Source: Planctomycetota bacterium (lineage in GTDB: Bacteria > Planctomycetota > Planctomycetia > Pirellulales > PNKZ01). From it: a stretch of 64,000 bases of DNA. Location: contig JAFEBQ010000005.1 of the NCBI GenBank assembly GCA_018242585.1, positions 1 through 64,000 on the forward strand, read 5' to 3'. The notes under the pieces were generated by a model. The model saw only the letters and a list, made by a program, of their open reading frames with translations. It was not told where the DNA came from and did not search any database. Positions 1-64,000 of this stretch are shown piece after piece (position 1 is the first letter of the stretch; the number at the start of each line of letters is the position of its first letter). A program made the position numbers and the translations under genes.

Positions 1-25
1 TTCTCCCCGGGGGAGAAGGGTTCGT
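1..25. repeat. Right end of family-D palindromic repeat
   Basis: The window opens with the end of an element seen again at about 15.6, 17.2 and 54.1 kb. It has the characteristic terminal hairpin, ttctcccc followed by ggggagaa, then gggtt. Only the right end is present because the window cuts the element. Confidence 0.6.
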
Positions 26-56
26 GTGCTGGCCCGCGCGAGGTAGATACTACCAA

Positions 57-488
57 ATGAGCACCCTCCCCTATCATCTGGTGATTCACTCACGCCCGGC
101 CGGGCCTGTCGCCGCGCGCGTCGTGCCGGCCGGCGGACGCGATTGGCGGGCGCTATCGATCGATCCCGCGGCCCTGGCCGACCCGCTGCCGGCGTCGTTC
201 GAGGGGGCTTTCGTCGCGCTGGAACAATTCGAGCGGATGTTCATCGAGCCCGACGGTTCGTTCGTCTGGCGCGGCGAGTCGCACGGCCGACCGTGGCAAT
301 TGGACGGCGTGCTTTACGACCGGGCCGGGCAATTGATGCACGTCGAGCTAAAAGGGGACGCGCCGATGGGGCCGCTGGAACAGTTGCTGACGGTTATCGG
401 CGACCACCGGCCGCTGGTGATTCAACTGGCCCGCGAAGGCGTCGTTGTCTCGGCCGAGGAGTTCCTGCGAGTGTTAGCCGGAGACTGA
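57..488 (+). CDS. Conserved-looking hypothetical protein, 143 aa
   Basis: Soluble 143-residue protein that I do not recognise. No signal peptide, membrane segment or catalytic motif is evident. It has an acidic, alternating strand/helix composition, and the second half looks like a small alpha/beta fold ending in a helix (VVVSAEEFLRVLAG). The start is placed at the ATG at 57 rather than the in-frame ATG at 24, because the 11 extra residues overlap the end of the repeat at the window start and are not protein-like. The next gene, on the opposite strand, converges on it with about 45 bp between the stops. Function unknown. Confidence 0.6.
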   Translation: MSTLPYHLVIHSRPAGPVAARVVPAGGRDWRALSIDPAALADPLPASFEGAFVALEQFERMFIEPDGSFVWRGESHGRPWQLDGVLYDRAGQLMHVELKGDAPMGPLEQLLTVIGDHRPLVIQLAREGVVVSAEEFLRVLAGD

Positions 489-533
489 CGTCCCTGGCTC
501 TTGTCGAATGGCGCGACAAGATCACGCGCGCCG

Positions 534-1862
534 TCATTTGCCGCGCTTGGTCGACGACTTGGACGGCACGACGATCACCCGGGCTTCGGCCAGGGGATCG
601 CGGAACGGCAATTTGGTCAGATGCGTGAACAAGTTGTCGCTCATCCTGCCATAGTCTTTGCCAAAGTGACGATTGAACAGCTCTTCGTCCTCTTCCTTGT
701 CAAACCGCTTCAGCGGCGGACGCTGGCTGACTTCCTGCATAAAGCTTTGAAACTCGTCGGATCGCTTCTGGGCCAGAAAGTGGGTCAAGGCCCAGGCGCT
801 GGCATAGCCGGTCGACGTCAATTGCGGCGCCGTCGCGGTGTCACGAATCGTGGCGCTGTCAAACCCGCCGCGCGCCAGCGCGTAGCGCTTCAGCTCGGAC
901 ATCCGCAGGTCGTTAACCTTGCCGATCCCCTTCCATTTGATGTCGTTGACCTTGGCCGGAATATCGGTCGGTGCCGAGAACTCGGCCAATCCCTCGCTGA
1001 TCCACATCGGCCAGCGCGACAAGCGCTGCTGCACACCGATGTTCTGCAGAATCTGATGCACCCCTTCATGGGCGACGGTCGAGACGGCTTGCTTCAGAGC
1101 GATGTCAGGGAGCATCTCCGACAGCTTGGACATCTCGTACATCACAACGTAGTTGGTCAGCCCGTCGTAATAGGCCACCACGCCGTCGGGCATTTTGCGG
1201 AAGCGATCAAAATCTTCCTGATGCCGGAACATGATCACCACCAGCGGCAAGTCCGCCTCGTGGCAATTGAGCTTCAGCGTCTTGCAATAAGCCAGCAGCC
1301 CTGGATACATCGTCTCGAGAATGCGACTCGTGCCGGCGTAGAACGTGTCGCTGCTGTTGTAGACGTACAAGAAGCGCTTCGTCTGCTTGGTCTTGAACCC
1401 TTGCAGCGGCCCCATGTTGGTCAGCGAGCGGGCCAGTTGATCCTTCGAGGCCGGCGCGAATGTCCGGTCGGTCGGCGTCGCTTCCTTGAAGGTGTAGGGG
1501 AACATCTGTCCCGAGGGGACGATCACGTAGTAGCCGTCGCTGGCCGTCACGTGGACTCGGCCGACGGTCAGCCCGTCAGAGCCCGCGCTCGCGCCGGCCG
1601 GCGCGTCGTCGGGGACTCTGACCAGCACGCTCTGCCCCGGCAAGGCATGTTCATACCTGGCGGCGGGGTCGGCCGTTGGCGCGGCGCGCGACGACACCAC
1701 GTCCGCCGGCGCTGGCAATCCGCCCGACGCTGACTTCGACGACTTGCCCGGCTCGGCAGCAGTGGCCAGGTTGGCCGGGCCGGCAACATTCACCGCGACC
1801 ACAGTTGCCAGCCAGGAAACGAGCCAGCAACTCGACACCAGCCAGCACCGATGAACATGCAT
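534..1862 (-). CDS. Secreted DUF1570-type putative metalloprotease, 442 aa
   Basis: Exported planctomycete protein of the DUF1570 kind. The N-terminus has a signal peptide (hydrophobic WLVSSCWLVSWLATVVAV, then an AxA-type end). Residues 265-269 are HEGVH, a zincin HExxH motif, and about 20 residues on comes WISEGLAEF, giving a plausible downstream glutamate ligand as in gluzincins. This suggests a zinc-dependent peptidase acting outside the cytoplasm, though no substrate is known for the family. The start at 1862 is preferred because GAGGG lies 8 nt upstream; in-frame starts at 1877 and 2036 would prepend an unlikely leader to the signal peptide. The C-terminus ends in a basic Ser/Lys-rich tail. 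It is transcribed divergently from the cupin gene at 2160. Confidence 0.75.
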   Translation of the reverse strand: MHVHRCWLVSSCWLVSWLATVVAVNVAGPANLATAAEPGKSSKSASGGLPAPADVVSSRAAPTADPAARYEHALPGQSVLVRVPDDAPAGASAGSDGLTVGRVHVTASDGYYVIVPSGQMFPYTFKEATPTDRTFAPASKDQLARSLTNMGPLQGFKTKQTKRFLYVYNSSDTFYAGTSRILETMYPGLLAYCKTLKLNCHEADLPLVVIMFRHQEDFDRFRKMPDGVVAYYDGLTNYVVMYEMSKLSEMLPDIALKQAVSTVAHEGVHQILQNIGVQQRLSRWPMWISEGLAEFSAPTDIPAKVNDIKWKGIGKVNDLRMSELKRYALARGGFDSATIRDTATAPQLTSTGYASAWALTHFLAQKRSDEFQSFMQEVSQRPPLKRFDKEEDEELFNRHFGKDYGRMSDNLFTHLTKLPFRDPLAEARVIVVPSKSSTKRGK

Positions 1863-2159
1863 CGCGTCTGCCCTCATGGCAATCGCCGAGTTGCTGTCGC
1901 AAAGAAAAGATCGCGACCAAGAAAGTCGCTGGGCGGCGCGCGGCGATTGCCTTGCCGCTGCGCCACACCGCACACCCTTCAGGTTAGCAATTCGCCGCCG
2001 AAGCTCCAAACAAAAACCCTCCGGCTTGCTTGCCAACCGGTCACCGCATACAACAACAGTTCGGCCGGTTTTTGTGGGGTCTTTCCTTCAGCGCAAAGAT
2101 TACGGCCCGGTCTTTTCGCATGTAATGTTCACTCCCTTTCCCGTACGAGTGTCGGCCCT

Positions 2160-3407
2160 ATGGTTACCAGCAACGTCCTGAAACGAGATAACGTCGCCAA
2201 AGTCCTGGATCGCGCCTTGGACGCCCATCGCGGGCTGTTGCGGCTGACGCCGACCTGGGTGCCGCGCAGCTTCTTGCACCCGGGCCACCGCATTAAGCTC
2301 CACCCGGACGATTACTACGCGTACGGCGCGAACCGTGGCGGCATCGACGAGCGCTGGTTCGCCAGCACGACCGACGCCGCCAACGAAGGGCGCGTGCCCG
2401 ACGAAGGACAAAGCTACGTCTCGTTCGAGGGTCAGCGGTTCCAGTTGCGCGACGCCGTGGCCGAATCCGGCGCGCGGCTGATCGGCAAGCCGATGTTCGA
2501 CAAGTACAAACGCTGGCCGGTCTACTCGAAGTTCTTCGACAACATGGGGCCGATCCCTCATCACATGCACCAGCGATTCGCCGACGCCAAGCTGGTCGGC
2601 CAGGAAGGAAAGCCCGAGAGTTATTACTTCCCGCCCCAATTGAACAACGTCGACAACAACTTCGCCTACACGTTCATGGGACTCGAGCCCGGCACCACCA
2701 AGGCCGACGTGCGCAAGTGCCTGGAGAACTGGAACAAGGGTGACAACGGCATTCTCGATCTGTCGCGAGCCTATCGCCTGAAGCGCGGCACCGGCTGGCT
2801 GATTCCCCCCGGCGTGCTGCACGCCCCCGGTTCGCTGTGTACCTATGAGCCGCAATGGGGTTCCGACGTGTTCGGCATGTACCAGTCAATTGTCGAAGGA
2901 CGCTATGTCCCCTGGTCGCTTTTGGTCAAGGACATGCCGCCGGAGAAGCACCAGGACTTGGACTTCATCGTCGGGCAGCTCGACTGGGAGAAGAACGTCG
3001 ACACCCACTTCAAGGAACACAACTACCTGGAGCCGATTGTCGATGCCGCGCAAAGCGGCCAGGGCTACACCGATCGCTGGATCGTCTATGGCACGGTCGA
3101 CGGCGAGCAGTTGTTCAGCTCGAAAGAACTGACCGTCGAACCGGGCGCCAAGTGTACGATCAAGGACCCGGGCGCCAGCGGCTGGATCACCGTCCAGGGC
3201 AAGGGCCGGATGGGGAACCTGGCGCTCCAGACGCCGGTGATGATTCGCTTTGGCCAGGAGACCGAGGACGAAGTGTTCATCACGGCCGAAGCCGCGACGG
3301 CCGGAGTCGAGATCGAGAACACCGGGACCGAACCGCTGGTGGGATTGCGCTACTTCGGCCCGGCCATGCACAAGAACCTGCCCAAGCTAGGTGATGCGCG
3401 CAAGTAA
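2160..3407 (+). CDS. Mannose-6-phosphate isomerase-like cupin protein, 415 aa
   Basis: Cytosolic two-cupin protein. The first cupin has a metal-site pattern like type I phosphomannose isomerases: HHMHQ at about residues 134-138, E at about 153, and GWLIPPGVLHAPG at about 215-228. A second, weaker beta-barrel follows after residue 300. It probably isomerises or epimerises a sugar (phosphate), but the substrate cannot be read from sequence. The start at the ATG at 2160 fits the first conserved-looking residues; the much longer in-frame extension to 1851 overlaps the divergent gene's start and looks non-coding. The sugar isomerase/epimerase-like gene at 4098 lies downstream, separated only by a transposase, so the two may once have formed one operon. 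Confidence 0.75.
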   Translation: MVTSNVLKRDNVAKVLDRALDAHRGLLRLTPTWVPRSFLHPGHRIKLHPDDYYAYGANRGGIDERWFASTTDAANEGRVPDEGQSYVSFEGQRFQLRDAVAESGARLIGKPMFDKYKRWPVYSKFFDNMGPIPHHMHQRFADAKLVGQEGKPESYYFPPQLNNVDNNFAYTFMGLEPGTTKADVRKCLENWNKGDNGILDLSRAYRLKRGTGWLIPPGVLHAPGSLCTYEPQWGSDVFGMYQSIVEGRYVPWSLLVKDMPPEKHQDLDFIVGQLDWEKNVDTHFKEHNYLEPIVDAAQSGQGYTDRWIVYGTVDGEQLFSSKELTVEPGAKCTIKDPGASGWITVQGKGRMGNLALQTPVMIRFGQETEDEVFITAEAATAGVEIENTGTEPLVGLRYFGPAMHKNLPKLGDARK

Positions 3408-3455
3408 GCTGCATATCTTTGGCATGAATCTTGAAAGTCTCGCGGATACTCAGCC

Positions 3456-4061
3456 ATGTACTGGCTCGTAACTTGGACTACATATGGTTCATGGCTACCC
3501 GGCGACCCACGTGGGTTCCGCACTTGGCGTGGTCGTGAATTCATTCCGCCACCGCCTCGATACGCCGAAGGGGGTGACCGTCCTTTTGATCCGGCGGAGT
3601 ATCGAACGCGCTATTTGGCGGATAAAAGTAGGTCACTGTCGACCACTCGCTTAACCGCCGATCAGCAGCAGGTTGCGATTGACGCTGTCGTAGAAGACAT
3701 ATCAGCGTTGTTGCTCGAGGCAATTATCGTTTCGATCAACGAGGCGCATGTTCATTTGATTGCTGACTTTGGTGACTTGTCAATTCGGCCGACGGTTGCA
3801 CGGCTAAAGTCGGTCGCGACTCGAGCACTCGGCGGGCGTGAGCGCACAGCAAAGCGGTTCTGGTCGTCGGGATGCAATATGAAATCGCTGGCGGATGACG
3901 CGGCCGTGCAGGCGGCGTTCAACTATGTGAAGGCGCACGAGACCGAGGGAGCCATCGTTCGGGTACTAATCGACGCGCCAGCGTGCAACGATACCAAGCC
4001 GGCGGCTCTGCCGCCGAATGACACCGATCGGCGGCAGAGCCGCCGGCTTGGTAGAACCTAG
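3456..4061 (+). mobile_element. REP-associated Y1 (HUH) transposase, 201 aa
   Basis: Single-domain IS200/IS605-related tyrosine transposase of the RAYT type. It starts with the usual YWLVTWTTYGSWL block, has the HUH metal motif H98-V-H100 followed by LIADF, and carries a probable catalytic Tyr157 in NYVKAHETEGA. Such enzymes nick and rejoin single-stranded DNA at REP hairpins and are generally domesticated rather than self-mobile. The last 20-odd codons are formed by a perfect 25-bp inverted repeat (3992-4053), so gene and REP are physically fused. It sits between the cupin and TIM-barrel genes and splits a likely sugar operon. It appears intact. The coding sequence spans the stated coordinates. 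Confidence 0.85.
3992..4053. repeat. REP hairpin (family A) overlapping transposase 3' end
   Basis: Perfect inverted repeat. Arm 3992-4016 pairs with 4029-4053 over 25 bp around a 12-nt loop, and each arm itself holds a smaller ggcggc/gccgcc hairpin. A relative with the same outer arms (ccaagccgg...ccggcttgg) lies at 58341-58390. It is probably the target hairpin of the adjacent RAYT and may also act as a transcription terminator. Confidence 0.85.
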
Positions 4062-4097
4062 CTCAATCAATCCTCTTTCAATTGGAACACACCATAA

Positions 4098-5150
4098 ATG
4101 CCCGCCAACAATTTCCCCAAGTTGCATAACGCCGCCTGGCCTGGGGTCGTCGGCAAGGGATCGCCCGATGGCGAGCCGTTCATCGAACTCGATACCATGC
4201 TCGACATGACCGCCGCGGCCGAAGTCAACGGCCAGAAGTTCGACGGCGTTGACATCTTCCTGTTTGCTCCCCACGTCGACATCGACAGCTCGGACGACGA
4301 TCTCAAACGGCTCGCCGAGCGGGTTGCCAAACGTGGCCTCGTGGCCGGCAGCGTCGTCGCGCCGGTCTGGCCGCCGACTGGCGGCGGCTCGGCCATGGGG
4401 ACGCCCGAGGATCGCAAGAACTTCCTCACCCAAGTCCGCAAGGGTTGCCGCATTGCCAAGCGTCTGCGCGAAATCGGCATTCGACCCTACGGCGTGGTGC
4501 GACTTGACTCGGCCGCGTCGGTCGGCGATTGGTTCAGCGATCCCGAAGAACACCAGCGCCGCATCTCGGCCACTTTCCGCGAAGCGGCCGTGATCGCCGC
4601 CGATCACGGCGAACGGCTGGCAGCCGAAGGAGAGATTTGCTGGGGTGGCATGCACAGTTGGCGCCGCATGGTGCAACTGCTCGAGCAGGTGAACCGCCCC
4701 GACGTGTTCGGCTTCCAGGCCGACATGGCCCACACGTTGCTCTACACCTTGGGCTACAACGCGCCCGACGATCGGATCCTGCCCGAGAATTGGAATTGGT
4801 CTGACCCGGGCACGTTGGACAAGGCGCTCGTGACGTTGACCGCGGCGCTGCGTCCTTGGACCATCGACTTCCACGTGGCTCAGAACGACGCCACGGTCAA
4901 AGGCTCGGGCAGCCACGACAAGACCGGCCGCCACTGCTTGCCGAACGATCCGAACGGCAAACTCAAGATCGCCCATCACGCCGGCTTCTGGATGCGCGAC
5001 GGCTACGGCCAGCCGCTGCGCAAGTACCGGCACATCTGTTGGGACGGCTGTATGTTCCCCAACGAAGTGATGACCAAGCCGCAAACCTGGCGCGACGTAT
5101 TAGCCACGATGGTGGCAGTCCGCGAAGCCCACGGCTGGCACGAAGGGTAA
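4098..5150 (+). CDS. Sugar phosphate isomerase/epimerase-like TIM-barrel protein, 350 aa
   Basis: Cytosolic protein of the xylose isomerase-like TIM-barrel superfamily. Features that fit are barrel-type acidic and histidine residues at strand ends: FDGVDIFLF near residue 50, GEICWGGMHSW near 177, FGFQADMAHTLLY near 204 (Asp/His), and DFHVAQND near 257. Substrate unknown; the family includes sugar isomerases, epimerases and some dehydratases. The ATG at 4098 is the first credible start after the REP. Together with the upstream isomerase-like cupin it suggests a sugar-conversion pair, but neither specificity can be assigned. Downstream is an unrelated secreted cytochrome. Confidence 0.75.
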   Translation: MPANNFPKLHNAAWPGVVGKGSPDGEPFIELDTMLDMTAAAEVNGQKFDGVDIFLFAPHVDIDSSDDDLKRLAERVAKRGLVAGSVVAPVWPPTGGGSAMGTPEDRKNFLTQVRKGCRIAKRLREIGIRPYGVVRLDSAASVGDWFSDPEEHQRRISATFREAAVIAADHGERLAAEGEICWGGMHSWRRMVQLLEQVNRPDVFGFQADMAHTLLYTLGYNAPDDRILPENWNWSDPGTLDKALVTLTAALRPWTIDFHVAQNDATVKGSGSHDKTGRHCLPNDPNGKLKIAHHAGFWMRDGYGQPLRKYRHICWDGCMFPNEVMTKPQTWRDVLATMVAVREAHGWHEG

Positions 5151-5219
5151 GGGACGCGTCGCGAGCGTTGTTCGCCCGGTGTAGAATCGTTATGACACCG
5201 TGCGGAGCGTTGATCGACC

Positions 5220-7004
5220 GTGGCCGCTTGCTTTCCATTTCGAATCGCTGCCCTGTTGCTGTTTTTCACGGCGGCGGTGGCGACCTCTGCGCGGGCCGCT
5301 GAGCCGGCGGGGGAAAACCTGGCGGGCGATGCTCACTTGCGCCGGCCCGTGGCGGCGGCGTTCTTGCATGGCCAGCGGACCATTGCCGTGGCCAACGCGC
5401 GGTCGGGGAGCCTGAGCTTGCTCGATGCCGCGACCGGCCAGGTCCAGCGCGAAACAACGGTGGCCGAGTCGCTGTCGAGTCTGGTGGCGATCGACGACGA
5501 GCATGTTGTCGTGGCCGACCAGGACGCCGGTCGGCTGTATCTATTGCGCGTGACGGCCGACGGCATCGAGCGCCGCACTGAAGCTATCGTTGAAAACCCG
5601 GCCCGCCTGGCTTGGCACGCCAGGCAGCATTGCCTGGCGGTCGCTACTCTCTGGTCGCGCCGAATCGAGTTCTATCACTTCGAGCGCGATTCGGTGGACG
5701 GTGCCAGTCTCGTGTGCAACAAGCGCGACATCACACTCCCGTTCGCGCCGCGCTGCCTGACCTGGTCCCCCGATGGCCGCTGGTTGGTCGTGGCCGACGC
5801 CTTTGGGCCGAACCTGGCGGTGATCGAGGCTGAGCGCGGAAAGCTGCATGCGGTGCGGCAAATCCGCGGTCACAACCTGGCCGGCCTGGCGTTCGATCAC
5901 GCGGGCCGCAACGTACTGGTGACCCATCAACGGCTTGACCAGCACGCGCCGATTCTGCCCGACAACCTGGCGACCGGCACGCTGATGGACAACTTTCTCA
6001 GCGTCGTCGCGCTCGATGACTTGCTCGACGTGAAAGCGCGCGGCTCGTTGCGCACCTTCGAACTGCGACTGGGCATGCCCGACGATGGGGCCGGCGACCC
6101 GGCCGAAGTGGCGGTCCTCGACGAGCGGCGCTTGGCGATTTCGCTGGCCGGCACCAACCAGGTGGCCACGGTGATCGACCTGCACGAGGTGTCGATGCGG
6201 ATCAACGTCGGCGCGCGACCCGGTGCGCTCTTGGTGGCCGACAAAGGGGGCCGCTTGTTCGTCGTCAATCGGCTCGACGACTCGTTGGGCGCCGTAGACT
6301 GGCGGGGCGAGAAGCTTCTGGCCGAATGGTCGCTCGGACCGCGTGGGTCCGAGTATCCGCGCGATCGCGGTGAGCGGTTGTTTTACGACGCTCGCCTTTC
6401 GCCCGACCGGTGGATGAGTTGCCACAGTTGCCACACCGAAGGGCACACGGGCGGCCTGCTGGCCGACACGCTCGGCGACGAAACATTCGGCACGCCCAAG
6501 CGGACGCCGACACTGCTGGGCACCTCGATCACCGATCCGTGGAATTGGAGCGGCAGCCTCCGCGAGCTGCGCGACCAGGTCCGCAAGTCGTTCGACACCA
6601 CGATGCACGCCCCGCACGTCACGGTCGAGCAGGTTGATGACGTGGTGGCGTTTTTGCACACGCTCCGCCGGCCGCCACCGCTCGAGCCGCCGCGCGACGA
6701 CACCGACCGGGCGCAGATCGCCCGCGGACGCGCCGTGTTCGACGCGCGGGGCTGCGCCGCCTGTCACGTGCCGCCACTGACGTACACCTCGCCAGCGGCG
6801 TACGACGTGGGACTGGCCGACGAGCGCGGACAAGCGAAGTTCAATCCGCCGTCGCTGCGCGGCATCGGCCACTCGGCCGGCTACTTCCACGATCGCCGCG
6901 CCGCCACGCTCCGCGACGCATTCACCGAATACGGCCACCAGCTCGACGATCCGCTCACCTCTGGTGAGTTGGAAGACCTGCTGCGGTTCCTGCGCAGCTT
7001 GTAA
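5220..7004 (+). CDS. Secreted beta-propeller / diheme cytochrome c peroxidase-like protein, 594 aa
   Basis: Starts at a GTG and runs directly into a signal peptide (LLLFFTAAVATSARA). Residues about 40-370 form a YncE/YVTN-like beta-propeller with repeated 'VAVANARSGSLSLLD' type blades. Residues about 380-594 resemble the MauG/cytochrome c peroxidase domain, with two heme-binding motifs, CHSCH (near 400) and CAACH (near 517). It should be a periplasmic or cell-surface electron-transfer protein or peroxidase. No ATG in this frame precedes the signal peptide, which supports the GTG. It is the last chromosomal gene before the phage-derived cassette and ends 12 bp before a palindromic repeat. Confidence 0.8.
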   Translation: MAACFPFRIAALLLFFTAAVATSARAAEPAGENLAGDAHLRRPVAAAFLHGQRTIAVANARSGSLSLLDAATGQVQRETTVAESLSSLVAIDDEHVVVADQDAGRLYLLRVTADGIERRTEAIVENPARLAWHARQHCLAVATLWSRRIEFYHFERDSVDGASLVCNKRDITLPFAPRCLTWSPDGRWLVVADAFGPNLAVIEAERGKLHAVRQIRGHNLAGLAFDHAGRNVLVTHQRLDQHAPILPDNLATGTLMDNFLSVVALDDLLDVKARGSLRTFELRLGMPDDGAGDPAEVAVLDERRLAISLAGTNQVATVIDLHEVSMRINVGARPGALLVADKGGRLFVVNRLDDSLGAVDWRGEKLLAEWSLGPRGSEYPRDRGERLFYDARLSPDRWMSCHSCHTEGHTGGLLADTLGDETFGTPKRTPTLLGTSITDPWNWSGSLRELRDQVRKSFDTTMHAPHVTVEQVDDVVAFLHTLRRPPPLEPPRDDTDRAQIARGRAVFDARGCAACHVPPLTYTSPAAYDVGLADERGQAKFNPPSLRGIGHSAGYFHDRRAATLRDAFTEYGHQLDDPLTSGELEDLLRFLRSL

Positions 7005-7016
7005 GCGGCCTCTTCA

Positions 7017-7115
7017 GTAGGTCAGGCCTTGGCCTGACATTGTTGTGCGTCATTGATGAATGACGTTTTGCTTCGGCTGGAGAACACAATGACGTCAGGC
7101 CAAGGCCTGACCTAC
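7017..7115. repeat. Family-B palindromic element, copy 1
   Basis: A 99-bp element with perfect 22-bp terminal inverted repeats (7017-7038 and 7094-7115). Each arm is itself nearly palindromic (gtcaggccttggcctgac). Two further copies lie at 23658-23756 and 25455-25555. It is non-coding and small enough to be a MITE or REP doublet. It sits between the cytochrome gene and the phage cassette. Confidence 0.85.
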
Positions 7116-7204
7116 GGTCTATCTGCGAGTGGCCTACTTCTGTGGTTGAGCGTCGCCGCGCCAGTTCCTAAGATGCCCCCGTCAACTTGATCGAGGCATC
7201 GGCC

Positions 7205-7273
7205 GAGCCTGAACTTCTCAGGTATCCCAAGAGCCCGCGTCGAGACCACCTGCGTCTCGCCGCGGGCTTTTTT
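7205..7273 (+). promoter_or_regulatory. Two-hairpin leader with intrinsic terminator, copy 1
   Basis: GAG, then a small hairpin cctga-acttc-tcagg, then TATC, then a strong terminator hairpin (7232-7246 with 7254-7268, one mismatch) followed by six T. It lies 36 nt upstream of the holin-like start. The same order of elements recurs at 17772-17850 upstream of the prohead protease, with different stem sequences and lengths, which argues for conserved structure rather than copied sequence. It could be an attenuator or an anti-termination target. Confidence 0.55.
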
Positions 7274-7309
7274 ATTGGCCGCGCCTCGCACTCGCCCAGG
7301 GAGCGCGCG

Positions 7310-7606
7310 ATGGAAGCCCTTGGTCCCGGACTGCCGATCCTCGACTTCGGCAACCTCACGGCGACGGCCATCCTGGGTTGGTACGCCTGGCACACGGTTG
7401 CCAAGACCATCCCCGGCATCATCCGCGCCTTTCGCGAAGAGACGAGCGCCCTGCGGGCTGAATGCCGCGACGAGCGCGAGGCCCTGTATGTCGAACTTTC
7501 GGCCGAACGTCAGCAGCGACACCACGACACGCTGGCCGTCGTTGCCGCCTTGCACGAGCTATCCGCGCGGATCAGCGGCCTGGACCGCGCGGCACAACAG
7601 ACTTGA
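7310..7606 (+). CDS. Small one-TM protein, holin-like, first gene of phage cassette, 98 aa
   Basis: A short N-terminal stretch is followed by one transmembrane helix (about residues 16-36, TATAILGWYAWHTVA) and then a charged, helical, probably coiled-coil C-terminal half (REETSALRAECRDEREALYVELSAERQ). Size, topology and position at the head of the phage operon fit a holin or spanin-like membrane protein, but there is no specific family motif, so this is inference. The start at 7310 is chosen over an in-frame ATG at 7187 because the latter would run through the terminator at 7232-7273. Confidence 0.5.
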   Translation: MEALGPGLPILDFGNLTATAILGWYAWHTVAKTIPGIIRAFREETSALRAECRDEREALYVELSAERQQRHHDTLAVVAALHELSARISGLDRAAQQT

Positions 7607-7649
7607 TCGCCCCACATCACCACCCACGTTTCAATCGGAGCGCTTCGCC

Positions 7650-8057
7650 ATGACCGTCACCCCTTCTTGGCAATTGTCGGCCGCCGGGCTCGGCACGTTG
7701 CGACAGATTGTTTCGCTACTGGCCCAGGTGCGCAACCTGAGCGGCCCGCTCAACACCGCCGCCGGCTTGCGCGACGCGTTGGGCTTGCTGGCCCAGTTGG
7801 CCCAAGCGGCGGGCGTCGATGCCGCCTGGGTCGCGCGGATCACCCAGGCGCTGAACGACCCTGGCGTGTTCAACATCGTGCTGGCCCTGGTCCAGTACCT
7901 GACCGGCGGCGCGAGCACCGAGCAAGCCGACGGCGGCATCCACGCCACGGACGTCCACGGCGCGGCGGTCACGGTCAGCGCCGCGAGTCTGGCCGATTGG
8001 CTGCCGATTGTCGTGCAACTGGTCAGTCTGTGGAACCTGATTCGAGGCCAACAATGA
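7650..8057 (+). CDS. Phage-cassette hypothetical protein, 135 aa
   Basis: Ala/Leu/Val-rich protein with two hydrophobic segments (about 84-94, FNIVLALVQYL, and 116-130, WLPIVVQLVSLWNLI) that could be weak membrane helices, separated by a polar stretch. I do not recognise a family. Its stop overlaps the ATG of the downstream subtilase (ATGA), so the two are translationally coupled. It could be a second holin-like protein or a small partner of the protease. Confidence 0.5.
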   Translation: MTVTPSWQLSAAGLGTLRQIVSLLAQVRNLSGPLNTAAGLRDALGLLAQLAQAAGVDAAWVARITQALNDPGVFNIVLALVQYLTGGASTEQADGGIHATDVHGAAVTVSAASLADWLPIVVQLVSLWNLIRGQQ

Positions 8058-9163
8058 ACACTGCACCGATCTACCGCTTGCCCCCGTGGCGCTGCGAAGC
8101 GACCCTACGCGCCGAGCAATTGACCGAAGTGGTCGACTGGTCGCTGGCGGCGTATCACGTGCCCGACCAGTGGAAGACCACGATGGGTCAGAACGTCCGC
8201 GTGGCGGTCCTCGACACCGGCATCGACGCGACGCATCCCGACCTGGCCGCGGCCATCGACGCCACGGCCGACTTCACGGGCAGCCCGGTCGGCGCAAACG
8301 ATCGCCAAGGCCACGGCACCCACACCGCCGGCACAATTGCCGCGCGGCGCAACGGGCGCGGCGTGGTCGGCGTGGCGCCCGAATGCCGGCTGCTGGTCGG
8401 CAAGGTCCTGGGCGATGACGGCAGCGGCAGCGATCAGAGCGTCGCCGCCGGCATCGACTGGGCCGTGGCGCAAGGGGCCGACATTGTTTCGATGAGCCTG
8501 GGGAGTCCGCAGCCCAGCCCGGCGATCTATGCCGCGATTCGTCGCGCGTGCGACGCGGGCAAGTTCGTCGTCTGTGCCGCCGGCAACGACGGCGCGCAAG
8601 CCGACGCCGACACGATCAATTATCCCGGCCGCTGGAAAGAAACCGTGGCCGTCGCGGCCGTCGACAGCCAGGGGCACGTCGCCGAGTTTTCCAGTCGCGG
8701 TCCCGAGATCGACATTGCCGCGCCGGGCGTGAACATCTTGAGCACGTTTTTGAACTCGGGCTACGCCCGACTGTCGGGCACGTCGATGGCCACGCCTTTC
8801 GTGGCCGGCGTGGTGGCGCTGATGTTGTCGAAGCATCGCGCTCTGGGAAGCAGCACGCCGCTGGCCAATGTCACCGATCTGCGCGAGCACCTCCGCCGCA
8901 CGGCCACGCCCGCCGCGCCGCAAGAGCCCGACCCAGCGTACGGCTGGGGCCTGATCGACCCGAACAAGTTGGTGGCCGACGACGCGTCGCCAGTCGCCCC
9001 TCCGGCCACGATCGCGCCGCCAGCAACAAGTCCGCCGTCGATACCCGAGTTGCGTCAACCGATAACGCTGGTGATTGCCGGGCAGCCGATCGTCGGCGCG
9101 TGGGTCTTCACCCCCGACCAAGCAACCTCGCCGCCACCGACAAACACCGCGAGCGTCGCATAA
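8054..9163 (+). CDS. Subtilisin-like serine protease (S8), 369 aa
   Basis: Complete S8 peptidase domain. The catalytic triad is Asp54 (VLDTGID), His87 (GHGTHTAG) and Ser244 (SGTSMATP), with the oxyanion-hole Asn178 (AAGND). There is no signal peptide or obvious propeptide: the catalytic core starts by about residue 40. After the domain (about 310) comes a Pro/Ala/Thr-rich linker and a short C-terminal segment. Export as a normal secreted subtilase is therefore not supported; it may act in the cytoplasm or be packaged or attached to particles. The start overlaps the upstream stop by 4 bp. Its position inside a phage operon suggests roles in particle maturation, lysis or a cargo function, but none is proven. 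Confidence 0.85.
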   Translation: MNTAPIYRLPPWRCEATLRAEQLTEVVDWSLAAYHVPDQWKTTMGQNVRVAVLDTGIDATHPDLAAAIDATADFTGSPVGANDRQGHGTHTAGTIAARRNGRGVVGVAPECRLLVGKVLGDDGSGSDQSVAAGIDWAVAQGADIVSMSLGSPQPSPAIYAAIRRACDAGKFVVCAAGNDGAQADADTINYPGRWKETVAVAAVDSQGHVAEFSSRGPEIDIAAPGVNILSTFLNSGYARLSGTSMATPFVAGVVALMLSKHRALGSSTPLANVTDLREHLRRTATPAAPQEPDPAYGWGLIDPNKLVADDASPVAPPATIAPPATSPPSIPELRQPITLVIAGQPIVGAWVFTPDQATSPPPTNTASVA

Positions 9164-9222
9164 GCCCAGTCCGCTGCTCCCCGTCTAATCGCTAATAGCT
9201 AACCGCTAATCGCTTACCCAAC

Positions 9223-10617
9223 ATGTTTCTCCCCACGATCACGCTGCTGCTCATCACTTGCCTGACGCCGGCCGAGGCGGTGGCCGCGGCCTTGGCCGAT
9301 CTGGCGACGCAGCCCACCGAGCGCCACGGTCAGACGCGGTATTTGTTGCTGCTCGAAGCCGATGCTGCCGCACGCCAAACGACGCACCAGGCGGTCAGCT
9401 TCTTGTTGAACTCGGTCAGCCGCACGCGGACGATCACGGTTCCGCCGCGCGTCGGCGCCGATGGCTGGTTGATTCGCGTCGACCTGGCCGCCTGGACCGA
9501 CTTTCGCCAGCCGCAGGGTTATCAAGAGCTGTTCGCGGCCTGGGAACGCCTGGCCCGCGATGATCCCTACTTTCACCTTCGCACCCAAGTACTGGCCAAG
9601 GGGAAGTTGCGCGAGGTGACCACCGACGGGGGCTGGGTCGGCTTGGAGCCAGCGGCCCAGTTGCGCGAAATGACCGGCAGCTTTGGCGCCGTCTTGCGCG
9701 CCGACTACTTCATTAGCGCCGTCGCCGCCGAGGCGTACTACGAGTGGGCGGGCATCCCCGCGACCGAAGCGGAGTTCTTCCGCCAGTTCGGCGTCGATCC
9801 CGACGAGGCCACGCGGCTGTCGGCCGACAGCGCCGCCAACCTGCTCCGCTCGCGCGTCACCCAGAAGCCGCGCCGGATCATCCAGCGGCCGGGCTTGTTT
9901 GGCGGTGTCTGGCACACCAAGGATGTTGACGGCGAGTCACCCGATCGCGACCCGGTGCGCAACCCGATCGACTTCGCGCCGCAGCGGTTCAACTTTCAGG
10001 CGTCCGAGTTCTTTGCGATGGGGGCGAATCGCCTCTGGCGCGTCGCGCTGTACGACGCGGCCGGCCGCCGGCAAGAGACCGTCCCCGATCGGGTCGCCAA
10101 GGATTTTACGGGCGATGGCATCATTCGCCCGCTGGTCAGTTGTCTGCGCTGTCACGATCGGCTCGGCGGCCAGTCGGGCTTGCAACCGTTCGCCGACGAT
10201 CAGGCCGAGCTGATGGCCCGAGTCGGCTTGCAAAGCTACGAGCCGCAGATCGCTCAGCGACTGCAAGAGCTGTACGACCCAGCGAGGTTGCATCAAGCGA
10301 TGCAGCGTGACCGGGAAGATTACGCGGCGGCCGTGGCGCTGGCGACCGATGGCATGACGCCCAAGGAAGCGATTGACGCGCTGGTCGCCGTCTATACGCG
10401 CTATGTCGATGTGCCGGTCACGCTATCGCGCGCCGCCGAGGAATTGTGCGTCAGCGAGCAGCAACTGGCCGCGGCGCTGGCTGAAAGCCGAGACCCAATG
10501 GCCCTGGCGCTCGTGCTGGGCAAATCGATCAATCGCGCGGCCTGGGCTTCGGCCTTTGGCGACGCGGCGCTGCGCGTGGCGGCACACGCAAGTCCAAATG
10601 ACACGGCGAAGGAGTAA
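9223..10617 (+). CDS. Secreted protein with one heme c motif, 464 aa
   Basis: The N-terminus is a signal peptide (MFLPTITLLLITCLTPAEA). A single CxxCH (CLRCH, residues 307-311) predicts one covalently bound heme c. The rest resembles planctomycete periplasmic cytochrome-like proteins (conserved-looking YYEWAGIPATEAEFFRQFG and long helical C-terminal half) but I cannot assign a family. It lies between a phage-type subtilase and a second cytochrome-like gene, and begins 59 bp after the subtilase stop. Heme proteins are not a normal part of tailed-phage late operons. Either this block is a host cargo insertion or the particle genes have been captured into a host operon. Confidence 0.65.
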   Translation: MFLPTITLLLITCLTPAEAVAAALADLATQPTERHGQTRYLLLLEADAAARQTTHQAVSFLLNSVSRTRTITVPPRVGADGWLIRVDLAAWTDFRQPQGYQELFAAWERLARDDPYFHLRTQVLAKGKLREVTTDGGWVGLEPAAQLREMTGSFGAVLRADYFISAVAAEAYYEWAGIPATEAEFFRQFGVDPDEATRLSADSAANLLRSRVTQKPRRIIQRPGLFGGVWHTKDVDGESPDRDPVRNPIDFAPQRFNFQASEFFAMGANRLWRVALYDAAGRRQETVPDRVAKDFTGDGIIRPLVSCLRCHDRLGGQSGLQPFADDQAELMARVGLQSYEPQIAQRLQELYDPARLHQAMQRDREDYAAAVALATDGMTPKEAIDALVAVYTRYVDVPVTLSRAAEELCVSEQQLAAALAESRDPMALALVLGKSINRAAWASAFGDAALRVAAHASPNDTAKE

Positions 10618-10621
10618 ACGC

Positions 10622-11170
10622 ATGGCAAAGCGGTTGATGATGTCGTTGGTGGTTGCGGCGTGCTGCATCGCGAGTTCCGCGCCATTGCAAGCCGGCGGGC
10701 GCGCAGTCGTGGTCGCTAGCGCGACAGCCGTGCCGGCCGGTGTCGTCGTGACGCAATTCGCCGTCCCCGTGGCGGTGCCTCAGTATGCCGTGCCGGTCGC
10801 GCCGCAGAGTTACGTCCAATACGGCGGCCAGGTCGGGGCGGCGACACCGCTCGAAGGGCTTGAAGATCGGATCGCCGCCAAGGTGGTCCGCAATCTGCAA
10901 GCGGCCGGCGTCAACAGCGCGCTGGCCGCGCCGCCGAGCCTGATCGCGAAACATTGCGGCTCGTGCCACAGCGGCGCCACGCCCAAGGCGGGTCTCGATT
11001 TGACGAGCCTGGCGGCGCTCGGCGAAACCCAGCGTTTGAGCTGCATTGCCCGCGTGTTGGCCGACGACGCCTCGCAGCGAATGCCGCCAGCCGCCAGCGG
11101 CGCGAAGCTGACGGCCGAAGAAGTGGGTCGATTGTTGCAAGAGTTGTCTCAACCGGTGAAAGGAAAGTGA
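10622..11170 (+). CDS. Small secreted monoheme cytochrome c-like protein, 182 aa
   Basis: Signal peptide (MSLVVAACCIASSAPLQA) followed by a Val/Pro/Gln/Tyr-rich low-complexity stretch (about 25-70). A small cytochrome c-like domain then carries CGSCH at 112-116 and a later possible axial Met in QRMPPA (near 157). The spacing of heme motif and MPP motif is that of a class I cytochrome c, as found in the planctomycete 'cytochrome C' domain. The gene starts 5 bp after the preceding heme-protein gene, with GGAG just upstream, so the two are co-expressed and may exchange electrons. Confidence 0.75.
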   Translation: MAKRLMMSLVVAACCIASSAPLQAGGRAVVVASATAVPAGVVVTQFAVPVAVPQYAVPVAPQSYVQYGGQVGAATPLEGLEDRIAAKVVRNLQAAGVNSALAAPPSLIAKHCGSCHSGATPKAGLDLTSLAALGETQRLSCIARVLADDASQRMPPAASGAKLTAEEVGRLLQELSQPVKGK

Positions 11171-11173
11171 ACC

Positions 11174-11485
11174 ATGAAATGTTTTTTGGTCGGACTGTTG
11201 GCGTTGTCGGGTGGATTGTTGGGTGTGGCTGGCGCCAAGGCGTGCCCGCCGGTCGCGGTGTCGAGTGCGGTTGCTTTGTCGAACGGTTGCCCGGTCGCCG
11301 TCGGTGGCGCGTTGACGACGCAAAGCGTCCTCGTCGCGCCGCTGGTCACGACGATCCAGCCGTCGGTCGTGGTCCAATCCCCCGTGGTGGTCCAGCAGCA
11401 AGTGGTCCGCGCCCGGGTCGTGCAGCCACGACAAGTCACGCGGCAACGCTCGGTGACGCGGATTGGCGGCTTGGGGATGTTTTAG
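11174..11485 (+). CDS. Small secreted low-complexity protein, 103 aa
   Basis: Signal peptide (MKCFLVGLLALSGGLLGVAGAKA), then a Val/Gln/Ser/Thr-rich mature part of about 80 residues with two cysteines (ACPP, NGCPV) and a basic C-terminus. Its Val/Gln-rich composition matches the low-complexity stretch of the upstream cytochrome, so the two may have a shared origin or location. It begins 3 bp after the cytochrome stop. Function unknown. It closes the heme/secreted block, and a palindromic repeat follows. Confidence 0.6.
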   Translation: MKCFLVGLLALSGGLLGVAGAKACPPVAVSSAVALSNGCPVAVGGALTTQSVLVAPLVTTIQPSVVVQSPVVVQQQVVRARVVQPRQVTRQRSVTRIGGLGMF

Positions 11486-11499
11486 GCGGCCTGGTCTTA

Positions 11500-11668
11500 C
11501 ACCTCTCCCTCCTAGGGAGAGGTCGCGAGCGGAGCGAGCGGGTGAGGGTCGAGGCGTTCACTGCCAGGACGCTCTGCGCCAGGCGACATCCGCTGAGCGC
11601 AGAGCTTTTTGGCCAGTGACGCTTTCACCCTCCCCCCTGCCCCTCCCTGAAAGGGAGGGGTGTTTGTC
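11500..11668. repeat. Family-C palindromic element, copy 1
   Basis: Element bounded by ctctccct/agggagagg hairpins at the left and ccctccctgaaagggaggg-tgtt at the right. The related copy is at 20638-20800, and a right-end fragment is at about 50330-50380. It fills most of the gap between the secreted block and the ParB-like gene. Confidence 0.75.
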
Positions 11669-11715
11669 GCGCACGCCTGGGTGATGGGCATCAATATTCA
11701 TCGCAAAAGGAGAAC

Positions 11716-12279
11716 ATGCTCATGCAAGTCCGTGATCGGATCGTGGAGTTCATCCGCGTGCCGGCGCGCTCGTTGCGCCCCAATCCGCGCAACTGGCGGA
11801 CGCATCCACCGGCCCAACAAGATGCCCTGCGCGGCTTGCTGGCCGAGGTCGGTTATGCCGAGGCGCTGGTCGCGCGGCGCCTGAATGATGGCGAGCTGGA
11901 ACTGATCGACGGCCACCTGCGGGCCGAGACCACGCCCGACATGGACGTGCCGGTGCTGGTCGTCGATGTCAGCGATGCCGAGGCGGACAAGCTGCTGGCC
12001 ACGCTCGACCCGCTGGCCGCCCAGGCTGGCGCGGACGAAGCGTTGCTGACCGAACTGCTGTCCCGCGTCGAGACCGAGCACGACGCCGTGCGGCAGTTGC
12101 TCGACTCGCTGCTGAAAGACTCCGACACCGCCGCTCCGACGGAACAAAGCGCGCCGCCCGACGTGAACATCGATGCGCTGTTTCAGGTGGTGGCCGAGTG
12201 CCGCGACGAAGCCGACCAGAAGTCGCTCTTCGAGCGTCTGCAAGCCGAGGGCTACCAATGCCGGCTGTTGATGCTTTGA
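11716..12279 (+). CDS. ParB/sulfiredoxin-like nuclease-fold protein, 187 aa
   Basis: The N-terminal 100 residues match the ParB N-terminal domain seen in phage proteins: V-P-(A)-x-S-L-R-P-N-P-x-N-W-R near 15-28, and ELIDGHLRAE near 59-68 in place of the usual GxxR box. There is no HTH centromere-binding domain, so this is not a partition ParB. An acidic helical C-terminal half follows. Phage ParB-like proteins occur as nucleases or NTP-binding factors and in DNA base-modification loci. An in-frame ATG at 11722 is 9 nt after AGGAG and may be the real start, because the first ATG is only 3 nt from it. The next gene, an ABC-ATPase/GNAT fusion, probably works with it. Confidence 0.75.
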   Translation: MLMQVRDRIVEFIRVPARSLRPNPRNWRTHPPAQQDALRGLLAEVGYAEALVARRLNDGELELIDGHLRAETTPDMDVPVLVVDVSDAEADKLLATLDPLAAQAGADEALLTELLSRVETEHDAVRQLLDSLLKDSDTAAPTEQSAPPDVNIDALFQVVAECRDEADQKSLFERLQAEGYQCRLLML

Positions 12280-12281
12280 AA

Positions 12282-12375
12282 TAGTTGCTAGTTGCTGGTT
12301 GCGAGTTGCTAGTAAAGGCAATCACCGGCCTTCGGCTCGTACCAGAAAACTAGCAACCAGCAACTAGCAACTTCC
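12282..12375. repeat. Family-F 'tagttgctggttgc' inverted spacer
   Basis: About 30-bp arms made of agttgctagttgctggtt units at the left and the complementary aaccagcaactagcaactt at the right, spanning the whole gap between the ParB-like and ABC-GNAT genes. Single arms recur at 39753-39788 and 54327-54360. Confidence 0.7.
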
Positions 12376-12376
12376 T

Positions 12377-13501
12377 ATGCCACAACTGACCATCCAACTC
12401 GACTGTCCCCTGTATGACTCGTTCCGGGTCCAGCAATTGGCCGGGATGTTCGACGTGCCGCTCGCGCGAAAGCTTTCGGAGAGGTTTGACGTCGAGGTGC
12501 CCGACCTGGCGGCCGATGATTGGCGGATCGGCTTGATCGTCGGGCCGAGCGGCAGTGGCAAAAGCACGCTCGCCCGCCAGTGGATCGGCGCGCACCTCGC
12601 GGAACCGGCCCCCTGGCCCGATGATGCGGCCGTGGTCGATGGTTTTGGCGACCGGCCGATCAAGGAGATCACCGGGTTGCTGACCGCGGTTGGTTTCAGC
12701 TCGCCCCCGTCGTGGATCAAGCCGTACCGCGTGCTCAGCGGCGGCGAAAAGTTCCGCTGCGATCTGGCTCGGGCGTTGGCGCTCGTCGGACGCGATGCAG
12801 CGCCGGCCGGCGCGACGCCGATCGTGGCCTTTGACGAGTTCACCAGCGTCGTCGATCGGATCGTCGCGCAAATCGGTTCGGCCGCGGTCGCCAAGGCGAT
12901 TCGGCAGAGGCGGGCCCGCTGTCGCTTCGTGGCGATCACTTGCCACTACGACGTGGCCGAGTGGCTGGAACCTGACTGGGTGGTTGATATGGCCGCGCGG
13001 CGCGCCGAGCGGAGGCGTCTTCGGCGGCCGGCGATCGAGCTGCGCATCGGCCGCACGCACCGGGACACGTGGCGGCTGTTCGCTCGTCATCACTATCTGA
13101 GCGGCCAGCTCGCGCCGACCGCGCGTTGCTACCTGGCCACCTGGCGCGACGCGCCGGTTTGCTTCTGCGCCCTGTTGCCGGCGCTCGGCCGGCGCGGGCA
13201 CTGGCGGATTTCGCGCGTTGTCACGCTTCCCGACTTTCAGGGGATTGGCATCGGCCTGCGCGTGGCCGAGGGGATTGCCGAACAGTATCGGCGCGATGGT
13301 AACCGTGTGAACATCACGGCCAGCCACCCGGCGCTCTTGGCCCACTGTCGCCGGTCGCCGTTGTGGCGCGCGGTGCGCGTGGTGAAGACCGGCCGGCGGA
13401 GCCCGACGTTTTTGAAGCACTACCGCGCTTCGGCTGGCCGCGCCGTGGTGTCGTTCGAATACTTGGGACAACAACCCGCCGCAGGTGAGCACGCCCTATG
13501 A
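12377..13501 (+). CDS. ABC-type ATPase fused to GNAT acyltransferase domain, 374 aa
   Basis: Two domains. Residues about 45-205 are a soluble ABC ATPase: Walker [10 protein letters not shown] (56-64), signature LSGGEK (120-125), Walker B VAFDE (150-154) and switch His190. Residues about 218-374 are a GNAT fold with the acetyl-CoA loop QGIGIG (288-293) and an HHYLSG motif near 238-243. No membrane partner is encoded, so this is not a transporter. The arrangement matches the known 'ABC ATPase fused to acetyltransferase' family. The GNAT part also recalls Mu Mom, a GNAT-fold DNA adenine modifier. Its position beside a ParB-like gene and before terminase suggests nucleic-acid modification, which is inference. 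Its last codons overlap the next start (ATGA). Confidence 0.8.
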
Positions 13502-13992
13502 CCGCCAAGCCGCGCACCATCTTGGATGAAGTCAAGCGCCGCGAGATCTGCGCGATCGTGAGCGTCGGCGCCACGCGCACCGTGGCGGCCCGCTACGTTG
13601 GTTGCAGCGTGGTGACGATTCGGCGCGCGGCCTTGCGCGACAAGAAGTTCCGCGGACAATTGCTCAAGGCCGAGTCGCACAACGAAATCGCACAGCTCCA
13701 AAACCTGCAATCGGCTTCGAAAAAGGCGCAATACTGGCGGGCGGCGGCCTGGATGCTCGAACGCTGCTATCCGCAGCGCTACCGCTCGCGGCCGGTCGAC
13801 ACCGTGACGATGGAGCAAGTCGGGCCGGTGCTCGAGCAGATGGCCGAGTTGATCGCCAGCGAAGTCAGCGACCTGAACGATCGTCGCCGCATCCGCGCCA
13901 AGCTGCGCCGGCTGGTGAACTTTGTCTTGCGAAGGCGCAAGCCCGCGGCGCGTCGACGCACGACCACCAACAAACGGAAGCCCGCGTCATGA
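13498..13992 (+). CDS. Terminase small subunit-like HTH protein, 164 aa
   Basis: An N-terminal helix-turn-helix (about 20-50: [25 protein letters not shown]) is followed by a helical middle and a very basic Arg/Lys-rich tail. Size, fold and its position directly before the large terminase fit a small terminase that recognises phage DNA for packaging. It is coupled to both neighbours by 4-bp ATGA overlaps. The family assignment rests on position plus the HTH, not on a diagnostic motif. Confidence 0.7.
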
Positions 13993-15587
13993 GCGCACGT
14001 CCGGTTACCACACGTCTGTCGCAGCGCCGTTTGCGCCGGCAATTGTTCGGCCGGTTGCAAAGCGCCCTGCGCCAGCGCGCCACGACGGCCGGCGAGCGGT
14101 TGCCGTTGCTGGCCTGGGGGAGGAAATACCTGCCCGAGCATTTCGCGTCGCCGCCGTCGGCCATGCACCGCTGGCTCGAAGCCGAGTTCGCCGCGATGGA
14201 GCGCGAGCGCGGCACGAAGCTGAACGTGATCGGCCCGCGCGGCAGCGCCAAGAGCACGCTCGGCACGCTGGCCTGGCCGCTGCGGTTGGCGGTCGACGGG
14301 ACCGAGCCTTACGTGTGGATCATTTCCGATACCAAGCCGCAGGCGCTTGCGCATCTGGCGAACCTGCGGAACGAACTGCTCGACAATCCGCGGCTGGCGC
14401 GCGATTACCCCGGGGCGGTCGGTCGGGGCTTGCGCTGGCGCGGGCCGTCGATCGTGCTCAAGAACGGCGTGACGATCGAAGCGTTTGGGACCGGACAGCG
14501 GATACGCGGGCGTCGGCGTGGCGCCGCGCGGCCATCGTTGATTATTTGCGACGACTTGCAGAACGACCGGCATATGGTTTCGGCCCAGCAGCGCCAGCGG
14601 TCGCGCGATTGGTTCCACGGCATGTTGCTCAAGGCGGGCAATCGGCGGACCAACGTCGTGAATCTGGGGACGGTGCTTCATCGCGAAGCGTTGATGCTCG
14701 AACTGGATCGGACGCCGGGCTGGCGCTCGCGGATCTTCCGGGCGATCGAACGCTGGCCCGAGAACATGACGCTGTGGAGCGCGTGGGAGCAGCTTTATAC
14801 AGACCTGGACGACGCGGAACGGGCCGCGCACGCGCGCGAGTTCTTTGACGCGCACTTCGAGGAGTTGACGCGCGGCGCGGTGGTCCTCTGGCCCGAGCAG
14901 GAGGATTTGTACGCCCTGATGCAAATGCGCGTGGAAAGCGGCCGGACGTCGTTCGAGCGCGAGAAGCAAGGCTCGCCGCTGGCGCCGGAACTGTGCGAGT
15001 GGCCGGCGGAATACTTTGACGAGCCGTTGTGGTTCGACGCCTGGCCCGCGCGGACCCAGGTGCGGACGATGGCGCTCGACCCCAGCAAAGGGACCGACGC
15101 CGCGCGGAGTGATTACTCGGCGTATGTGCTGCTGGCCGTTGACCCGCAGGGGGTGTTGTACGTCCAGGCCAACCTGGCCCGGCGGCCGCTCATGCAAATG
15201 GTCGCTGACGGCGTCGAGCTGTTTGCGCACTTCCGCCCCGATGGACTGGCGATCGAGAGCAACCATTTTCAGGAACTGCTCGCGCCTCTGTTCGCCGACG
15301 AGGCGGCCAGGCGCGGCATGCTGCCGATCAACCCCTGGCTGTTGAACAACACGACGAACAAGCAGACGCGGATTCGCCGACTGGGAGCGTATCTGGCGGG
15401 ACATCGGTTGCGATTCAAGGCCGGCTGTCCCTCGACGGCGTTGCTGGTCGAGCAGTTGCAGGAGTTCCCGCTGGCCGACCATGACGACGGGCCCGACGCG
15501 CTCGAGATGGCCATTCGACTGGCGGCCGAACTGTTGAACGCCCCGCGCGACGACGGCCTGGGCCGGCGATTGCCAGTGAGCGGGTGA
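13989..15587 (+). CDS. terL: Phage terminase large subunit, 532 aa
   Basis: DNA-packaging motor and nuclease. ATPase motifs: Walker A GPRGSAKST (82-90), Walker B LIICDD (184-189) and a coupling motif around VNLGTVLHR (224-232). The RNase H-like nuclease domain shows Asp364 (ALDPSKG), Glu423 (IESN) and the terminal acidic DDGPDALEM near 505. All key residues are present, so it looks functional. The start at 13989 overlaps the small terminase stop; a much longer in-frame opening to 13602 lies inside the small terminase gene. It belongs to the packaging block terS-terL-portal. Confidence 0.92.
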   Translation: MSARPVTTRLSQRRLRRQLFGRLQSALRQRATTAGERLPLLAWGRKYLPEHFASPPSAMHRWLEAEFAAMERERGTKLNVIGPRGSAKSTLGTLAWPLRLAVDGTEPYVWIISDTKPQALAHLANLRNELLDNPRLARDYPGAVGRGLRWRGPSIVLKNGVTIEAFGTGQRIRGRRRGAARPSLIICDDLQNDRHMVSAQQRQRSRDWFHGMLLKAGNRRTNVVNLGTVLHREALMLELDRTPGWRSRIFRAIERWPENMTLWSAWEQLYTDLDDAERAAHAREFFDAHFEELTRGAVVLWPEQEDLYALMQMRVESGRTSFEREKQGSPLAPELCEWPAEYFDEPLWFDAWPARTQVRTMALDPSKGTDAARSDYSAYVLLAVDPQGVLYVQANLARRPLMQMVADGVELFAHFRPDGLAIESNHFQELLAPLFADEAARRGMLPINPWLLNNTTNKQTRIRRLGAYLAGHRLRFKAGCPSTALLVEQLQEFPLADHDDGPDALEMAIRLAAELLNAPRDDGLGRRLPVSG

Positions 15588-15619
15588 CATGCCAGGCAAG
15601 GTTCCATCATCACCAATCG

Positions 15620-15768
15620 CGCGAGAACCCTTCTCCCTCCGGGAGAAGGTGGCCGAAGGCCGGATGAGGGTCCACGGTCCACTTGTTGTGGCGTGGACAG
15701 CAGGGCAAACGGAACCCTCATCCGTCGGCTACCGCCGCCACCTTCTCCCGAGGGGAGAAGGGTTCTGT
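15620..15768. repeat. Family-D palindromic element, copy 1
   Basis: Begins cgcgagaacccttctccc/gggagaagg...ggatgagggt and ends with the complementary ccctcatcc...ccttctccc/ggggagaagggtt, so the ends are inverted repeats around a variable centre. It fills the gap between terminase and portal. Other copies: 17239-17377, 54085-54280 and the fragment at 1-25. Confidence 0.85.
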
Positions 15769-15814
15769 TCGTCAGTCGCTCACGAGAATACATCTTCACT
15801 TTAGGAGCACAATA

Positions 15815-17215
15815 ATGATCGACAGCACTCATCAACCGGACGACGTAGGCACCCTGAATCGTTTACAGCAGCGGCTCCGCGAAGCTTGTGATGACTTGTG
15901 GAGCAGCTTCGTCGACCCGCGCGAGCCGTTTTATGACGACGGCGGCGAGTGGCTGGCCTTGGGGGCCGCGGGAGAGGCCTTCGGCGTGCGCGGCGCGCCG
16001 TTCACCACCGAGGTCGAGCTGCGCCAGATTCGCCTGCACGCGCGTCGGCTGGCCGTGGGGAATGAGTTCGCGCTTAACGCCTTGGAGAATCGGGTCAACT
16101 ACCTGGTCGGCGCGGGGCACAACTACCGGGCCGCGCCGGTCAAGGGACGCGCGCCGGCGGTCGAGGCGGTCGCGGCCGTGCAGCAGTTGCTTGACGACTT
16201 TGTCCGCGACAATCGTTGGCACCGCCGACAGCAAGAGCTTGTCCTTCGCGCCGACCGGGACGGCGAAGCGTTTCTGCGATTCTTCTTCGCGCCGGACGGA
16301 ACGACGCGGCTGCGGTTCGTCGAGCCCAGCCAGGTGAGCACGCCCCCCGACGTGCCCGCGAGCCCGGCCGACAGCCTGGGCATTCAAACCGAGACGGACG
16401 ATGTTGAATCGGTCGTCGGCTATTGGATCGACGGCCAGTTGATCGCCGTCGACGAAGTACAACACCGCAAGGCCAACGTCGATATCAACGTCAAGCGCGG
16501 CTTGCCCTTGTTGTTCCCAGTGGCCAAGAACCTGCGCCGGGCCGAAAAGCTGTTGCGTAACATGACGACCGTAGCCGAGATTCAATCGGCCATCGCCTTG
16601 ATTCGCCGGCATCGCAACGCCACGCGCGGGGCGCTCCAGCAATTTGTCGCCGGGCAGGCCGACGCCACGCAGGCCGGGCCGGCGGGACGCGCGGCTTACC
16701 TGAAGCGTTACGCGCCGGGGACCATTCTCGACGCCCATGCCGACGTCGACTACGAGTTCCCGACCGCGGGGCTCGACGCCGGCAGCTTTGTCACGGTGCT
16801 GCAAGCCGAGTTGCGGGCGATTGCTGCGCGGTTGGTGATGCCCGAGTTCATGCTCACCAGCGACGCCTCGAACGCCAACTACGCCTCGACGATGGTGGCC
16901 GAGAGTCCGGCCATTCGGATGTTCGAGCGGTTGCAGGCGCAGTTGATCGAAGACGACTTGGACGTGTTGTGGCGGGTCGTGCGTCACGCGGCCCGGGTCG
17001 GTCGCTTACCGGCCGACGTGGCGGCACTGGTCGAGATTCAAGCGGTCCCGCCGTCGCTGGCCATGCGCGATCGCCTGCAGGAGGCCCAGTTATACAAGCT
17101 GCAATACGAGGCGGGTCTGTTGTCGCCGCAAACCTGGAGTCAACTCAGCGGGCTCGATTACGACCAAGAGCAGGCCAACTTGGCACAAGCGCGCAGCAAA
17201 GAAAAAAAGTCATGA
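15815..17215 (+). CDS. Phage portal protein, 466 aa
   Basis: Portal of the lambda/SPP1-like superfamily. Consistent features are early FALNALENRVNYLVGAGHNY (about 88-108), a middle alpha/beta stem region, VEYW-type block VVGYWIDGQLIAVDEVQH, and the central helix region RRAEKLLRNMTTVAEIQSAIALIRRHR. Length is in the normal 400-550 range. A dodecameric portal would connect capsid and tail and feed DNA through terminase. The start at 15815 is supported by TTTAGGAG 8 nt upstream. The long in-frame upstream opening is repeat sequence. Confidence 0.85.
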   Translation: MIDSTHQPDDVGTLNRLQQRLREACDDLWSSFVDPREPFYDDGGEWLALGAAGEAFGVRGAPFTTEVELRQIRLHARRLAVGNEFALNALENRVNYLVGAGHNYRAAPVKGRAPAVEAVAAVQQLLDDFVRDNRWHRRQQELVLRADRDGEAFLRFFFAPDGTTRLRFVEPSQVSTPPDVPASPADSLGIQTETDDVESVVGYWIDGQLIAVDEVQHRKANVDINVKRGLPLLFPVAKNLRRAEKLLRNMTTVAEIQSAIALIRRHRNATRGALQQFVAGQADATQAGPAGRAAYLKRYAPGTILDAHADVDYEFPTAGLDAGSFVTVLQAELRAIAARLVMPEFMLTSDASNANYASTMVAESPAIRMFERLQAQLIEDDLDVLWRVVRHAARVGRLPADVAALVEIQAVPPSLAMRDRLQEAQLYKLQYEAGLLSPQTWSQLSGLDYDQEQANLAQARSKEKKS

Positions 17216-17238
17216 AGGTTTCTTTCATCACCGACAGC

Positions 17239-17377
17239 GCGCGAACCCTTCTCCCTCCGGGAGAAGGTGGCCGAAGGCCGGATGAGGGTCCCCGTTCCAG
17301 CAGTGCGGTGCCAGATTGATGCGCGACCCTCATCCGGTTCGCTGCGCTCACCACCTTCTCCCCGGGGGAGAAGGGTC
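17239..17377. repeat. Family-D palindromic element, copy 2
   Basis: Same ends and internal ggccgaaggccggatgaggg as the copy at 15620, but with a different centre. It lies in the 307-bp gap after the portal gene; the remaining 140 bp before the next start shows no gene. Confidence 0.85.
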
Positions 17378-17522
17378 ATTGCCAACTCGCGCTAGATTCA
17401 ATCTTCCTAGTCCGGACAATCGCGGTGTCTGGGTCACCTTAAGATTGATGCCAAGAAAAAAATCTTCGCTGGCCTAAAACTTTCCTGGAGCGCGAAGCCA
17501 CTTTTCAGTATCGTGCGACACC

Positions 17523-17705
17523 ATGAAAACGTGCTGCGAAACACCAGGAAACGTCACCAGGCTGGAGCAATTGCAATCGGCCTGGAGTCAGGTTCTGCGT
17601 GAAGTCTTGCAGCGCGGCGTTCATGGCACGGCGGCGATCGAGATCGTCGTCCAGGACGGCGTGATCCAGCAACTCAAACGACGCATCGAACGCATCGAGC
17701 GTTGA
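17523..17705 (+). CDS. Small protein, possible DUF2292/YezD-like, 60 aa
   Basis: Short charged protein. The C-terminal AIEIVVQDGVIQQLKRRIERIER resembles the pattern of the DUF2292 (YezD) family, in which a short beta hairpin with 'DG-V-Q' ends in basic residues. The role of that family is unknown. The N-terminus has two adjacent Cys and a helical segment. It is upstream of the second leader. It could be a small phage regulator; the assignment is tentative. Confidence 0.4.
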   Translation: MKTCCETPGNVTRLEQLQSAWSQVLREVLQRGVHGTAAIEIVVQDGVIQQLKRRIERIER

Positions 17706-17771
17706 ACAGTAAACGAGTGACCGCGCGTCGGCCCGACCGACGCCTTGCCAGAATACTAACGGTATCGCAGC

Positions 17772-17850
17772 GAGCCTGATTCCCACGGGAACCAGGTATC
17801 GACCACGAGCCCGCCGCAGACTCCCCCGGGATTTTGCGGCGGGCTTTTTT
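17772..17850 (+). promoter_or_regulatory. Two-hairpin leader with intrinsic terminator, copy 2
   Basis: GAG, then hairpin CCTG-a-TTCCC / GGGAA-c-CAGG (17775-17796), then TATC, then a terminator hairpin (17808-17818 pairs perfectly with 17835-17845) and six T. It lies 24 nt upstream of the protease start. Layout is the same as at 7205-7273 with different stems, so it may be a common attenuator controlling two segments of the cassette. Confidence 0.6.
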
Positions 17851-17873
17851 ATTTGCTCAGGAGATTTGCAACC

Positions 17874-18833
17874 ATGCACGAAACGGTGATCGAACGGTTC
17901 GATTCGCGGGGCCTGACGTTGCGCGTCGATCGCGAGCTGGGCGTCCTGCGCGGCGTGAAGGTGCTAGGACTCGAATCGCGCAATGGGCGCAGCTACCGGC
18001 CCGAGGCGCTGCGCGGCGCGATCGCGCTGTACGAAGGGGCCAAGGTCAACGTCAATCATCCCAAGGGTCATCCCGGCGCTCCGCGCGACTATCAGGACCG
18101 GATCGGCGTGATTCGCCAGGTCCAGTTTCGCCCCGAGGGGCTGTTCGCCGATCTGCACTTCAATCCCCAGCACGCCCTGGCCGGCCAGTTGGCGTGGGAC
18201 GCCGAGCACGCTCCCGAGAACGTCGGGTTTTCGCACAATGTCCAGGCCCGCGTCGCTCGCCACGGCGACCAGCAGCTTGTCGAAGAGATCGCCCGGGTGA
18301 TCAGCGTCGATCTGGTGGCCGACCCGGCGACGACGCGCGGCCTGTTCGAGTCGACCGTCGCTGGCGGCGCGACGACGACGCGCGAAGCGACGCTGGCGTC
18401 GGTCACGCTCGAACAACTGCGCACCGCGCGCCCCGATTTGATTGCCGAGCTGCTGGGCGAGCAACGATCGTTGACCGAGCAGCTCGAAGCCGAGGTCCGC
18501 CAATGGCGCGGGGCCGACGCGGCCCGCACGCGCCGGGCGCTGTGCCGCCGGGTGCTGGCGGAACACCAACTGCCCGATCCCGACGCGGCCGATGCGACCG
18601 CGCGGCGGGTGTTGGGCGAAGGGTTCCTTGAACAGTTGCAAGCCGCGCCGGACGAAGCTGCGGTTCGCCGGCTGGTGGCCGAACGGGCGCAGTTGATCGA
18701 ATCGGCCAGGCAATGGACACCCGGCGCGGCCGCGACCAGCCGACCCGTCTCGCGCCCCCAGTTGTGGAACGAAACCCACGAACCGCCGGTGACCGATGGC
18801 CGTTCGTTCGCCCGGGCCATCACCGGCGGCTAG
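17874..18833 (+). CDS. Prohead protease / scaffold-like capsid maturation protein, 319 aa
   Basis: The N-terminal 160 residues match phage head-maturation proteases: RGLTLRVDRELGVLRGVKVLGLESRNGRSYRPEAL, KVNVNHPKGHP with a candidate catalytic His, then GFSHNVQA and VISVDLVADPATT near 140-155 with a candidate Ser/Asp. The C-terminal half is helical and charged (EQRSLTEQLEAEVRQWRGADAARTRR...), typical of a fused scaffold. The start at 17874 follows CAGGAG; the upstream in-frame ATG at 17853 lies next to the terminator T-tract. It precedes decoration and capsid genes, the standard order protease-decoration-capsid. Confidence 0.75.
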   Translation: MHETVIERFDSRGLTLRVDRELGVLRGVKVLGLESRNGRSYRPEALRGAIALYEGAKVNVNHPKGHPGAPRDYQDRIGVIRQVQFRPEGLFADLHFNPQHALAGQLAWDAEHAPENVGFSHNVQARVARHGDQQLVEEIARVISVDLVADPATTRGLFESTVAGGATTTREATLASVTLEQLRTARPDLIAELLGEQRSLTEQLEAEVRQWRGADAARTRRALCRRVLAEHQLPDPDAADATARRVLGEGFLEQLQAAPDEAAVRRLVAERAQLIESARQWTPGAAATSRPVSRPQLWNETHEPPVTDGRSFARAITGG

Positions 18834-18894
18834 GGCACGCCGTAACGCTGACCTCAATCCTCTTTTCAACTTTTGTTTCCCAGGAGTGCAAGAC

Positions 18895-19368
18895 ATGGCT
18901 GACACGATGCGATGGCGATATGGGGACACCAATCCGGTGGTCCTGCCGGTGCTGAGTGGCACGGTGCTCGAGATCGGCGACCTGGTCTACCTCGACAGCG
19001 GCACGGCCCTGCCCGCGGCCGCGCTGGCCGACGCCGGCAGCAAGGCGGCGAACCAGCAGGCCTTTCACGCCAAGTTCGCCGGCGTGGCCATGCAGCGTTC
19101 GCGCGTCGGGGACGTCAACCCGATCCGCGTGGCGACGACCGGCGTGTTCGAGTTTGACTGTGCCGCGGCCACATTCATGGTCGGCGACAAGCTGGGCCCC
19201 GAGCAGCCCACGGGGACGACGGCCCTGGCCAATCAGCAAGTGGCGGCTGTCTCGGCCATGAACGAAACGATCGGCCGCTGTGCCAAGCTGGTGAACCCGG
19301 CCGGTTCGCAAGTCTTGGTCGACATCGTCAGCACGCTGATGTATGGCGGCCCGCAGGCGGCGCTGTAG
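18895..19368 (+). CDS. Capsid decoration (head-stabilising) protein-like, 157 aa
   Basis: Small beta-rich protein with the pattern of lambda gpD-like/DUF2190 capsid stabilisers: early GDTNPVVLPV, IGDLVYLDSGTA, FAGVAMQ, IRVATTGVFEFDC and FMVGDKLG. It would bind trimer sites on the expanded head. The start is preceded by CAGGAG 10 nt upstream. It lies immediately before the major capsid gene, as expected. Confidence 0.75.
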   Translation: MADTMRWRYGDTNPVVLPVLSGTVLEIGDLVYLDSGTALPAAALADAGSKAANQQAFHAKFAGVAMQRSRVGDVNPIRVATTGVFEFDCAAATFMVGDKLGPEQPTGTTALANQQVAAVSAMNETIGRCAKLVNPAGSQVLVDIVSTLMYGGPQAAL

Positions 19369-19444
19369 TCATCGCCGCGTCGCGCGGCACGACCGCGCTG
19401 TCCAATCCCTTCAGCATTTAACAAACCTAGCAAGGAGATGTGAC

Positions 19445-20611
19445 GTGAAACCGATCCAATATCGCGAGATCAAGCGACGCTGCGAGCTCGACGGAGTTCA
19501 GCGGGCCACGGCCCACCTGGCGGAAGCCCTGCGCGACAAAGTGCTGCAACCCGAAAGTTTCAGCCTGCGCGACCTGGCCGAGGCGCTGGTTCCCGACGGG
19601 CATCATTGGGTCCGCTCGTTGGACCCGCGCAACGGCGGTGGCACGAGCTTGCTCGAAGCCAGCGACGGCGTTGATGTGTCGGCGTTCTTGAACATCACCG
19701 GCCAGGTGATCTACGCCCGGGTGATGGAAGCCTATACGCAAGAGGCGTTCGTCGTCTCGAAGCTGGTCGACACGGTTCCCACTCGGCTCGACGGCGAGAA
19801 GATTCCCGGCGTCACGCGGATTGCCGACGACATCGACGAAATCGCGCCGGGCATGCCCTACCCTTCGCTCGGCTTCGGCGAGGACTATATCGAGACGCCC
19901 TCAAAGTCCAAGCGCGGCTTCATCGTGCCGGTGACCAAGGAGGCGATCTTCTTCGATCGGACCAACCTGGTCCTGGCCCGGGCCGCCGAGGTCGGCGAGC
20001 TGTTGGGCTTGAACAAGGAGAAGCGGCTGCTCGATTTGGTGATTGGCACGACGAACAACTACAAGTGGCGCGGCACGGCGTACAACACGTACGCCAGCAG
20101 CGGCGCGTGGGTGAACGTCAAGAGCGGCAACGCGCTGGCCGACTGGACGAACGTCGACGCGGCCGAGCAACTGTTCGCCGAGATGCTCGATCCGAACACG
20201 GGCGAGCCAGTGCTGGTCCAGCCGAACACGGTGCTGGTCATGCCAGCCTATCGCCACGCGGCGCACCGCGTGTTCTACGCGCCCGAGCTGCGCTACACGA
20301 CCGGCGGGGGCCCGACCTCGACGGCCATCGCGCGCAACCCGTTGGGCGATTACCAGGTCTATGACAGCCGGCTGGCCTATCGCCGGTTGCTGGCGGCGGG
20401 GGTTTCAGAAGCCAACGCGCGGCAGTACTGGTTCCTGGGCGATTTCCGCAAGGCGTTCGCCTACATGGAAAACTGGCCGATCACCGTCACCCAGTCTCCC
20501 ATGAACAGCGACGCCGATTTCGACGCCGACATTGTCGTGCGGTTCAAAGCCAGCGAACGAGGGGCGGCCGCCGTGCTCAACCCGCGCTATGTGGTGAAGA
20601 GCACGAACTAG
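19445..20611 (+). CDS. Phage major capsid protein, 388 aa
   Basis: Starts at GTG, 7 nt after AAGGAG; the nearby ATG at 19439 is followed by a stop. The N-terminal helix-rich arm (about 1-60) is followed by a capsid core with DRTNLVLARAAEVGELLGLNKEKRLLDLVIG and VLVMPAYRHAAHRVFY. The stretch RQYWFLGDFRKAFAYMENWPITVTQ and a terminal VRFKASERGAAAVLNPRYVVK strand are typical of HK97-type capsid C-terminal regions. Size and neighbours support the call, although the exact family is not certain. Confidence 0.8.
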   Translation: MKPIQYREIKRRCELDGVQRATAHLAEALRDKVLQPESFSLRDLAEALVPDGHHWVRSLDPRNGGGTSLLEASDGVDVSAFLNITGQVIYARVMEAYTQEAFVVSKLVDTVPTRLDGEKIPGVTRIADDIDEIAPGMPYPSLGFGEDYIETPSKSKRGFIVPVTKEAIFFDRTNLVLARAAEVGELLGLNKEKRLLDLVIGTTNNYKWRGTAYNTYASSGAWVNVKSGNALADWTNVDAAEQLFAEMLDPNTGEPVLVQPNTVLVMPAYRHAAHRVFYAPELRYTTGGGPTSTAIARNPLGDYQVYDSRLAYRRLLAAGVSEANARQYWFLGDFRKAFAYMENWPITVTQSPMNSDADFDADIVVRFKASERGAAAVLNPRYVVKSTN

Positions 20612-20637
20612 GCGCACGCACTTCGGCCTATGGCCGA

Positions 20638-20800
20638 ACACCTCTCCCTCCCAGGGAGAGGTCGGCGAGCGCAGCAAGCCGGGTGAGGGTAGACGCGTTA
20701 ACGGCCAAGGATGCTTCCATTGTCATTGGCTGAGGCTCCTCTGGCCTGCGACGCGTTGACCCTCCCCCCTGCCCTCCCTGACAGGGAGGGGTGTTGATCG
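20638..20800. repeat. Family-C palindromic element, copy 2
   Basis: Same terminal hairpins as 11500-11668 (ctctccct...gggagagg and ccctccctgacagggagggg-tgtt), with a partly similar centre (both contain acgcgtt/gcgttcac-like and cgctctg-like segments). It occupies most of the gap after the capsid gene. Confidence 0.75.
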
Positions 20801-20855
20801 CCCGCGACTGATGACCAGTTCCTAGAGGACTCCGCCTTATTGAGGTCTTCGCCCG

Positions 20856-21071
20856 ATGCCAACCTACCTGGAAAACTTGCTGGCCACGCGCGATCAAATC
20901 GCGGCCAACTTGGCGGGCATCACGGCCCAGCCGAAGCCGAGCTATGCGATCGACGGCCAGCAAGTCGACTGGCAGAGCCTGTTCAATAGTTACACGCAGC
21001 AGCTTGCCGAGCTGAACGCCCAAATCGCGGCGGCCGACCCGGTCGAGGTGCAAAGCCGGGGGACGACGTAG
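20856..21071 (+). CDS. Small phage protein, 71 aa
   Basis: A short helical protein (YLENLLATRDQIAANLAGI... QQLAELNAQIAAADPVE) with a predicted helix-turn-helix hairpin shape. Small proteins of this type commonly follow capsid genes in phage operons. Its stop is 2 bp before the next start. No motif identifies a function. Confidence 0.6.
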   Translation: MPTYLENLLATRDQIAANLAGITAQPKPSYAIDGQQVDWQSLFNSYTQQLAELNAQIAAADPVEVQSRGTT

Positions 21072-21073
21072 CC

Positions 21074-21400
21074 ATGACCACTCCGAACGTGGCCGGCGAT
21101 CACCAAGTCTGGGACGGCGTCGAGACGATCGTCGTGTCGACGGCCCAGTGCGCGCGACACACGCTGGCGGGCGTGCTGGTGCGCGGCCAAAGCGCCAGCC
21201 AGTCGGCGGCCGGCGGCGTGTTGAACGTGCCGGCCACGGAACGCGCCTTCGTGATTCCGACCTCAACAGCGGGCGATTATCAACCGACGCTGGGTGACAT
21301 CATCACCGACGCGCGCAGCGACAAATGGCGCGTCGCGGCGATTGAAACATTGACGCTCAGCTCGCGCTGGCGCGTCGTGGGCCAGCGCCTACTCGAATGA
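21074..21400 (+). CDS. Head-tail connector-like phage protein, 108 aa
   Basis: Mostly beta-strand protein of 108 residues with a terminal 'ITDARSDKWRVAAIETLTLSSRWRVVGQRL' pattern like phage head-closure or neck proteins (a DUF3168/SPP1 gp16-like size class). The call is by position after capsid and by predicted fold; no diagnostic residue is visible. Confidence 0.5.
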   Translation: MTTPNVAGDHQVWDGVETIVVSTAQCARHTLAGVLVRGQSASQSAAGGVLNVPATERAFVIPTSTAGDYQPTLGDIITDARSDKWRVAAIETLTLSSRWRVVGQRLLE

Positions 21401-21450
21401 CGGCTTTGGTTGGTATTCCCTAGCCCCTAACTCCTAGTCCCTCTTCTTCC

Positions 21451-22440
21451 ATGAACACCATCCAAAAGCTCAGCTTCGATCACGACGCCAACAGCGGCGG
21501 CCTGGGATTGAGCGCCGGGACGACAACCATCGGCATGTCGCCGACCGGCTCGCTGGCCTCGAACCAGGCGGCGCTCGATGCGCTGTTGGGGTCGGGCAAT
21601 TCCCTGCTGGCTGGCGATTGGTCACCTGCCGGCGGCCTGACCATTGAACTGACCGGCGCGTTTGCCAATGGGAATGTTCCCCTGTTGGCGATCACCAACG
21701 ACGGGCTGGCCCTGGTCGAGACGGCGCCCCACGTCTGGGACGGCGCGTTGCACACCGACTTTGCCGATGGCGCCACGCCGGCGGCGGCCGCGCCGGCCAC
21801 GTTCACGGTCACGCCGACCGACACGATTGGCGCTGGCAGTTGGACGATCGACGATTGGACTGGCGGCGTGAACGACACGCCCGCGCCCAGTCATTGGACC
21901 CTGGTCAGCGGCGCGAATTTCGCTGCCGCCAGCAGCAGTTCGGGGAGCCTGGTCTTTCAGAGCAATGGGACCGGCTCGGGTCAGTCGCCGCCGACATTCA
22001 ACGACTCGAGTACGCTCCATCCTGACTCGTCGCCACCGATCAGCTTTGCCAGCACGTCGTTCGCCGACGGCGCCGACGCCGTCACCGGCGCGCCGGCCAC
22101 GTGCGTCATTTCACTCGACAGCGCCGGCAGCGCGTCCCCCGACGCGGGGCATTGGAGCCTGGGAGATTGGACCGGCGCGATCGGCGACGCGCCAGCTCCC
22201 GGCGGCTGGACCAGCGGCGGCGGCACGCTGGTCGACATCTTAAGCGGCGCGACGGTCAATCTGACGCGCACCACCGACGGCGCGGGTCAAAGCGCGCCGG
22301 CGCTCGTCACCTCGACTCTGACCTACACGGCGACCAACACCACTCCGGTTGACGTGAACTTTGCCACCGTCCAGGTCGGCGCGGCCCCTCCGGGCGGCAA
22401 CCTGGCCCAGCATCAACTCATCAGCGCAGGAGCCTGGTAA
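21451..22440 (+). CDS. Phage surface/fibre-like protein with internal repeats, 329 aa
   Basis: Gly/Ala/Ser/Thr-rich, beta-rich protein without signal peptide or membrane segment. Two internal repeats share the motif G-x-W-[ST]-[IL]-x-D-W-T-G-[AG]-[IV]-x-D-x-P-A-P at residues 129-149 and 233-253, each preceded by a 'FADGA...APAT' strand. This is typical of Ig-like or fibre modules on virions. The stop is immediately followed by the ATG of the next gene. It may be an exposed decoration or tail spike. Confidence 0.6.
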   Translation: MNTIQKLSFDHDANSGGLGLSAGTTTIGMSPTGSLASNQAALDALLGSGNSLLAGDWSPAGGLTIELTGAFANGNVPLLAITNDGLALVETAPHVWDGALHTDFADGATPAAAAPATFTVTPTDTIGAGSWTIDDWTGGVNDTPAPSHWTLVSGANFAAASSSSGSLVFQSNGTGSGQSPPTFNDSSTLHPDSSPPISFASTSFADGADAVTGAPATCVISLDSAGSASPDAGHWSLGDWTGAIGDAPAPGGWTSGGGTLVDILSGATVNLTRTTDGAGQSAPALVTSTLTYTATNTTPVDVNFATVQVGAAPPGGNLAQHQLISAGAW

Positions 22441-23103
22441 ATGACGTTGAATCCTCCCAAAAAAGGCGTCGCCTTTCAGTTCGCCCTCGGCCTGGCGTCG
22501 CAAGCCGACGGCCGGGTGTTCGCCGCGCCGCCGACGTTAGCTTCCGGAGACGTGAAGCTCAGCAAGGATGGTGGCGCGTTGACAAATCTTACAAGTCTAC
22601 CGACGGCCTCGGGCGCATTGGTGCAAATCGCCCTGACCAGCGACGAGATGAACGCCGATCGTATCGACGTCCTGTTTCACGACGCGGCCGGCGCCGAGTG
22701 GTGCGACCGGCTCGTCTCGCTGTTCACGGTCAGCGAGCAGTTTAATGATCTGTTTCCGGCCTCGTCCTACGTTGCGCCCAACAACGCGGCAATTGTCGCC
22801 ATCCAGGCTCAGACCGATCGGTTGCCCGCCTTGCCAGCCGCCGTGGGAAGCGCGATGACCGTCGCCGACAAGACCGGCTTTGCGCTGGCCAGTAACGGGC
22901 TCGACGCCATCGGCGTGGCCGCGCCGACCGGGCTGGCGACGACTTTCCCACAGATGCTCGTTCAACTTTGGCGGCGGTTCTTCAAGCGCGCACGCCGCGA
23001 CATCGACACGCTGGTCACCTATGCCGACGACGGGACGACCGTGCTGACCACGCAGGCGATCACCGACGACGGAGTCACCCAGCAACAGGGAGCGGCCGAA
23101 TGA
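22441..23103 (+). CDS. Phage structural protein, 220 aa
   Basis: The N-terminal beta domain (to about 110) contains ALTSDEMNADRIDVLFHDAAGAEWCDRLVSL, a pattern common in prophage tail-fibre-associated proteins. Residues 115-165 hold a DRLPALPAAVGSAM motif, and a basic segment (QLWRRFFKRARRDID) precedes the acidic end. It starts directly at the upstream stop and its own stop overlaps the next ATG, so it is fully embedded in the operon. A precise role is unknown. Confidence 0.55.
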   Translation: MTLNPPKKGVAFQFALGLASQADGRVFAAPPTLASGDVKLSKDGGALTNLTSLPTASGALVQIALTSDEMNADRIDVLFHDAAGAEWCDRLVSLFTVSEQFNDLFPASSYVAPNNAAIVAIQAQTDRLPALPAAVGSAMTVADKTGFALASNGLDAIGVAAPTGLATTFPQMLVQLWRRFFKRARRDIDTLVTYADDGTTVLTTQAITDDGVTQQQGAAE

Positions 23104-23615
23104 ACGTCGGTGGTTTATTCGACGAGTTGTCGCCGCGGCGCGCGCCGCCGCGCTCGGTTTATGAACGCTGTGCGTGGCAGGTGCAGGCCGCGATTCGCGC
23201 GCTCGCGCTCCCCGGCTTGCGCCCGGCGGCGGTGGCGATCCGCACGCTGCCGTCGCTGCGCGAGTCGGTGGGCGAGCGGATTCCGGCGCTGCCGGCCGTG
23301 CTGGTTTGTCCGCTGGGGCGTGAATCGAACGAGACGCTGGCCGCCACGAATCGGAGCGATACGGTCGGCTATCCGGTTGGCGTGGCGATCGTGGCCGCGG
23401 CCGATCAAATGTCGGCCGACCGGCGGAGCCTGTACCTGGTGTGGCGCGAGCGGATCGTACGGGCCTTTCGCCATCAACGCCTGGCCGGAGTCGACGAGGT
23501 GTTGACCTGCGTGGTCGAGCCCGAGCCGGTGGTGGCGGCCGAGGCTTGGCTGCGGAATGTCTGGCACTCGGCGGTGGTGCTGCGGTTCATCGCTCGCGAA
23601 CCACGCGGCAGTTAA
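23100..23615 (+). CDS. Tail-completion-like phage protein, 171 aa
   Basis: Alpha/beta protein of 171 residues with helix-strand order and length similar to minor tail/tail-terminator proteins (GpU/DUF3168-like): an early helix WQVQAAIRAL, then central PAVLVCP and YPVGVAIVAA strands. Translationally coupled to the upstream gene by ATGA. No definitive motif, so the assignment is by position and predicted fold. Confidence 0.45.
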   Translation: MNVGGLFDELSPRRAPPRSVYERCAWQVQAAIRALALPGLRPAAVAIRTLPSLRESVGERIPALPAVLVCPLGRESNETLAATNRSDTVGYPVGVAIVAAADQMSADRRSLYLVWRERIVRAFRHQRLAGVDEVLTCVVEPEPVVAAEAWLRNVWHSAVVLRFIAREPRGS

Positions 23616-23657
23616 GGTGCCGCCTGGATTGTCTGGTCTTGGAAAGTAAGCGGCGAG

Positions 23658-23756
23658 GTAGGTCAGGCCTTGGCCTGACATTGTTGTGGTCAATTCTCGC
23701 AAACGACTCTCGAACGGCTTGTTCGCACAATATCGTCAGGCTGAAGCCTGACCTAC
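23658..23756. repeat. Family-B palindromic element, copy 2
   Basis: Same 22-bp left arm as copy 1 (23658-23679). The right arm 23735-23756 has drifted (gtcaggctgaagcctgac). Total length 99 bp, as in copy 1. It lies between two phage structural genes. Confidence 0.85.
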
Positions 23757-23800
23757 GGAAATGTGTCGTCTGCTCTTGGCAGGTAAACAGGAATTGCATC

Positions 23801-24664
23801 GTGGCGACTGGCTTTGCAACGCAACTGGCGATCGATACCGAGCTGCCGGCCCGGCGTGGCTTGGAGTTCGACGCGGTCGAGCTGCGCGCGCAACCTTCGC
23901 AACGAAATAATCCCGGTCTCGGCAGCGGGGACGCCGCGCTAGCCACACAGGCTTATCCCGGCACGATCGCGGTCGGCGGACGAGTGCGTTTGTTTCCGAC
24001 ACCGGCGGATTGGCTGGCCCTGTTGCCGTGGCTGGTTGGCCCGGCCGGTGACGATGGCAACTTCGCGCCGGTTGACCAGGTAGCGACACGGTATCTGGTC
24101 GTCGATAACACGCTGGAAGTCTTGACCTATGACCAGTGCGCCGCGGCTCGGGTCGAAATCTCGGCCGCGCGGCAAGAACCGGTCACCTTGCACATCGACG
24201 TCATCGCGCATGGCGAAACGGTTGGCGAGGCCAGCACGTTTCCGCCCGTGATCTACGGTACAGGGCAGCCATTCTTGTTCGGCGACGCGACGTTCACGTT
24301 TGCCGGGGCCGAGCGACCGCTGGAAAGGTTCCACCTGCGGATCGATCGCCAGCTTCGGCAGCGCTATGTCAATTCACGGCTGGCCACGTGGGCGACCCCT
24401 GGCAAGCGGGTGGTGACGTTCGAGGCCTGGCTGCCGTGGACCAGCGAGACCGTTGATTTGCACGCAACGCCTGTGCCCGGGCCGGCCACGCTCAGCTTGG
24501 TTCAAGGAGCCGCGTGGGTTGTGTTTCGGTTCGATCGCTGGCAACCACTGCCGATTGCGCCCACCACACCAGGACGCCAGTTCCTCGGTCTGGCGCTGGC
24601 TGGGCAGGTCGATCGCGCCGGCGGCGCGGCCGAATTGCAAGTCAGCGTTTCAGGCGTGACCTGA
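23801..24664 (+). CDS. Phage structural (tail-tube-like) protein, 287 aa
   Basis: Starts at a GTG 8 nt after AGGA; no ATG lies between the repeat and the first protein-like residues. Beta-rich 287-residue protein with FDAVELRAQP, VLTYDQCAAARVEISAARQEPVTLHIDVIA and FHLRIDRQLRQRYVNSR, resembling tail-tube or similar sheath-forming phage proteins in size and strand pattern. No metal or enzyme motif. Its proximity to the next two structural genes supports a particle role. Confidence 0.55.
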   Translation: MATGFATQLAIDTELPARRGLEFDAVELRAQPSQRNNPGLGSGDAALATQAYPGTIAVGGRVRLFPTPADWLALLPWLVGPAGDDGNFAPVDQVATRYLVVDNTLEVLTYDQCAAARVEISAARQEPVTLHIDVIAHGETVGEASTFPPVIYGTGQPFLFGDATFTFAGAERPLERFHLRIDRQLRQRYVNSRLATWATPGKRVVTFEAWLPWTSETVDLHATPVPGPATLSLVQGAAWVVFRFDRWQPLPIAPTTPGRQFLGLALAGQVDRAGGAAELQVSVSGVT

Positions 24665-24695
24665 AACATTTTCAGCATCGCAAAGGATTCATCCC

Positions 24696-25430
24696 GTGAT
24701 TCTCGTCTATGGCAGCTATCGACACGCGCTCGGCGAAGCGGCGCTGGCCATCACGCGCGAGACGGTCTATACCGCGCAGCGGACGCCGCTGGGCGTCCGC
24801 GAGCGCTGGGCCGTGGCCGGCGTGCTCCAGGCGGCTGATGCGGCAGCCTTGAGCACGGCGATCGACGCCCTGCAAACCGCGTACGCCACGCCGGCACAGG
24901 ATGCCGTGCTGCTGTTCGACGATGGCGCGACCGCTTCGTCGCATCGCTTGATTACCTCCAATTCCCTCGGCGGTGTGCAAGTCATCCAGCCGCCGCAATT
25001 CCCTAGCGGCGAAGGGGCCGAGTACACGACTTGGCGGAGCTACTCGCTGGTGCTCGAAGCGATGTTCCCCGTGGCCGACGCGGCCAGTGTGCTGGTCAGT
25101 TGGGAAGAGACATTGTCGTTCATGGGCGGCGGCGCGCGTTGGGTCTACTTGCCCACGCTGAGCGGCCCGCCGGTCAAGCAGCAGTTGCAGGCCCAGTCGC
25201 CGCAACGAGTCGTCCAGTCAGGACGCGCCGTCGGGTTCGGCGGCTACCCCAGCCCGTCGGCTCCGCTCTTTCCCACGAACCTGCATCAGGAATCGTCGAG
25301 CCTGTCGTATCAAGCGCCGAAGCGCGTCGGCACGGGCGACAGTGCCGCGAACATCGAGTACGAAGTCCGCTGGGTGTACGAGTTCGAGTCGGCGTCAGCG
25401 CTGAGCGGCGCGCCGACCCTGTCGCCATAG
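24696..25430 (+). CDS. Phage structural protein, 244 aa
   Basis: Begins with MILVYGSYRHALGEAALAITRETVYTA and contains GVRERWAVAGVLQA, VLLFDDG and WRSYSLVLEAMF, a strand-rich pattern of a tail or baseplate component. No signal, membrane or enzyme motif. It follows the tail-tube-like gene by 31 bp and precedes a family-B repeat. Function inferred from position only. Confidence 0.5.
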   Translation: MILVYGSYRHALGEAALAITRETVYTAQRTPLGVRERWAVAGVLQAADAAALSTAIDALQTAYATPAQDAVLLFDDGATASSHRLITSNSLGGVQVIQPPQFPSGEGAEYTTWRSYSLVLEAMFPVADAASVLVSWEETLSFMGGGARWVYLPTLSGPPVKQQLQAQSPQRVVQSGRAVGFGGYPSPSAPLFPTNLHQESSSLSYQAPKRVGTGDSAANIEYEVRWVYEFESASALSGAPTLSP

Positions 25431-25454
25431 TGAGGGTTTCGCAGACGACAAACC

Positions 25455-25555
25455 GTAGGTCAGGCCTTGGCCTGACAACATTGTGGTTGCTGTTCGCGAA
25501 AGAGGCCTCGATCAACTTGTTTTGAACATTATTGTCAAGCTAAAGCCTGACCTAC
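25455..25555. repeat. Family-B palindromic element, copy 3
   Basis: Left arm 25455-25476 identical to the other copies. Right arm 25534-25555 is degenerate (gtcaagctaaagcctgac). Length 101 bp. The centre differs from the other two, as expected if the arms are what is conserved. Confidence 0.85.
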
Positions 25556-25578
25556 GGCTGACCCCAGGATCAACGACC

Positions 25579-27351
25579 ATGTCCGAGACAACCTACGTGC
25601 CGAGCATCGCCTTTCCGGGCATCGAGACGCCGCTGGCGGCGCGGGTGGTCTGGTCGCACGGCGTCGCGCCGAATCGGTTCACGCTGGAATTGGCCCCGCA
25701 AGAGCCGTTCACCACCACGATCGGCGATCTGACGCTCGGCTACAGCGCGACAACGCTCGTGTTTCCGGGCTGTAAAGTCGTGAGCACTGCGGTGCGCGCG
25801 GACGAACATGGCGTCGTTTGGGTGCTCGAATTGCTCGACCGGCGTTGGCGCTGGCAAGGGCTGGGGCAAATCTCGGGGCGCTACAACATCTATCAAGACA
25901 CGACCAACGACGGCATTGCCGGGACCGAGATTGTGGCTGGCTCGGAAAGGACGCCTCGCGAGCTGCTGACCCTCTGCCTCGCCGCGCTCGGCGAGACGGG
26001 TTACGACCTTTCCACCGTGCCGAACGACGCGCGGCCCACGGTCGAATGGAATTACTTGCCGCCGGCCGAAGCCTTGGCCGAGTTGGTCGATCGGCTCGGC
26101 TGTCGCGTGGTGGTGAAACTCAACAACACGGTGGCGGTCGTGCCTTGGGGCATGGGAAGCGCTTTGCCGAGCAGCGCTTCGGCCCAGGCGGGCAGCCTGG
26201 CGGTCTCGCTCGTGGCGCGGCCCGACGCCTTTATCGTGGTTGGCGGCCCGACGCGCTATCAGGTCGATTTGGCGCTCGAACCCGTCGGGCTCGATACCGA
26301 CGGCTCGGTGCGACCGATCGACGATTTGTCGTACGCGCCGAGCGGCGGTTGGCCAAAGGCCGACGTGCCGAGCTTCAACACGCTGGCCGACGACGATGGG
26401 CGTGCGCGCGAGTTGGCTCGGGCGACCGTCTATCGCTGGTATCGGGTCTGCGGCATGGTCTCGGGCGTAAACCCCGACGGGGCGCTGGTGTCGAGCAGCC
26501 TGGCGCCGCTAGGGGTGACGAAGCTCACGCAGATTGTCCCCTTGGACGTGACGCAAGTCGATCAGCAAAATGTCAGCGATGCCCTGGCGGGAACTTCGGC
26601 CGTGTTGCCCCGACGGGCGGTGGTCTGGGGCGTGTGGGCGGAACTCGATTATCCCTTGCCGCGCACGGACAATGCGGACGGCAACGTGGTGTCGGCCGTC
26701 GCGCCGTTGAACGAGACCGCCGGCGACGAGTATGCCGCCCGAGCGCGCTATGCGGGAGCGTATACGATCGATCCTGGGCGCGCGATCGTATGCTTCGAAC
26801 GGCCGGTCTATCGTTGGCGAGTCAATGGCGCGGACTACGAGCGGCTGCCGGCGTCGCTGGTGTGGCGCGCGAGCTTCACCGTGCGCGACGCCGATACCGG
26901 CGCGCTCCAACGCTACGAACGCCGGCGCGACAGCGACGGCCCAGCGCTCGGCACCTTGCCGCGGTACTTGCTGCACGACGAGCTGACGCTGACCAAGGTC
27001 TTGCGCTACGCCAGCGATTACAGTCTGACGTCGGTTGCCGACAATGTCGCGCTGCTCGATGCCCAGGCCGACGCGCTACTCTCGGCGGCCGAGCAAGCCG
27101 TGGCGGCGACTTCGCCCCAGTGGCGGCGGTATTCAGGCATCGAGCCGATCGACCTCGACGGGTTGGTGGCGATGGTGGTCTGGTCAATCGACGCGCGCGG
27201 CGCGACGACCACCGCCTCGGCCGGCATGGAATTGTCGGGCGAGACGCAAACCCAACAGGCCAAACGTCAGGCCGGACGCTTCAGCGCGCTGTGGCGGCAA
27301 GCCCAGTTCACCTTGCGCCAGCGCGCCCTCGAACAACGGAAGGCAATTTGA
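25579..27351 (+). CDS. Phage tail/baseplate-hub-like protein, 590 aa
   Basis: Largest protein in the tail-like segment. The first 200 residues contain beta-rich segments (ELAPQEPFTTTIGDLTLGYSATTLVFPG, VVWVLELLDRRWRWQGLGQISGRYNIY) similar to the opening of phage hub/gpD-like proteins, and LAELVDRLGCRVVVKLNNTVAVVPWG fits the helix-strand hub repeat. The C-terminus is helical (AEQAVAATSPQWRR...RQAGRFSALWRQAQFTLRQR). Not a tape measure: it lacks long coiled-coil stretches. The start at 25579 avoids an in-frame opening that reads through the repeat. Confidence 0.5.
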   Translation: MSETTYVPSIAFPGIETPLAARVVWSHGVAPNRFTLELAPQEPFTTTIGDLTLGYSATTLVFPGCKVVSTAVRADEHGVVWVLELLDRRWRWQGLGQISGRYNIYQDTTNDGIAGTEIVAGSERTPRELLTLCLAALGETGYDLSTVPNDARPTVEWNYLPPAEALAELVDRLGCRVVVKLNNTVAVVPWGMGSALPSSASAQAGSLAVSLVARPDAFIVVGGPTRYQVDLALEPVGLDTDGSVRPIDDLSYAPSGGWPKADVPSFNTLADDDGRARELARATVYRWYRVCGMVSGVNPDGALVSSSLAPLGVTKLTQIVPLDVTQVDQQNVSDALAGTSAVLPRRAVVWGVWAELDYPLPRTDNADGNVVSAVAPLNETAGDEYAARARYAGAYTIDPGRAIVCFERPVYRWRVNGADYERLPASLVWRASFTVRDADTGALQRYERRRDSDGPALGTLPRYLLHDELTLTKVLRYASDYSLTSVADNVALLDAQADALLSAAEQAVAATSPQWRRYSGIEPIDLDGLVAMVVWSIDARGATTTASAGMELSGETQTQQAKRQAGRFSALWRQAQFTLRQRALEQRKAI

Positions 27352-27353
27352 GC

Positions 27354-28001
27354 ATGCAGCCGATCTACGACGTTCCGTTTCAGAACCAGAGCGGCGAGAC
27401 GATTCCGGCCTTCGCCATCATGAAATGCCCGGTTGAGGACACGGCGTCCGTAATTCACGCCGTGACGTCGATCGAAGGGCAAGTGGTGTTGCAGATGGTC
27501 CAGCCCGATCATCTGTTCGAGCGGACCTACTACCTGAACGGCCCGACGCCGGTGCCGGACCAGGGGTTCGGCATGTGTACGACCGCCGACCGAGGCGCGC
27601 TCGTGCGCATGGCCCCCGACGCCGAAGGGGTGTGGGGCGAGAACATCGGGCCACGCCCAGGCTCGTGGGGCGGCTACGGCGGCGGGCTGGGCTTCATTCA
27701 CATGCCGAGCATGAGCTATTGGAACTACGGCACCGGCGACGACGAGGTGACGATGGTCGCGGTCCAGCGCGATCGGATGTCGCAAGTCATCGGCCGTCTC
27801 GACAGCGTGATGTACGCCGGCGGTTCGTTCACGCTCAATCTCATTGGACCCACGGTCGGCGATGTGAAGATGCAAATTCACGGCCAGGATGTCGGCCTGC
27901 TGGCCAGCGACGACATGCTTGACGCCGGCCGGCTGATTTGGGCGTTCCGGGCGGTGAACGGCTGGGCCTTTGGAGGCTGCTACCCGGTCTCGGCAAGTTA
28001 A
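27354..28001 (+). CDS. Phage tail-end protein, 215 aa
   Basis: Gly/Tyr-rich protein with IPAFAIMKCPVED near the start, two glycine-rich segments (GSWGGYGGGLGFIHMPSMSYWNYGTGDDE) and a long beta-rich end. It starts 2 bp after the previous stop. Its position as the last plus-strand gene and its Gly-rich loops suggest a receptor-binding or fibre-type protein. Its stop overlaps the convergent regulator's stop in a shared TTAA. Confidence 0.5.
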   Translation: MQPIYDVPFQNQSGETIPAFAIMKCPVEDTASVIHAVTSIEGQVVLQMVQPDHLFERTYYLNGPTPVPDQGFGMCTTADRGALVRMAPDAEGVWGENIGPRPGSWGGYGGGLGFIHMPSMSYWNYGTGDDEVTMVAVQRDRMSQVIGRLDSVMYAGGSFTLNLIGPTVGDVKMQIHGQDVGLLASDDMLDAGRLIWAFRAVNGWAFGGCYPVSAS

Positions 28002-28537
28002 GGTGGCGACGCGCCGGGCGCGTTTGTTGCTGCTTGCGGAGTCGCCTCGCGCGGGACGACCAGGATTCGTTCGTATAGCAGATCGATCATCGAGGCGAGC
28101 AGATCCGCTTCGTCGCTTTCGAGGACCAGCGCGGCGCGGCGGAGATGTTGACGTTTGCGGTTCATCGTGCCGGTCGCTTCGATCGTCCCGTCGTGGGTCA
28201 GCGCGCCGCCCGCGCCAAAGCGGCTGTACAGTTCATCGAAGTCGGCCGGCGACCAGCCGTGGAACAGTTGCGGCTGCTCGGCGATCACCTGGTCGACGAG
28301 GGGATTGGTCGCGCGGTCGAACGCCGTCCGCCGCGCGCCGGGCTCGAACAGCTCATGCACCTCGACGCCCAGTCCCTCAGCCAGGGCGTGCAACGTGGTG
28401 GCGTGAGGGCGCGCCGATTCGCCGCGCAAGATTCCCTTCACCGTGCGCACGCCCAGCCCGCTGGCCCGGGCCACGTCAGCGGTCCGCAGACCGGTGACGG
28501 CCATCAACTGCTGCAAGTTTTCGGCAAGGGAAGCCAC
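27998..28537 (-). CDS. XRE-family transcriptional regulator, 179 aa
   Basis: N-terminal Cro/CI-type helix-turn-helix (about 8-65: LAENLQQLMAVTGLRTADVARASGLGVRTVKGILRGESARPHATTLHALAEGLGV) followed by a 110-residue helical C-terminal region of unknown fold. The start is a GTG at 28537, giving a complete first HTH helix; the in-frame ATG at 28504 would cut off that helix. Only minus-strand gene of the cassette, divergent from the gene at 28706, with a promoter and imperfect palindrome between them (28594-28621). It is therefore likely to regulate that promoter, itself, or the whole cassette. Confidence 0.75.
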   Translation of the reverse strand: MASLAENLQQLMAVTGLRTADVARASGLGVRTVKGILRGESARPHATTLHALAEGLGVEVHELFEPGARRTAFDRATNPLVDQVIAEQPQLFHGWSPADFDELYSRFGAGGALTHDGTIEATGTMNRKRQHLRRAALVLESDEADLLASMIDLLYERILVVPREATPQAATNAPGASPP

Positions 28538-28593
28538 GGCCGGCAGTGACCCAAAGGTGCAGAAACGGCGCGAAAATAGTCCGCACTTTTCCG

Positions 28594-28621
28594 TTGACAC
28601 GATAGTGAACAAATGTATATT
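28594..28621 (+). promoter_or_regulatory. Sigma-70-type promoter with overlapping imperfect palindrome
   Basis: TTGACA (28594-28599), 16-bp spacer, TATATT (28616-28621) on plus, 85 bp before the divergent gene at 28706. An imperfect palindrome, TTGaCAC gata GTGaaCAA, covers the -35 box and spacer, a natural position for the XRE repressor to bind. AT-rich relative to its surroundings. Confidence 0.65.
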
Positions 28622-28705
28622 AACCGTCGGCTGTGAATTGTCAATTCCGCGTGTGATACCGGCCAATTCCAGCGCGAAGGCAAGCCAGTGAGAGGAGCGG
28701 CAACG

Positions 28706-29167
28706 ATGGGGCGAACGAGCGTGGAAAAGCCGGTGGGGTATCGCGTCTGGATCGCCCGTTGCGACGGCTGGCAGCCCTCGCGGTGGAGCGATGTGCCGCC
28801 GCAAGCGAACATCGTGGCCTTGGCCGACCCGGGCTGCTACTCGGCCTTCGAGGCCCAGGCCTTGGTGCGCGGCTTCAACCGGCGGATGTTGCAACTGGGC
28901 GCGCGGCGGTGGGCCGTGGCCGTGCCGGTTACGGTGCGCTTCGCGGGCGAGCCGCGCCCCGGGCGGCGCGTGCGCGTGGTGTTGCCGATCGTGCCGCGCA
29001 CTGCCCAACGCGCGGAAGCAAAGCACCCCGAGCGAGTTACTTTGCCGGCGCGTCCAGCGCCCAACGAATGCCCGCCAGCACGTGCTGTTGATACTGCGGG
29101 TTCCGCCAGACCTCGTCCCGGTGTCCGAGCGAGGTATAAAAAACGCGCCCCTTGTCGATTGGCTTGA
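28706..29167 (+). CDS. Hypothetical protein behind cassette promoter, 153 aa, 3' end overlaps thuA-like gene
   Basis: Starts at ATG 28706, 8 nt after AGGAG (the GTG at 28688 would put that ribosome site inside the gene). The first 100 residues look genuine (GYRVWIARCDGWQPSRWSDVPPQ, ALVRGFNRRMLQLGARRWAVAVPVTVRF). From about residue 110 it becomes a Pro/Arg/Ala-rich tail encoded antisense to the end of the ThuA-like gene. The overlap is tail-to-tail over 131 bp. A likely reading is that the original 3' end was lost at the cassette/chromosome junction and the frame now runs into the neighbour. Function unknown. Confidence 0.5.
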   Translation: MGRTSVEKPVGYRVWIARCDGWQPSRWSDVPPQANIVALADPGCYSAFEAQALVRGFNRRMLQLGARRWAVAVPVTVRFAGEPRPGRRVRVVLPIVPRTAQRAEAKHPERVTLPARPAPNECPPARAVDTAGSARPRPGVRARYKKRAPCRLA

Positions 29168-29993
29168 CCCAAGCCACGGCATAATCCCGATCCGCGCGCT
29201 TGCCGCGCTCGAAGAAGCCAAGCGGTTCGCCGTCGGGCTTGGCCTTCTGTTTGGGGCGGCCGTCGTTCGTCGCGTCCAAGCTCATCAGCACTTGCTTGTC
29301 GTCGCGCGAGTAGGACTTGAACTGATAAATTTCGTCGGTGATCTCGAACGTCGAGCCCCACGACGTGGCGACCGGGTTGCTCGAATCCTCGCTCTTGACG
29401 GTTACCAGTTGATGCCAAGGGTGGCCGTCGAATTCGCCGCCGATCATGTCGATGTACGGGCGAAAGTTGTGGAACGTGTCGGTGGCCGAGTGCATGCCGA
29501 TGAACGCCTTGCCCGAGCGGAGCCAGTCGATGAAGCCTTGCTTGTCCGGGAGCGGCAGGTCGCCGGTGGTGTTGGCGAAGATCACGCCGTCGTAGGGCTT
29601 GAGCGCGTCGAGCGACATCCGCTCGGCCAGCAGCTTGGCCACGTCGGCTTGCCAGCCGGCGTCGAACGGCTTCCAGGTTTCGACGTCCTTCTGGTATTGC
29701 GATTCTTTCGCCTTGAATGTTTCGTCAGTGTCGGCCGCGGCCCGTTGTGGCTTCTTGGGCTGCTGCGGACGGGGGCGAGGCTCGCGGACAAAATCGACGC
29801 TGAACGCGCCGCTCTTTTCGCCCAGTTCAGCCAAGGTCTTTTCAGCCACGGGAATCGAGCCGTGACGGAACCCGGTGGTGACCGTAACGACGAGCAGCTT
29901 CTTGGCCGGCTCGGCAGCGAACGCGGCAGCGCATAGCGCGCTCGACCAGGAGATCACCAGCAGCGAGCCAACCAACAGCGTGCGATGAATCAT
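29037..29993 (-). CDS. Secreted ThuA-like (trehalose utilisation) domain protein, 318 aa
   Basis: Signal peptide (LLVGSLLVISWSSALCAAAFA) followed by a class I glutamine amidotransferase-like ThuA fold: LLVVTVTTGFRHGSIP near 32-47, YDGVIFANTTGDLP, AFIGMHSATDTF near 165-177, GEFDGHPWHQ and GRVFYTSLGH near the end. ThuA proteins are linked to sugar or 3-ketosugar metabolism; in planctomycetes they are usually exported and poorly characterised. No amidotransferase Cys nucleophile is evident. Its 3' end overlaps the cassette's terminal gene on the other strand. Confidence 0.85.
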   Translation of the reverse strand: MIHRTLLVGSLLVISWSSALCAAAFAAEPAKKLLVVTVTTGFRHGSIPVAEKTLAELGEKSGAFSVDFVREPRPRPQQPKKPQRAAADTDETFKAKESQYQKDVETWKPFDAGWQADVAKLLAERMSLDALKPYDGVIFANTTGDLPLPDKQGFIDWLRSGKAFIGMHSATDTFHNFRPYIDMIGGEFDGHPWHQLVTVKSEDSSNPVATSWGSTFEITDEIYQFKSYSRDDKQVLMSLDATNDGRPKQKAKPDGEPLGFFERGKRADRDYAVAWVKPIDKGRVFYTSLGHRDEVWRNPQYQQHVLAGIRWALDAPAK

Positions 29994-30092
29994 CGGGAGC
30001 GTCTCCGCGAGCGAGGGGTATGTTCAGGTGAGCCGTTTAGGATAGCTCTCCACTTGGCGCGTTGCCATTGGCGTGCTGGCGGCAGCCGCCAA

Positions 30093-31991
30093 TTACTGAG
30101 CCGGGGCGTCGCGGCGGGGGAAGCGCGGCAGGTGGGTCGAGAAAACCCGCTCGCGGAGTTGCTCTTCTTCGAGCTGGCGAACCCGCGGCTTCAGCAAGTC
30201 GCCGCTGGTGATCACGCCGACCAGTCGCTCGGGCGCGTCGTCGGCCACGACCAGCAACCGGCTGACATGGTGCTCGGCCATCAACTCGGCGGCCGCGCGA
30301 CAGGTATCGCTGCCCGTGATCGTCAACGGCGGATCAGCGACCAGGTCATAGGCCACGATCGGGCTTGATTCGGCCTGGGGATTGGCGGCGGCCTGATACC
30401 ATTCCTCGAGCAGATCGCTCTGCGTGACCACCCCCAACAACTTGCCGGCGTCGTCGACCACTGGATAGCCGTCATGCTTCAAAGCGCCGTGGCCGAGAAA
30501 ATAGTCGTGGACCAGTTCGTGCAGCCCCAGCCCGCCAGGCACGGTCACGACGTTGGTCGTCATTACCTCGGCCACGCGAACGCGTTCGAGCGGGTCGATG
30601 GTGAACTCGTAGCTGACGTGCCGGCCGCGCCGCGCGATTCGCTCGGTGAGAATCGAGCGGCGCATGGTCAGCACGGTGAAGCCATAGGCGACAAACGTCG
30701 CGATCAAGATCGGCAACAACAGCCGCAGGTCATAGGTCATCTCCAGCGCGAAGATCACGCCGGTCAGCGGCGCGCGCATGGTGCTGCCCATCATGGCGGC
30801 CAGGCAAACCAGCGGCCACAAGCGCGGATCGTCGGCCGGCAGCACGCCGCTCAACAGCCCGCCGAACAGCGCGCCCTGCATTAGTAACGGGGCCAGCACG
30901 CCCCCCGAGGTGCCCGAGCCGAGCGCCGTGGCCCAGATGATCGCTTTGACAATCATCAACGCCAGGGCGGCGCCGATGACGTAGTTCCCCTTGAGCGCGT
31001 CGAAGATCACGTCATAGCCGATGCCCAGGGCGTGGGGCTCGATCAAACCGCCCAGACCAACCACCAGTCCGCCGAGCGTCGGCCACCACATCCAGTGAAT
31101 CGGCAAGCGGTGAAACAAGTCCTCGGCCGTGTAGACCGCCAGCGTGACCAGATTGGACAACACGCCCGTCCCCAGGCCGGCCACCAGACTGGCCAGCAGG
31201 ATCATCGTCGACGGCACGGCCCCGTGCAGCGGCACGCTGACCAGTGGCATGGCCCCCAGGTGCAACAGCGGGCGTGCCGCGGTGGCCACCGCGCTGGCCA
31301 GCACCACGGGGATCAAGCTGCGCGGCTTCCACTCGAACAGCAACAGCTCGATGGCGACCAAGACCGCGGCCAGCGGCGTGCCGAACGTGGCCGACATCCC
31401 GCCGGCGGCGCCGGCCACCAGCAGGGTTTTGCGCTCGTTGCTGGTCAGGTGAAAACACTGTCCGATCAGCGAGCCGAACGCGCCGCCGGTCATGATGATG
31501 GGGCCCTCGGCGCCGAAGGGCCCCCCCGAGCCGATCGCGATCGCCGAGGACAAAGGCTTCAGCACCGCGACCTTGGGGGACATGCGGCTGCGCCCGATCA
31601 GGATCGCTTCGATGGCTTCGGGAATGCCGTGGCCCCGAATCCGGTCGGTGCCAAACCGCGCCAACAGTCCGACAATCAAGCCACCGGCCGCCGGCACCAG
31701 AACCGACCAATAGCCCAGATGATGATTTGCCGGCGACGCGGACTCGGCAAAACTGAAGGTCTGGAAATAGAACAGATTCGTGAACAGCGCAATCAGCCGC
31801 TGCAGCCCCAGCGACACCAAGGCGCAGATCAAGCCGACACACACCGTCAGCGCGCTGATGAAGATCACCCGGCTGGTGACGGTGTAATCGCCCAGCGCCG
31901 AACGGGGCGGCGCGGCGTTTCCGCTTGCACCGTCGTCCGAGATCGCGGGCGTGGTCGGCTCGGCGGTCGTCATCGAAGGAGTGTCGTTCAT
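30093..31991 (-). CDS. CLC-family chloride channel/transporter with CBS domains, 632 aa
   Basis: Polytopic inner-membrane protein with about 10-12 hydrophobic segments in residues 40-440 and the three CLC signatures: GHGIPEAIEA, GGPFGAEGPI (with the gating glutamate of the usual G[KR]EGP motif preserved) and GTSGGVLAPLLMQGALFGG. Residues about 490-630 contain two CBS domains (VAEVMTTNVVTVPG..., VSRLLVVADD...VGVITSGDLL) likely to sense nucleotides. The ATG at 31991 is used; an in-frame TTG at 32051 is less likely. It would carry chloride or exchange it for protons. Confidence 0.9.
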   Translation of the reverse strand: MNDTPSMTTAEPTTPAISDDGASGNAAPPRSALGDYTVTSRVIFISALTVCVGLICALVSLGLQRLIALFTNLFYFQTFSFAESASPANHHLGYWSVLVPAAGGLIVGLLARFGTDRIRGHGIPEAIEAILIGRSRMSPKVAVLKPLSSAIAIGSGGPFGAEGPIIMTGGAFGSLIGQCFHLTSNERKTLLVAGAAGGMSATFGTPLAAVLVAIELLLFEWKPRSLIPVVLASAVATAARPLLHLGAMPLVSVPLHGAVPSTMILLASLVAGLGTGVLSNLVTLAVYTAEDLFHRLPIHWMWWPTLGGLVVGLGGLIEPHALGIGYDVIFDALKGNYVIGAALALMIVKAIIWATALGSGTSGGVLAPLLMQGALFGGLLSGVLPADDPRLWPLVCLAAMMGSTMRAPLTGVIFALEMTYDLRLLLPILIATFVAYGFTVLTMRRSILTERIARRGRHVSYEFTIDPLERVRVAEVMTTNVVTVPGGLGLHELVHDYFLGHGALKHDGYPVVDDAGKLLGVVTQSDLLEEWYQAAANPQAESSPIVAYDLVADPPLTITGSDTCRAAAELMAEHHVSRLLVVADDAPERLVGVITSGDLLKPRVRQLEEEQLRERVFSTHLPRFPRRDAPAQ

Positions 31992-32146
31992 CAGGGCGCG
32001 AGAGTATGCGAAGTTAATGCCGCCGATCCTAACAACTTCGCCGAAAGGCAAAGCGTCAACCAGATTACACTTCGGAGAGGAATCTGGCTAACGGCGCTGA
32101 ACCGCGACAGATTGTCCGGTCGGCGGCCAGCGCGCAAGCGCGGCGG

Positions 32147-33304
32147 TCATTCGATCCAGCCGCCGCCGAGCACTTGATCGCCGGCGTAGCACACCGCCGC
32201 TTGGCCCGGCGCGACGCCGGTGGCGGGCTCGTGCAGCTCGAAGTCGAGCCGGCCGTCGGCCAGCGGCGTGACCCGCGCCGGCACCGCCCGGCTTTGATAG
32301 CGGATTTGCACCGCGCATTCGAACGGCGACTCGGGCGCGTCGATCAGCCAGTTGGCGCGATTGGCCGTGAACCGCGTGCGACCCAGTTGCTCGCGCGTGC
32401 CGATCACGACGCGGCGCGTGTCGGCGTCAATGCGCACCACGTAGCGCGGCTCGCCAAAGGCGACGCCCAATCCCTTGCGCTGGCCAATGGTGAAATGCTG
32501 CACGCCGTCATGGCGGCCGACGATGTCCCCCTCGACGGTGACCAACTCGCCGCCGCGATCGAGCACGTCGTGGCCGGTGCTTTGCAGGCGGCGCTCGACA
32601 AAGCCCGCGTAGTCGTTGTCGGTGACGAAGCAGATTTCCTGGCTGTCGCGCTTGTCGGCCACGCGCAGGCCGGCCTGTCGGGCGATGACCCTGACCTCGC
32701 TTTTGCGGTAGCCGCCGATCGGCAGCATGATCCGCTGGAGCCGTTCGCGTGCCACGCCGAACAGCACGTACGACTGGTCCTTCGACGGGTCGATGCCGCG
32801 CCGCAGCACGGGTCGCGGCCCAGCGTCGAGCTGCGCATAGTGCCCGGTGGCGATGAACTCGGCGCCGACGCTGTCGGCATAGTCGCACAGCTTGCCGAAC
32901 TTGAGCCAGTTGTTGCAGACGACGCACGGGTTCGGTGTGCGACCGGCGATGTACTCGTCGACGAAGTAATCGACGATGCGCCCGAACTGTTCGTCAAAGT
33001 TCAGCGCGTAGAACGGAATGTCGAGGGCATCGGCCACGCGGCGCGCGTCGGCGGCGTCGGCCGCGGTGCAGCAGCCGTGTTGCGGTTCGCCTGGCAGGCT
33101 GACGATCGGCAGGTTGAACGTCGAGCCAGTGGCAGTTCCGTGCGCCGCGGCGTTAGTTGCACCGGTCGATTGGCACGCGGTTGCCGACTCGGCCACGCCG
33201 TGCTTCATGAACAGGCCGATCACCTCGTGGCCAGCTTGCCTGAGCAGGTAAGCGGCGGCGCTTGAGTCGACGCCGCCCGACATGGCTAACACGATGCGGG
33301 CCAT
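32147..33304 (-). CDS. mnmA: tRNA-specific 2-thiouridylase MnmA, 385 aa
   Basis: Makes 2-thiouridine at U34 of certain tRNAs. PP-loop SGGVDSS at about residues 9-15, the nucleophilic-cysteine motif NPCVVCN near 125-131, a second catalytic Cys in EICFV near 220, and the C-terminal beta-barrel with FGEPRYVVRID. There is a roughly 30-residue insertion after MKHGVAE (TACQSTGATNAAAHGTATGS), low in conservation, in the first domain. Length 385 aa is normal or slightly long. It is divergent from the Sua5/PTP fusion gene. Confidence 0.95.
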   Translation of the reverse strand: MARIVLAMSGGVDSSAAAYLLRQAGHEVIGLFMKHGVAESATACQSTGATNAAAHGTATGSTFNLPIVSLPGEPQHGCCTAADAADARRVADALDIPFYALNFDEQFGRIVDYFVDEYIAGRTPNPCVVCNNWLKFGKLCDYADSVGAEFIATGHYAQLDAGPRPVLRRGIDPSKDQSYVLFGVARERLQRIMLPIGGYRKSEVRVIARQAGLRVADKRDSQEICFVTDNDYAGFVERRLQSTGHDVLDRGGELVTVEGDIVGRHDGVQHFTIGQRKGLGVAFGEPRYVVRIDADTRRVVIGTREQLGRTRFTANRANWLIDAPESPFECAVQIRYQSRAVPARVTPLADGRLDFELHEPATGVAPGQAAVCYAGDQVLGGGWIE

Positions 33305-33433
33305 AAACCGATTGATCTCAGCGAGTTAATGCCGCAGTGGGTATCGGCGGCGGGTTGCATGGAAAGAATTCATCGTAGGTTTGGCCCGCTTGAGGAACAA
33401 CCCACACACCCCCACTGATGGGTGGAATGCTTC

Positions 33434-33463
33434 TTGACCGTGGCAAGCGACTGGACCTAAAAT
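33434..33463 (+). promoter_or_regulatory. Possible promoter for Sua5-PTP gene
   Basis: TTGACC (33434-33439), 18-bp spacer, TAAAAT (33458-33463), about 230 bp upstream of the gene at 33693. The rest of the 388-bp gap between mnmA and that gene shows no gene or repeat that I recognise. Confidence 0.4.
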
Positions 33464-33692
33464 ATTTGTCTGGTTTTTGGCGGGCCGGTCGCCCAAGCGG
33501 CCCCTTGGCTTGTCGCGAGGCGTCACCGCGCTCGTCCCGGTAGCGTCGGCTGCCGGGGGCGATGTGCATCCTGCCGCGCGCCTTGGTTTGAGAATCATCA
33601 GTTTGCTACAGGCAACGGCGGCGGGCGGGCGCAAGCGCGGTCGACCGGCCAGGTTATGTTGCGCCTGGAATTGACCTGCGGTTCGTCAGCCT

Positions 33693-34874
33693 ATGCACGC
33701 CTATTTGATCGATTTAAAAAGCGCTGAAGATCGTCGGGACGTGGTGCATCGCGCGGTGCAAACATTGGTCGAAGGTCAGGTCGTGGCGTTTCCCAGTGAA
33801 ACGGTTTACCTGCTGGCGGTCAGCGGGTTGCACGGCCAAGCGGTCGATCGCTTGACCCAGATTCGAGCCGAGCAGAGTGCCCAGGGGGCGGTCGCCGACG
33901 CCGGCGGGCCGCCGTTGTCGCTGGCGGTCAAGAGCGCCGACGAGGCGCTCGACTATGTTCCCGATTTGTGCGCGATGGGGCGTCGGCTGGGCCGGCGGTG
34001 CTGGCCCGGGCCGGTCACGCTGGTGGCCAACGATCACCATCCCGAGAGTTTGTTGGCGCGGTTGTCGCCGGCGGTGCGGAACGCATTGGCGCCGCAAGGG
34101 CGCGTGGGCATTCACGTGCCGGCGCACCCCGCGATTCATGAAGTATTGCGATTGTTGGCGGGGCCGTTGGTGGTTTGTCCAGCGCCGCGCGCCGGGTCGG
34201 GCCATGCGGTGACGGCGCAAGAGGTGATCGAGTCGCTCGACGCCCGCGTACAATTGGTGTTGGATGACGGCCGCAGCCGTTACGCCCAGTCGCCGAGCGT
34301 GATTTGGGTCGACGATAATTCCTTTGAAATGATGAGCGTGGGTGTCGTGTCTTCGCAAACCATTCGCCGCTTGTCGAGTCGCGTGGTGCTGTTTGTCTGC
34401 ACGGGAAACACCTGTCGCAGTCCGATGGCCGAAACGATGTTCCGCGCCGCGGTGGCCGAGCGGCTGGGCTGCGCGATCGAAGACGTCGAGGAGCGGGGCG
34501 TGGTCGTGATGTCGGCCGGCATTGCCGCGATGAATGGCGGCCGGGCCAGCAGCGAGGCGATTCGCGTGATGAGCGAGGCGGGACTGGAACTGGGCGGGCA
34601 CGAGAGCCAGCCGCTGACCGAGGAACTGGTCCGGCAAGCGGACCTGATTTTGACCATGACCCGATCGCACCGGCAAGCGATCTTGGGCGAGTGGCCCGAA
34701 GCCGCCGATCGGACCCATCCATTGCGCCGCGACGGGACCGATGTTTCGGACCCGGTCGGCGGCACGGCCGATTTGTATCGACGCTGCGCGACGCAAATGC
34801 GCGGCGAGTTGGACGGCTGGCTCGACCATTTGGAAATCGGCAAGGCCGACGGCCCCGCGCCGCCGGACAAGTAA
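33693..34874 (+). CDS. Sua5/YrdC-like domain fused to low-Mr protein-tyrosine phosphatase, 393 aa
   Basis: Residues about 5-215 are a YrdC/Sua5-like fold (VAFPSETVYLLA, PLSLAVKSADEAL, PGPVTLVAND, GRVGIHVPAHP). Residues about 228-385 are a low-molecular-weight PTP with P-loop CTGNTCRS (CX5R) after VLFV and a general-acid Asp in SDPVGG. The YrdC half has lost parts of the substrate triad: the canonical I-K-G-R-P is IRAEQS, and the T-S-A-N segment reads VCPAPRAGSG. Threonylcarbamoyl-AMP synthesis is therefore doubtful. Such fusions are known in several bacteria and may pair tRNA modification with dephosphorylation. The next gene, rpiB, follows in the same direction. Confidence 0.8.
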   Translation: MHAYLIDLKSAEDRRDVVHRAVQTLVEGQVVAFPSETVYLLAVSGLHGQAVDRLTQIRAEQSAQGAVADAGGPPLSLAVKSADEALDYVPDLCAMGRRLGRRCWPGPVTLVANDHHPESLLARLSPAVRNALAPQGRVGIHVPAHPAIHEVLRLLAGPLVVCPAPRAGSGHAVTAQEVIESLDARVQLVLDDGRSRYAQSPSVIWVDDNSFEMMSVGVVSSQTIRRLSSRVVLFVCTGNTCRSPMAETMFRAAVAERLGCAIEDVEERGVVVMSAGIAAMNGGRASSEAIRVMSEAGLELGGHESQPLTEELVRQADLILTMTRSHRQAILGEWPEAADRTHPLRRDGTDVSDPVGGTADLYRRCATQMRGELDGWLDHLEIGKADGPAPPDK

Positions 34875-34968
34875 TAAGAGCAACCAAGAAGTAAGAGCAA
34901 CGAACCTGCTGACATGTTTGTCTCGCCGGCGCTAACCGACCGGGCGAGAGAAAGGCATTGATCGAGCT

Positions 34969-35412
34969 ATGCGTATTGCCGTGGGGAGCGACCACCGAGG
35001 ATTCGCGGTGAAATCACGAATCATCGAAATGCTTCGCGCCATGCAGCAAGAGGTGACCGACGCCGGAACCTTTGCCTCGGACAGCGTCGACTATCCCGAC
35101 ATCGCCGCCGAAGTGGCCGGCAAGGTCTCGCGCGGCGAGGTCGAGCGCGGCATTCTGATCTGCGGCAGCGGCATCGGCATGGCGATTGCCGCCAACAAGT
35201 TTCCCGGCGTGCGGGCCGCCCCGTGCCACGACGACCTGACGGCCGAAATGTCGCGCCGGCACAACGACCTGAACGTGCTCTGTCTGTCGGCCGATATGCT
35301 CGGCGAACGCCTGATCGACCGGATGGTCGAAATCTGGCTAAAGACCGAGTTCGAAGGAGGCCGTCACGCGCGGCGGGTCGAGAAGATTAGCCAGTTCGAG
35401 CAGCGTGAATAG
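34969..35412 (+). CDS. rpiB: Ribose-5-phosphate isomerase B, 147 aa
   Basis: Full-length RpiB/LacAB family enzyme that interconverts ribose-5-P and ribulose-5-P. Motifs: AVGSDHRGFAVK (5-16, with Asp/His), DSVDYPD, GILICGSGIGMAIAANK with the catalytic Cys, and a final RRVEKISQFE. The gene follows the Sua5/PTP fusion, an arrangement seen in Firmicutes and planctomycetes. An ATG at 34969 fits the first conserved residues. Confidence 0.92.
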   Translation: MRIAVGSDHRGFAVKSRIIEMLRAMQQEVTDAGTFASDSVDYPDIAAEVAGKVSRGEVERGILICGSGIGMAIAANKFPGVRAAPCHDDLTAEMSRRHNDLNVLCLSADMLGERLIDRMVEIWLKTEFEGGRHARRVEKISQFEQRE

Positions 35413-35427
35413 TTGCCAATCGACAGC

Positions 35428-35757
35428 TCACAGTCTTGATTGGCTAGGATCTTCGAATTCGAGATTCCGAAGGGAGAATCTCGAGAATCCGGAGATCTCG
35501 TCAGGAGCAATCGCGAGTAAATTGACGATGTCTGCCTGAACTTCTTCAGGCAGCGTTGCCAAAATTGGTTCGATCATTGAATCCCGCTGTTCATCCGACA
35601 GACCGTGGAATCGTTGATCAACCACTCTTACCCGGATGGATGCCGAATTAAATTCGTAAGCATCGGTTTCGGGGAATGTCCCTCGCAAAGCAGCTTCAAC
35701 TTCACGGCTTCTATCCGAACGCATTGCATGCCATCTTGGTTCGGTTTGACTAGACAT
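35428..35757 (-). CDS. Hypothetical protein with BolA-like helix-strand pattern, partner of HEPN gene, 109 aa
   Basis: The segment V-E-A-A-L-R-G-T-F-P followed by SIRVRVVDQRFHGLSDEQRDSMIEPILATLPEEVQADIVNLLAIAPDE recalls the layout of BolA-like or ribosome-interacting small proteins: a strand, 'F-x-G', then two helices. It overlaps the upstream HEPN gene by 8 bp, so the two are translationally coupled. Possible antitoxin or cofactor for the HEPN protein, but this is inference from context; no enzyme motif is visible. Confidence 0.55.
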   Translation of the reverse strand: MSSQTEPRWHAMRSDRSREVEAALRGTFPETDAYEFNSASIRVRVVDQRFHGLSDEQRDSMIEPILATLPEEVQADIVNLLAIAPDEISGFSRFSLRNLEFEDPSQSRL

Positions 35758-36166
35758 TTTGCATCAACCCTTCCGCCCAAAGCAGTGTCGCCTGAGCAGT
35801 CTTGAGAAAGGCGCGGGTCTCACCGGTATCTGTTCTACCGGTTTCATAGCGCAAGTCTGTCGTCCAATTCGAGCGTCGCAGTCGCTTGACAATTTCCAGC
35901 GGAAGCGGGACAGGCGGGCTAAGTTGCACGAGTTCCCTCTTCAAAGTTTCCACGTAATGCATACTGCCGCCGTGCGTGATTCGATGCAAAACCTGGCTTT
36001 GCGTAGCGGCCGGAGTGCGATCGAGAATCAACGCCTTCAGAGCACATTCCATAGTATAGCCAGCCAAATACATCGAATCTAAGTTATAGCCTTTGCTCAG
36101 CAGGAATTCGGCGGTTGCAAACCTTTGCTTTGCGGCACGAAGGAACTTCAAACTCTCGTCGCTCAT
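35750..36166 (-). CDS. HEPN-domain-like protein, 138 aa
   Basis: All-helical protein starting FLRAAKQRFATAEFLLSKGYNLDSMYLAGYTMECALKALIL, a strong HEPN pattern (long helix, Tyr/Met-rich second helix, then E-x-A-L-K). The catalytic RX4-6H RNase motif is not seen at canonical spacing: an Arg/His cluster (HRITHGGSMH, near 62-71) may substitute or the protein may be inactive. HEPN proteins are often toxins paired with a nucleotidyltransferase or small antitoxin. Here the only partner is the overlapping downstream gene. Confidence 0.65.
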   Translation of the reverse strand: MSDESLKFLRAAKQRFATAEFLLSKGYNLDSMYLAGYTMECALKALILDRTPAATQSQVLHRITHGGSMHYVETLKRELVQLSPPVPLPLEIVKRLRRSNWTTDLRYETGRTDTGETRAFLKTAQATLLWAEGLMQNV

Positions 36167-36227
36167 TCTCGGTCCTTGCAGTCCTTCGTGTAGTGCGACT
36201 CTAAGGGGCTATCAATACCAGTACACT

Positions 36228-37916
36228 TTAGACTTTCTTGCTTAGCTTCTCGGCCAGGCGCTGCAGCGCGAAGCTGTGATCGTCCTCCGGCAGATGCACC
36301 TGAATGACGTGTACGTCGGGCTTGGTCCAGGCCGCGCTTAGCGCCGCGTCGAACTCTCCTTCGGTCCGCACATCGTAGCCGTGGCCGCCGTTATAGACCT
36401 CGGGCAGACGGTGGTATTGCCAGCCGTGGATGTCGTTGTAATCGCCCGGGTGCAGCACCCGCTCGGTGCCGTACCCCTGGTTATCGAGCACGATGATGAT
36501 GCAGTGCCGATGGTGGCGGATGATCGTCGACAGCTCGTTGCCGGTCATCTGAAACGCGCCATCGCCGACGAGCACCACCGTCCGCAGGTTGGGGCGCGCG
36601 GTCGAGGCGCCGAGCGCCGCCGGCACGCTGAAACCCATCGAGGTGTAATAGGCCGGGCCGATGAACTCGGTGCGGCCATGCGTAGTCAACTCGGTGCCGG
36701 CGAACAAGGCGTCGCCGACGTCGCAGATCACAATGGTCTGATCGTCGAGCGCCTGGTCCAGCCGCGCGATCGCCCGCATGATCTTGATCGGCTCATTCGG
36801 CTTCAGCTCGAACTTCTTGCCATTCGTGGCGGGTTTGGCCGGCAGCGCGCGGTGGGGCGGCCGCGGGCGGCGCGCGCTCAACTCGCTGATAAAGTCGGCC
36901 AGCAGCACATCGTGGTAATGATGGTGCTTGATCCTGAGTTGTTCGCTGGTGGCATAGATCCACTTGCCCGGGTCGATATTGGCGGTGAAGATCCCCAGGT
37001 CGATGTCGGTCAGGAACATGCCGAGCAATAACAAACAGTCGCTGTCCTCGACGAACTGCGTCACGTCGGCCCGGCTCATCGCTCCTTCGTACAGGCCGAC
37101 GTACAACGGATGCCGCTCGCTGATCACGCTCTTGCCTAACAGCGTGGCTGCGATCGGAATCTGCGTCGCTTCGGCCAAGGCCAGCAACTGGTCCTGCAGG
37201 CCAAAGCGATGAATCTCGACGCCGGCCAGGATGATCGGCTTTTGGCTGGCGCTGATGATCCGCGCCGCTTCGTCGGCCGCTTCGGCCAGCGCCTGCGGAT
37301 CGCTGGTGAAGGTGGTCTTGCGGAACTCGTGCGGGACGTCGGGCACGACCTTGACCATGTCACGGGGGATTTCGATATAGACCGGCCGCTTGTAGCGAAC
37401 CGCCGCGTCGAGCACGCGGTCGATTTCGCGAAAGGCGTTCACCGGATCAACCAACTCGGTGGCCGCCACGCAAATCTTCTCGAACACTTCGAGTTGCGTG
37501 CGGAAGTCGCGGACCTTGTGATGCAACAGCGGGTTGTTGGTCCGCTCGCCCAGGCCGGGCGAGCCGCTGATGACGACGACCGGCGACTTTTCGGCATAGG
37601 CGCCGGCCACGCTGTTGGCCAGGCTGAGCCCGCCGACGCAGTACGTCACACAGACTACGCCCAGCCCGTTGATCCGCGCATAGGCGTCGGCGGCGAAGCC
37701 GGCATTGTCTTCGCGGCAACAGCCGACGACGTTGATCGGGCTGTCGCAGAGCATCGAGTAAAAGCCCAGCACATAGTCGCCGGGAATGCCGAACACGTCG
37801 CGGACGCCGTAGTCTTGCAGGCGGCGGATCAGATACTCGCCAATCGAAAGCCCGGCGGCGGGACGTGCCGCGGCGCCGGTCGATGCGCCGGCCGGGGTGT
37901 GCGATTGCGCCGACAT
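36228..37916 (-). CDS. ThDP-dependent 2-keto acid decarboxylase, 562 aa
   Basis: Three-domain thiamine-diphosphate enzyme of the pyruvate/indolepyruvate decarboxylase family. N-terminal Pyr domain with FGIPGDYVLGF and the catalytic Glu in CCREDNAGF; middle TH3 domain; C-terminal PP domain with GDGAFQMTGNELST and N-Q-G-Y for ThDP/Mg binding. A Ser/Ala/Gly-rich N-terminal tail of about 25 residues precedes the core. The start at 37916 is fixed by GGAGGA 7 nt upstream (an upstream in-frame TTG at 37931 overlaps that site). Substrate (pyruvate, phenylpyruvate or indolepyruvate) cannot be decided from sequence alone. Confidence 0.85.
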   Translation of the reverse strand: MSAQSHTPAGASTGAAARPAAGLSIGEYLIRRLQDYGVRDVFGIPGDYVLGFYSMLCDSPINVVGCCREDNAGFAADAYARINGLGVVCVTYCVGGLSLANSVAGAYAEKSPVVVISGSPGLGERTNNPLLHHKVRDFRTQLEVFEKICVAATELVDPVNAFREIDRVLDAAVRYKRPVYIEIPRDMVKVVPDVPHEFRKTTFTSDPQALAEAADEAARIISASQKPIILAGVEIHRFGLQDQLLALAEATQIPIAATLLGKSVISERHPLYVGLYEGAMSRADVTQFVEDSDCLLLLGMFLTDIDLGIFTANIDPGKWIYATSEQLRIKHHHYHDVLLADFISELSARRPRPPHRALPAKPATNGKKFELKPNEPIKIMRAIARLDQALDDQTIVICDVGDALFAGTELTTHGRTEFIGPAYYTSMGFSVPAALGASTARPNLRTVVLVGDGAFQMTGNELSTIIRHHRHCIIIVLDNQGYGTERVLHPGDYNDIHGWQYHRLPEVYNGGHGYDVRTEGEFDAALSAAWTKPDVHVIQVHLPEDDHSFALQRLAEKLSKKV

Positions 37917-38061
37917 GGCCACTTCCTCCAAAGCCGCGGGGCGAGCGAGACGCCAGTGGCCAGATTATGGCCACAATCCATTCTACGCAGCAATGCGAAC
38001 TGCGATGCTGACGACAGCGTTGGAAGCAGGACAGGCGCGGTCAACCATTGGCTTAGTCAAA

Positions 38062-38215
38062 TAAAAAAAAAGACGGCCGCCGGTTAAGGCGACCGTCTTC
38101 CTTGCTTCGTACTAGGCATCCGGCGGCTTGGCTTCGCCGCGGATGCCTGCTGCCCGGCTCGAAGTCCGGGACAGTCTCACAGGCCCCTTGCGGGGAACAC
38201 TTTTAAGCATCGGCT
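38062..38215 (-). ncRNA. Candidate structured RNA with intrinsic terminator
   Basis: Read on minus, this gap contains in order: CCCC-GCAA-GGGG (a GNRA-tetraloop hairpin), a GACAG/CTGTC outer pair, CCCGG-acttcgag-CCGGG, a long hairpin AGGCATCCG..CGGATGCCT with inner GCGGC/GCCGC, and finally a terminator (38088-38099 with 38070-38081, one G.T pair) followed by eight T. A possible promoter (TTGACT, N17, GATGCT) lies just 5'. Either an independent small RNA, or an attenuator leader of the decarboxylase whose start is about 150 nt beyond the terminator. It matches no RNA family I can name. Confidence 0.5.
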
Positions 38216-38239
38216 GTCCTGACGATAAAGTCAAGGCAA

Positions 38240-38635
38240 TTAAAGACGCAGCAATCCCCTAAGTGCTTGTTTGATAAGGTCCATGTCTGCTGCCAGTGCA
38301 TGATGAGTAACATAGCGACGTTTGCCGGTAAGGGGGTCTTTGATGTCTCTCACGCGATCGAGTCGCCAGTAGGCCACCGTGCAGACCATATCACACTTCG
38401 CCCAACAACGCCTGTCACGCAACGATTCCGGCAATGAAAGCGTGCTCATCTCGACGTGAAACGATTGCAAAGGAACAGGCTCAGCCGTAGACAGCGGGAT
38501 CACGATGACGGTTTGGCCGTTCCCCTTCGACATCACGACGACGGGACGGCGCTTCACCATTTCGGGTGGCTTGAATCCGGAATCGAAGTCGCACATCAGG
38601 ATGTTGGCTGGATGTGGATTGAATGTGATCGGCAT
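38240..38635 (-). CDS. PemK/MazF-family toxin-like protein, 131 aa
   Basis: Matches the MazF-like family: HPANILMCDF, G-FKPPEMVKRRPVVVMS near 20-36, VIVIPLSTAEPVPLQSFHVEM and later helical C-terminal tail. Probably an mRNA interferase. ATG 38635 is used because the in-frame TTG at 38653 is preceded by no ribosome site; GGGGG lies about 10 nt before the ATG. No convincing antitoxin gene sits next to it: on the same strand only a 46-codon frame is present upstream (38641-38830). It may be a solitary or degraded toxin. Confidence 0.7.
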   Translation of the reverse strand: MPITFNPHPANILMCDFDSGFKPPEMVKRRPVVVMSKGNGQTVIVIPLSTAEPVPLQSFHVEMSTLSLPESLRDRRCWAKCDMVCTVAYWRLDRVRDIKDPLTGKRRYVTHHALAADMDLIKQALRGLLRL

Positions 38636-38884
38636 GTCAGAAGCTGCCCCCAACGAACTTCGCCAACGAAATCAAGTCATCGTCCTAGCCAATCAACCGC
38701 AGCGCCGCCAGGCGGTTGCAAGCAAGTTGAAAGCTTTTCTCCTGCCGAACTTTCTGCTCGCCTTACCGACCCAGAAAAAAGTAGAGCAAAACCACTAACC
38801 AGACTGGCTCTCGTCATTCGCCTGTGAGTTGGTTTTGCACTATATTGTCTGGTTCATTGACTTCCTGAAGACCCGGATTCTGTT

Positions 38885-39748
38885 ATGAAGCTGGCTAAGG
38901 TTCGACCGATCGGTGGTGACGAAACGATCTGCCTGGTGCAAGACGCCGGGCTGGCGCCGTTGGATTTGTCGGGGGGCCAGTATCGCTCGCTCACCGATCT
39001 GCTCGAAGCCCCCGATCCGGCCGAAGCCATCGGCCTGCTCGTCGACCGAACCGCCAAGCATCTCTCGTTCGACAGCGTGCAGTGGCTGCCGCCGATCGAT
39101 CGCCAGGAAGTCTGGGCCGCCGGCGTGACCTACAAGCGGAGCAAAGCCGCCCGCATGGAAGAGTCGGTCGGCGCGGCCAGCTTCTATGACAAGGTCTACG
39201 AAGCGGCCCGCCCCGAGTTGTTCTTCAAGGCCGTCGCCTCGCGCGTCGTCGGTCCCGACCGACCGGTGCGGATTCGCAAGGACGGCAAGTGGAACGTCCC
39301 CGAGCCCGAGCTGACGCTGGTGCTCTCGTCGCGATTGAAGCTGGTCGGCTTTACGATCGGCAACGACATGAGCTCGCGCGACATCGAAGGAGAGAACCCG
39401 CTCTATTTGCCCCAGGCCAAGGTCTATGACCAGTCGTGCGCGCTCGGCCCGTGGATTACGCTGGCCTCGGCCATGCCCAAGCCCGAGCAGATTGGCATTC
39501 GCATGGTGATCGAGCGCGGCGGCAAGCTGGTCTTCAAGGGAGCGACCGACATCGGGCAGTTGAACCGGACGTTCGAGGATCTGATTGAGTACCTGGGGCG
39601 CGACTGCACCTATCGCGACGGGGTCTACCTGTTGACCGGCACGGGCATCGTGCCCGACGCCAGCTTCACGCTCCAGCCGGACGACATGATCCGGATTGCG
39701 ATTGATGGGATTGGGACGCTGTCGAATCCGGTCGTGCGGGCGGGGTGA
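38885..39748 (+). CDS. Fumarylacetoacetate hydrolase-family protein, 287 aa
   Basis: FAH-superfamily fold. Divalent-metal residues are PEPELTLVLS (E-x-E, near 139-142) and the downstream Asp in GFTIGNDMSSRDIEGENPLYLPQAK; a typical VWAAGVTYKRS block lies near 76-86. The family includes acylpyruvases and keto-acid dehydratases of sugar and aromatic pathways. The sequence is close in feel to planctomycete sugar-acid dehydratases, but substrate cannot be determined. First of a run of plus-strand genes. Confidence 0.8.
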   Translation: MKLAKVRPIGGDETICLVQDAGLAPLDLSGGQYRSLTDLLEAPDPAEAIGLLVDRTAKHLSFDSVQWLPPIDRQEVWAAGVTYKRSKAARMEESVGAASFYDKVYEAARPELFFKAVASRVVGPDRPVRIRKDGKWNVPEPELTLVLSSRLKLVGFTIGNDMSSRDIEGENPLYLPQAKVYDQSCALGPWITLASAMPKPEQIGIRMVIERGGKLVFKGATDIGQLNRTFEDLIEYLGRDCTYRDGVYLLTGTGIVPDASFTLQPDDMIRIAIDGIGTLSNPVVRAG

Positions 39749-39752
39749 AGGA

Positions 39753-39788
39753 GAAGTTGCTAGTTGCTGGTTCCTAGTTGCTAGTTGG
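39753..39788. repeat. Family-F repeat, single arm
   Basis: Copies of agttgctagttgctggtt as at 12282, here as one unpaired block just after the FAH-like gene. Confidence 0.6.
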
Positions 39789-39792
39789 GAAA

Positions 39793-39872
39793 ACGCCGTT
39801 TAGCCGCAGGGCCATAGGCCCGCGCGCGTTGCTTTACTCCCCCACCCCCCAACGCCCCCACACCCCCACCTC
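39793..39872. repeat. Family-G repeat, copy 1
   Basis: tttagccgcagggccataggcccgcgcgc followed by a polypyrimidine tract of short C runs. Copy 2 at 46687-46765 has the same core next to a polypurine G-run tract. The core contains a nested hairpin (gggcc-ata-ggccc). Confidence 0.65.
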
Positions 39873-39933
39873 TGACGGTCCCCGGCGGACGCGGCACGTT
39901 TCTGCTAAAATGACGGCGAAACGAGCCCTCGCC

Positions 39934-42462
39934 ATGTCCACTACGCCGCAACCTCGCGCTGAACTCCTCGCCCCAGCGGGCGATTGGGACGCGCTGCGCG
40001 CGGCCGTGGCCTGTGGCGCTGACGCGGTCTATTTCGGCCTGGCGAACTTCAACGCCCGGCATCGCGCCACGAACTTCTCGCGCGACGAGCTGCCCGAGGT
40101 GATCGGCTTTCTGCACCGCCACCTGGTCCGCGGCTACGTCACACTGAACACGTTGATCTTCTCGGACGAGCTGCCCGAGCTGGCCGAGACCGTGGCGGCC
40201 ATCGCCCAAGCCGGCGCCGATGCGGTGATTGTGCAGGATCTCGGCGTGGCCGCCTTAGTGCATCAACTCGCTCCGCAACTGCCGATTCACGCTTCGACCC
40301 AGACGACCTTGGCCGAGCCGCGCGGCATTGCGCTGGCCAAAGAGTTGGGCGTTGACCGGGTCATCCTGCCGCGCGAGCTGTCGCTGGACGAGATCGGTCA
40401 GATCACGTCCCAGGCCGAACTGCCGGTCGAGGTGTTCGTTCACGGCGCGTTGTGCGTCGCCTACAGCGGCCAGTGCCTGACCAGCGAAGCCATCGGCGGC
40501 CGCAGCGCCAACCGAGGCCAGTGTGCCCAGGCTTGTCGCTTGCCTTACGAATTGTTGGTCGATGGCCAGCGTCGCGAGCTGGGCGACGTGGCGTACCTGC
40601 TCAGCCCGCAGGATTTGGCGGCGTACAACCTGGTGGACGATCTGGTGAAGCGAGGCGTGTGCAGCCTGAAGATCGAAGGACGCCTGAAGAGCGCGCAGTA
40701 CGTCGCCGTCGCCACCCAGACCTATCGTGCCGCACTCGACGCGGCGCTGGCCGGTCAGCAGTTTCAACTTGATCAGCAAGCGACCCTCGACCTGCAACAA
40801 ACCTTCTCGCGCGGCTTCAGCCCGGGATTCTTGCGCGGGGTCGATCACCAGGAACTGGTCCAAGGCCGCTTCCCAAAAAGTCGCGGCGTCTTTGTCGGCA
40901 CGCTGGTCGAGGCCTACGGCGGTCGGGCCACGATTGAATTGGCCGACGGGGTTCCCGACGAAGTGCTCCGCGCCGGCGACGGCATTGTCTTCGACGAAGG
41001 ACATCCCGAGCGGGACGAGCAAGGAGGCCGGCTGGTCGGTGTGCGATTGCTCAATGCACAACCCGGCTACCGTGCGACAACTCGGCGGGTCGAAATCGAG
41101 CTGCTGCAAGGGGCCGCCGATTTGTCGCAAGTGACGCGCGACGCGCGCGTTTGGAAGACCGACGATCCCCAGCTTCGTCGCCGCGTGCAGCGAGCCGTGC
41201 AAAGCGACGAGCACGAGCGCCGCGAGCCGATCGACGCGGTCGCGCGCGGCAACGTCGGCGGCGCGCTGACGCTGGTTTTGCGCGATGGCTTGGGACGCGA
41301 GGCGAGCGCCGCCTGGCCCGGTCCCTTGACCCAGGCGATCAAACATCCGCTCACCGTCGAAAGCCTGCGCCAGCAACTCGATCGATTCGGCGACACGTCG
41401 TTCTGTCTGGGCAATGTCGCGGTCGAAACCGACGCGCCGGTGATGGTTCCCAAGAGCGTGTTGAACGAGCTGCGCCGGCAAGCGGTCGCCACACTCGAAG
41501 CCACGCGCCAGGCGCAGGCCGAGCGCACCATCGACATGACCGCCCTGGACGAGCAGCGCGCCGTCGCGCGACAGATCACCGCCCCGCACGAAGACCAGCC
41601 GCGGCTAGCAGTGCTGGCGCGGACGATGGATCAGCTGGAAGCGGTGCTGGCCTGGTCGCCGAGCGACGGGCTGCCTAAGCCGGCGATTGTGTATTGCGAT
41701 TTCGAGGACGTGCGGCGCTATCGGCCGGCGGTCGAACACTGTCGCGCCGCCAATATGCCCGTGGGGGTGGCGACGTTGCGCGTCATCAAGCCGGGCGAGG
41801 AAGGCTGGCTCGTGCAGATTGCCCGCAGCGAGCCCGACGTGGTGCTGGTGCGGAACCTGGCGGCAATCTCGTATTTTCGCCAGCACCGCCCCGAGTTATC
41901 GTTGGTGTCCGACTATTCGCTCAACGTGGCCAACGAGCTGACGGCGGCCGTGCTGGAACGATGGGACGTCGAGCGAATCACGCCCAGCCATGACCTGAAC
42001 TGGGAACAGTTCCAGGCCCTGATGCGGCGGATCGATCCTGGTTTGTTCGAGGCCGTGGTCCACCATCACATGCCGATGTTCCACATGGAGCACTGCGTGT
42101 TTGCCCATACGCTCAGCGACGGTAAAGACTGGCGCGACTGCGGACGCCCGTGCGACACCCACCGCGTCGAGCTGCGCGACCGCGCGGGGGCCGAGTTCCC
42201 CATCGTGGCCGACGCCGGTTGCCGCAACACCGTGTTCCACAACTTGCCGCAAAGCGCGGCCGAGTACCTGGGGCGGATGTCGCAACTGGGCGTGCGTTGG
42301 TTCCGCGTCGAGTTGCTGCGCGAGGCGGCGGCTGACGTGGCGCCGTTGTTGGAACATTACGCCAGCGTGCTGGCCGGCCGTCACGACGGCCGCAGCGCCT
42401 GGCGCAGCTTGCAAGTGCTGAACCAGGTCGGCCTGACCCGCGGCACGCTGCAAATGTCGTAA
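39934..42462 (+). CDS. Tandem U32 peptidase-family protein, 842 aa
   Basis: U32 collagenase-like protein. The N-terminal half has LLAPAGDWDALRAAVACGADAVYFGL and the U32 cysteine signature EVFVHGALCVAYSGQCL...RSANRGQCAQACR (about 165-205). It then has a DUF3656-like region. A second U32-like domain (about 550-840) carries another Cys cluster, MEHCVFAH...CGRPCDTH...DAGCRNT. U32 proteins include RlhA (23S rRNA hydroxylation) and TrhP-type tRNA hydroxylation factors, which probably bind iron-sulfur, so an RNA modification role is more likely than proteolysis. An in-frame ATG at 39910 is an alternative start. Confidence 0.8.
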   Translation: MSTTPQPRAELLAPAGDWDALRAAVACGADAVYFGLANFNARHRATNFSRDELPEVIGFLHRHLVRGYVTLNTLIFSDELPELAETVAAIAQAGADAVIVQDLGVAALVHQLAPQLPIHASTQTTLAEPRGIALAKELGVDRVILPRELSLDEIGQITSQAELPVEVFVHGALCVAYSGQCLTSEAIGGRSANRGQCAQACRLPYELLVDGQRRELGDVAYLLSPQDLAAYNLVDDLVKRGVCSLKIEGRLKSAQYVAVATQTYRAALDAALAGQQFQLDQQATLDLQQTFSRGFSPGFLRGVDHQELVQGRFPKSRGVFVGTLVEAYGGRATIELADGVPDEVLRAGDGIVFDEGHPERDEQGGRLVGVRLLNAQPGYRATTRRVEIELLQGAADLSQVTRDARVWKTDDPQLRRRVQRAVQSDEHERREPIDAVARGNVGGALTLVLRDGLGREASAAWPGPLTQAIKHPLTVESLRQQLDRFGDTSFCLGNVAVETDAPVMVPKSVLNELRRQAVATLEATRQAQAERTIDMTALDEQRAVARQITAPHEDQPRLAVLARTMDQLEAVLAWSPSDGLPKPAIVYCDFEDVRRYRPAVEHCRAANMPVGVATLRVIKPGEEGWLVQIARSEPDVVLVRNLAAISYFRQHRPELSLVSDYSLNVANELTAAVLERWDVERITPSHDLNWEQFQALMRRIDPGLFEAVVHHHMPMFHMEHCVFAHTLSDGKDWRDCGRPCDTHRVELRDRAGAEFPIVADAGCRNTVFHNLPQSAAEYLGRMSQLGVRWFRVELLREAAADVAPLLEHYASVLAGRHDGRSAWRSLQVLNQVGLTRGTLQMS

Positions 42463-42502
42463 CCAGGGTTCCTTCCTCACCACCCCGAGCGACTTCGTCC
42501 CC

Positions 42503-43546
42503 GTGAAACGCCCGCGACTTACTCCGCCGCTGCCGCTGCTGATCACCGGCGTCTCGGGCGTGCCTGGTTACAACGCGCTGCCGTATTTTCGGCGGCGCTT
42601 CCCGGGCCAGGTCGTCGGCGTGCGCCAGCGCGACAACTGGAAGCTGCGCGGGCCAGACATTGTGGCCTGCGACGCCGAAGATCGGGACGGGCTGCTGCGA
42701 CTGTTTGACCAATACGAGTTCCGCGCGGTGTTGAACTGTGCCGGCAACTGCGCGCTGAAGGCCTGCGAGCTCGATCCCGAGTTGGCCTGCCGGATCAACG
42801 TCGGCGGCGTCATCAACCTGCTCGACGCCATCGCCGATCGACCCGTCCGATTGGTCCATCTGTCGGTCGACATGGTTTACTCGGGCGTCGGCCCCGGCGG
42901 GTACATCGAGTCGGCTCCCGTCGATCCGGTGAACATGTACGGCAAGACGATGGTCATGGCCGAGCAGGTGATCGCCGAGCGCAAGCTCGACGCGGCCGTG
43001 CTCCGCATCTCGCTACCGATGGGTGTCAGCTTCAACGGCCATGCCGGCGCGATCGATTGGATTCAGTCGCGGTTTCGCAAGTCGCGCCCAGCCACGCTGT
43101 ACTACGACGAGATTCGCACGCCGATCTATACCGACTGTTTGAATCGCTTGTGCCGCGCCGTGCTGGCTCGGCCTGACTTGCAAGGGCTGTTTCACGCCGC
43201 CGCGCCGCGAGCGATGAGCGTCTATCAGGTGGGCCAGGTCATCAATCGTGTCGGCGGCTACGATCCTGAATTGTTGATGGGCTGTCCGCGCGTCGAGGCC
43301 GGTCCCATCCCCCCCCGTGCTGGCAACATCGCCCTCGATTCATCGAAGCTGGCGGCCGCGCTCGGCTATCCGCCGCTCGATCCCTGGCCATTCGACGAGC
43401 GGTTCGTGCCGACCCATGACCAGTGGCACTTCGAGCGCGAAGTCGACGAGCCGGGCTCGTTCGAGCTGCTGAGCCGTATTCTTTATCGCAACCCACGTCG
43501 CCGCAAAGCCGAAGACGATGTGTCGTTATTAGGCCCGGCGACTTAA
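42503..43546 (+). CDS. RmlD-like NAD(P)-dependent sugar reductase, 347 aa
   Basis: SDR-extended protein. Rossmann glycine motif ITGVSGVPGYN (15-25), conserved NCAGNCALKACELDPELACRINV, and a YxxxK catalytic pair in YGKTMVMAEQ near 153. The C-terminal lobe resembles dTDP-4-dehydrorhamnose reductase (RmlD). Start is a GTG at 42503, 40 bp after the U32 gene. Possible substrate is a nucleotide sugar for cell-surface polysaccharide; no adjacent rml genes support rhamnose specifically. Confidence 0.75.
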   Translation: MKRPRLTPPLPLLITGVSGVPGYNALPYFRRRFPGQVVGVRQRDNWKLRGPDIVACDAEDRDGLLRLFDQYEFRAVLNCAGNCALKACELDPELACRINVGGVINLLDAIADRPVRLVHLSVDMVYSGVGPGGYIESAPVDPVNMYGKTMVMAEQVIAERKLDAAVLRISLPMGVSFNGHAGAIDWIQSRFRKSRPATLYYDEIRTPIYTDCLNRLCRAVLARPDLQGLFHAAAPRAMSVYQVGQVINRVGGYDPELLMGCPRVEAGPIPPRAGNIALDSSKLAAALGYPPLDPWPFDERFVPTHDQWHFEREVDEPGSFELLSRILYRNPRRRKAEDDVSLLGPAT

Positions 43547-43556
43547 CAAAGTAACG

Positions 43557-43699
43557 CCAGGGTAGCCCAGGTTGCTCGTCAACCTGGGCGGCGAAGCCGC
43601 AAGAGGCGTTGCGCAGGATGCACTTCGACATCGAATTTGACCTTTCCCGTCGCCTCTTGTTGCTGCGCAACACCGGTTGACGAGCAACCGGTGCTACCC
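43557..43699. repeat. Family-E palindromic element, copy 1
   Basis: Begins gggtagcccaggttgctcgtcaacctggg and ends ccggttgacgagcaaccggtgctaccc, so the two ends are complementary hairpins around a ttgttgctgcgcaac core. The second copy lies at about 58148-58306. Confidence 0.75.
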
Positions 43700-43802
43700 A
43701 GAGATCAAGATCGCCCCTCTTGGACCTGCGGCGGTTGGCAGCTATCGTGAAGTGACGTTTTTCCCGCCCCGCACGCGCCGCCCTTTGCGATCGAACCCGC
43801 CG

Positions 43803-46652
43803 ATGAAGTTTTCGGAACTGATCGTCCTGCTTCCCTGTCACAGCCTGGAGGACTTTCCGGTCCATCACCAGGGGACCGAAGCCGAAGGGCTGTTGTCCGC
43901 CTGGTCGGCGCTGTGGCACCCGGCCTTGATCGCGGCCGCCGCTCAGATGCCCACCTGGTTCCGGGCCGACGCTCCGCCCGAGGAACTTGAGAATCGGCTG
44001 CTCATCATTCCGCAAGCGAGCGAATCGCTGTTGTTGGCCGGTTGGGCGTCGCGGGCCAAGAACGAAGGGGCCTGCGTCCTGCGCAAGACGCATCGTCGCG
44101 ATGAACTGATCGCGGCGGCGCTGGCCCAGCTTGACGCCGACGCCTTGCCGCGCCCCGTGGCCGAGATCGACCTGGAACTGGTCGCCGACTTTCTGGCCCT
44201 GGGGACGGCGTACCTGCTGGTCGAGTTGCTCACCCGCCAGATGCGCTATATGAGCAACCTGGACGAGGTCAACCTGCGCAACGAAGTCGTGGCCGGCGCC
44301 CAGGCCGCGGTCGAGGGGAACGGCGACGAAGCGCGCCGCCACTTGCGCAACGGCTTCGAGGCGTTGACCGAAGCCCGCGAGCGGTTCTACCCGGTGAATT
44401 GCTACCTGGTCGATCTAACACTAGTCGCGCCGACGACGGTCGGCGCCACGTTGCGCGCTGAGTTCGATGCCCCGGTGCCGACCAATTTGCTGATCTCGGG
44501 CGAGACGGCTGAACACCTGGCGCGAACCGAGCCCGAGACGCTGGCTGCTTTGAAGCTCGCGCTCAATCACCGCCGCGTGGCGCTGGTGGGTGGCGAGTAT
44601 CGCGAGGGGGAACTGCCGCTGTTGCCGCGCGAGGCGGTGCTGACGAATCTGCAACGAGGCATCGCCGCGACCGAGCAGGCGCTCGGCGCGCGACCCGTGG
44701 TTTACGGCCGGCGTCGCGCTGGCCTCAGCCCGATCCTGCCGGGCATGCTCGAACAACTGGGCTTCACCGGCGCGCTGCATGTGACGCTCGACGACGGTCA
44801 ATTCCCGCAAAGCCCGCAATGCAAAACCCGCTGGCAAGGGCTCGACACCGGCGCGATCGACGCCTTGTGCCGCGTGCCGCTCGATGCCCGCTCGGCCGAC
44901 AGTATCCTCAGCTTTCCACGGGCCATGGGTGAGTCGATGGACAACGACCACGTCGCCACGGTCTGTTGGGCCCACTGGCCCGGCGAGGTGAGTCCGTTCT
45001 ATCTCGATCTGCGGCGCGTGACGGCGTATGGCTCGCCGCTGGGAACTTACATCGCGCTCGACGCCTATTTTGCCGATACCGACCGGCCGGGCGACTTGAC
45101 CCAGTTCCGGCCCGACCAGTATCGGGTGCCGTACCTGCGTCAGGCGATCATCAAGCAGCAGGCCGATCCGATCTCGCGCCACGCGCGCCGGCTGGCGATG
45201 TGCCGCCGCGCGGCCGCGGCCCGGGCGATCGACGCGATGGCGTTCGCGCTAAAACCTGCGGAGAGTGCGCCAGCGGAACTTCCGAGCGCCACCGATTGCG
45301 ATCTGGCGGCCGACGAGGCGAGCGCCTCCGAAGCGCTGGCCACGAAACTCGATGATGCCTGCCAGGGAGCGATCACTCGACTGGCCGGCGCGGCAGCCAG
45401 CGGTGCCACGCGCGGCCTGCTGGTCGCCAATCCCGACGGCTTCGCGCGGCGGCTGGTGGTTGACGTCTCGTCGCTGGGCGCGCTGCCCGACGTGGCCGGC
45501 CCGGTTCAAGCGGTGCAGGAGCTGGGGGATAAAAAGCTGGCGCTGGTCGAAACCCCCAGCCATGGCTTCGCCTGGCTCGCGGCGGGAAGTGGCAAAGCGT
45601 CCACGCCGGCCAAGAGTGGCAAGCGCGCCGCGCCGATGGCCGAAGGTCAGGTGCTGCGCAACGAGCTGTTTGAAGTCACGCTCCACCCGACCAACGGCGG
45701 GATCAAATCGGTCTACACGTTGAACAGCCGGCGCAATCGACTGGCCCAGCAGTTGTCGTTTCGCCTGGCTCAGCCGCGCCCGCAACCGGGCGAGACGTGG
45801 AGCGACCCGGACCAGGCGGCCTTGTACAGCACGATGGTGGCCGATGAAATCCAAGTGCTCAGCGCCGGCCCGGCGTGCGGACGCCTGGCCAGTCGCGGCC
45901 GACTGCTGGGGGCCGAGGGGCAGGTGCTGGCCCTGTTCACGCAAGAATACGAATTGTGGCGCGGCTCGCGCACGCTGTTGATCGACATCACGCTCGACAT
46001 CAAGGAACCGCCGCGGGCCGATGCCTGGAACTCGTACTACGCGGCGCGGTTTGCCTGGAGCGAGCCGTCGGCCGAACTGGTGCGCGGCGTGGCGCTGGCG
46101 GCCCAGCCGACCGAGGCCAAGCGCATCGAAGCGCCCCAGTTCGTCGAGGTCCGCGCCCCAGGCTGGCAGACAGCGATCCTGACCGGCGGCTTGCCGTACC
46201 ATTTGCACGGCGGTGAGCGGATGCTCGACACGCTGCTGGTCGCGCGGGGCGAAACGCGGCAGAAGTTCCGCCTGGGCGTCAGTTTCGATCCGCCTCACCC
46301 AGCCGCCGAAGCCCTGGGGCTGGTGACCGACGTGATCGTGGCCCGCGACGTGGCCATTCCGAGCGCCACGGCCGGCAGCGGCTGGCTGTTTCACATCGAC
46401 GCGCGGAATGTCATCGCCACGGGGCTCGAACGAGCGACCACTGCCAGCGGCGACAAGGTCGTACGCCTCAGGCTGTTAGAGACCGAAGGGACCGCCGGCG
46501 CGGTGCGGGTTCGCACCATCCGACCGCCGCAAGCAGCCCGGCATGTCGACCTGCTGGGGAACCGGCTGGTCGACTTGCCGATCGACGGCGACGCGGTACA
46601 AGTCGACCTGGGGGCCTTTGAATGGACGATGATCGAGCTACAACTAAGTTAA
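43803..46652 (+). CDS. GH38-like (alpha-mannosidase superfamily) protein, 949 aa
   Basis: Large cytosolic protein without signal peptide. The N-terminal half contains GH38/57-like barrel elements (IVLLPCHSLEDFPVHH; LALNHRRVALVGGEYREGELPLL). Residues about 610-949 form the beta-sandwich region typical of alpha-mannosidases, with NELFEVTLHPTNGGIKSVYTLNSRRNRLAQQLSFRL. No clear nucleophile Asp motif of characterised alpha-mannosidases can be fixed by eye, so activity is unproven. It probably acts on mannose-type oligosaccharide. The start at 43803 follows a poorly supported region; the in-frame extension upstream is repeat. Confidence 0.65.
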   Translation: MKFSELIVLLPCHSLEDFPVHHQGTEAEGLLSAWSALWHPALIAAAAQMPTWFRADAPPEELENRLLIIPQASESLLLAGWASRAKNEGACVLRKTHRRDELIAAALAQLDADALPRPVAEIDLELVADFLALGTAYLLVELLTRQMRYMSNLDEVNLRNEVVAGAQAAVEGNGDEARRHLRNGFEALTEARERFYPVNCYLVDLTLVAPTTVGATLRAEFDAPVPTNLLISGETAEHLARTEPETLAALKLALNHRRVALVGGEYREGELPLLPREAVLTNLQRGIAATEQALGARPVVYGRRRAGLSPILPGMLEQLGFTGALHVTLDDGQFPQSPQCKTRWQGLDTGAIDALCRVPLDARSADSILSFPRAMGESMDNDHVATVCWAHWPGEVSPFYLDLRRVTAYGSPLGTYIALDAYFADTDRPGDLTQFRPDQYRVPYLRQAIIKQQADPISRHARRLAMCRRAAAARAIDAMAFALKPAESAPAELPSATDCDLAADEASASEALATKLDDACQGAITRLAGAAASGATRGLLVANPDGFARRLVVDVSSLGALPDVAGPVQAVQELGDKKLALVETPSHGFAWLAAGSGKASTPAKSGKRAAPMAEGQVLRNELFEVTLHPTNGGIKSVYTLNSRRNRLAQQLSFRLAQPRPQPGETWSDPDQAALYSTMVADEIQVLSAGPACGRLASRGRLLGAEGQVLALFTQEYELWRGSRTLLIDITLDIKEPPRADAWNSYYAARFAWSEPSAELVRGVALAAQPTEAKRIEAPQFVEVRAPGWQTAILTGGLPYHLHGGERMLDTLLVARGETRQKFRLGVSFDPPHPAAEALGLVTDVIVARDVAIPSATAGSGWLFHIDARNVIATGLERATTASGDKVVRLRLLETEGTAGAVRVRTIRPPQAARHVDLLGNRLVDLPIDGDAVQVDLGAFEWTMIELQLS

Positions 46653-46686
46653 AAGGAAATTGAACCGCAAAGACGCAAAGCGATAT

Positions 46687-46765
46687 GTGGGGGTGTGGGG
46701 GAGTAGAGGGTGGGGGAGTAAATTACGCTTGCGGTTTAGCCGCAGGACCATAGGTCCGCGCGCTC
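46687..46765. repeat. Family-G repeat, copy 2
   Basis: Polypurine tract (gggggtgtgggggagtag) followed by the conserved core cggtttagccgcaggacc-ata-ggtccgcgcgct. Lies just upstream of cmk. Confidence 0.65.
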
Positions 46766-46814
46766 GACGACGATGGTAATTCATTAACATTTCGAGCATA
46801 TTGGATCACAGGAC

Positions 46815-47507
46815 ATGGACTTCACGGACTGCTCGATGATTGTGACGATTGACGGACCAGCAGGCTCGGGCAAGAGCAGCGCCGCGCGGCAGTTGGCGCG
46901 GCGGCTGGGGATTCGCTTTCTCGACACCGGCGCCATGTACCGGGCCGTCACCCTGGCGGCCATGCGACGCGGCGTGTCGTGGGACGACGCCGACGCGCTG
47001 GCGGCGCTGGCGCGTGATGTGCGAGTCGAGCTGCGCGACGATCGGGTCTACCTGGACGACGAGGATGTGACCCAGGCGGTCCGCGGGCCCCAAGTCACCG
47101 GCCTGATCTATCACCTGGCCGACAATCCCGAGGTGCGAGCCCACCTGGTCGAGCTGCAACGGCAGGCGGCCCGCGGCCTGAGCGTGGTGACCGAGGGGCG
47201 CGATCAAGGGACGGTCGTGTTTCCCGAGGCCGAGTGCAAAATCTTCCTCACCGCCACGCCCGACGAACGAGCCCGCCGGCGGATGGGCGATCTGTTGGCC
47301 CGGGGCCAGACGATCACGTTCGACGAAGTGTTCGAACAGCAGACGCTGCGCGACGAGCGCGACTCGCGCCGCCCGGTCGGGGCGCTGCGCAAGGCCGACG
47401 ACGCCATCGAAGTAATCACCGACGGGATGACGCCCGAGCAAGTGGTCGAACGCCTGGAACAAGTCATCCGCGCCCGGCTGGCGGCGATCCAAGGCTTGTC
47501 GCGGTGA
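46815..47507 (+). CDS. cmk: Cytidylate kinase, 230 aa
   Basis: Phosphorylates CMP/dCMP. P-loop DGPAGSGKSS at about 12-21, LDTGAMYRAVT (substrate-binding), EGRDQGTVVFP near 130, DERARRR, and a lid with RDERDSRRP; all cmk landmarks are present. An in-frame ATG at 46836 gives the classical start just before IVTIDGPAG, so the first 7 residues are uncertain. Confidence 0.95.
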   Translation: MDFTDCSMIVTIDGPAGSGKSSAARQLARRLGIRFLDTGAMYRAVTLAAMRRGVSWDDADALAALARDVRVELRDDRVYLDDEDVTQAVRGPQVTGLIYHLADNPEVRAHLVELQRQAARGLSVVTEGRDQGTVVFPEAECKIFLTATPDERARRRMGDLLARGQTITFDEVFEQQTLRDERDSRRPVGALRKADDAIEVITDGMTPEQVVERLEQVIRARLAAIQGLSR

Positions 47508-47566
47508 CGGTGATTGGTTGGTTCGTGCCTGGAAGGCTTCCCTGAGCAATGAGTTGCTAACGACCG

Positions 47567-48757
47567 ATGGCGATCAGCCCGAGCCCGATCGATTACGACT
47601 TTCTTTCGCCGCGGCAGATCGTGTTTGGTTGGGCGCGGCGGCAGCAGCTTATCTCGCTGGTCGCCGATTGGGGCAAGCATGTCTATGCGGTGATCGGTTC
47701 GCGGACTCTGCTCACCAGCGGCGCTTGGACCGAAATCGAAGAGTCGCTCCGCCAGTCGGGCAAACACGTCATCGTTGCCGCCACGATCAATCGCGAGCCC
47801 GAGGTCGAAGACGTCGATCGGCTGACCACGCTGCTCCGCTCGCAGGCGCCGCGCGGCAATAGCTGGCTATTGGCTCTTGGCGGCGGCGCGGCCATCGATC
47901 TGGCCAAGGCGGCCGCCGCGCTGACCACGCAATCGCAACCGGCCAGCGTTACCGATTACCTGGAAGGGGTCGGTCGCGGCTGCCAACTGGTCGAGCCGCC
48001 GCTGCCGATGGTGGCCATGCCGACCACGGCGGGCACGGGGGCCGAAGCGACCAAGAACTCGGTGATCACCAGCTACGATCCGGCGTTCAAGAAGAGCTTG
48101 CGGTCCAACCTGATGGTGCCGCCGCTGGTGCTGGTCGACCCGCAATTGACCGTCTCGCTGCCGGCCCGGACGACGGCCTGGACGGGCATGGACGCGATCA
48201 CGCAACTGATCGAAAGTTATCTCACGCGCAACGCCCGACCGATGGCCCGCGCGCTGGCCGTCGAAGGGTTGCGCCGCGCGCTGCCCGCGTTGCCCGAGGC
48301 GGTTCGCGATGGCAGCTCGCGCCCGGCCCGCGAGGCGATGAGCCATGCCGCGCTGCTCAGCGGGCTGGCCCTGGCGAACTCGGGACTGGGGCTCGCCCAC
48401 GGCGTGGCCGCGGCGCTCGGCAGCGTGCTCAAGACACCGCACGGTTTGGCTTGTGCCATGATGTTGCCGGCGGCGCTGCGCGTGAATCGATTGACGTGCG
48501 AGTCGCAACTGGCCGAGTTGGCCCGCGACGCCCGGGTGTCGAACTCGGTGCGTGACTCCCTGGCGGCCGACACGCTGGTCGATCGAATCGATCAATTGAT
48601 TGTCGACCTGCAAATCCCGCGACGGCTGGGAGACATCGGCGTCAAACCCGAGCAGCTCGACGCTCTGGTCGCGGGCTCGCGCGGCAACAGCATGAACGGC
48701 AACCCGCACCAGGTGGCCGACGCCGAGCTGCGCGAGCTGTTGGAGAACATGCTGTGA
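47567..48757 (+). CDS. Iron-containing alcohol dehydrogenase-family protein, 396 aa
   Basis: Fe-ADH/FucO family. N-terminal NAD domain with LALGGGAAIDLAKA (GGGS-like) and C-terminal helical metal domain. Metal ligands: Asp in TGMDAITQLIES, His in LAHGVAAAL, His in TPHGLACAMMLP. The second usual ligand, His of 'D-A-x-x-H', is Gln here, so the site is D/Q/H/H. Some lineages carry that change. Its stop overlaps the following PfkB-type gene's GTG, so the pair is coupled. Suggests oxidation or reduction of a sugar-derived aldehyde or alcohol. Confidence 0.85.
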   Translation: MAISPSPIDYDFLSPRQIVFGWARRQQLISLVADWGKHVYAVIGSRTLLTSGAWTEIEESLRQSGKHVIVAATINREPEVEDVDRLTTLLRSQAPRGNSWLLALGGGAAIDLAKAAAALTTQSQPASVTDYLEGVGRGCQLVEPPLPMVAMPTTAGTGAEATKNSVITSYDPAFKKSLRSNLMVPPLVLVDPQLTVSLPARTTAWTGMDAITQLIESYLTRNARPMARALAVEGLRRALPALPEAVRDGSSRPAREAMSHAALLSGLALANSGLGLAHGVAAALGSVLKTPHGLACAMMLPAALRVNRLTCESQLAELARDARVSNSVRDSLAADTLVDRIDQLIVDLQIPRRLGDIGVKPEQLDALVAGSRGNSMNGNPHQVADAELRELLENML

Positions 48758-49689
48758 TCGTCGCGGCTGGACTGACGCCTGCCTGGCAGCAGATTCTCGC
48801 CTTTGACGCGCTCGCGATCGGCGAGGTGAACCGGGCCGCGAGCGCGCACTGGTGCGGCTCGGGCAAGGTGCTGAATGTCGGCGTCGCACTCCGCTGCTTG
48901 GGCGTTGAATCGCTGACCGTTTCGCCGCTGGCTGGCCCGGCGCGCGAGCAGATCGAGCGCGAGTTCGCCGCGCTGGGGGCGCGGCGCCGCTGGATCGAGA
49001 CCGCGGCGCCGACGCGCGTTTGCACCACGCTGTTGGATCGCGCGAGCGGCGCGACGACCGAGCTGGTCGAAAACGCCCAGCCGTTGACCGACGCCGAGCT
49101 ACGCGAGTTTCAGGCGGCGTACGCCGAGGCGGCCGTCGGCGCCGAGTGCGCCGTGTTGACCGGGTCGCTGCCGCGCGGCACGCCGGCGACGTTCTATCGC
49201 GACCTGTTGCGTGCGCGGGCTTTGCCGGCGGTGCTCGATGTGCGCGGACCCGAGCTATTGGCGGCGCTGACCGAGCGCCCGCTGGTGGTGAAGCCCAATC
49301 GTGAAGAGCTGGGGCACACGTTCGGTCGCACGCTCGTGACCGATGACGATGTGCGGGGGGCGATTCGTCAGTTGCTCGCTGCCGGCGCGCAAGGCGTGGT
49401 GATGACGCAAGGCGCTGGCCCAGTTTGGGTGGCCACGGCCGGCAAGATCGAACAGTTCGCGCCGCCGCGCGTGGCCGAGGTGGTCAACCCGATCGGGTGT
49501 GGCGACTGTCTGGCGGCGGGGCTGGCGCAGAGTCTGGTCGCGGGGGACGATCTGTTCGAGGCGGCGGTGCATGGTATGGCCGCGGCGCTCGAGAACTTGA
49601 CGTCGCTGCTGCCGGCGCGGATCGATCGCGCGGCAGTCACCGCGCGAGAGGCAGAGTTGAGAAAGAGTCGCCCGACCAGGCCAGGTTGA
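48754..49689 (+). CDS. PfkB-family sugar kinase, 311 aa
   Basis: Ribokinase/PfkB fold. N-terminal substrate strand (GLTPAWQQILAFDALAIGEVNRA), glycine motif GSGKVLNVGVALRCLG near 35-50, and C-terminal NPIGCGDCLAAGLA with the catalytic Asp (usual G-A-G-D reads G-C-G-D). Closest in appearance to 1-phosphofructokinase/tagatose-6-phosphate kinase types. Starts at GTG overlapping the Fe-ADH stop, implying co-translation with that gene. Sugar specificity unknown. Confidence 0.85.
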   Translation: MIVAAGLTPAWQQILAFDALAIGEVNRAASAHWCGSGKVLNVGVALRCLGVESLTVSPLAGPAREQIEREFAALGARRRWIETAAPTRVCTTLLDRASGATTELVENAQPLTDAELREFQAAYAEAAVGAECAVLTGSLPRGTPATFYRDLLRARALPAVLDVRGPELLAALTERPLVVKPNREELGHTFGRTLVTDDDVRGAIRQLLAAGAQGVVMTQGAGPVWVATAGKIEQFAPPRVAEVVNPIGCGDCLAAGLAQSLVAGDDLFEAAVHGMAAALENLTSLLPARIDRAAVTAREAELRKSRPTRPG

Positions 49690-49693
49690 GATC

Positions 49694-49816
49694 TTAGCCC
49701 AGGATGAAGTAGCTGGCCAGTCCGATCAAACCAACGATGGGGTACAGATCGGTCAGGTCGAAGCGCGGGCGCAGATCCTGTTCGAGCTCCTTGGCGGCGG
49801 TTTCACGTCGCTTCAT
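49694..49816 (-). CDS. Single-pass membrane microprotein, 40 aa
   Basis: Forty codons from an ATG at 49816: MKRRETAAKELEQDLRPRF, then DLTDLYPIVGLIGLASYFILG and a stop. A charged amphipathic N-terminus precedes one hydrophobic helix (about 24-39). Composition and codon use look protein-like, not random; the shine-dalgarno is weak. Convergent with the PfkB gene (stop 4 bp from its stop). Function unknown. Confidence 0.5.
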   Translation of the reverse strand: MKRRETAAKELEQDLRPRFDLTDLYPIVGLIGLASYFILG

Positions 49817-50428
49817 GGTGGTGATCTTTCTACTCGAATCCAGAACAGGAATTATCAGCGAGTCGGTCGTTGCTATCGGTCAGTACCGTCTCAGGACATC
49901 CGCCTCGACGACCCCCTGGGGCGGCTCCAAAGAGGGCGTGGTCGCATAGCTTGACCCTGAGGCAACTAAGGCTAGGCCACTCAATTGCATTTAGTGCGCC
50001 AAAGATAAACATTCTGTTAACTGGACGCGATGGATTCAGCAATATCAGTATTGCTTATCTTTGTAAGTTGTTATTATTTATTGATTTATTGACGGCATCT
50101 GTTTTTGGTGACCTGGCAGACCGCGAAGAAAACTACGACATTGTGTCGCAGTTTGTTCTGCCAGTGGTGCCTAAATGACAGGCAAGGCGCGCGGCGAGGA
50201 TGAGGGGGTAGGAGCGAGGGATTAAGGGCTAGGCAAAGGGCCAATCGAAGTCGAATGGCCAATGGCCCAAGCCATACCAGCCTGGGGCATGTTCCGTTTG
50301 CATATAAGCGCGACGACGAATGGCCGTCAGCGCGTTGAGACCCTCCCCCGCCCTGGCAGGGTGGGGTGTTCGTCGCGCACGCTTTGAACGCGCGCTAAGT
50401 GCTACGAGCTGAAACAACGTCGCAACGA
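49817..50428. other. Gene-poor 612-bp interval, AT-rich in the middle
   Basis: The stretch at about 49980-50180 is markedly AT-richer than its surroundings (runs such as ttgttattatttattgatttattg) and has small hairpins (gcaata-tcag-tattgc near 50038). A plus-strand frame of about 100 codons crosses it but has no ribosome site and changes composition halfway, so I do not call it. The right part, about 50330-50380, is a fragment of the family-C repeat. Confidence 0.5.
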
Positions 50429-52822
50429 CTACTCGACCGAGAAGCGGTGGATCGTCGTCTGCTTGTACGTCTGCCCTGGTCGCAAAACCGTGGTCGGAAA
50501 CGACGGCTGGTTCGGCGAGTCGGGATAGTGCTGCGTCTCCAGACAGAACGCCGTGTGCTGCTCGTGCCCACCGTTCACCTTGTCGCCGTCCAGGTAATTG
50601 CCCGTGTAGAACTGCACGCCCGGCTCGGTGGTGAAGACTTCCATCACGCGGCCGCTGGCCGGATCCTTGACGCGCGCGGCTAGTTGCACGCTGCCGTCCT
50701 GGCTGCGCAGCACGTAGCAATGGTCATAGCCAGTCGGCCCTTCCGCGGGCTTCATCTGCTCGATCCGCTCGCCGATCTTGTGCGCCTGCTTGAAGTCGAG
50801 CGGCGTGCCGGCCACGGGGGCCAGCTTACCCGTCGGGATCGATTCCTTATCGACGGCCACATAGCGATCGGCCGCGATCGTCATCTCGTGGTCTAACACC
50901 TTGCCGCCGCCGGCCAGGTTCCAGTAGCCGTGGTTCGTCAAGTTCAACACAGTCGGCTTGTCGGTCGTGGCCATGTAGTTGATTCGCAACTGGTTGTCAT
51001 CGCCGAGCAGGTATTCGACCCGCACGCTGAGCGCGCCGGGAAAGTTCTCATCGCCGTCGGGGCTGACATGGCTGAACGCCACGCCGTCGGCCAATGACTC
51101 GGCCTTCCACACCGCGCGGTCAAAGCCCCGCGCGCCGCCGTGCAGATGGTTCGCGCCGGCGTTGGTCGCCAACTGATAGTCATAGCCATCGAGCGTGAAC
51201 TTCCCCTTGGCAATTCGGTTGGCATAGCGCCCAGTGGTGCAGCCAAAGAACGCTTTGTGGGCGATGTAGCCGTCCAATGTGTCGAAGCCGAGCGTCACGT
51301 TCGCCGGTTTGCCGCTGCGATCCGGCGCTTGCAACTCGACCAAGCGCGCCCCGTAATCGGTCAGCTTGACCACCAGTCCGCGCGCATTGGTCAACGTGAA
51401 CAGCGAGGCCTGTTTTCCCTCGGGCGTCGTGCCGAACGGCTGCTTGTCGATGTTCATCGAGCTTTTGCTCCCGCTGGTGGCGATGGGACGAATCTTGACG
51501 TTCCGAAACGCGATCAGGTTGCCGTGATCTTGCAGACAGATATACCCGCGCGTCGGCTTGCCGAACAAAGGATACTGGGCGAACTTGCTCTTGGCCACCC
51601 GCTGGTTCCAGTCGTCGCTCCCCTTGACGTACTCACAGTATTTGACGCCGTTCATGTACTGTTCGCACTTCTCGGGCGTGATCAGAATGCGCAACTGATT
51701 CCACTCGCCGGGGGGCTTGGTGGCGTCGACTTCGGACGAGTAAAGCTGGTACAGCCAGCCCGCCTTTTGCGGGTCGTGACCATCTTTGTTGTCTTGAATC
51801 TGAATTTCCGGACCGGTCTGCCAGGGTGTCTTCCCCTCGTCGGTCACGTGGAACATCAGGCCGCTGTTCCCCTCGGGCGAGATGTTGTATTCGAGCGACA
51901 ACTCGAACGCGTCGTACATCTCGTTGGTCAGGATGTCCCCCGCCCCTTTGTCGACCCGCGTTAGCGCGCCGTCGATGATCTTCCAGCCTGGGCCAACTCC
52001 GTCCTTCTTGTAGTTGTGCCAGCCGCGGGTCGTGCGTCCGTCGAACAGCATTTTCCAGCCGGCTTTTTCCTCGGCCAGGCTCAGCGCATTGGGCGCCACT
52101 TCCCCCAGTAGCTCGACCAGCTTGGCCTCAATGGCCGCGGCCCAAATGTCATAGCCGCGCGGGCTCAGGTGCAACAAGTCGGGCATGATCACCTTGTTCA
52201 GGCGCTTGTCGAAGCCCAGGAACTCGTCGCCGATGTCCAGGTAAAACACGTTCTCGCCGTCGGCCACGCTTTTGAATATCTCGTTGGCGCCGACGTTCAC
52301 TTTGTGACCGGGGCTTTCAGCGTCGCCGCCGCGCGGAAAGACGGCCAGCACCAACACTTTGGTCTTGGGCAGCTTGTCGCGCAACTTGGCGACGATTGCT
52401 TTGACCCCCGCGGCAATGTCCTCCGAAGTGTTCTGACCCGAGTTGTTGGTGCCGATCATCAGCACGGCCAGCTTGGGACTCAGGCCGTCGATGTTGCCGT
52501 TGTCCAACCGCCACAGGACGTGCTGGGTCCGGTCGCCGCCGATGCCGGCGTTCATCGCCTTGCGATTGCCGTAATACTTGGCCCAGGTCTCCTTGCCGGC
52601 CCCTTCCCAACCCTGGGTGATCGAATCGCCGATGAACAGCAGATCGACATCCCCTTGCTTGGCACGCTCGTTGATCGAGTTGTGCCGCACCAGCCAACGC
52701 TCGTCGCGCGGCACGGGTTTGGTCGTTTCGAGTTCCTCGGCGGCGCGGGCCGGCGCGGCCCCGTACGTTCCGCACACCAGCGCGCACAGCGCCAACCAGC
52801 ATGCCAGGCGTCGATACATCAT
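50429..52822 (-). CDS. Secreted SGNH hydrolase - DUF1080 - aldose 1-epimerase fusion, 797 aa
   Basis: Signal peptide (LACWLALCALVCGTYGAAPARA). Domain 1 (about 35-245): SGNH/GDSL-type esterase, with LLFIGDSITQGW (catalytic Ser in GDSI), GIGGDRTQHVLWRLDNG, and the C-terminal DLLHLSPRG (Asp-x-x-His). Domain 2 (about 255-455): DUF1080/3-keto-disaccharide hydrolase-like jelly roll, W-K-M-L-F-D-G-R-T-T-R-G-W-H. Domain 3 (about 465-797): GalM aldose 1-epimerase, with FTLTNARGLVVKLTDYGARLVELQAPDR, HLHGGARGFD, NLTNHGYWNLAG and CLETQHYPDSPN. All three act on sugar esters or glycosides. An internal Met before the GalM domain (MNIDKQPFGTT) could be an old separate start. No frameshift is visible. Confidence 0.88.
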   Translation of the reverse strand: MMYRRLACWLALCALVCGTYGAAPARAAEELETTKPVPRDERWLVRHNSINERAKQGDVDLLFIGDSITQGWEGAGKETWAKYYGNRKAMNAGIGGDRTQHVLWRLDNGNIDGLSPKLAVLMIGTNNSGQNTSEDIAAGVKAIVAKLRDKLPKTKVLVLAVFPRGGDAESPGHKVNVGANEIFKSVADGENVFYLDIGDEFLGFDKRLNKVIMPDLLHLSPRGYDIWAAAIEAKLVELLGEVAPNALSLAEEKAGWKMLFDGRTTRGWHNYKKDGVGPGWKIIDGALTRVDKGAGDILTNEMYDAFELSLEYNISPEGNSGLMFHVTDEGKTPWQTGPEIQIQDNKDGHDPQKAGWLYQLYSSEVDATKPPGEWNQLRILITPEKCEQYMNGVKYCEYVKGSDDWNQRVAKSKFAQYPLFGKPTRGYICLQDHGNLIAFRNVKIRPIATSGSKSSMNIDKQPFGTTPEGKQASLFTLTNARGLVVKLTDYGARLVELQAPDRSGKPANVTLGFDTLDGYIAHKAFFGCTTGRYANRIAKGKFTLDGYDYQLATNAGANHLHGGARGFDRAVWKAESLADGVAFSHVSPDGDENFPGALSVRVEYLLGDDNQLRINYMATTDKPTVLNLTNHGYWNLAGGGKVLDHEMTIAADRYVAVDKESIPTGKLAPVAGTPLDFKQAHKIGERIEQMKPAEGPTGYDHCYVLRSQDGSVQLAARVKDPASGRVMEVFTTEPGVQFYTGNYLDGDKVNGGHEQHTAFCLETQHYPDSPNQPSFPTTVLRPGQTYKQTTIHRFSVE

Positions 52823-53301
52823 GAACGTGACTCCCTCGGGAAAGATGAAGCGGAGCGGACGCTCCGCGGCAAAGGCGGGGCGAGCGGCGGATTCCGGCGC
52901 AGGTTCGGCGGGCCAAGCGCCGCTCGCAGCAAGGCTATCAGCCTAGCCGCTGCGCGCGCCGGTTTCCAGCAGCCTGAATTAGATCGCTTTTCACGGCACT
53001 GACGCATCGAGGTGTCCGTTCAGCCGGTGGAATGGCCACGGTTCGCGGCAACGAAGCCGATTCGGAATCAGGAATCAAACGCCAGCCCTGATTCCGTCAT
53101 TCCCGCGCAGGCGGGAATCGAGAGGGTAACCGCAACCACTAGATTCCCGCCTGCGCGGGAATGGCGGCCTGGCTAGGCACGCTCCCACGAATTGAAATGC
53201 GATCTAGCAGGATTACGATAATCCAAGATGTCCCGCTTGGCGTATCATAGAGCGACACCTGTGGATGCACTTCCCTGAAGTTTTGACGAGACGCCCGATT
53301 C
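52823..53301. other. 479-bp intergenic region with palindromic repeat
   Basis: Contains an inverted pair near 53098-53162: attcccgcgcaggcggga at left and tcccgcctgcgcgggaat at right, separated by about 30 bp. This is a common bacterial intergenic hairpin type. No protein-like frame or RNA gene is evident. The fusion gene reads away to the left and plsC to the right, so promoters for both should be here. Confidence 0.6.
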
Positions 53302-53961
53302 ATGGCCGGTCGCACGCCCCTCAAGTACCTCTATTACAACTTCCTGCAACTCAGTTGCCGGCTGCTGGGGGCGGCCTTGCTCGACATTCGCGTCAGCGGC
53401 CGGCAGCACGTGCCGCCGACCGGCGGGGCGTTGGTGTTGTCGAACCATCAGAGCTTCTTCGATCCGCTGCTCCTTGGCCTGGCGGCGGATCGCGACATGT
53501 TCTTTCTGGCGCGCGATACGCTGTTTCGATCGGCGCCGTTGCGATTGGCGCTCTGGGCGGTCGACACGATCCCGCTCGATCGCGAAGGGGGCGGGCTGTC
53601 TGGGCTCAAGGAGACGCTCCGCCGCGTGCGCGAAGGGAGCGCGGTCGCGATCTTTCCCGAGGGCACTCGCACGCCCGACGGCGATCTGCAAAAGATCAAG
53701 CCCGGGTTTTGCGCGCTGGCCCGCCGCGCCCGAGCGCCGCTGGTGCCGGTGGCGATCGACGGGGCCTATCAGGCCTGGCCGCGCAAACAGAAGCTGCCGC
53801 GCCGCGCGACGGTTCACATTGTCTTCGGCCCACCAATCGCGCCCGAACAGGCCCAAGCGCTCGACGACGCGGCGCTGGTGGCCGAAGTGCAACAGCGGAT
53901 CGGCGACTGCCTGGCCACGGCCCGCGCCGGCCGCCATCGCGCGTCCTGCGTTCACGCCTAG
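53302..53961 (+). CDS. plsC: 1-acyl-sn-glycerol-3-phosphate acyltransferase-like protein, 219 aa
   Basis: PlsC/LPLAT membrane-associated acyltransferase of phospholipid synthesis. Motif I NHQSFFD (H-x4-D, about 48-53), motif III FPEGTRTPDG (about 119-128), and later VPVAIDGAY. N-terminal amphipathic helix LYYNFLQLSCRLLGAALL. Ends in a short basic tail. No neighbouring lipid genes; activity on lysophosphatidic acid is by family. Confidence 0.85.
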   Translation: MAGRTPLKYLYYNFLQLSCRLLGAALLDIRVSGRQHVPPTGGALVLSNHQSFFDPLLLGLAADRDMFFLARDTLFRSAPLRLALWAVDTIPLDREGGGLSGLKETLRRVREGSAVAIFPEGTRTPDGDLQKIKPGFCALARRARAPLVPVAIDGAYQAWPRKQKLPRRATVHIVFGPPIAPEQAQALDDAALVAEVQQRIGDCLATARAGRHRASCVHA

Positions 53962-54461
53962 TTTGCCACGGAGGCACAGAGACACGGAGGTTTGCACGGA
54001 GAGAAGGCAGAGAAGTTGAGAGAGGGAGTCGGTGTTTGATGAGTTTGGTTGTGAATTGAATGATTGTTGGATCTTATGAGCGACGCCGCGCAACCCCTTC
54101 TCCCCCCGGGAGAAGGTGGCGGCGCTAGCCGCCGGATGAGGGTCTCGCATCAATCGCCATTCGCGCCGCAACACGCACATTCAATAATCGCCAGTCTGAT
54201 TCCGTCGTCTAACAAGCTTGCTCGAAGCCCCTCATCCGGCCTGTCGGCCACCTTCTCCCGGAGGGAGAAGGGTTGGCGCGCGCCGCGTGATGGCAACAGC
54301 GCCGCGAGTCTGCGCCGCCCGTATTACTAGCAACCAGCAACTCGCAACCAGCAACTTCCCCACCCCTCCTTGACCGCGCGGCGTGAAATGTTTCCACTGC
54401 ATGGTCCGAGCGCGCCCTGTCGAGCGCGTCGTGCTTCTCCATTGCCAGACGTGCCCACGCC
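53962..54461. repeat. 500-bp interval with family-D (54085-54280) and family-F repeats
   Basis: Holds a family-D element with inverted ends (ccccttctccccccgggagaagg...ccttctcccggagggagaaggg), then at 54327-54360 a family-F arm (ctagcaaccagcaactcgc). I find no gene. The D element sits outside the phage cassette, showing that the family is chromosomal and not phage-specific. Confidence 0.75.
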
Positions 54462-56546
54462 ATGTCATCCCTCGCCAAATTGAATCCGCCGCAGCGCGAG
54501 GCTGTGACCACCCTCAGTGGCCCGCTGTTGGTACTGGCCGGCGCGGGCACGGGCAAAACCCGAGTGGTCACCCATCGGATCGCCGAGCTGATCCGCCACG
54601 GCACCAAGCCCGAGCGGATTCTGGCCGTCACGTTCACCAACAAAGCCGCCGGCGAAATGCAAAGCCGGGCCGCCGAGCTGCTGGGCAAAAAGTTGCCGAC
54701 CAAGCCGGAGATTTCCACGTTTCACTCGCTGTGCGTGCGGATCCTGCGGCGACAGATTCGCCACCTGGGCTATCCGGCCCAGTTCGGCATCTATGACCGG
54801 GGCGATCAAGAGTCGGCGGCGCGCGGCGCGCTGCGCGAGTTGAAAGTCCCCGGCGCTGACATGCGCCCCAGCGATCTCCTCTTTCACATCGGCCGCTGGA
54901 AGAACGCCTCGATCGACCCGACCCAGGCGGCTCAGACCGCGCGCACCGACAAGGAACACCTGGCGGCGATGGGCTACCGGCGCTATCAGCAAGCGCTCAA
55001 GAACGCCGCCGCCGTCGACTTTGACGACTTGCTGCTGTTGGCCGAGCAGTTGCTTTGCAACTTCGACGAGGTCCGCCGGACCGAAGCCGGCCGGTTCGAT
55101 CACGTTCTGGTTGACGAGTACCAGGACACCAACGGTTCGCAGTACCGAATCATCAAGGCCCTGGCCGGCGGGCACCGCAACTTGTGCGTCGTGGGGGACG
55201 ACGATCAATCGATCTACGGCTGGCGCGGGGCCGAGGTGACGCACATCTTGCAGTTCAAGCGCGACTGGCCCGACGCCAAGGTCGTGCGCCTGGAAGACAA
55301 CTACCGCTCGTGCGAGCCGATCATCACGCTGGCCAACCGATTGATTCGCCACAACAAGCAGCGCCACGACAAGGTGCTGAAAGCCAGTCGCAAGGAAGGT
55401 GAAGAGCCGCGGATTCTCACCTTTCCCGACGAGACGACCGAAGCCAACCAGGTGGTCGAGGAGATTGCGTCGCTGTTGTTCCGCCGACTGGCCGAGCCGC
55501 GCGACATCGCCATTCTGTTCCGCACCAACGAACAGCCGCGCCCGTTCGAGGCCGAGCTGCGCCGCGCGAAGTTGCCCTACACGCTGATCGGCGGCATGTC
55601 GTTCTATGACCGGAAGGAAGTTCGCGACATCCTGGCCTGGCTCAAAGTCCTGGCCCAGCCCCAGGACGAAGTGTCATTGCTCCGCGTAATCAACACGCCG
55701 CCGCGCGGCATTGGTCCCAAGGCGGTCGAGCAACTACTCGCCCGCGCCGTCGAGCAGGGGAAACCGGTCTGGGAGATTCTGCCCGAGGCGGCCCGCGTCC
55801 CCGGCTTGCCGCCGGCCGCGCGCAAGGGTGTCGAGCAGTTACGCGCGCTGGTGGCCGACTTCAGCGCTCGGGCCAAGTCGCAACCGCTCGTGGACGTGGC
55901 GGTCGATCTGCTGCAAACCCTTCGCTATCAGGACGAGATTCACCGACTCTACCACGAGCCGAACGACCAATCCTCGCGCTGGGCGTCGGTCGAGGAGCTG
56001 GTCAACTCGCTCGGTTCGTATCAGGACCGGGCCAAGAATCCGACGCTGGCGGGTTTTCTGGAAGACGTCGCGCTCAACAATCGTGACGATGAAGATGACA
56101 AAGAGTCGCAACTGGCCCGCAACGCGATCGTGCTGATGACCATGCACGCGGCCAAGGGGCTGGAGTTCCCACACGTCTACATGGTCGGGCTGGAAGAAGG
56201 GCTGTTGCCGCACCACCGGGCCGTGGCCGTCGACGGCATCGCCATCGACGAGGAACGCCGGCTCTGTTACGTCGGCGTCACGCGGGCGCGCGATCGGTTG
56301 ACCCTGTCGCTGTCCCTATCGCGGTTCAAGTGGGGCAAAGCCCGCGACACGATTCCAAGCCGGTTCCTGTTCGAGCTGCAAGGACGCGCCGACAGCCCGC
56401 AAGCGCGCAAAGCCCTCGATCAAACGCGCGAGTCAGTGCGCAAACAGCCGGCAAAGCAGGCAGCCAAGCCGACGGCCAAAGCCACCGCACGCCCGGCGCA
56501 AGGTTCCTCGGCCGCCACCCCGCGCCGCGCTCCGCCGCGCAAATAG
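54462..56546 (+). CDS. pcrA: UvrD/PcrA-type DNA helicase, 694 aa
   Basis: Superfamily 1A 3'-5' helicase of repair and replication. Q motif LNPPQREAV, Walker A GAGTGKTRV (about 26-34), motif Ia TFTNKAAGEM, Walker B VDEYQDTN, motif III DDQSIYGWRGA, motif IV VRLEDNYRS, then motif V MTMHAAKGLEFPHV and motif VI VTRARDRL. All are intact. The Lys/Ala/Pro-rich C-terminal tail (about 645-694) is in the usual position of the disordered PcrA tail. Confidence 0.92.
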   Translation: MSSLAKLNPPQREAVTTLSGPLLVLAGAGTGKTRVVTHRIAELIRHGTKPERILAVTFTNKAAGEMQSRAAELLGKKLPTKPEISTFHSLCVRILRRQIRHLGYPAQFGIYDRGDQESAARGALRELKVPGADMRPSDLLFHIGRWKNASIDPTQAAQTARTDKEHLAAMGYRRYQQALKNAAAVDFDDLLLLAEQLLCNFDEVRRTEAGRFDHVLVDEYQDTNGSQYRIIKALAGGHRNLCVVGDDDQSIYGWRGAEVTHILQFKRDWPDAKVVRLEDNYRSCEPIITLANRLIRHNKQRHDKVLKASRKEGEEPRILTFPDETTEANQVVEEIASLLFRRLAEPRDIAILFRTNEQPRPFEAELRRAKLPYTLIGGMSFYDRKEVRDILAWLKVLAQPQDEVSLLRVINTPPRGIGPKAVEQLLARAVEQGKPVWEILPEAARVPGLPPAARKGVEQLRALVADFSARAKSQPLVDVAVDLLQTLRYQDEIHRLYHEPNDQSSRWASVEELVNSLGSYQDRAKNPTLAGFLEDVALNNRDDEDDKESQLARNAIVLMTMHAAKGLEFPHVYMVGLEEGLLPHHRAVAVDGIAIDEERRLCYVGVTRARDRLTLSLSLSRFKWGKARDTIPSRFLFELQGRADSPQARKALDQTRESVRKQPAKQAAKPTAKATARPAQGSSAATPRRAPPRK

Positions 56547-56649
56547 CGCGGTGTCAGGGCCAGCAAACCGGGCCGCTTTCGCCGCTTGGGTCGATGTCCC
56601 CGAGGGCCTTAGGTATTTGATGAAGGCACTAAGCCTGGATTGAACGCCA

Positions 56650-57759
56650 CTAAGCGAACTGCTCACTCGTCTTGGGAATCGCCAGGATATTCTGGAAACG
56701 AAAGACTTCGTTCCAAGAACTGTAATCCCAAATCGGGATCAATCGTCGCGAGTCCAGGCGATAGAAACGATGATTCGGCAACAACGTGTAGAAGTCACGG
56801 AGAAAGCGACGAGACACGATATTCATTTCGTTGAATTCAAATTGAATCACGTCAATACAATTCTCCCTCAACAGGTCTCGCGCCCCCTCCAGCACGGCGT
56901 ATTCATGTCCTTCCGTATCGATCTTGAGAAAGTCGATGCGATCGATGCCATGAGTATTGCAAAAGTGGTCCAGCGTCTCTACGACAATAGTGCTGTATTT
57001 GATTTCCTGCCCTTTGTGAATGGCCGTCAGTACCTCCTGGTGCAGTGACGCATGGGCGGTTCCATGCTCCCTGGCATAGTCATAGATATTCGCCGTGGCT
57101 GCTTCGGCTCCCAATGCCACGTTGTGGACATCGACGTTGCTGGTCGCTAAGGCCTGAGCGCAGCGGGCAAAGATTTGCGGCTGCGGCTCAAAGGCGACGA
57201 TTCGTGCCGTAGGAAACTGCGCGCGCAGCGCCATCGAATAGTCGCCTTCATTAGCGCCAACGTCAAAAAACATTGGCGTCGGTTTCTTGATTAAACGCGT
57301 CAAAACGCGCTCGATGACGAACGTCTCGCCCGAGACTTCGGGCGTTTCCCACTTGTTAACTCCGATATTGTGATAGGCCAGATCGAGCAGATTCAAGCCG
57401 CACTTATTGGCGAGATCGATAACCATTCGTTCCGCCGCGTGCGAATCGTCGCCACGTTCGCGCTTGAGCACGTCCAACAGATCGAGTTGGGCAACGCGGC
57501 ACAGCTTGTGAATCGTTCGTTCCACGGCACTATGGACGAGCGGGGAACGATTCTGCCGCTTGAGAAACCGAACCAAGCGATGAATGAAGCCCGCCTGGGC
57601 GCTGCTATTCGCTTCGCACGAACTTCGCACTAATTCTGAGGCATCGCGATCCATCATAAGCCAAGCAGCGAAATCCAGTGAATCATTCGTGCTATCGAGG
57701 GCGACTGTCGTGCGACCTGCTTCGCGGTGCGCAAGAACAATCCCTCGCCGAAGACGCAT
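56650..57759 (-). CDS. FkbM-family methyltransferase, 369 aa
   Basis: SAM-dependent O-methyltransferase. The core is in the C-terminal 220 residues: FFDVGANEGDYSMALRAQFP (SAM glycine motif), IVAFEPQPQIFARC, NVDVHNVALG and FLKIDTEGHEYAVLEGA. The first 150 residues are a helical region of unknown role. Start is uncertain: ATG 57759 and 57657 are both possible; the long in-frame extension to 57867 is not protein-like. Base composition is lower in GC than the flanking genes, suggesting transfer. Likely decorates a glycan or lipid, but no cell-surface locus surrounds it. Confidence 0.7.
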   Translation of the reverse strand: MRLRRGIVLAHREAGRTTVALDSTNDSLDFAAWLMMDRDASELVRSSCEANSSAQAGFIHRLVRFLKRQNRSPLVHSAVERTIHKLCRVAQLDLLDVLKRERGDDSHAAERMVIDLANKCGLNLLDLAYHNIGVNKWETPEVSGETFVIERVLTRLIKKPTPMFFDVGANEGDYSMALRAQFPTARIVAFEPQPQIFARCAQALATSNVDVHNVALGAEAATANIYDYAREHGTAHASLHQEVLTAIHKGQEIKYSTIVVETLDHFCNTHGIDRIDFLKIDTEGHEYAVLEGARDLLRENCIDVIQFEFNEMNIVSRRFLRDFYTLLPNHRFYRLDSRRLIPIWDYSSWNEVFRFQNILAIPKTSEQFA

Positions 57760-58546
57760 CGTACTTGTCAGGGCCACGGAGACCACAAGCCTCGAAGCCG
57801 AAACGGCTGGCAAGAACCGTTTCGGCGAGAGAGCCATAGCTGGCAATAGGATCCGTTGCTCGCACAAAACATATCACGGGCCATCAATGTGCGGGAGTCG
57901 GAAAGGTTAAAGAGTCGGTACAGGAGCTCGCCACAACGATGGGCCATGCGACGCAACGGTGGCCAATCGCCTAAAAACCGCGACAACGAGGCCGTTGGCA
58001 GGCAGGGCGAAGTAAAGGCTTGATAACGGTCGCCCAACGAGCAGCCCTGCCGCGTTGCAAAAGGGCTGCGGCCAGGGACAAGGTGGAGCCCGAGATGCCC
58101 GCTGCACGCTCCTAAGGAACACCTCACGCCTGCTGCAACTGCTAGCACCGCGGGTGGCCCAGGTGCTTGCACCTGGGTGGCCGAAGGCCACAAGAAACCT
58201 CGAACGCCGTCCCGCACGGGTGGCAAGTTTCCATTCGGTTAACGCGTGCCCATCGAGTTTCTTGTTGCTGCGCAACACCGATGGCAAGCCATCGGTGCCA
58301 CCCACGATGTTCTCGATTCAAGGTAGCATCGGCGTAGCTGCCAAGCCGGTGGCTTTGCCACCGAGTTCGGCGGCTGAGCCGCCGGCTTGGATGGCCAAGC
58401 GATAAGCACGCGACGGAATGCCTAACGTGTGCTGCAACTGCTAGCACCGCCCCCCTCGCCCCGCGCCAATCGCGCTATCGTCAATTCCGCTAGCGTGTTA
58501 CATTTGTCGCCACTCGCTGGGCCTTTGGTGTCACAAGGAGGTGCAC
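57760..58546. repeat. 787-bp repeat-rich gap (family E copy 2, family A copy 2, direct repeats)
   Basis: The E-type element at about 58148-58306 and the A-type hairpin at 58341-58390 (ccaagccgg...ccggcttgg, same outer arms as the REP at 3992) lie between two 21-bp direct repeats (58131-58151 and 58430-58450, tgctgcaactgctagcacc). The direct repeats also have partly similar upstream flanks. The 240 bp before them have no gene I can support. The arrangement looks like nested repeat insertions. Confidence 0.65.
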
Positions 58547-59797
58547 ATGGCAGAACGTCCTTTCCGCGCCTTGGTGGCGGGCGATCTGCGTCTGGAACGA
58601 CCCGTCGCTGGCTTGTCACAAGTGCCCGACGCACTCGCCGGCCGGCTGATCGATGCGCCGTACGATGCGGCGCGGCGCGTCTTCGATGCGGCCCTCGCGT
58701 CGCCGCTCGACTGCCTGCTGCTCGTCGGCCAACAAGTCGACGTCAACCTGGCCGGGCCGCGCGGCTGTCTGTTCCTGCTCGATCAATTCGAGCGGCTCGA
58801 AGCCAAACAAATCACCGTCTATTGGGTCGTCGCACCGTCGTCGGCGCCGTGGCCCACGAACGTGCCGCTGCCGACGAATGTCGTGCGCCTGGTGGCGACC
58901 GATCCGCAGTGGCTCACCATCACACGCGATCAGCGAACCGTGGCGGCGTTGTACCTGGCCGGCGTCGATCGCCACGCGCCGTTCAACGAGCGCGCGGCTG
59001 CGGAACTGGCGCCGGCGCTACCCACGCTGGCCGTTGCGGCCGCCGAAATGAACAGCGCCCCCGAGCGCCCCAACGTGCCGTGTTGGATTCTCGCCGGGCG
59101 TCATGCCCGCACCACCCAGCCGCGCGGCGCGGGCCTGGTTTACTGGCCCGGCTGCACGCAAAGCGCCGGCCCCGACGAGCCGGGCATGCATGGCTGTGCC
59201 CTGGTCGAATGGGAGACCGGCGCGCTGTTGCCGCGGATCATTCCGATCGACGTCGACTCGGTACGCTGGGCCGAAGCAACCGTCAACGTCGATCGCAACG
59301 CCACGCTGATGACCCTCGAATCGCTGCTGAACGACCAGACTCGTTCGCTGGTCACCCAGCATGGCGAGCGGACCGTCCTGGCGCGCTGGCGGTTGCAAGG
59401 CGCGGGCGAGGTGATGCAGTCGCTGCGCCGCGAAGCCGAGGCGACCGCGCTGGTCGATCGACTGCGCGAACGGGCTGCCAAGCAATTTGAAACTGTCTAT
59501 CACGTTTCGCTCGATGTCGCCCCGGTGGCCCCTGCGCCGGTGCGCGACGACACGTTGTTGGATCATTATCTGCAACGCTTCACCGGCACGGCCAGCGGCG
59601 CGACGCCCGCGCGCGAGTCGCTGCTGCATCTGGCCGACGGAGCGCCGATCGGTTGGACCGAGGCCGACAGCCAACGCTGGACCGAGTCACCTACGGACCG
59701 CGAGGCGCAAGCCCGGCTGGTGAACGAGGCCGCCTGGTTGGGGGTCGAGCTGCTCGGCGCTGCCGCGCCGCGCGGTCGCGAGGAGGTTCGCACATGA
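58547..59797 (+). CDS. Mre11/SbcD-like (YhaO-type) protein, metal-binding motifs degenerate, 416 aa
   Basis: Its strand order and length follow bacterial Mre11-like exonucleases of the YhaO kind, but the metallophosphatase motifs are altered. The expected D-x-H is D13-L-R15, the expected G-D-x-x-D is G61-Q62-Q-V-D65, the GNHD is APSS (about 96-99), and G-H-x-H reads A-G-R-H-A-R. Later PG-x-x-Q-S-A-x-P-D-E-P-G-x-H-G-C matches the family capping region. So it is likely a catalytically dead partner. AAGGAGG ends 6 nt before the ATG. Its stop overlaps the start of the ATPase gene, so the two are made together. Confidence 0.75.
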   Translation: MAERPFRALVAGDLRLERPVAGLSQVPDALAGRLIDAPYDAARRVFDAALASPLDCLLLVGQQVDVNLAGPRGCLFLLDQFERLEAKQITVYWVVAPSSAPWPTNVPLPTNVVRLVATDPQWLTITRDQRTVAALYLAGVDRHAPFNERAAAELAPALPTLAVAAAEMNSAPERPNVPCWILAGRHARTTQPRGAGLVYWPGCTQSAGPDEPGMHGCALVEWETGALLPRIIPIDVDSVRWAEATVNVDRNATLMTLESLLNDQTRSLVTQHGERTVLARWRLQGAGEVMQSLRREAEATALVDRLRERAAKQFETVYHVSLDVAPVAPAPVRDDTLLDHYLQRFTGTASGATPARESLLHLADGAPIGWTEADSQRWTESPTDREAQARLVNEAAWLGVELLGAAAPRGREEVRT

Positions 59798-62700
59798 ACA
59801 TTCGCACGTTACACGTCGACGGGTTTGGCATCTGGAGCAACCTGCGGATCGAGCAGATTCCGCCGGGCATCACGGTCTTCTACGGCCAGAACGAAGCTGG
59901 CAAGACGACGCTGATGCAGTTTCTCAGGACGATGTTCTATGGGCTGCCCCCCGAGCGGCGCGCCCGTTACTTGCCGCCGGTCCACGGCGGCGCGCCGGGG
60001 GGCTGGCTCGAGGTGCTCGATCGCCGGCAATCGTTGTCGCTGGCCTGGCACGACGACGGCCGACCCGATCAGACCACGCGGCCGCTGTTGCACAACGCGG
60101 CGGGGAATGTTCTGCCGGCGGCGCAACTCGACGAGCTGTTGGCCGGCGTCGACCAGGCGATGTATCGCAATGTCTTCGCGTTCGGCCTGCGCGAGATTCA
60201 GGAACTTGACTCGTTGGGCGATGCGGCGGCGGCCGACCTGTTGTACAAACTGGCCACCGGCATCGATCGGGTCTCGCTGGTCGACGTGCGGCGCGAACTG
60301 ACGGCCGCCCGCGAACGGCTGATCGCGCCGGCCGGGCAGGCTTCGCGCGTGGCGCAACTTGTTTCACAGCGCGACCGCTTGCACGAGCAGCAGGCGCAAC
60401 TGCAACACACCGTGCGCGAAAGCGGCCAGTGGATTGCCGAGCGCCGCCGATTGGCCGACGAGCAATCGCGCGGCGAGCGCGACGCGGCCGAACTCGATCG
60501 CCAGACCGAGTGGCTGGAACAGGCCGAATCCCTCCGCTCGGCTTGGGATCATCGCCACGAAATCGATGTCGAGCTGCGCAAGCTCGGCGACCTGCCCAAG
60601 GTGCAACCAGCCGACGTCGAACAACTCGACGCCCTGGTCGCCAAGCTCGAACATTACCAGCAGCGGCAGTCGACCCTGCGCAAGCAATGGGGGGGCATGC
60701 GCAGCGACGCGGCCCGCTTGTCGATTCGTCGCAAGCTGTGGAAACAAAGCGCGCGGATCACCGCCCTGGCCGAGCAGACCGCCTGGTTGCGCGGGCTAGT
60801 CGACGAGATCAACTCGCGCAGTGACGAAGTGAAGGATCTCTCGCAACGCCTGGCCAGTCAGCGCGAGGCGTTGGGCATGGACCCGCGGACCGATCACATC
60901 GAACCGATCGAGCAGGCGGCGCTGGCCAAGCTGGCCCCCGTGCGTCGTGGACTCCGTGCGGCGCGGCAACGCCTGCGCGAAGCGCGCGAGAAAGTCGAAC
61001 ACGCCGACCACCATCACAAGCGGTCGACCGAATCGCTGGCCGCAGGCTTGAAAGGTCGCGACACCAAGGACCTGACCGGGGCCATCGAGCGGGCCGGGCA
61101 GAATGTCTCGCTGTTGCGTCAACGCACGCAGCTTGACGAGCGAATCGACCAGATGACCCGCAAGCACGACGACATCACCGAAGACATCAAGCACCTGGCC
61201 AGCGAACATGTCCTGTCGCCGCAAACCCTCGTCGGCCTGGGCGTGGCCGTGGTGGTGGGTATCACGCTGGTCCTCAGCGGCTTGATCCTGCCCACGTCGT
61301 TCCTCGGTTCGGCTTCGTGGGGGTTGATTGCGGTGGGACTCATGGCCGGCGGTGGCGGCGCGGCGGGCAAGGTGTTGCTCGAACGAACCGCGAGTTTTCA
61401 GTGGGAAGAAGCGGAACGCCAGGCCGAGTTGCTGGCCACGCAAATCGAACAAGCCCAGCAGCAGCGCACCGCGCTCGACGCCCAGTTGCCCAAGGGGGCC
61501 GGGCCGATGCTGCAACGCCTGGCCACGGCCGAGAAGGAACACGCCAGCCTCGAAGAGCTGATGCCGCACGAAGCGCGCCGGCAGTCGTCGCAACAAGACT
61601 CGACGGCCGCGCGCGAACAGTTGGAACGAGCCAAGGTCGCGTACGCCGCGGCCCAGAAGCGCTGGCGACATGCGCTCGAAGAAGCCGGCCTGCCCGCCGA
61701 CTCCGAGCCGCGCCATGCTCCACGCTTGGCCGCCCAGCGCGAGGCGCTGGCCGAGTTGACCGAGCGCCTGACGCGCCGGCGTCGCGACCTGGATGATCGC
61801 CGCCGCGACTTGGCCGCGATCACGGCCCGCGTGACGCAAGCCGCAGTCGACGCCGACATTCAAACCCCCAGCAGCGATCCGGTGGCGAACATCGATCTGT
61901 TGCGCCGGGCGTTGGTCGAAGTGGAAGGGCGCGTCGCAGAGCGGCGGCAGTTGCGCCGCAAGCTGCTCCATTTGCGCCACCGCTTGCGACACGTCGCCAA
62001 GCGTACTGAGCAGGTCCGCGTGGAACGCCGCCGGCTGTGGGACCGTGTGGGAGTGATCGACGATGCCGCGTTGCGTGCCCAGGCCGAGCTGCGCAAGAAG
62101 ATCTTGGCGCTGCAAACCGACCGAGCCGAAGTCGAGCGGCTGTTGATTGCGGCGCTCCCCGCCGACACGGATTTGACGCGACTAGACCGCTGGTTCGAGC
62201 AGAACTCAGCCGACGCGGTTCGCAAGCGCCTGGCCCAGCAGCGTACTCAACGCCAGCAGTTGCGCGAACAGTTGCAACAACTGGCCGAGCAGCGTGGTCG
62301 ACTGGCCGAGCGGATCGCCGCCGTGCAGACCGATCGCACCGCGGGCCGGTTGGCCCTGGACATTGCCGCCATCGAACAGCAACTCGACGAGACCATCGAG
62401 CGTTGGCAGGTGCTGACCGTCGCGGCCCGCGAGTTGGACAATGTGCGCCGGCAATACGAGACCGAGCGGCAGCCCGAGGCTTTGCGCGTGGCGTCGCGTT
62501 GGCTGGCCAGCCTGACCGAAGGGCACTATCGCCGCGTGTGGACGATGCTCGATCGGGACGAGCTGCGTGTTGATGACGCCAGCGGACAGTCGTTGTCGGT
62601 CGAATCGCTCAGTTCGGGCACGCGCGAACAAGTGTTCCTCAGCTTGCGACTGGCGTTGGTCACGGCGCTGGCCGAGCGGGGGGCGAGCTTGCCGCTGGTG

Positions 62701-63321
62701 CTCGATGACATCCTGGTGAACTTCGACGCCCCCCGCGCCCGCGCGGCGGCCGCCGCCTTGGTCGAGTTCTCGGCGATGGGGCATCAGGTGCTGATGTTCA
62801 CCTGTCACGAGCACCTGGCCGAGATGTTCCGACAGCTTGAGGCGCCGGTCGTGGCGCTGCCGGATCGCGAGTCACGCGTCGGCGGCTGTCGAATCGTGAT
62901 CGGCGAAGTGAAGACCATTGAGCCGGTGCTTCCAGCGCCGGTCATCATGCCCGAGGTACGCATCGAGCCCAAGCCGCGTCAGGCTCCGCCCCGCCGCCGG
63001 CGCTTGCCGCGCGCCGAGCCGGAACCGATTCAAACCGTGGCCGAGGTGATTCCGCTCGAGTTGGAACCCGAGCCGGTCTTTGTGCGGGCCGAGCCGATCG
63101 AGCCGGAGCCGGTGGTGATTCCTCCGGCGCCGGTCGCGCATGCCGAGCCGTTCCAGATTCGCCGGCCGTTCGATCTGTTCACCGGCACGACTTGGCACGA
63201 GCCGGTGCAGGGTGATGTCGAAGAGCCGGCAGAGTTGCAACATCGTCCGGCGGCGCCGGCCTCGCACGGCAGCAACGCGCCGTTCTACAAAGTCTGCAAC
63301 GGCTGGCCCGACTGGTATTAA
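59794..63321 (+). CDS. YhaN-like SMC/Rad50-type AAA ATPase with membrane hairpin, 1175 aa
   Basis: N-terminal ABC-type half with Walker [10 protein letters not shown] (about 30-38) after [11 protein letters not shown] long coiled-coil (about 170-450 and 540-880) is interrupted near 474-520 by two membrane helices ([19 protein letters not shown] and [15 protein letters not shown]). The C-terminal half has signature LSSGTREQ near 937 and Walker B/D-loop [11 protein letters not shown] near 967. These are YhaN traits (Bacillus yhaN also has a hairpin). A unique Pro/Glu-rich tail (about 1032-1175) ends with a possible hydrophobic motif [12 protein letters not shown]. It should tether DNA-repair ATPase activity to the membrane. 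Confidence 0.8.
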
Positions 63322-63971
63322 GTCGAGGATGACCCAGGGGGTGAAACCCCTGGGCTGGGTGCGGGAGTGTCCGCCTGTTGCGGCGCGCTAGTTCCGGTTG
63401 GCGCGTTGCGTGCGACTGGCGGACGGTGTGGACCGCGGGGTTGCGATTCGGCCGCGTCGACCTTGGCCGCGTCGCCGGTGCGCAACTCGCGCCGCGGTGA
63501 CGGCTCGCGCGGCGCGCCGCTTCCCGAAGTCGTGCCGTGAGGCACCGCGACGAATTCTTCCTCAAAGTCCTCGTAGCTCGACACGTAACCGGCCTGCTTC
63601 GAGCGTTCGACCTCGGCGTGAAACGCCTCGATGATCCGGGCCTGAACCGCCTCGCGACAACTCGAATTGATCGGATGGGCGATGTCGGCGTAGAGGCGCA
63701 CCCGGCCGTCGTCGCTCTTGGGAATCCGATCGGGATTCAGCCGCAGGCCGCACTGGTTGCAATAGCTGGCCCGCAGGTGATTCTTGCAGCGACACTGGGG
63801 GCAATGGGCCGCGAGCTTGCGGCTGGGCATGGCGACAAAGGCGCCGTTTGGCCCCTCGATGATTTTCAGATCGCGAATCACGAAACAGTTGTCGAGCGTG
63901 ATCGAGCAGAAGGCTTGCAATCGCTCGCCCGAGTCTTCCATCAGTTTGATGCGAACTTCCGTCACTTCCAC
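63318..63971 (-). CDS. spoVG: SpoVG-family protein with inserted zinc ribbon, 217 aa
   Basis: Residues 1-52 match SpoVG ([40 protein letters not shown]). A C-x2-C / C-x2-C zinc-ribbon insert follows at 57-74 (CPQC, CNQC). The fold then continues ([27 protein letters not shown]), with a long acidic/Pro-rich tail. SpoVG binds nucleic acids and regulates post-transcriptionally in other phyla. GTG start 63971 is fixed by AAGGAGG 6 nt upstream. Its stop shares TTAA with the ATPase stop on the other strand. Confidence 0.88.
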
Positions 63972-64000
63972 GGCCGGCCTCCTTGTGCTGGGTCCGCGGC

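Follow-up and report, generated by a model that had tools for sequence, protein, structure and literature searches.

The window (the whole stretch of DNA that was analysed, 64,000 nucleotides of contig JAFEBQ010000005.1 from a Planctomycetota bacterium of the order Pirellulales) contains a block of closely spaced genes, in which two exported c-type heme proteins are encoded directly after a protease. The block and its features were located as follows:

7249..7276, forward strand: terminator-like hairpin with a T run, the upstream edge of the operon, 5' of TMs
7313..7606, forward strand: TMs, about 97 aa, with one moderately hydrophobic segment and a charged coil-like tail; opens the block
7650..8057, forward strand: hol, a small protein of 135 aa with a C-terminal hydrophobic segment, labelled holin-like
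8054..9163, forward strand: subtilase (SUB), a leaderless Peptidase_S8 with intact catalytic motifs
9223..10617, forward strand: H464, an exported 464-aa monoheme c protein of a family without a Pfam model
9718..10257, forward strand: heme domain of H464 (residues 166-345), with a P460/c'-beta-like fold predicted from two AF2 models
10141..10155, forward strand: residues 307-311 of H464, the heme c motif CLRCH, unchanged in all 35 homologs aligned
10622..11170, forward strand: CYT (549-bp gene), an exported PSCyt1-type monoheme cytochrome c
10955..10969, forward strand: residues 112-116 of CYT, its heme c motif CGSCH, invariant in the alignment
11174..11485, forward strand: sec, a 103-aa Val/Pro-rich secreted protein with a basic tail and zero acidic residues

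ORF coordinates bore out the content and order of the four genes that the original prediction had placed at 8054-11485 (subtilase, 464-aa heme protein, monoheme cytochrome, and small secreted protein), with a spacing of 3–59 bp. There is a 4-bp overlap between the ATG of the subtilase (8054) and the stop codon of the gene at 7650-8057; subtilase and H464 are separated by 59 bp, H464 and CYT by 4 bp, CYT and sec by 3 bp, and sec and the ParB-like gene (11716) by 230 bp. Strong hairpins resembling that at 7249..7276 were present just 5' of the same gene in two related loci (L069 and L073). A consensus scan of the coding strand detected no sigma-70-like site, and such scans across the compared loci revealed neither a consistent terminator between the block and ParB nor a consistent promoter/terminator pair isolating the block, an arrangement that had been named beforehand as evidence against its place in the late operon. 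In the 230-bp gap (11486-11715), palindromes rich in GC and a single weak match to a terminator were seen.

The genes that follow the block form the packaging half and the beginning of the structural genes:

11716..12279, forward strand: ParB-like gene (phrog_620/723, E ~1e-9), in conserved order; opens the packaging half
12377..13501, forward strand: ABC-type ATPase-GNAT acetyltransferase fusion (phrog_11143, E 3.9e-96)
13498..13992, forward strand: terminase small subunit, terS (phrog_4102, E 3.2e-10)
13989..15587, forward strand: terminase large subunit, terL (phrog_38, E 3e-72)
15815..17215, forward strand: portal (PF05136, E 1.2e-19)
19445..20611, forward strand: major capsid (PF25209, E 1.4e-15)
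23741..24664, forward strand: tail tube (PF18906, E 4.8e-9)

These Pfam and PHROGs matches to terS, terL, portal, capsid, and tail tube confirmed the phage late setting proposed for the locus. The heme genes are part of this late gene neighbourhood and, as had been stated, unusual in it; to our knowledge, conserved late genes of phages do not include heme c proteins as an established class.

Comparison of cassettes as loci of up to 20 kb revealed the conserved order ParB – ABC/GNAT – terS – terL – portal – protease-like – decoration – capsid. The ABC-ATPase/GNAT fusion (12377-13501) was kept between ParB and terminase in nearly all cassettes. Flanking genes common to several families were MoaB-like and exonuclease/phosphatase-like (by inspection). 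The portal gene was detected in 84 of the 117 genomes of the order, usually as a single copy, and in the portal tree the nine host families required 8 changes, which is the minimum possible (shuffled mean 26). Since the portal is so widespread and its tree tracks the host families, the cassette is vertically inherited. Integrase or replication genes were not recognised by Pfam scan among the window ORFs at ~4-32 kb. From these genomic data, we read the cassette as a domesticated, GTA-like element of Pirellulales, with DNA transfer as its putative activity. It resembles gene transfer agents of the RcGTA type in being a vertical, mostly single-copy head-tail gene set next to which neither integrase nor replication genes were recognised, but it differs from RcGTA in residing in an unrelated host phylum and in carrying a heme/protease module, and its DNA packaging and transfer are putative.

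Two alternative modules were found upstream of ParB among the compared cassettes. Type I, as in the window, consists of TMs, hol, a hydrolase, H464, CYT, and a small secreted protein. Type II, represented by 14 cassette loci, has a trypsin-like protease (PF13365, E 2.7e-21) and a second small gene, without the H464/heme pair. In the type II cassettes at L091-L106, the heme block is replaced by the trypsin-like protease and conserved genes of clusters c6, c23, and c29. H464 of the split type, encoded separately from the cytochrome, was present in 26 genomes; in 20 of them it lay on the same contig as cassette genes, and in five the contig ended just downstream. One genome (G009) had the heme block detached from the packaging genes. 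Another (G003) had a standard cassette without the heme block, plus a separate divergent phage-like copy. The divergent phage-like locus L080, on contig C10 of G003, carried subtilase, H464, cytochrome, terL, portal, and capsid genes. The search for the block in related cassettes thus had a divided outcome: it keeps its place in many families, but many cassettes of the order, the type II loci among them, have no heme pair at all, and in G009 the block is detached.

Homologs of TMs (36-65% identical) occupied the same place in most H464-bearing loci; no Pfam or PHROG family was found for TMs, and its hydropathy was weak. Homologs of hol (30-43% identical) occurred at the equivalent position in related loci, and small proteins comparable to hol were recognised by eye in phages L116 and L183. 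The term "holin-like" given to hol by the original prediction has only weak support, from position and modest hydropathy: the KD19 hydropathy peaks of the two small proteins were only 1.1 and 1.6 (the latter for hol), and family profile searches yielded no match for hol.

The subtilase matched Peptidase_S8 (PF00082, E 1.3e-64) and the protease family phrog_3677 (E 1.9e-84). Its D/H/N/S motifs were intact, and the H/N/S motifs were kept in relatives. A signal-like N-terminus was absent from the window subtilase and from the other hydrolases tested. The hydrolase of type I cassettes varied: it was mostly a subtilase, with a papain-like protein (assigned by inspection; Pfam gave no match) in some loci of families f19 and f16 and a GH16-like one in two loci (by inspection). 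In phages, Pfam identified Peptidase_C1 in L116 and L184, and weakly in L183, and astacin in L187. The hydrolase type is therefore exchanged (S8, papain-like, astacin, GH16-like) while the heme pair persists. Searches with the subtilase query found no viral relatives of the protein. A role of the subtilase as prohead protease was considered and dropped, because another conserved gene already occupies the usual place of such a protease, between portal and capsid.

Pfam scans of 16 H464 members and an hmmsearch of the family against PDB sequences returned chance matches alone. The CxxCH motif of H464 was invariant in 16 of 16 cassette homologs and in 35 of 35 homologs aligned. CYT was assigned to PSCyt1 (PF07635, E 7.6e-6; 26.9 bits vs. 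a cut-off of 22, with CxxCH), and in its alignment with phage partner cytochromes both CxxCH and an MP motif were invariant in 8 sequences. Because of this invariance, the heme motifs of the two proteins are not due to chance. Every named H464 relative in GTDB contigs belonged to Planctomycetota, and several were Pirellula or Pirellulales. H464 was under purifying selection like the packaging genes, with dN/dS of ~0.1-0.18 in the closer pairs, values that are rough because dS was high.

AF2 modelled full-length H464 with a pLDDT of 80 and a pTM of 0.84, and the heme domain, from 28 sequences, with a pLDDT of 87 and a pTM of 0.84. The leading VIA-align matches for both models were cytochromes P460/c'-beta, with modest Z scores (6.0/5.4/4.6 and 6.3/6.1/5.4). 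Foldseek gave nothing significant for the full and domain models against PDB or for the full model against BFVD. An hhalign comparison of H464 with PF16694 sequences reached 78%, over just 38 columns around CxxCH. On these models, the fold of the H464 heme domain is likely, but unproven, to be nearest to cytochrome P460/c'-beta. The likeness to that family (PF16694) lies in the predicted fold of residues ~166-330 and in the position of CxxCH near the domain end; unlike P460/c'-beta proteins, H464 has no sequence-level match in Pfam or PDB, possesses extra N- and C-terminal parts, and has a partner cytochrome encoded by the adjacent gene.

Signal-like N-termini were detected on H464, CYT, and sec. 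Small proteins resembling sec in composition and position were found 3' of the cytochrome in phages L183, L184, and L188. Heme of the c type is attached outside the cytoplasm, and the pair should therefore act in the envelope and not within capsids.

H464 with a nearby monoheme cytochrome was found in 9 free phages, i.e., 8 distinct IMG/VR phages and LR756511.1, an unannotated 595-kb record of an "uncultured phage". In the phages examined (L116, L117, L183, L184, L186, L187, L188, L189, and L192), the relatives of H464 were roughly 20-31% identical, and the cytochrome gene lay directly 3' of H464 or within ~2 kb downstream in 9 of 9. Their partner cytochromes had long N-terminal extensions. 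Phage genes without a Pfam match were identified by inspection. The 595-kb phage has a row of genes for a secreted protein, a papain-like peptidase, a small hydrophobic protein, H464, the cytochrome, and a small Val/Ala-rich secreted protein. In L116, a small hydrophobic protein, a papain-like peptidase, H464, and the cytochrome are followed by ParB-like and terminase-small-like genes; in L187, astacin lies 3' of the cytochrome, ahead of terminase-like and portal-like genes. In L188, H464 and the cytochrome are a few genes apart. In L117, the pair lies directly 3' of the capsid gene and no hydrolase was seen alongside, so the tie of the pair to release does not hold throughout. Terminase, portal, primase, or DNA polymerase genes were recognised by inspection in several H464-bearing phages. 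In INPHARED, the window H464 query gave a match, and no match was found for the L116 H464 protein or the window portal. The description of huge phages published in 2020 (PMC7162821) does not mention cytochromes. A deep-sea planctomycete releases a chronic phage, described without cytochromes (PMC10945688). In the open-access library that was searched, neither a planctomycete GTA nor a conserved pair of phage cytochromes c is described.

Weak matches to H464 in host chromosomes were proteins of one chain, in which a PSCyt1 domain is followed by an H464-like domain. Such fused diheme proteins were seen at loci L119, L120, L122, L123, and L124, several of them adjoining ECF-sigma-like genes; at L124, a caspase-like protein is encoded nearby (by inspection). 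Since host relatives fuse the PSCyt1 and H464 domains, H464 and CYT probably form one redox unit. They share with the host fusions (PF07635) the combination of a PSCyt1 monoheme domain and an H464-like heme domain; the host form is a single polypeptide near ECF-sigma-like genes, whereas phages and cassettes use two separate genes. The host fused form and the phage/cassette H464 were split by a 100/100 branch, with SH-aLRT of 100 in a second tree. The 595-kb phage branched first within the split group in the SH-aLRT tree, and cassette L121 grouped with phages, although the long branches make the details of the H464 trees unsure. This topology fits a single origin of the split two-gene form and speaks for joint action of its two products.

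Judged by its distribution, the heme block appears to be a conserved viral gene set, and both sources first offered for it, host cargo and a moron, are disfavoured. Host cargo fits poorly with the split pair in 9 distinct free phage genomes, set apart from host relatives by the 100/100 branch. A moron fits poorly with a block that in many families stays where it is, flanked by the small hydrophobic/hydrolase genes on one side and ParB/terminase on the other, and that is not consistently isolated by a promoter/terminator pair. We consider it very improbable that the genes were recently caught by chance in this cassette; their absence from type II cassettes, the detached block in G009, and the host relatives of the domain would agree with such an event, but they are kept over several host families and in the phages in a form separate from that of the host. 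The third suggestion, that particle genes had joined an electron-transfer operon, looks reversed: the pair is viral, and the closest relative in the host is one fused diheme protein, encoded at a different place in the chromosome.

We hold with moderate confidence that the block is a phage envelope module, and with low confidence any view of its chemistry. As the same gene set is found in free phages, it seems that these phages bring along a small redox unit of their own, meant for the envelope of the host cell. The fuller proposal, to which we give an even chance, is that 7313-11485 is a phage-derived envelope module within a vertically inherited, GTA-like Pirellulales cassette and acts late, together with a release hydrolase. 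The leaderless hydrolase would reach the envelope with the help of the small hydrophobic proteins and open the cell late in the cycle. H464 and CYT would be exported and acquire heme c in the periplasm, where H464, with its probable P460/c'-beta-like site, and CYT may together exchange electrons with a small N- or O-species or with the respiratory chain. The pair might keep the envelope energised, or clear reactive species, until the particles are released; an effect of the envelope redox pair on the timing of release, or protection, is our working hypothesis.

The pair could instead be an auxiliary metabolic one, serving host respiration or the detoxification of NO, hydroxylamine, or ROS during infection, with its position beside a hydrolase a consequence of late-operon packing and unrelated to release. 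The predicted P460/c'-beta-like fold, the pair 3' of the capsid gene in L117, and the spacing of its members in L188 agree with this explanation, which we regard as possible at clearly less than an even chance; that hydrolase and small hydrophobic genes persistently adjoin the pair, in the majority of cassettes as well as in L116, L183, L184, and L187, speaks against it. An improbable alternative is that the heme proteins decorate or accompany the released particles. The late operon position and the long N-terminal extensions of the phage cytochromes would suit such proteins, but c-type heme is added outside the cytoplasm and capsids are assembled inside, which makes capsid cargo unlikely, and the proteins have signal-like N-termini.

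The envelope module that we favour resembles phage lysis cassettes in that its late operon places an exchangeable hydrolase without a leader next to small hydrophobic proteins. Muramidases or amidases are typical of lysis cassettes, whereas the hydrolases here are proteases or glucanase-like, the holin role is putative, and the module additionally encodes two exported heme proteins of the c type and a secreted protein rich in Val/Pro. Plastocyanin and PTOX of cyanophages are auxiliary electron-transfer genes, host photosynthesis genes carried by phage. They are likewise phage-borne redox proteins, but the redox proteins described here are an exported heme c pair, encoded in the late operons of phages with apparent ties to Planctomycetota. 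Tentatively, and with distinct reserve, we propose that Planctomycetota phages of ordinary size and up to 595 kb possess a dedicated extracytoplasmic redox system, made up of a P460-like heme protein and a cytochrome c, that governs or protects envelope energetics at particle release and that was kept when one such phage became a domesticated, GTA-like cassette across Pirellulales. If this is true, these phages would manage the redox chemistry of the host envelope late in infection. The heme pair also offers a marker by which phages of planctomycetes can be found, and it points to a GTA-like element in planctomycetes.

Several minor features of the window were recorded. A 594-aa CCP_MauG-type diheme protein is encoded at 5220-7004, just upstream of the block; it was rejected as a member of the system, as its gene sits before the hairpin and is missing from the cassettes of relatives. 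The GC-rich palindromes at 11486-11715 could serve as an attenuator ahead of ParB. The gap between subtilase and H464 contains, at 9179-9215, a dispersed short repeat, a sequence of 32-36 bp with ~24 further close copies in the 5.6-Mb genome.
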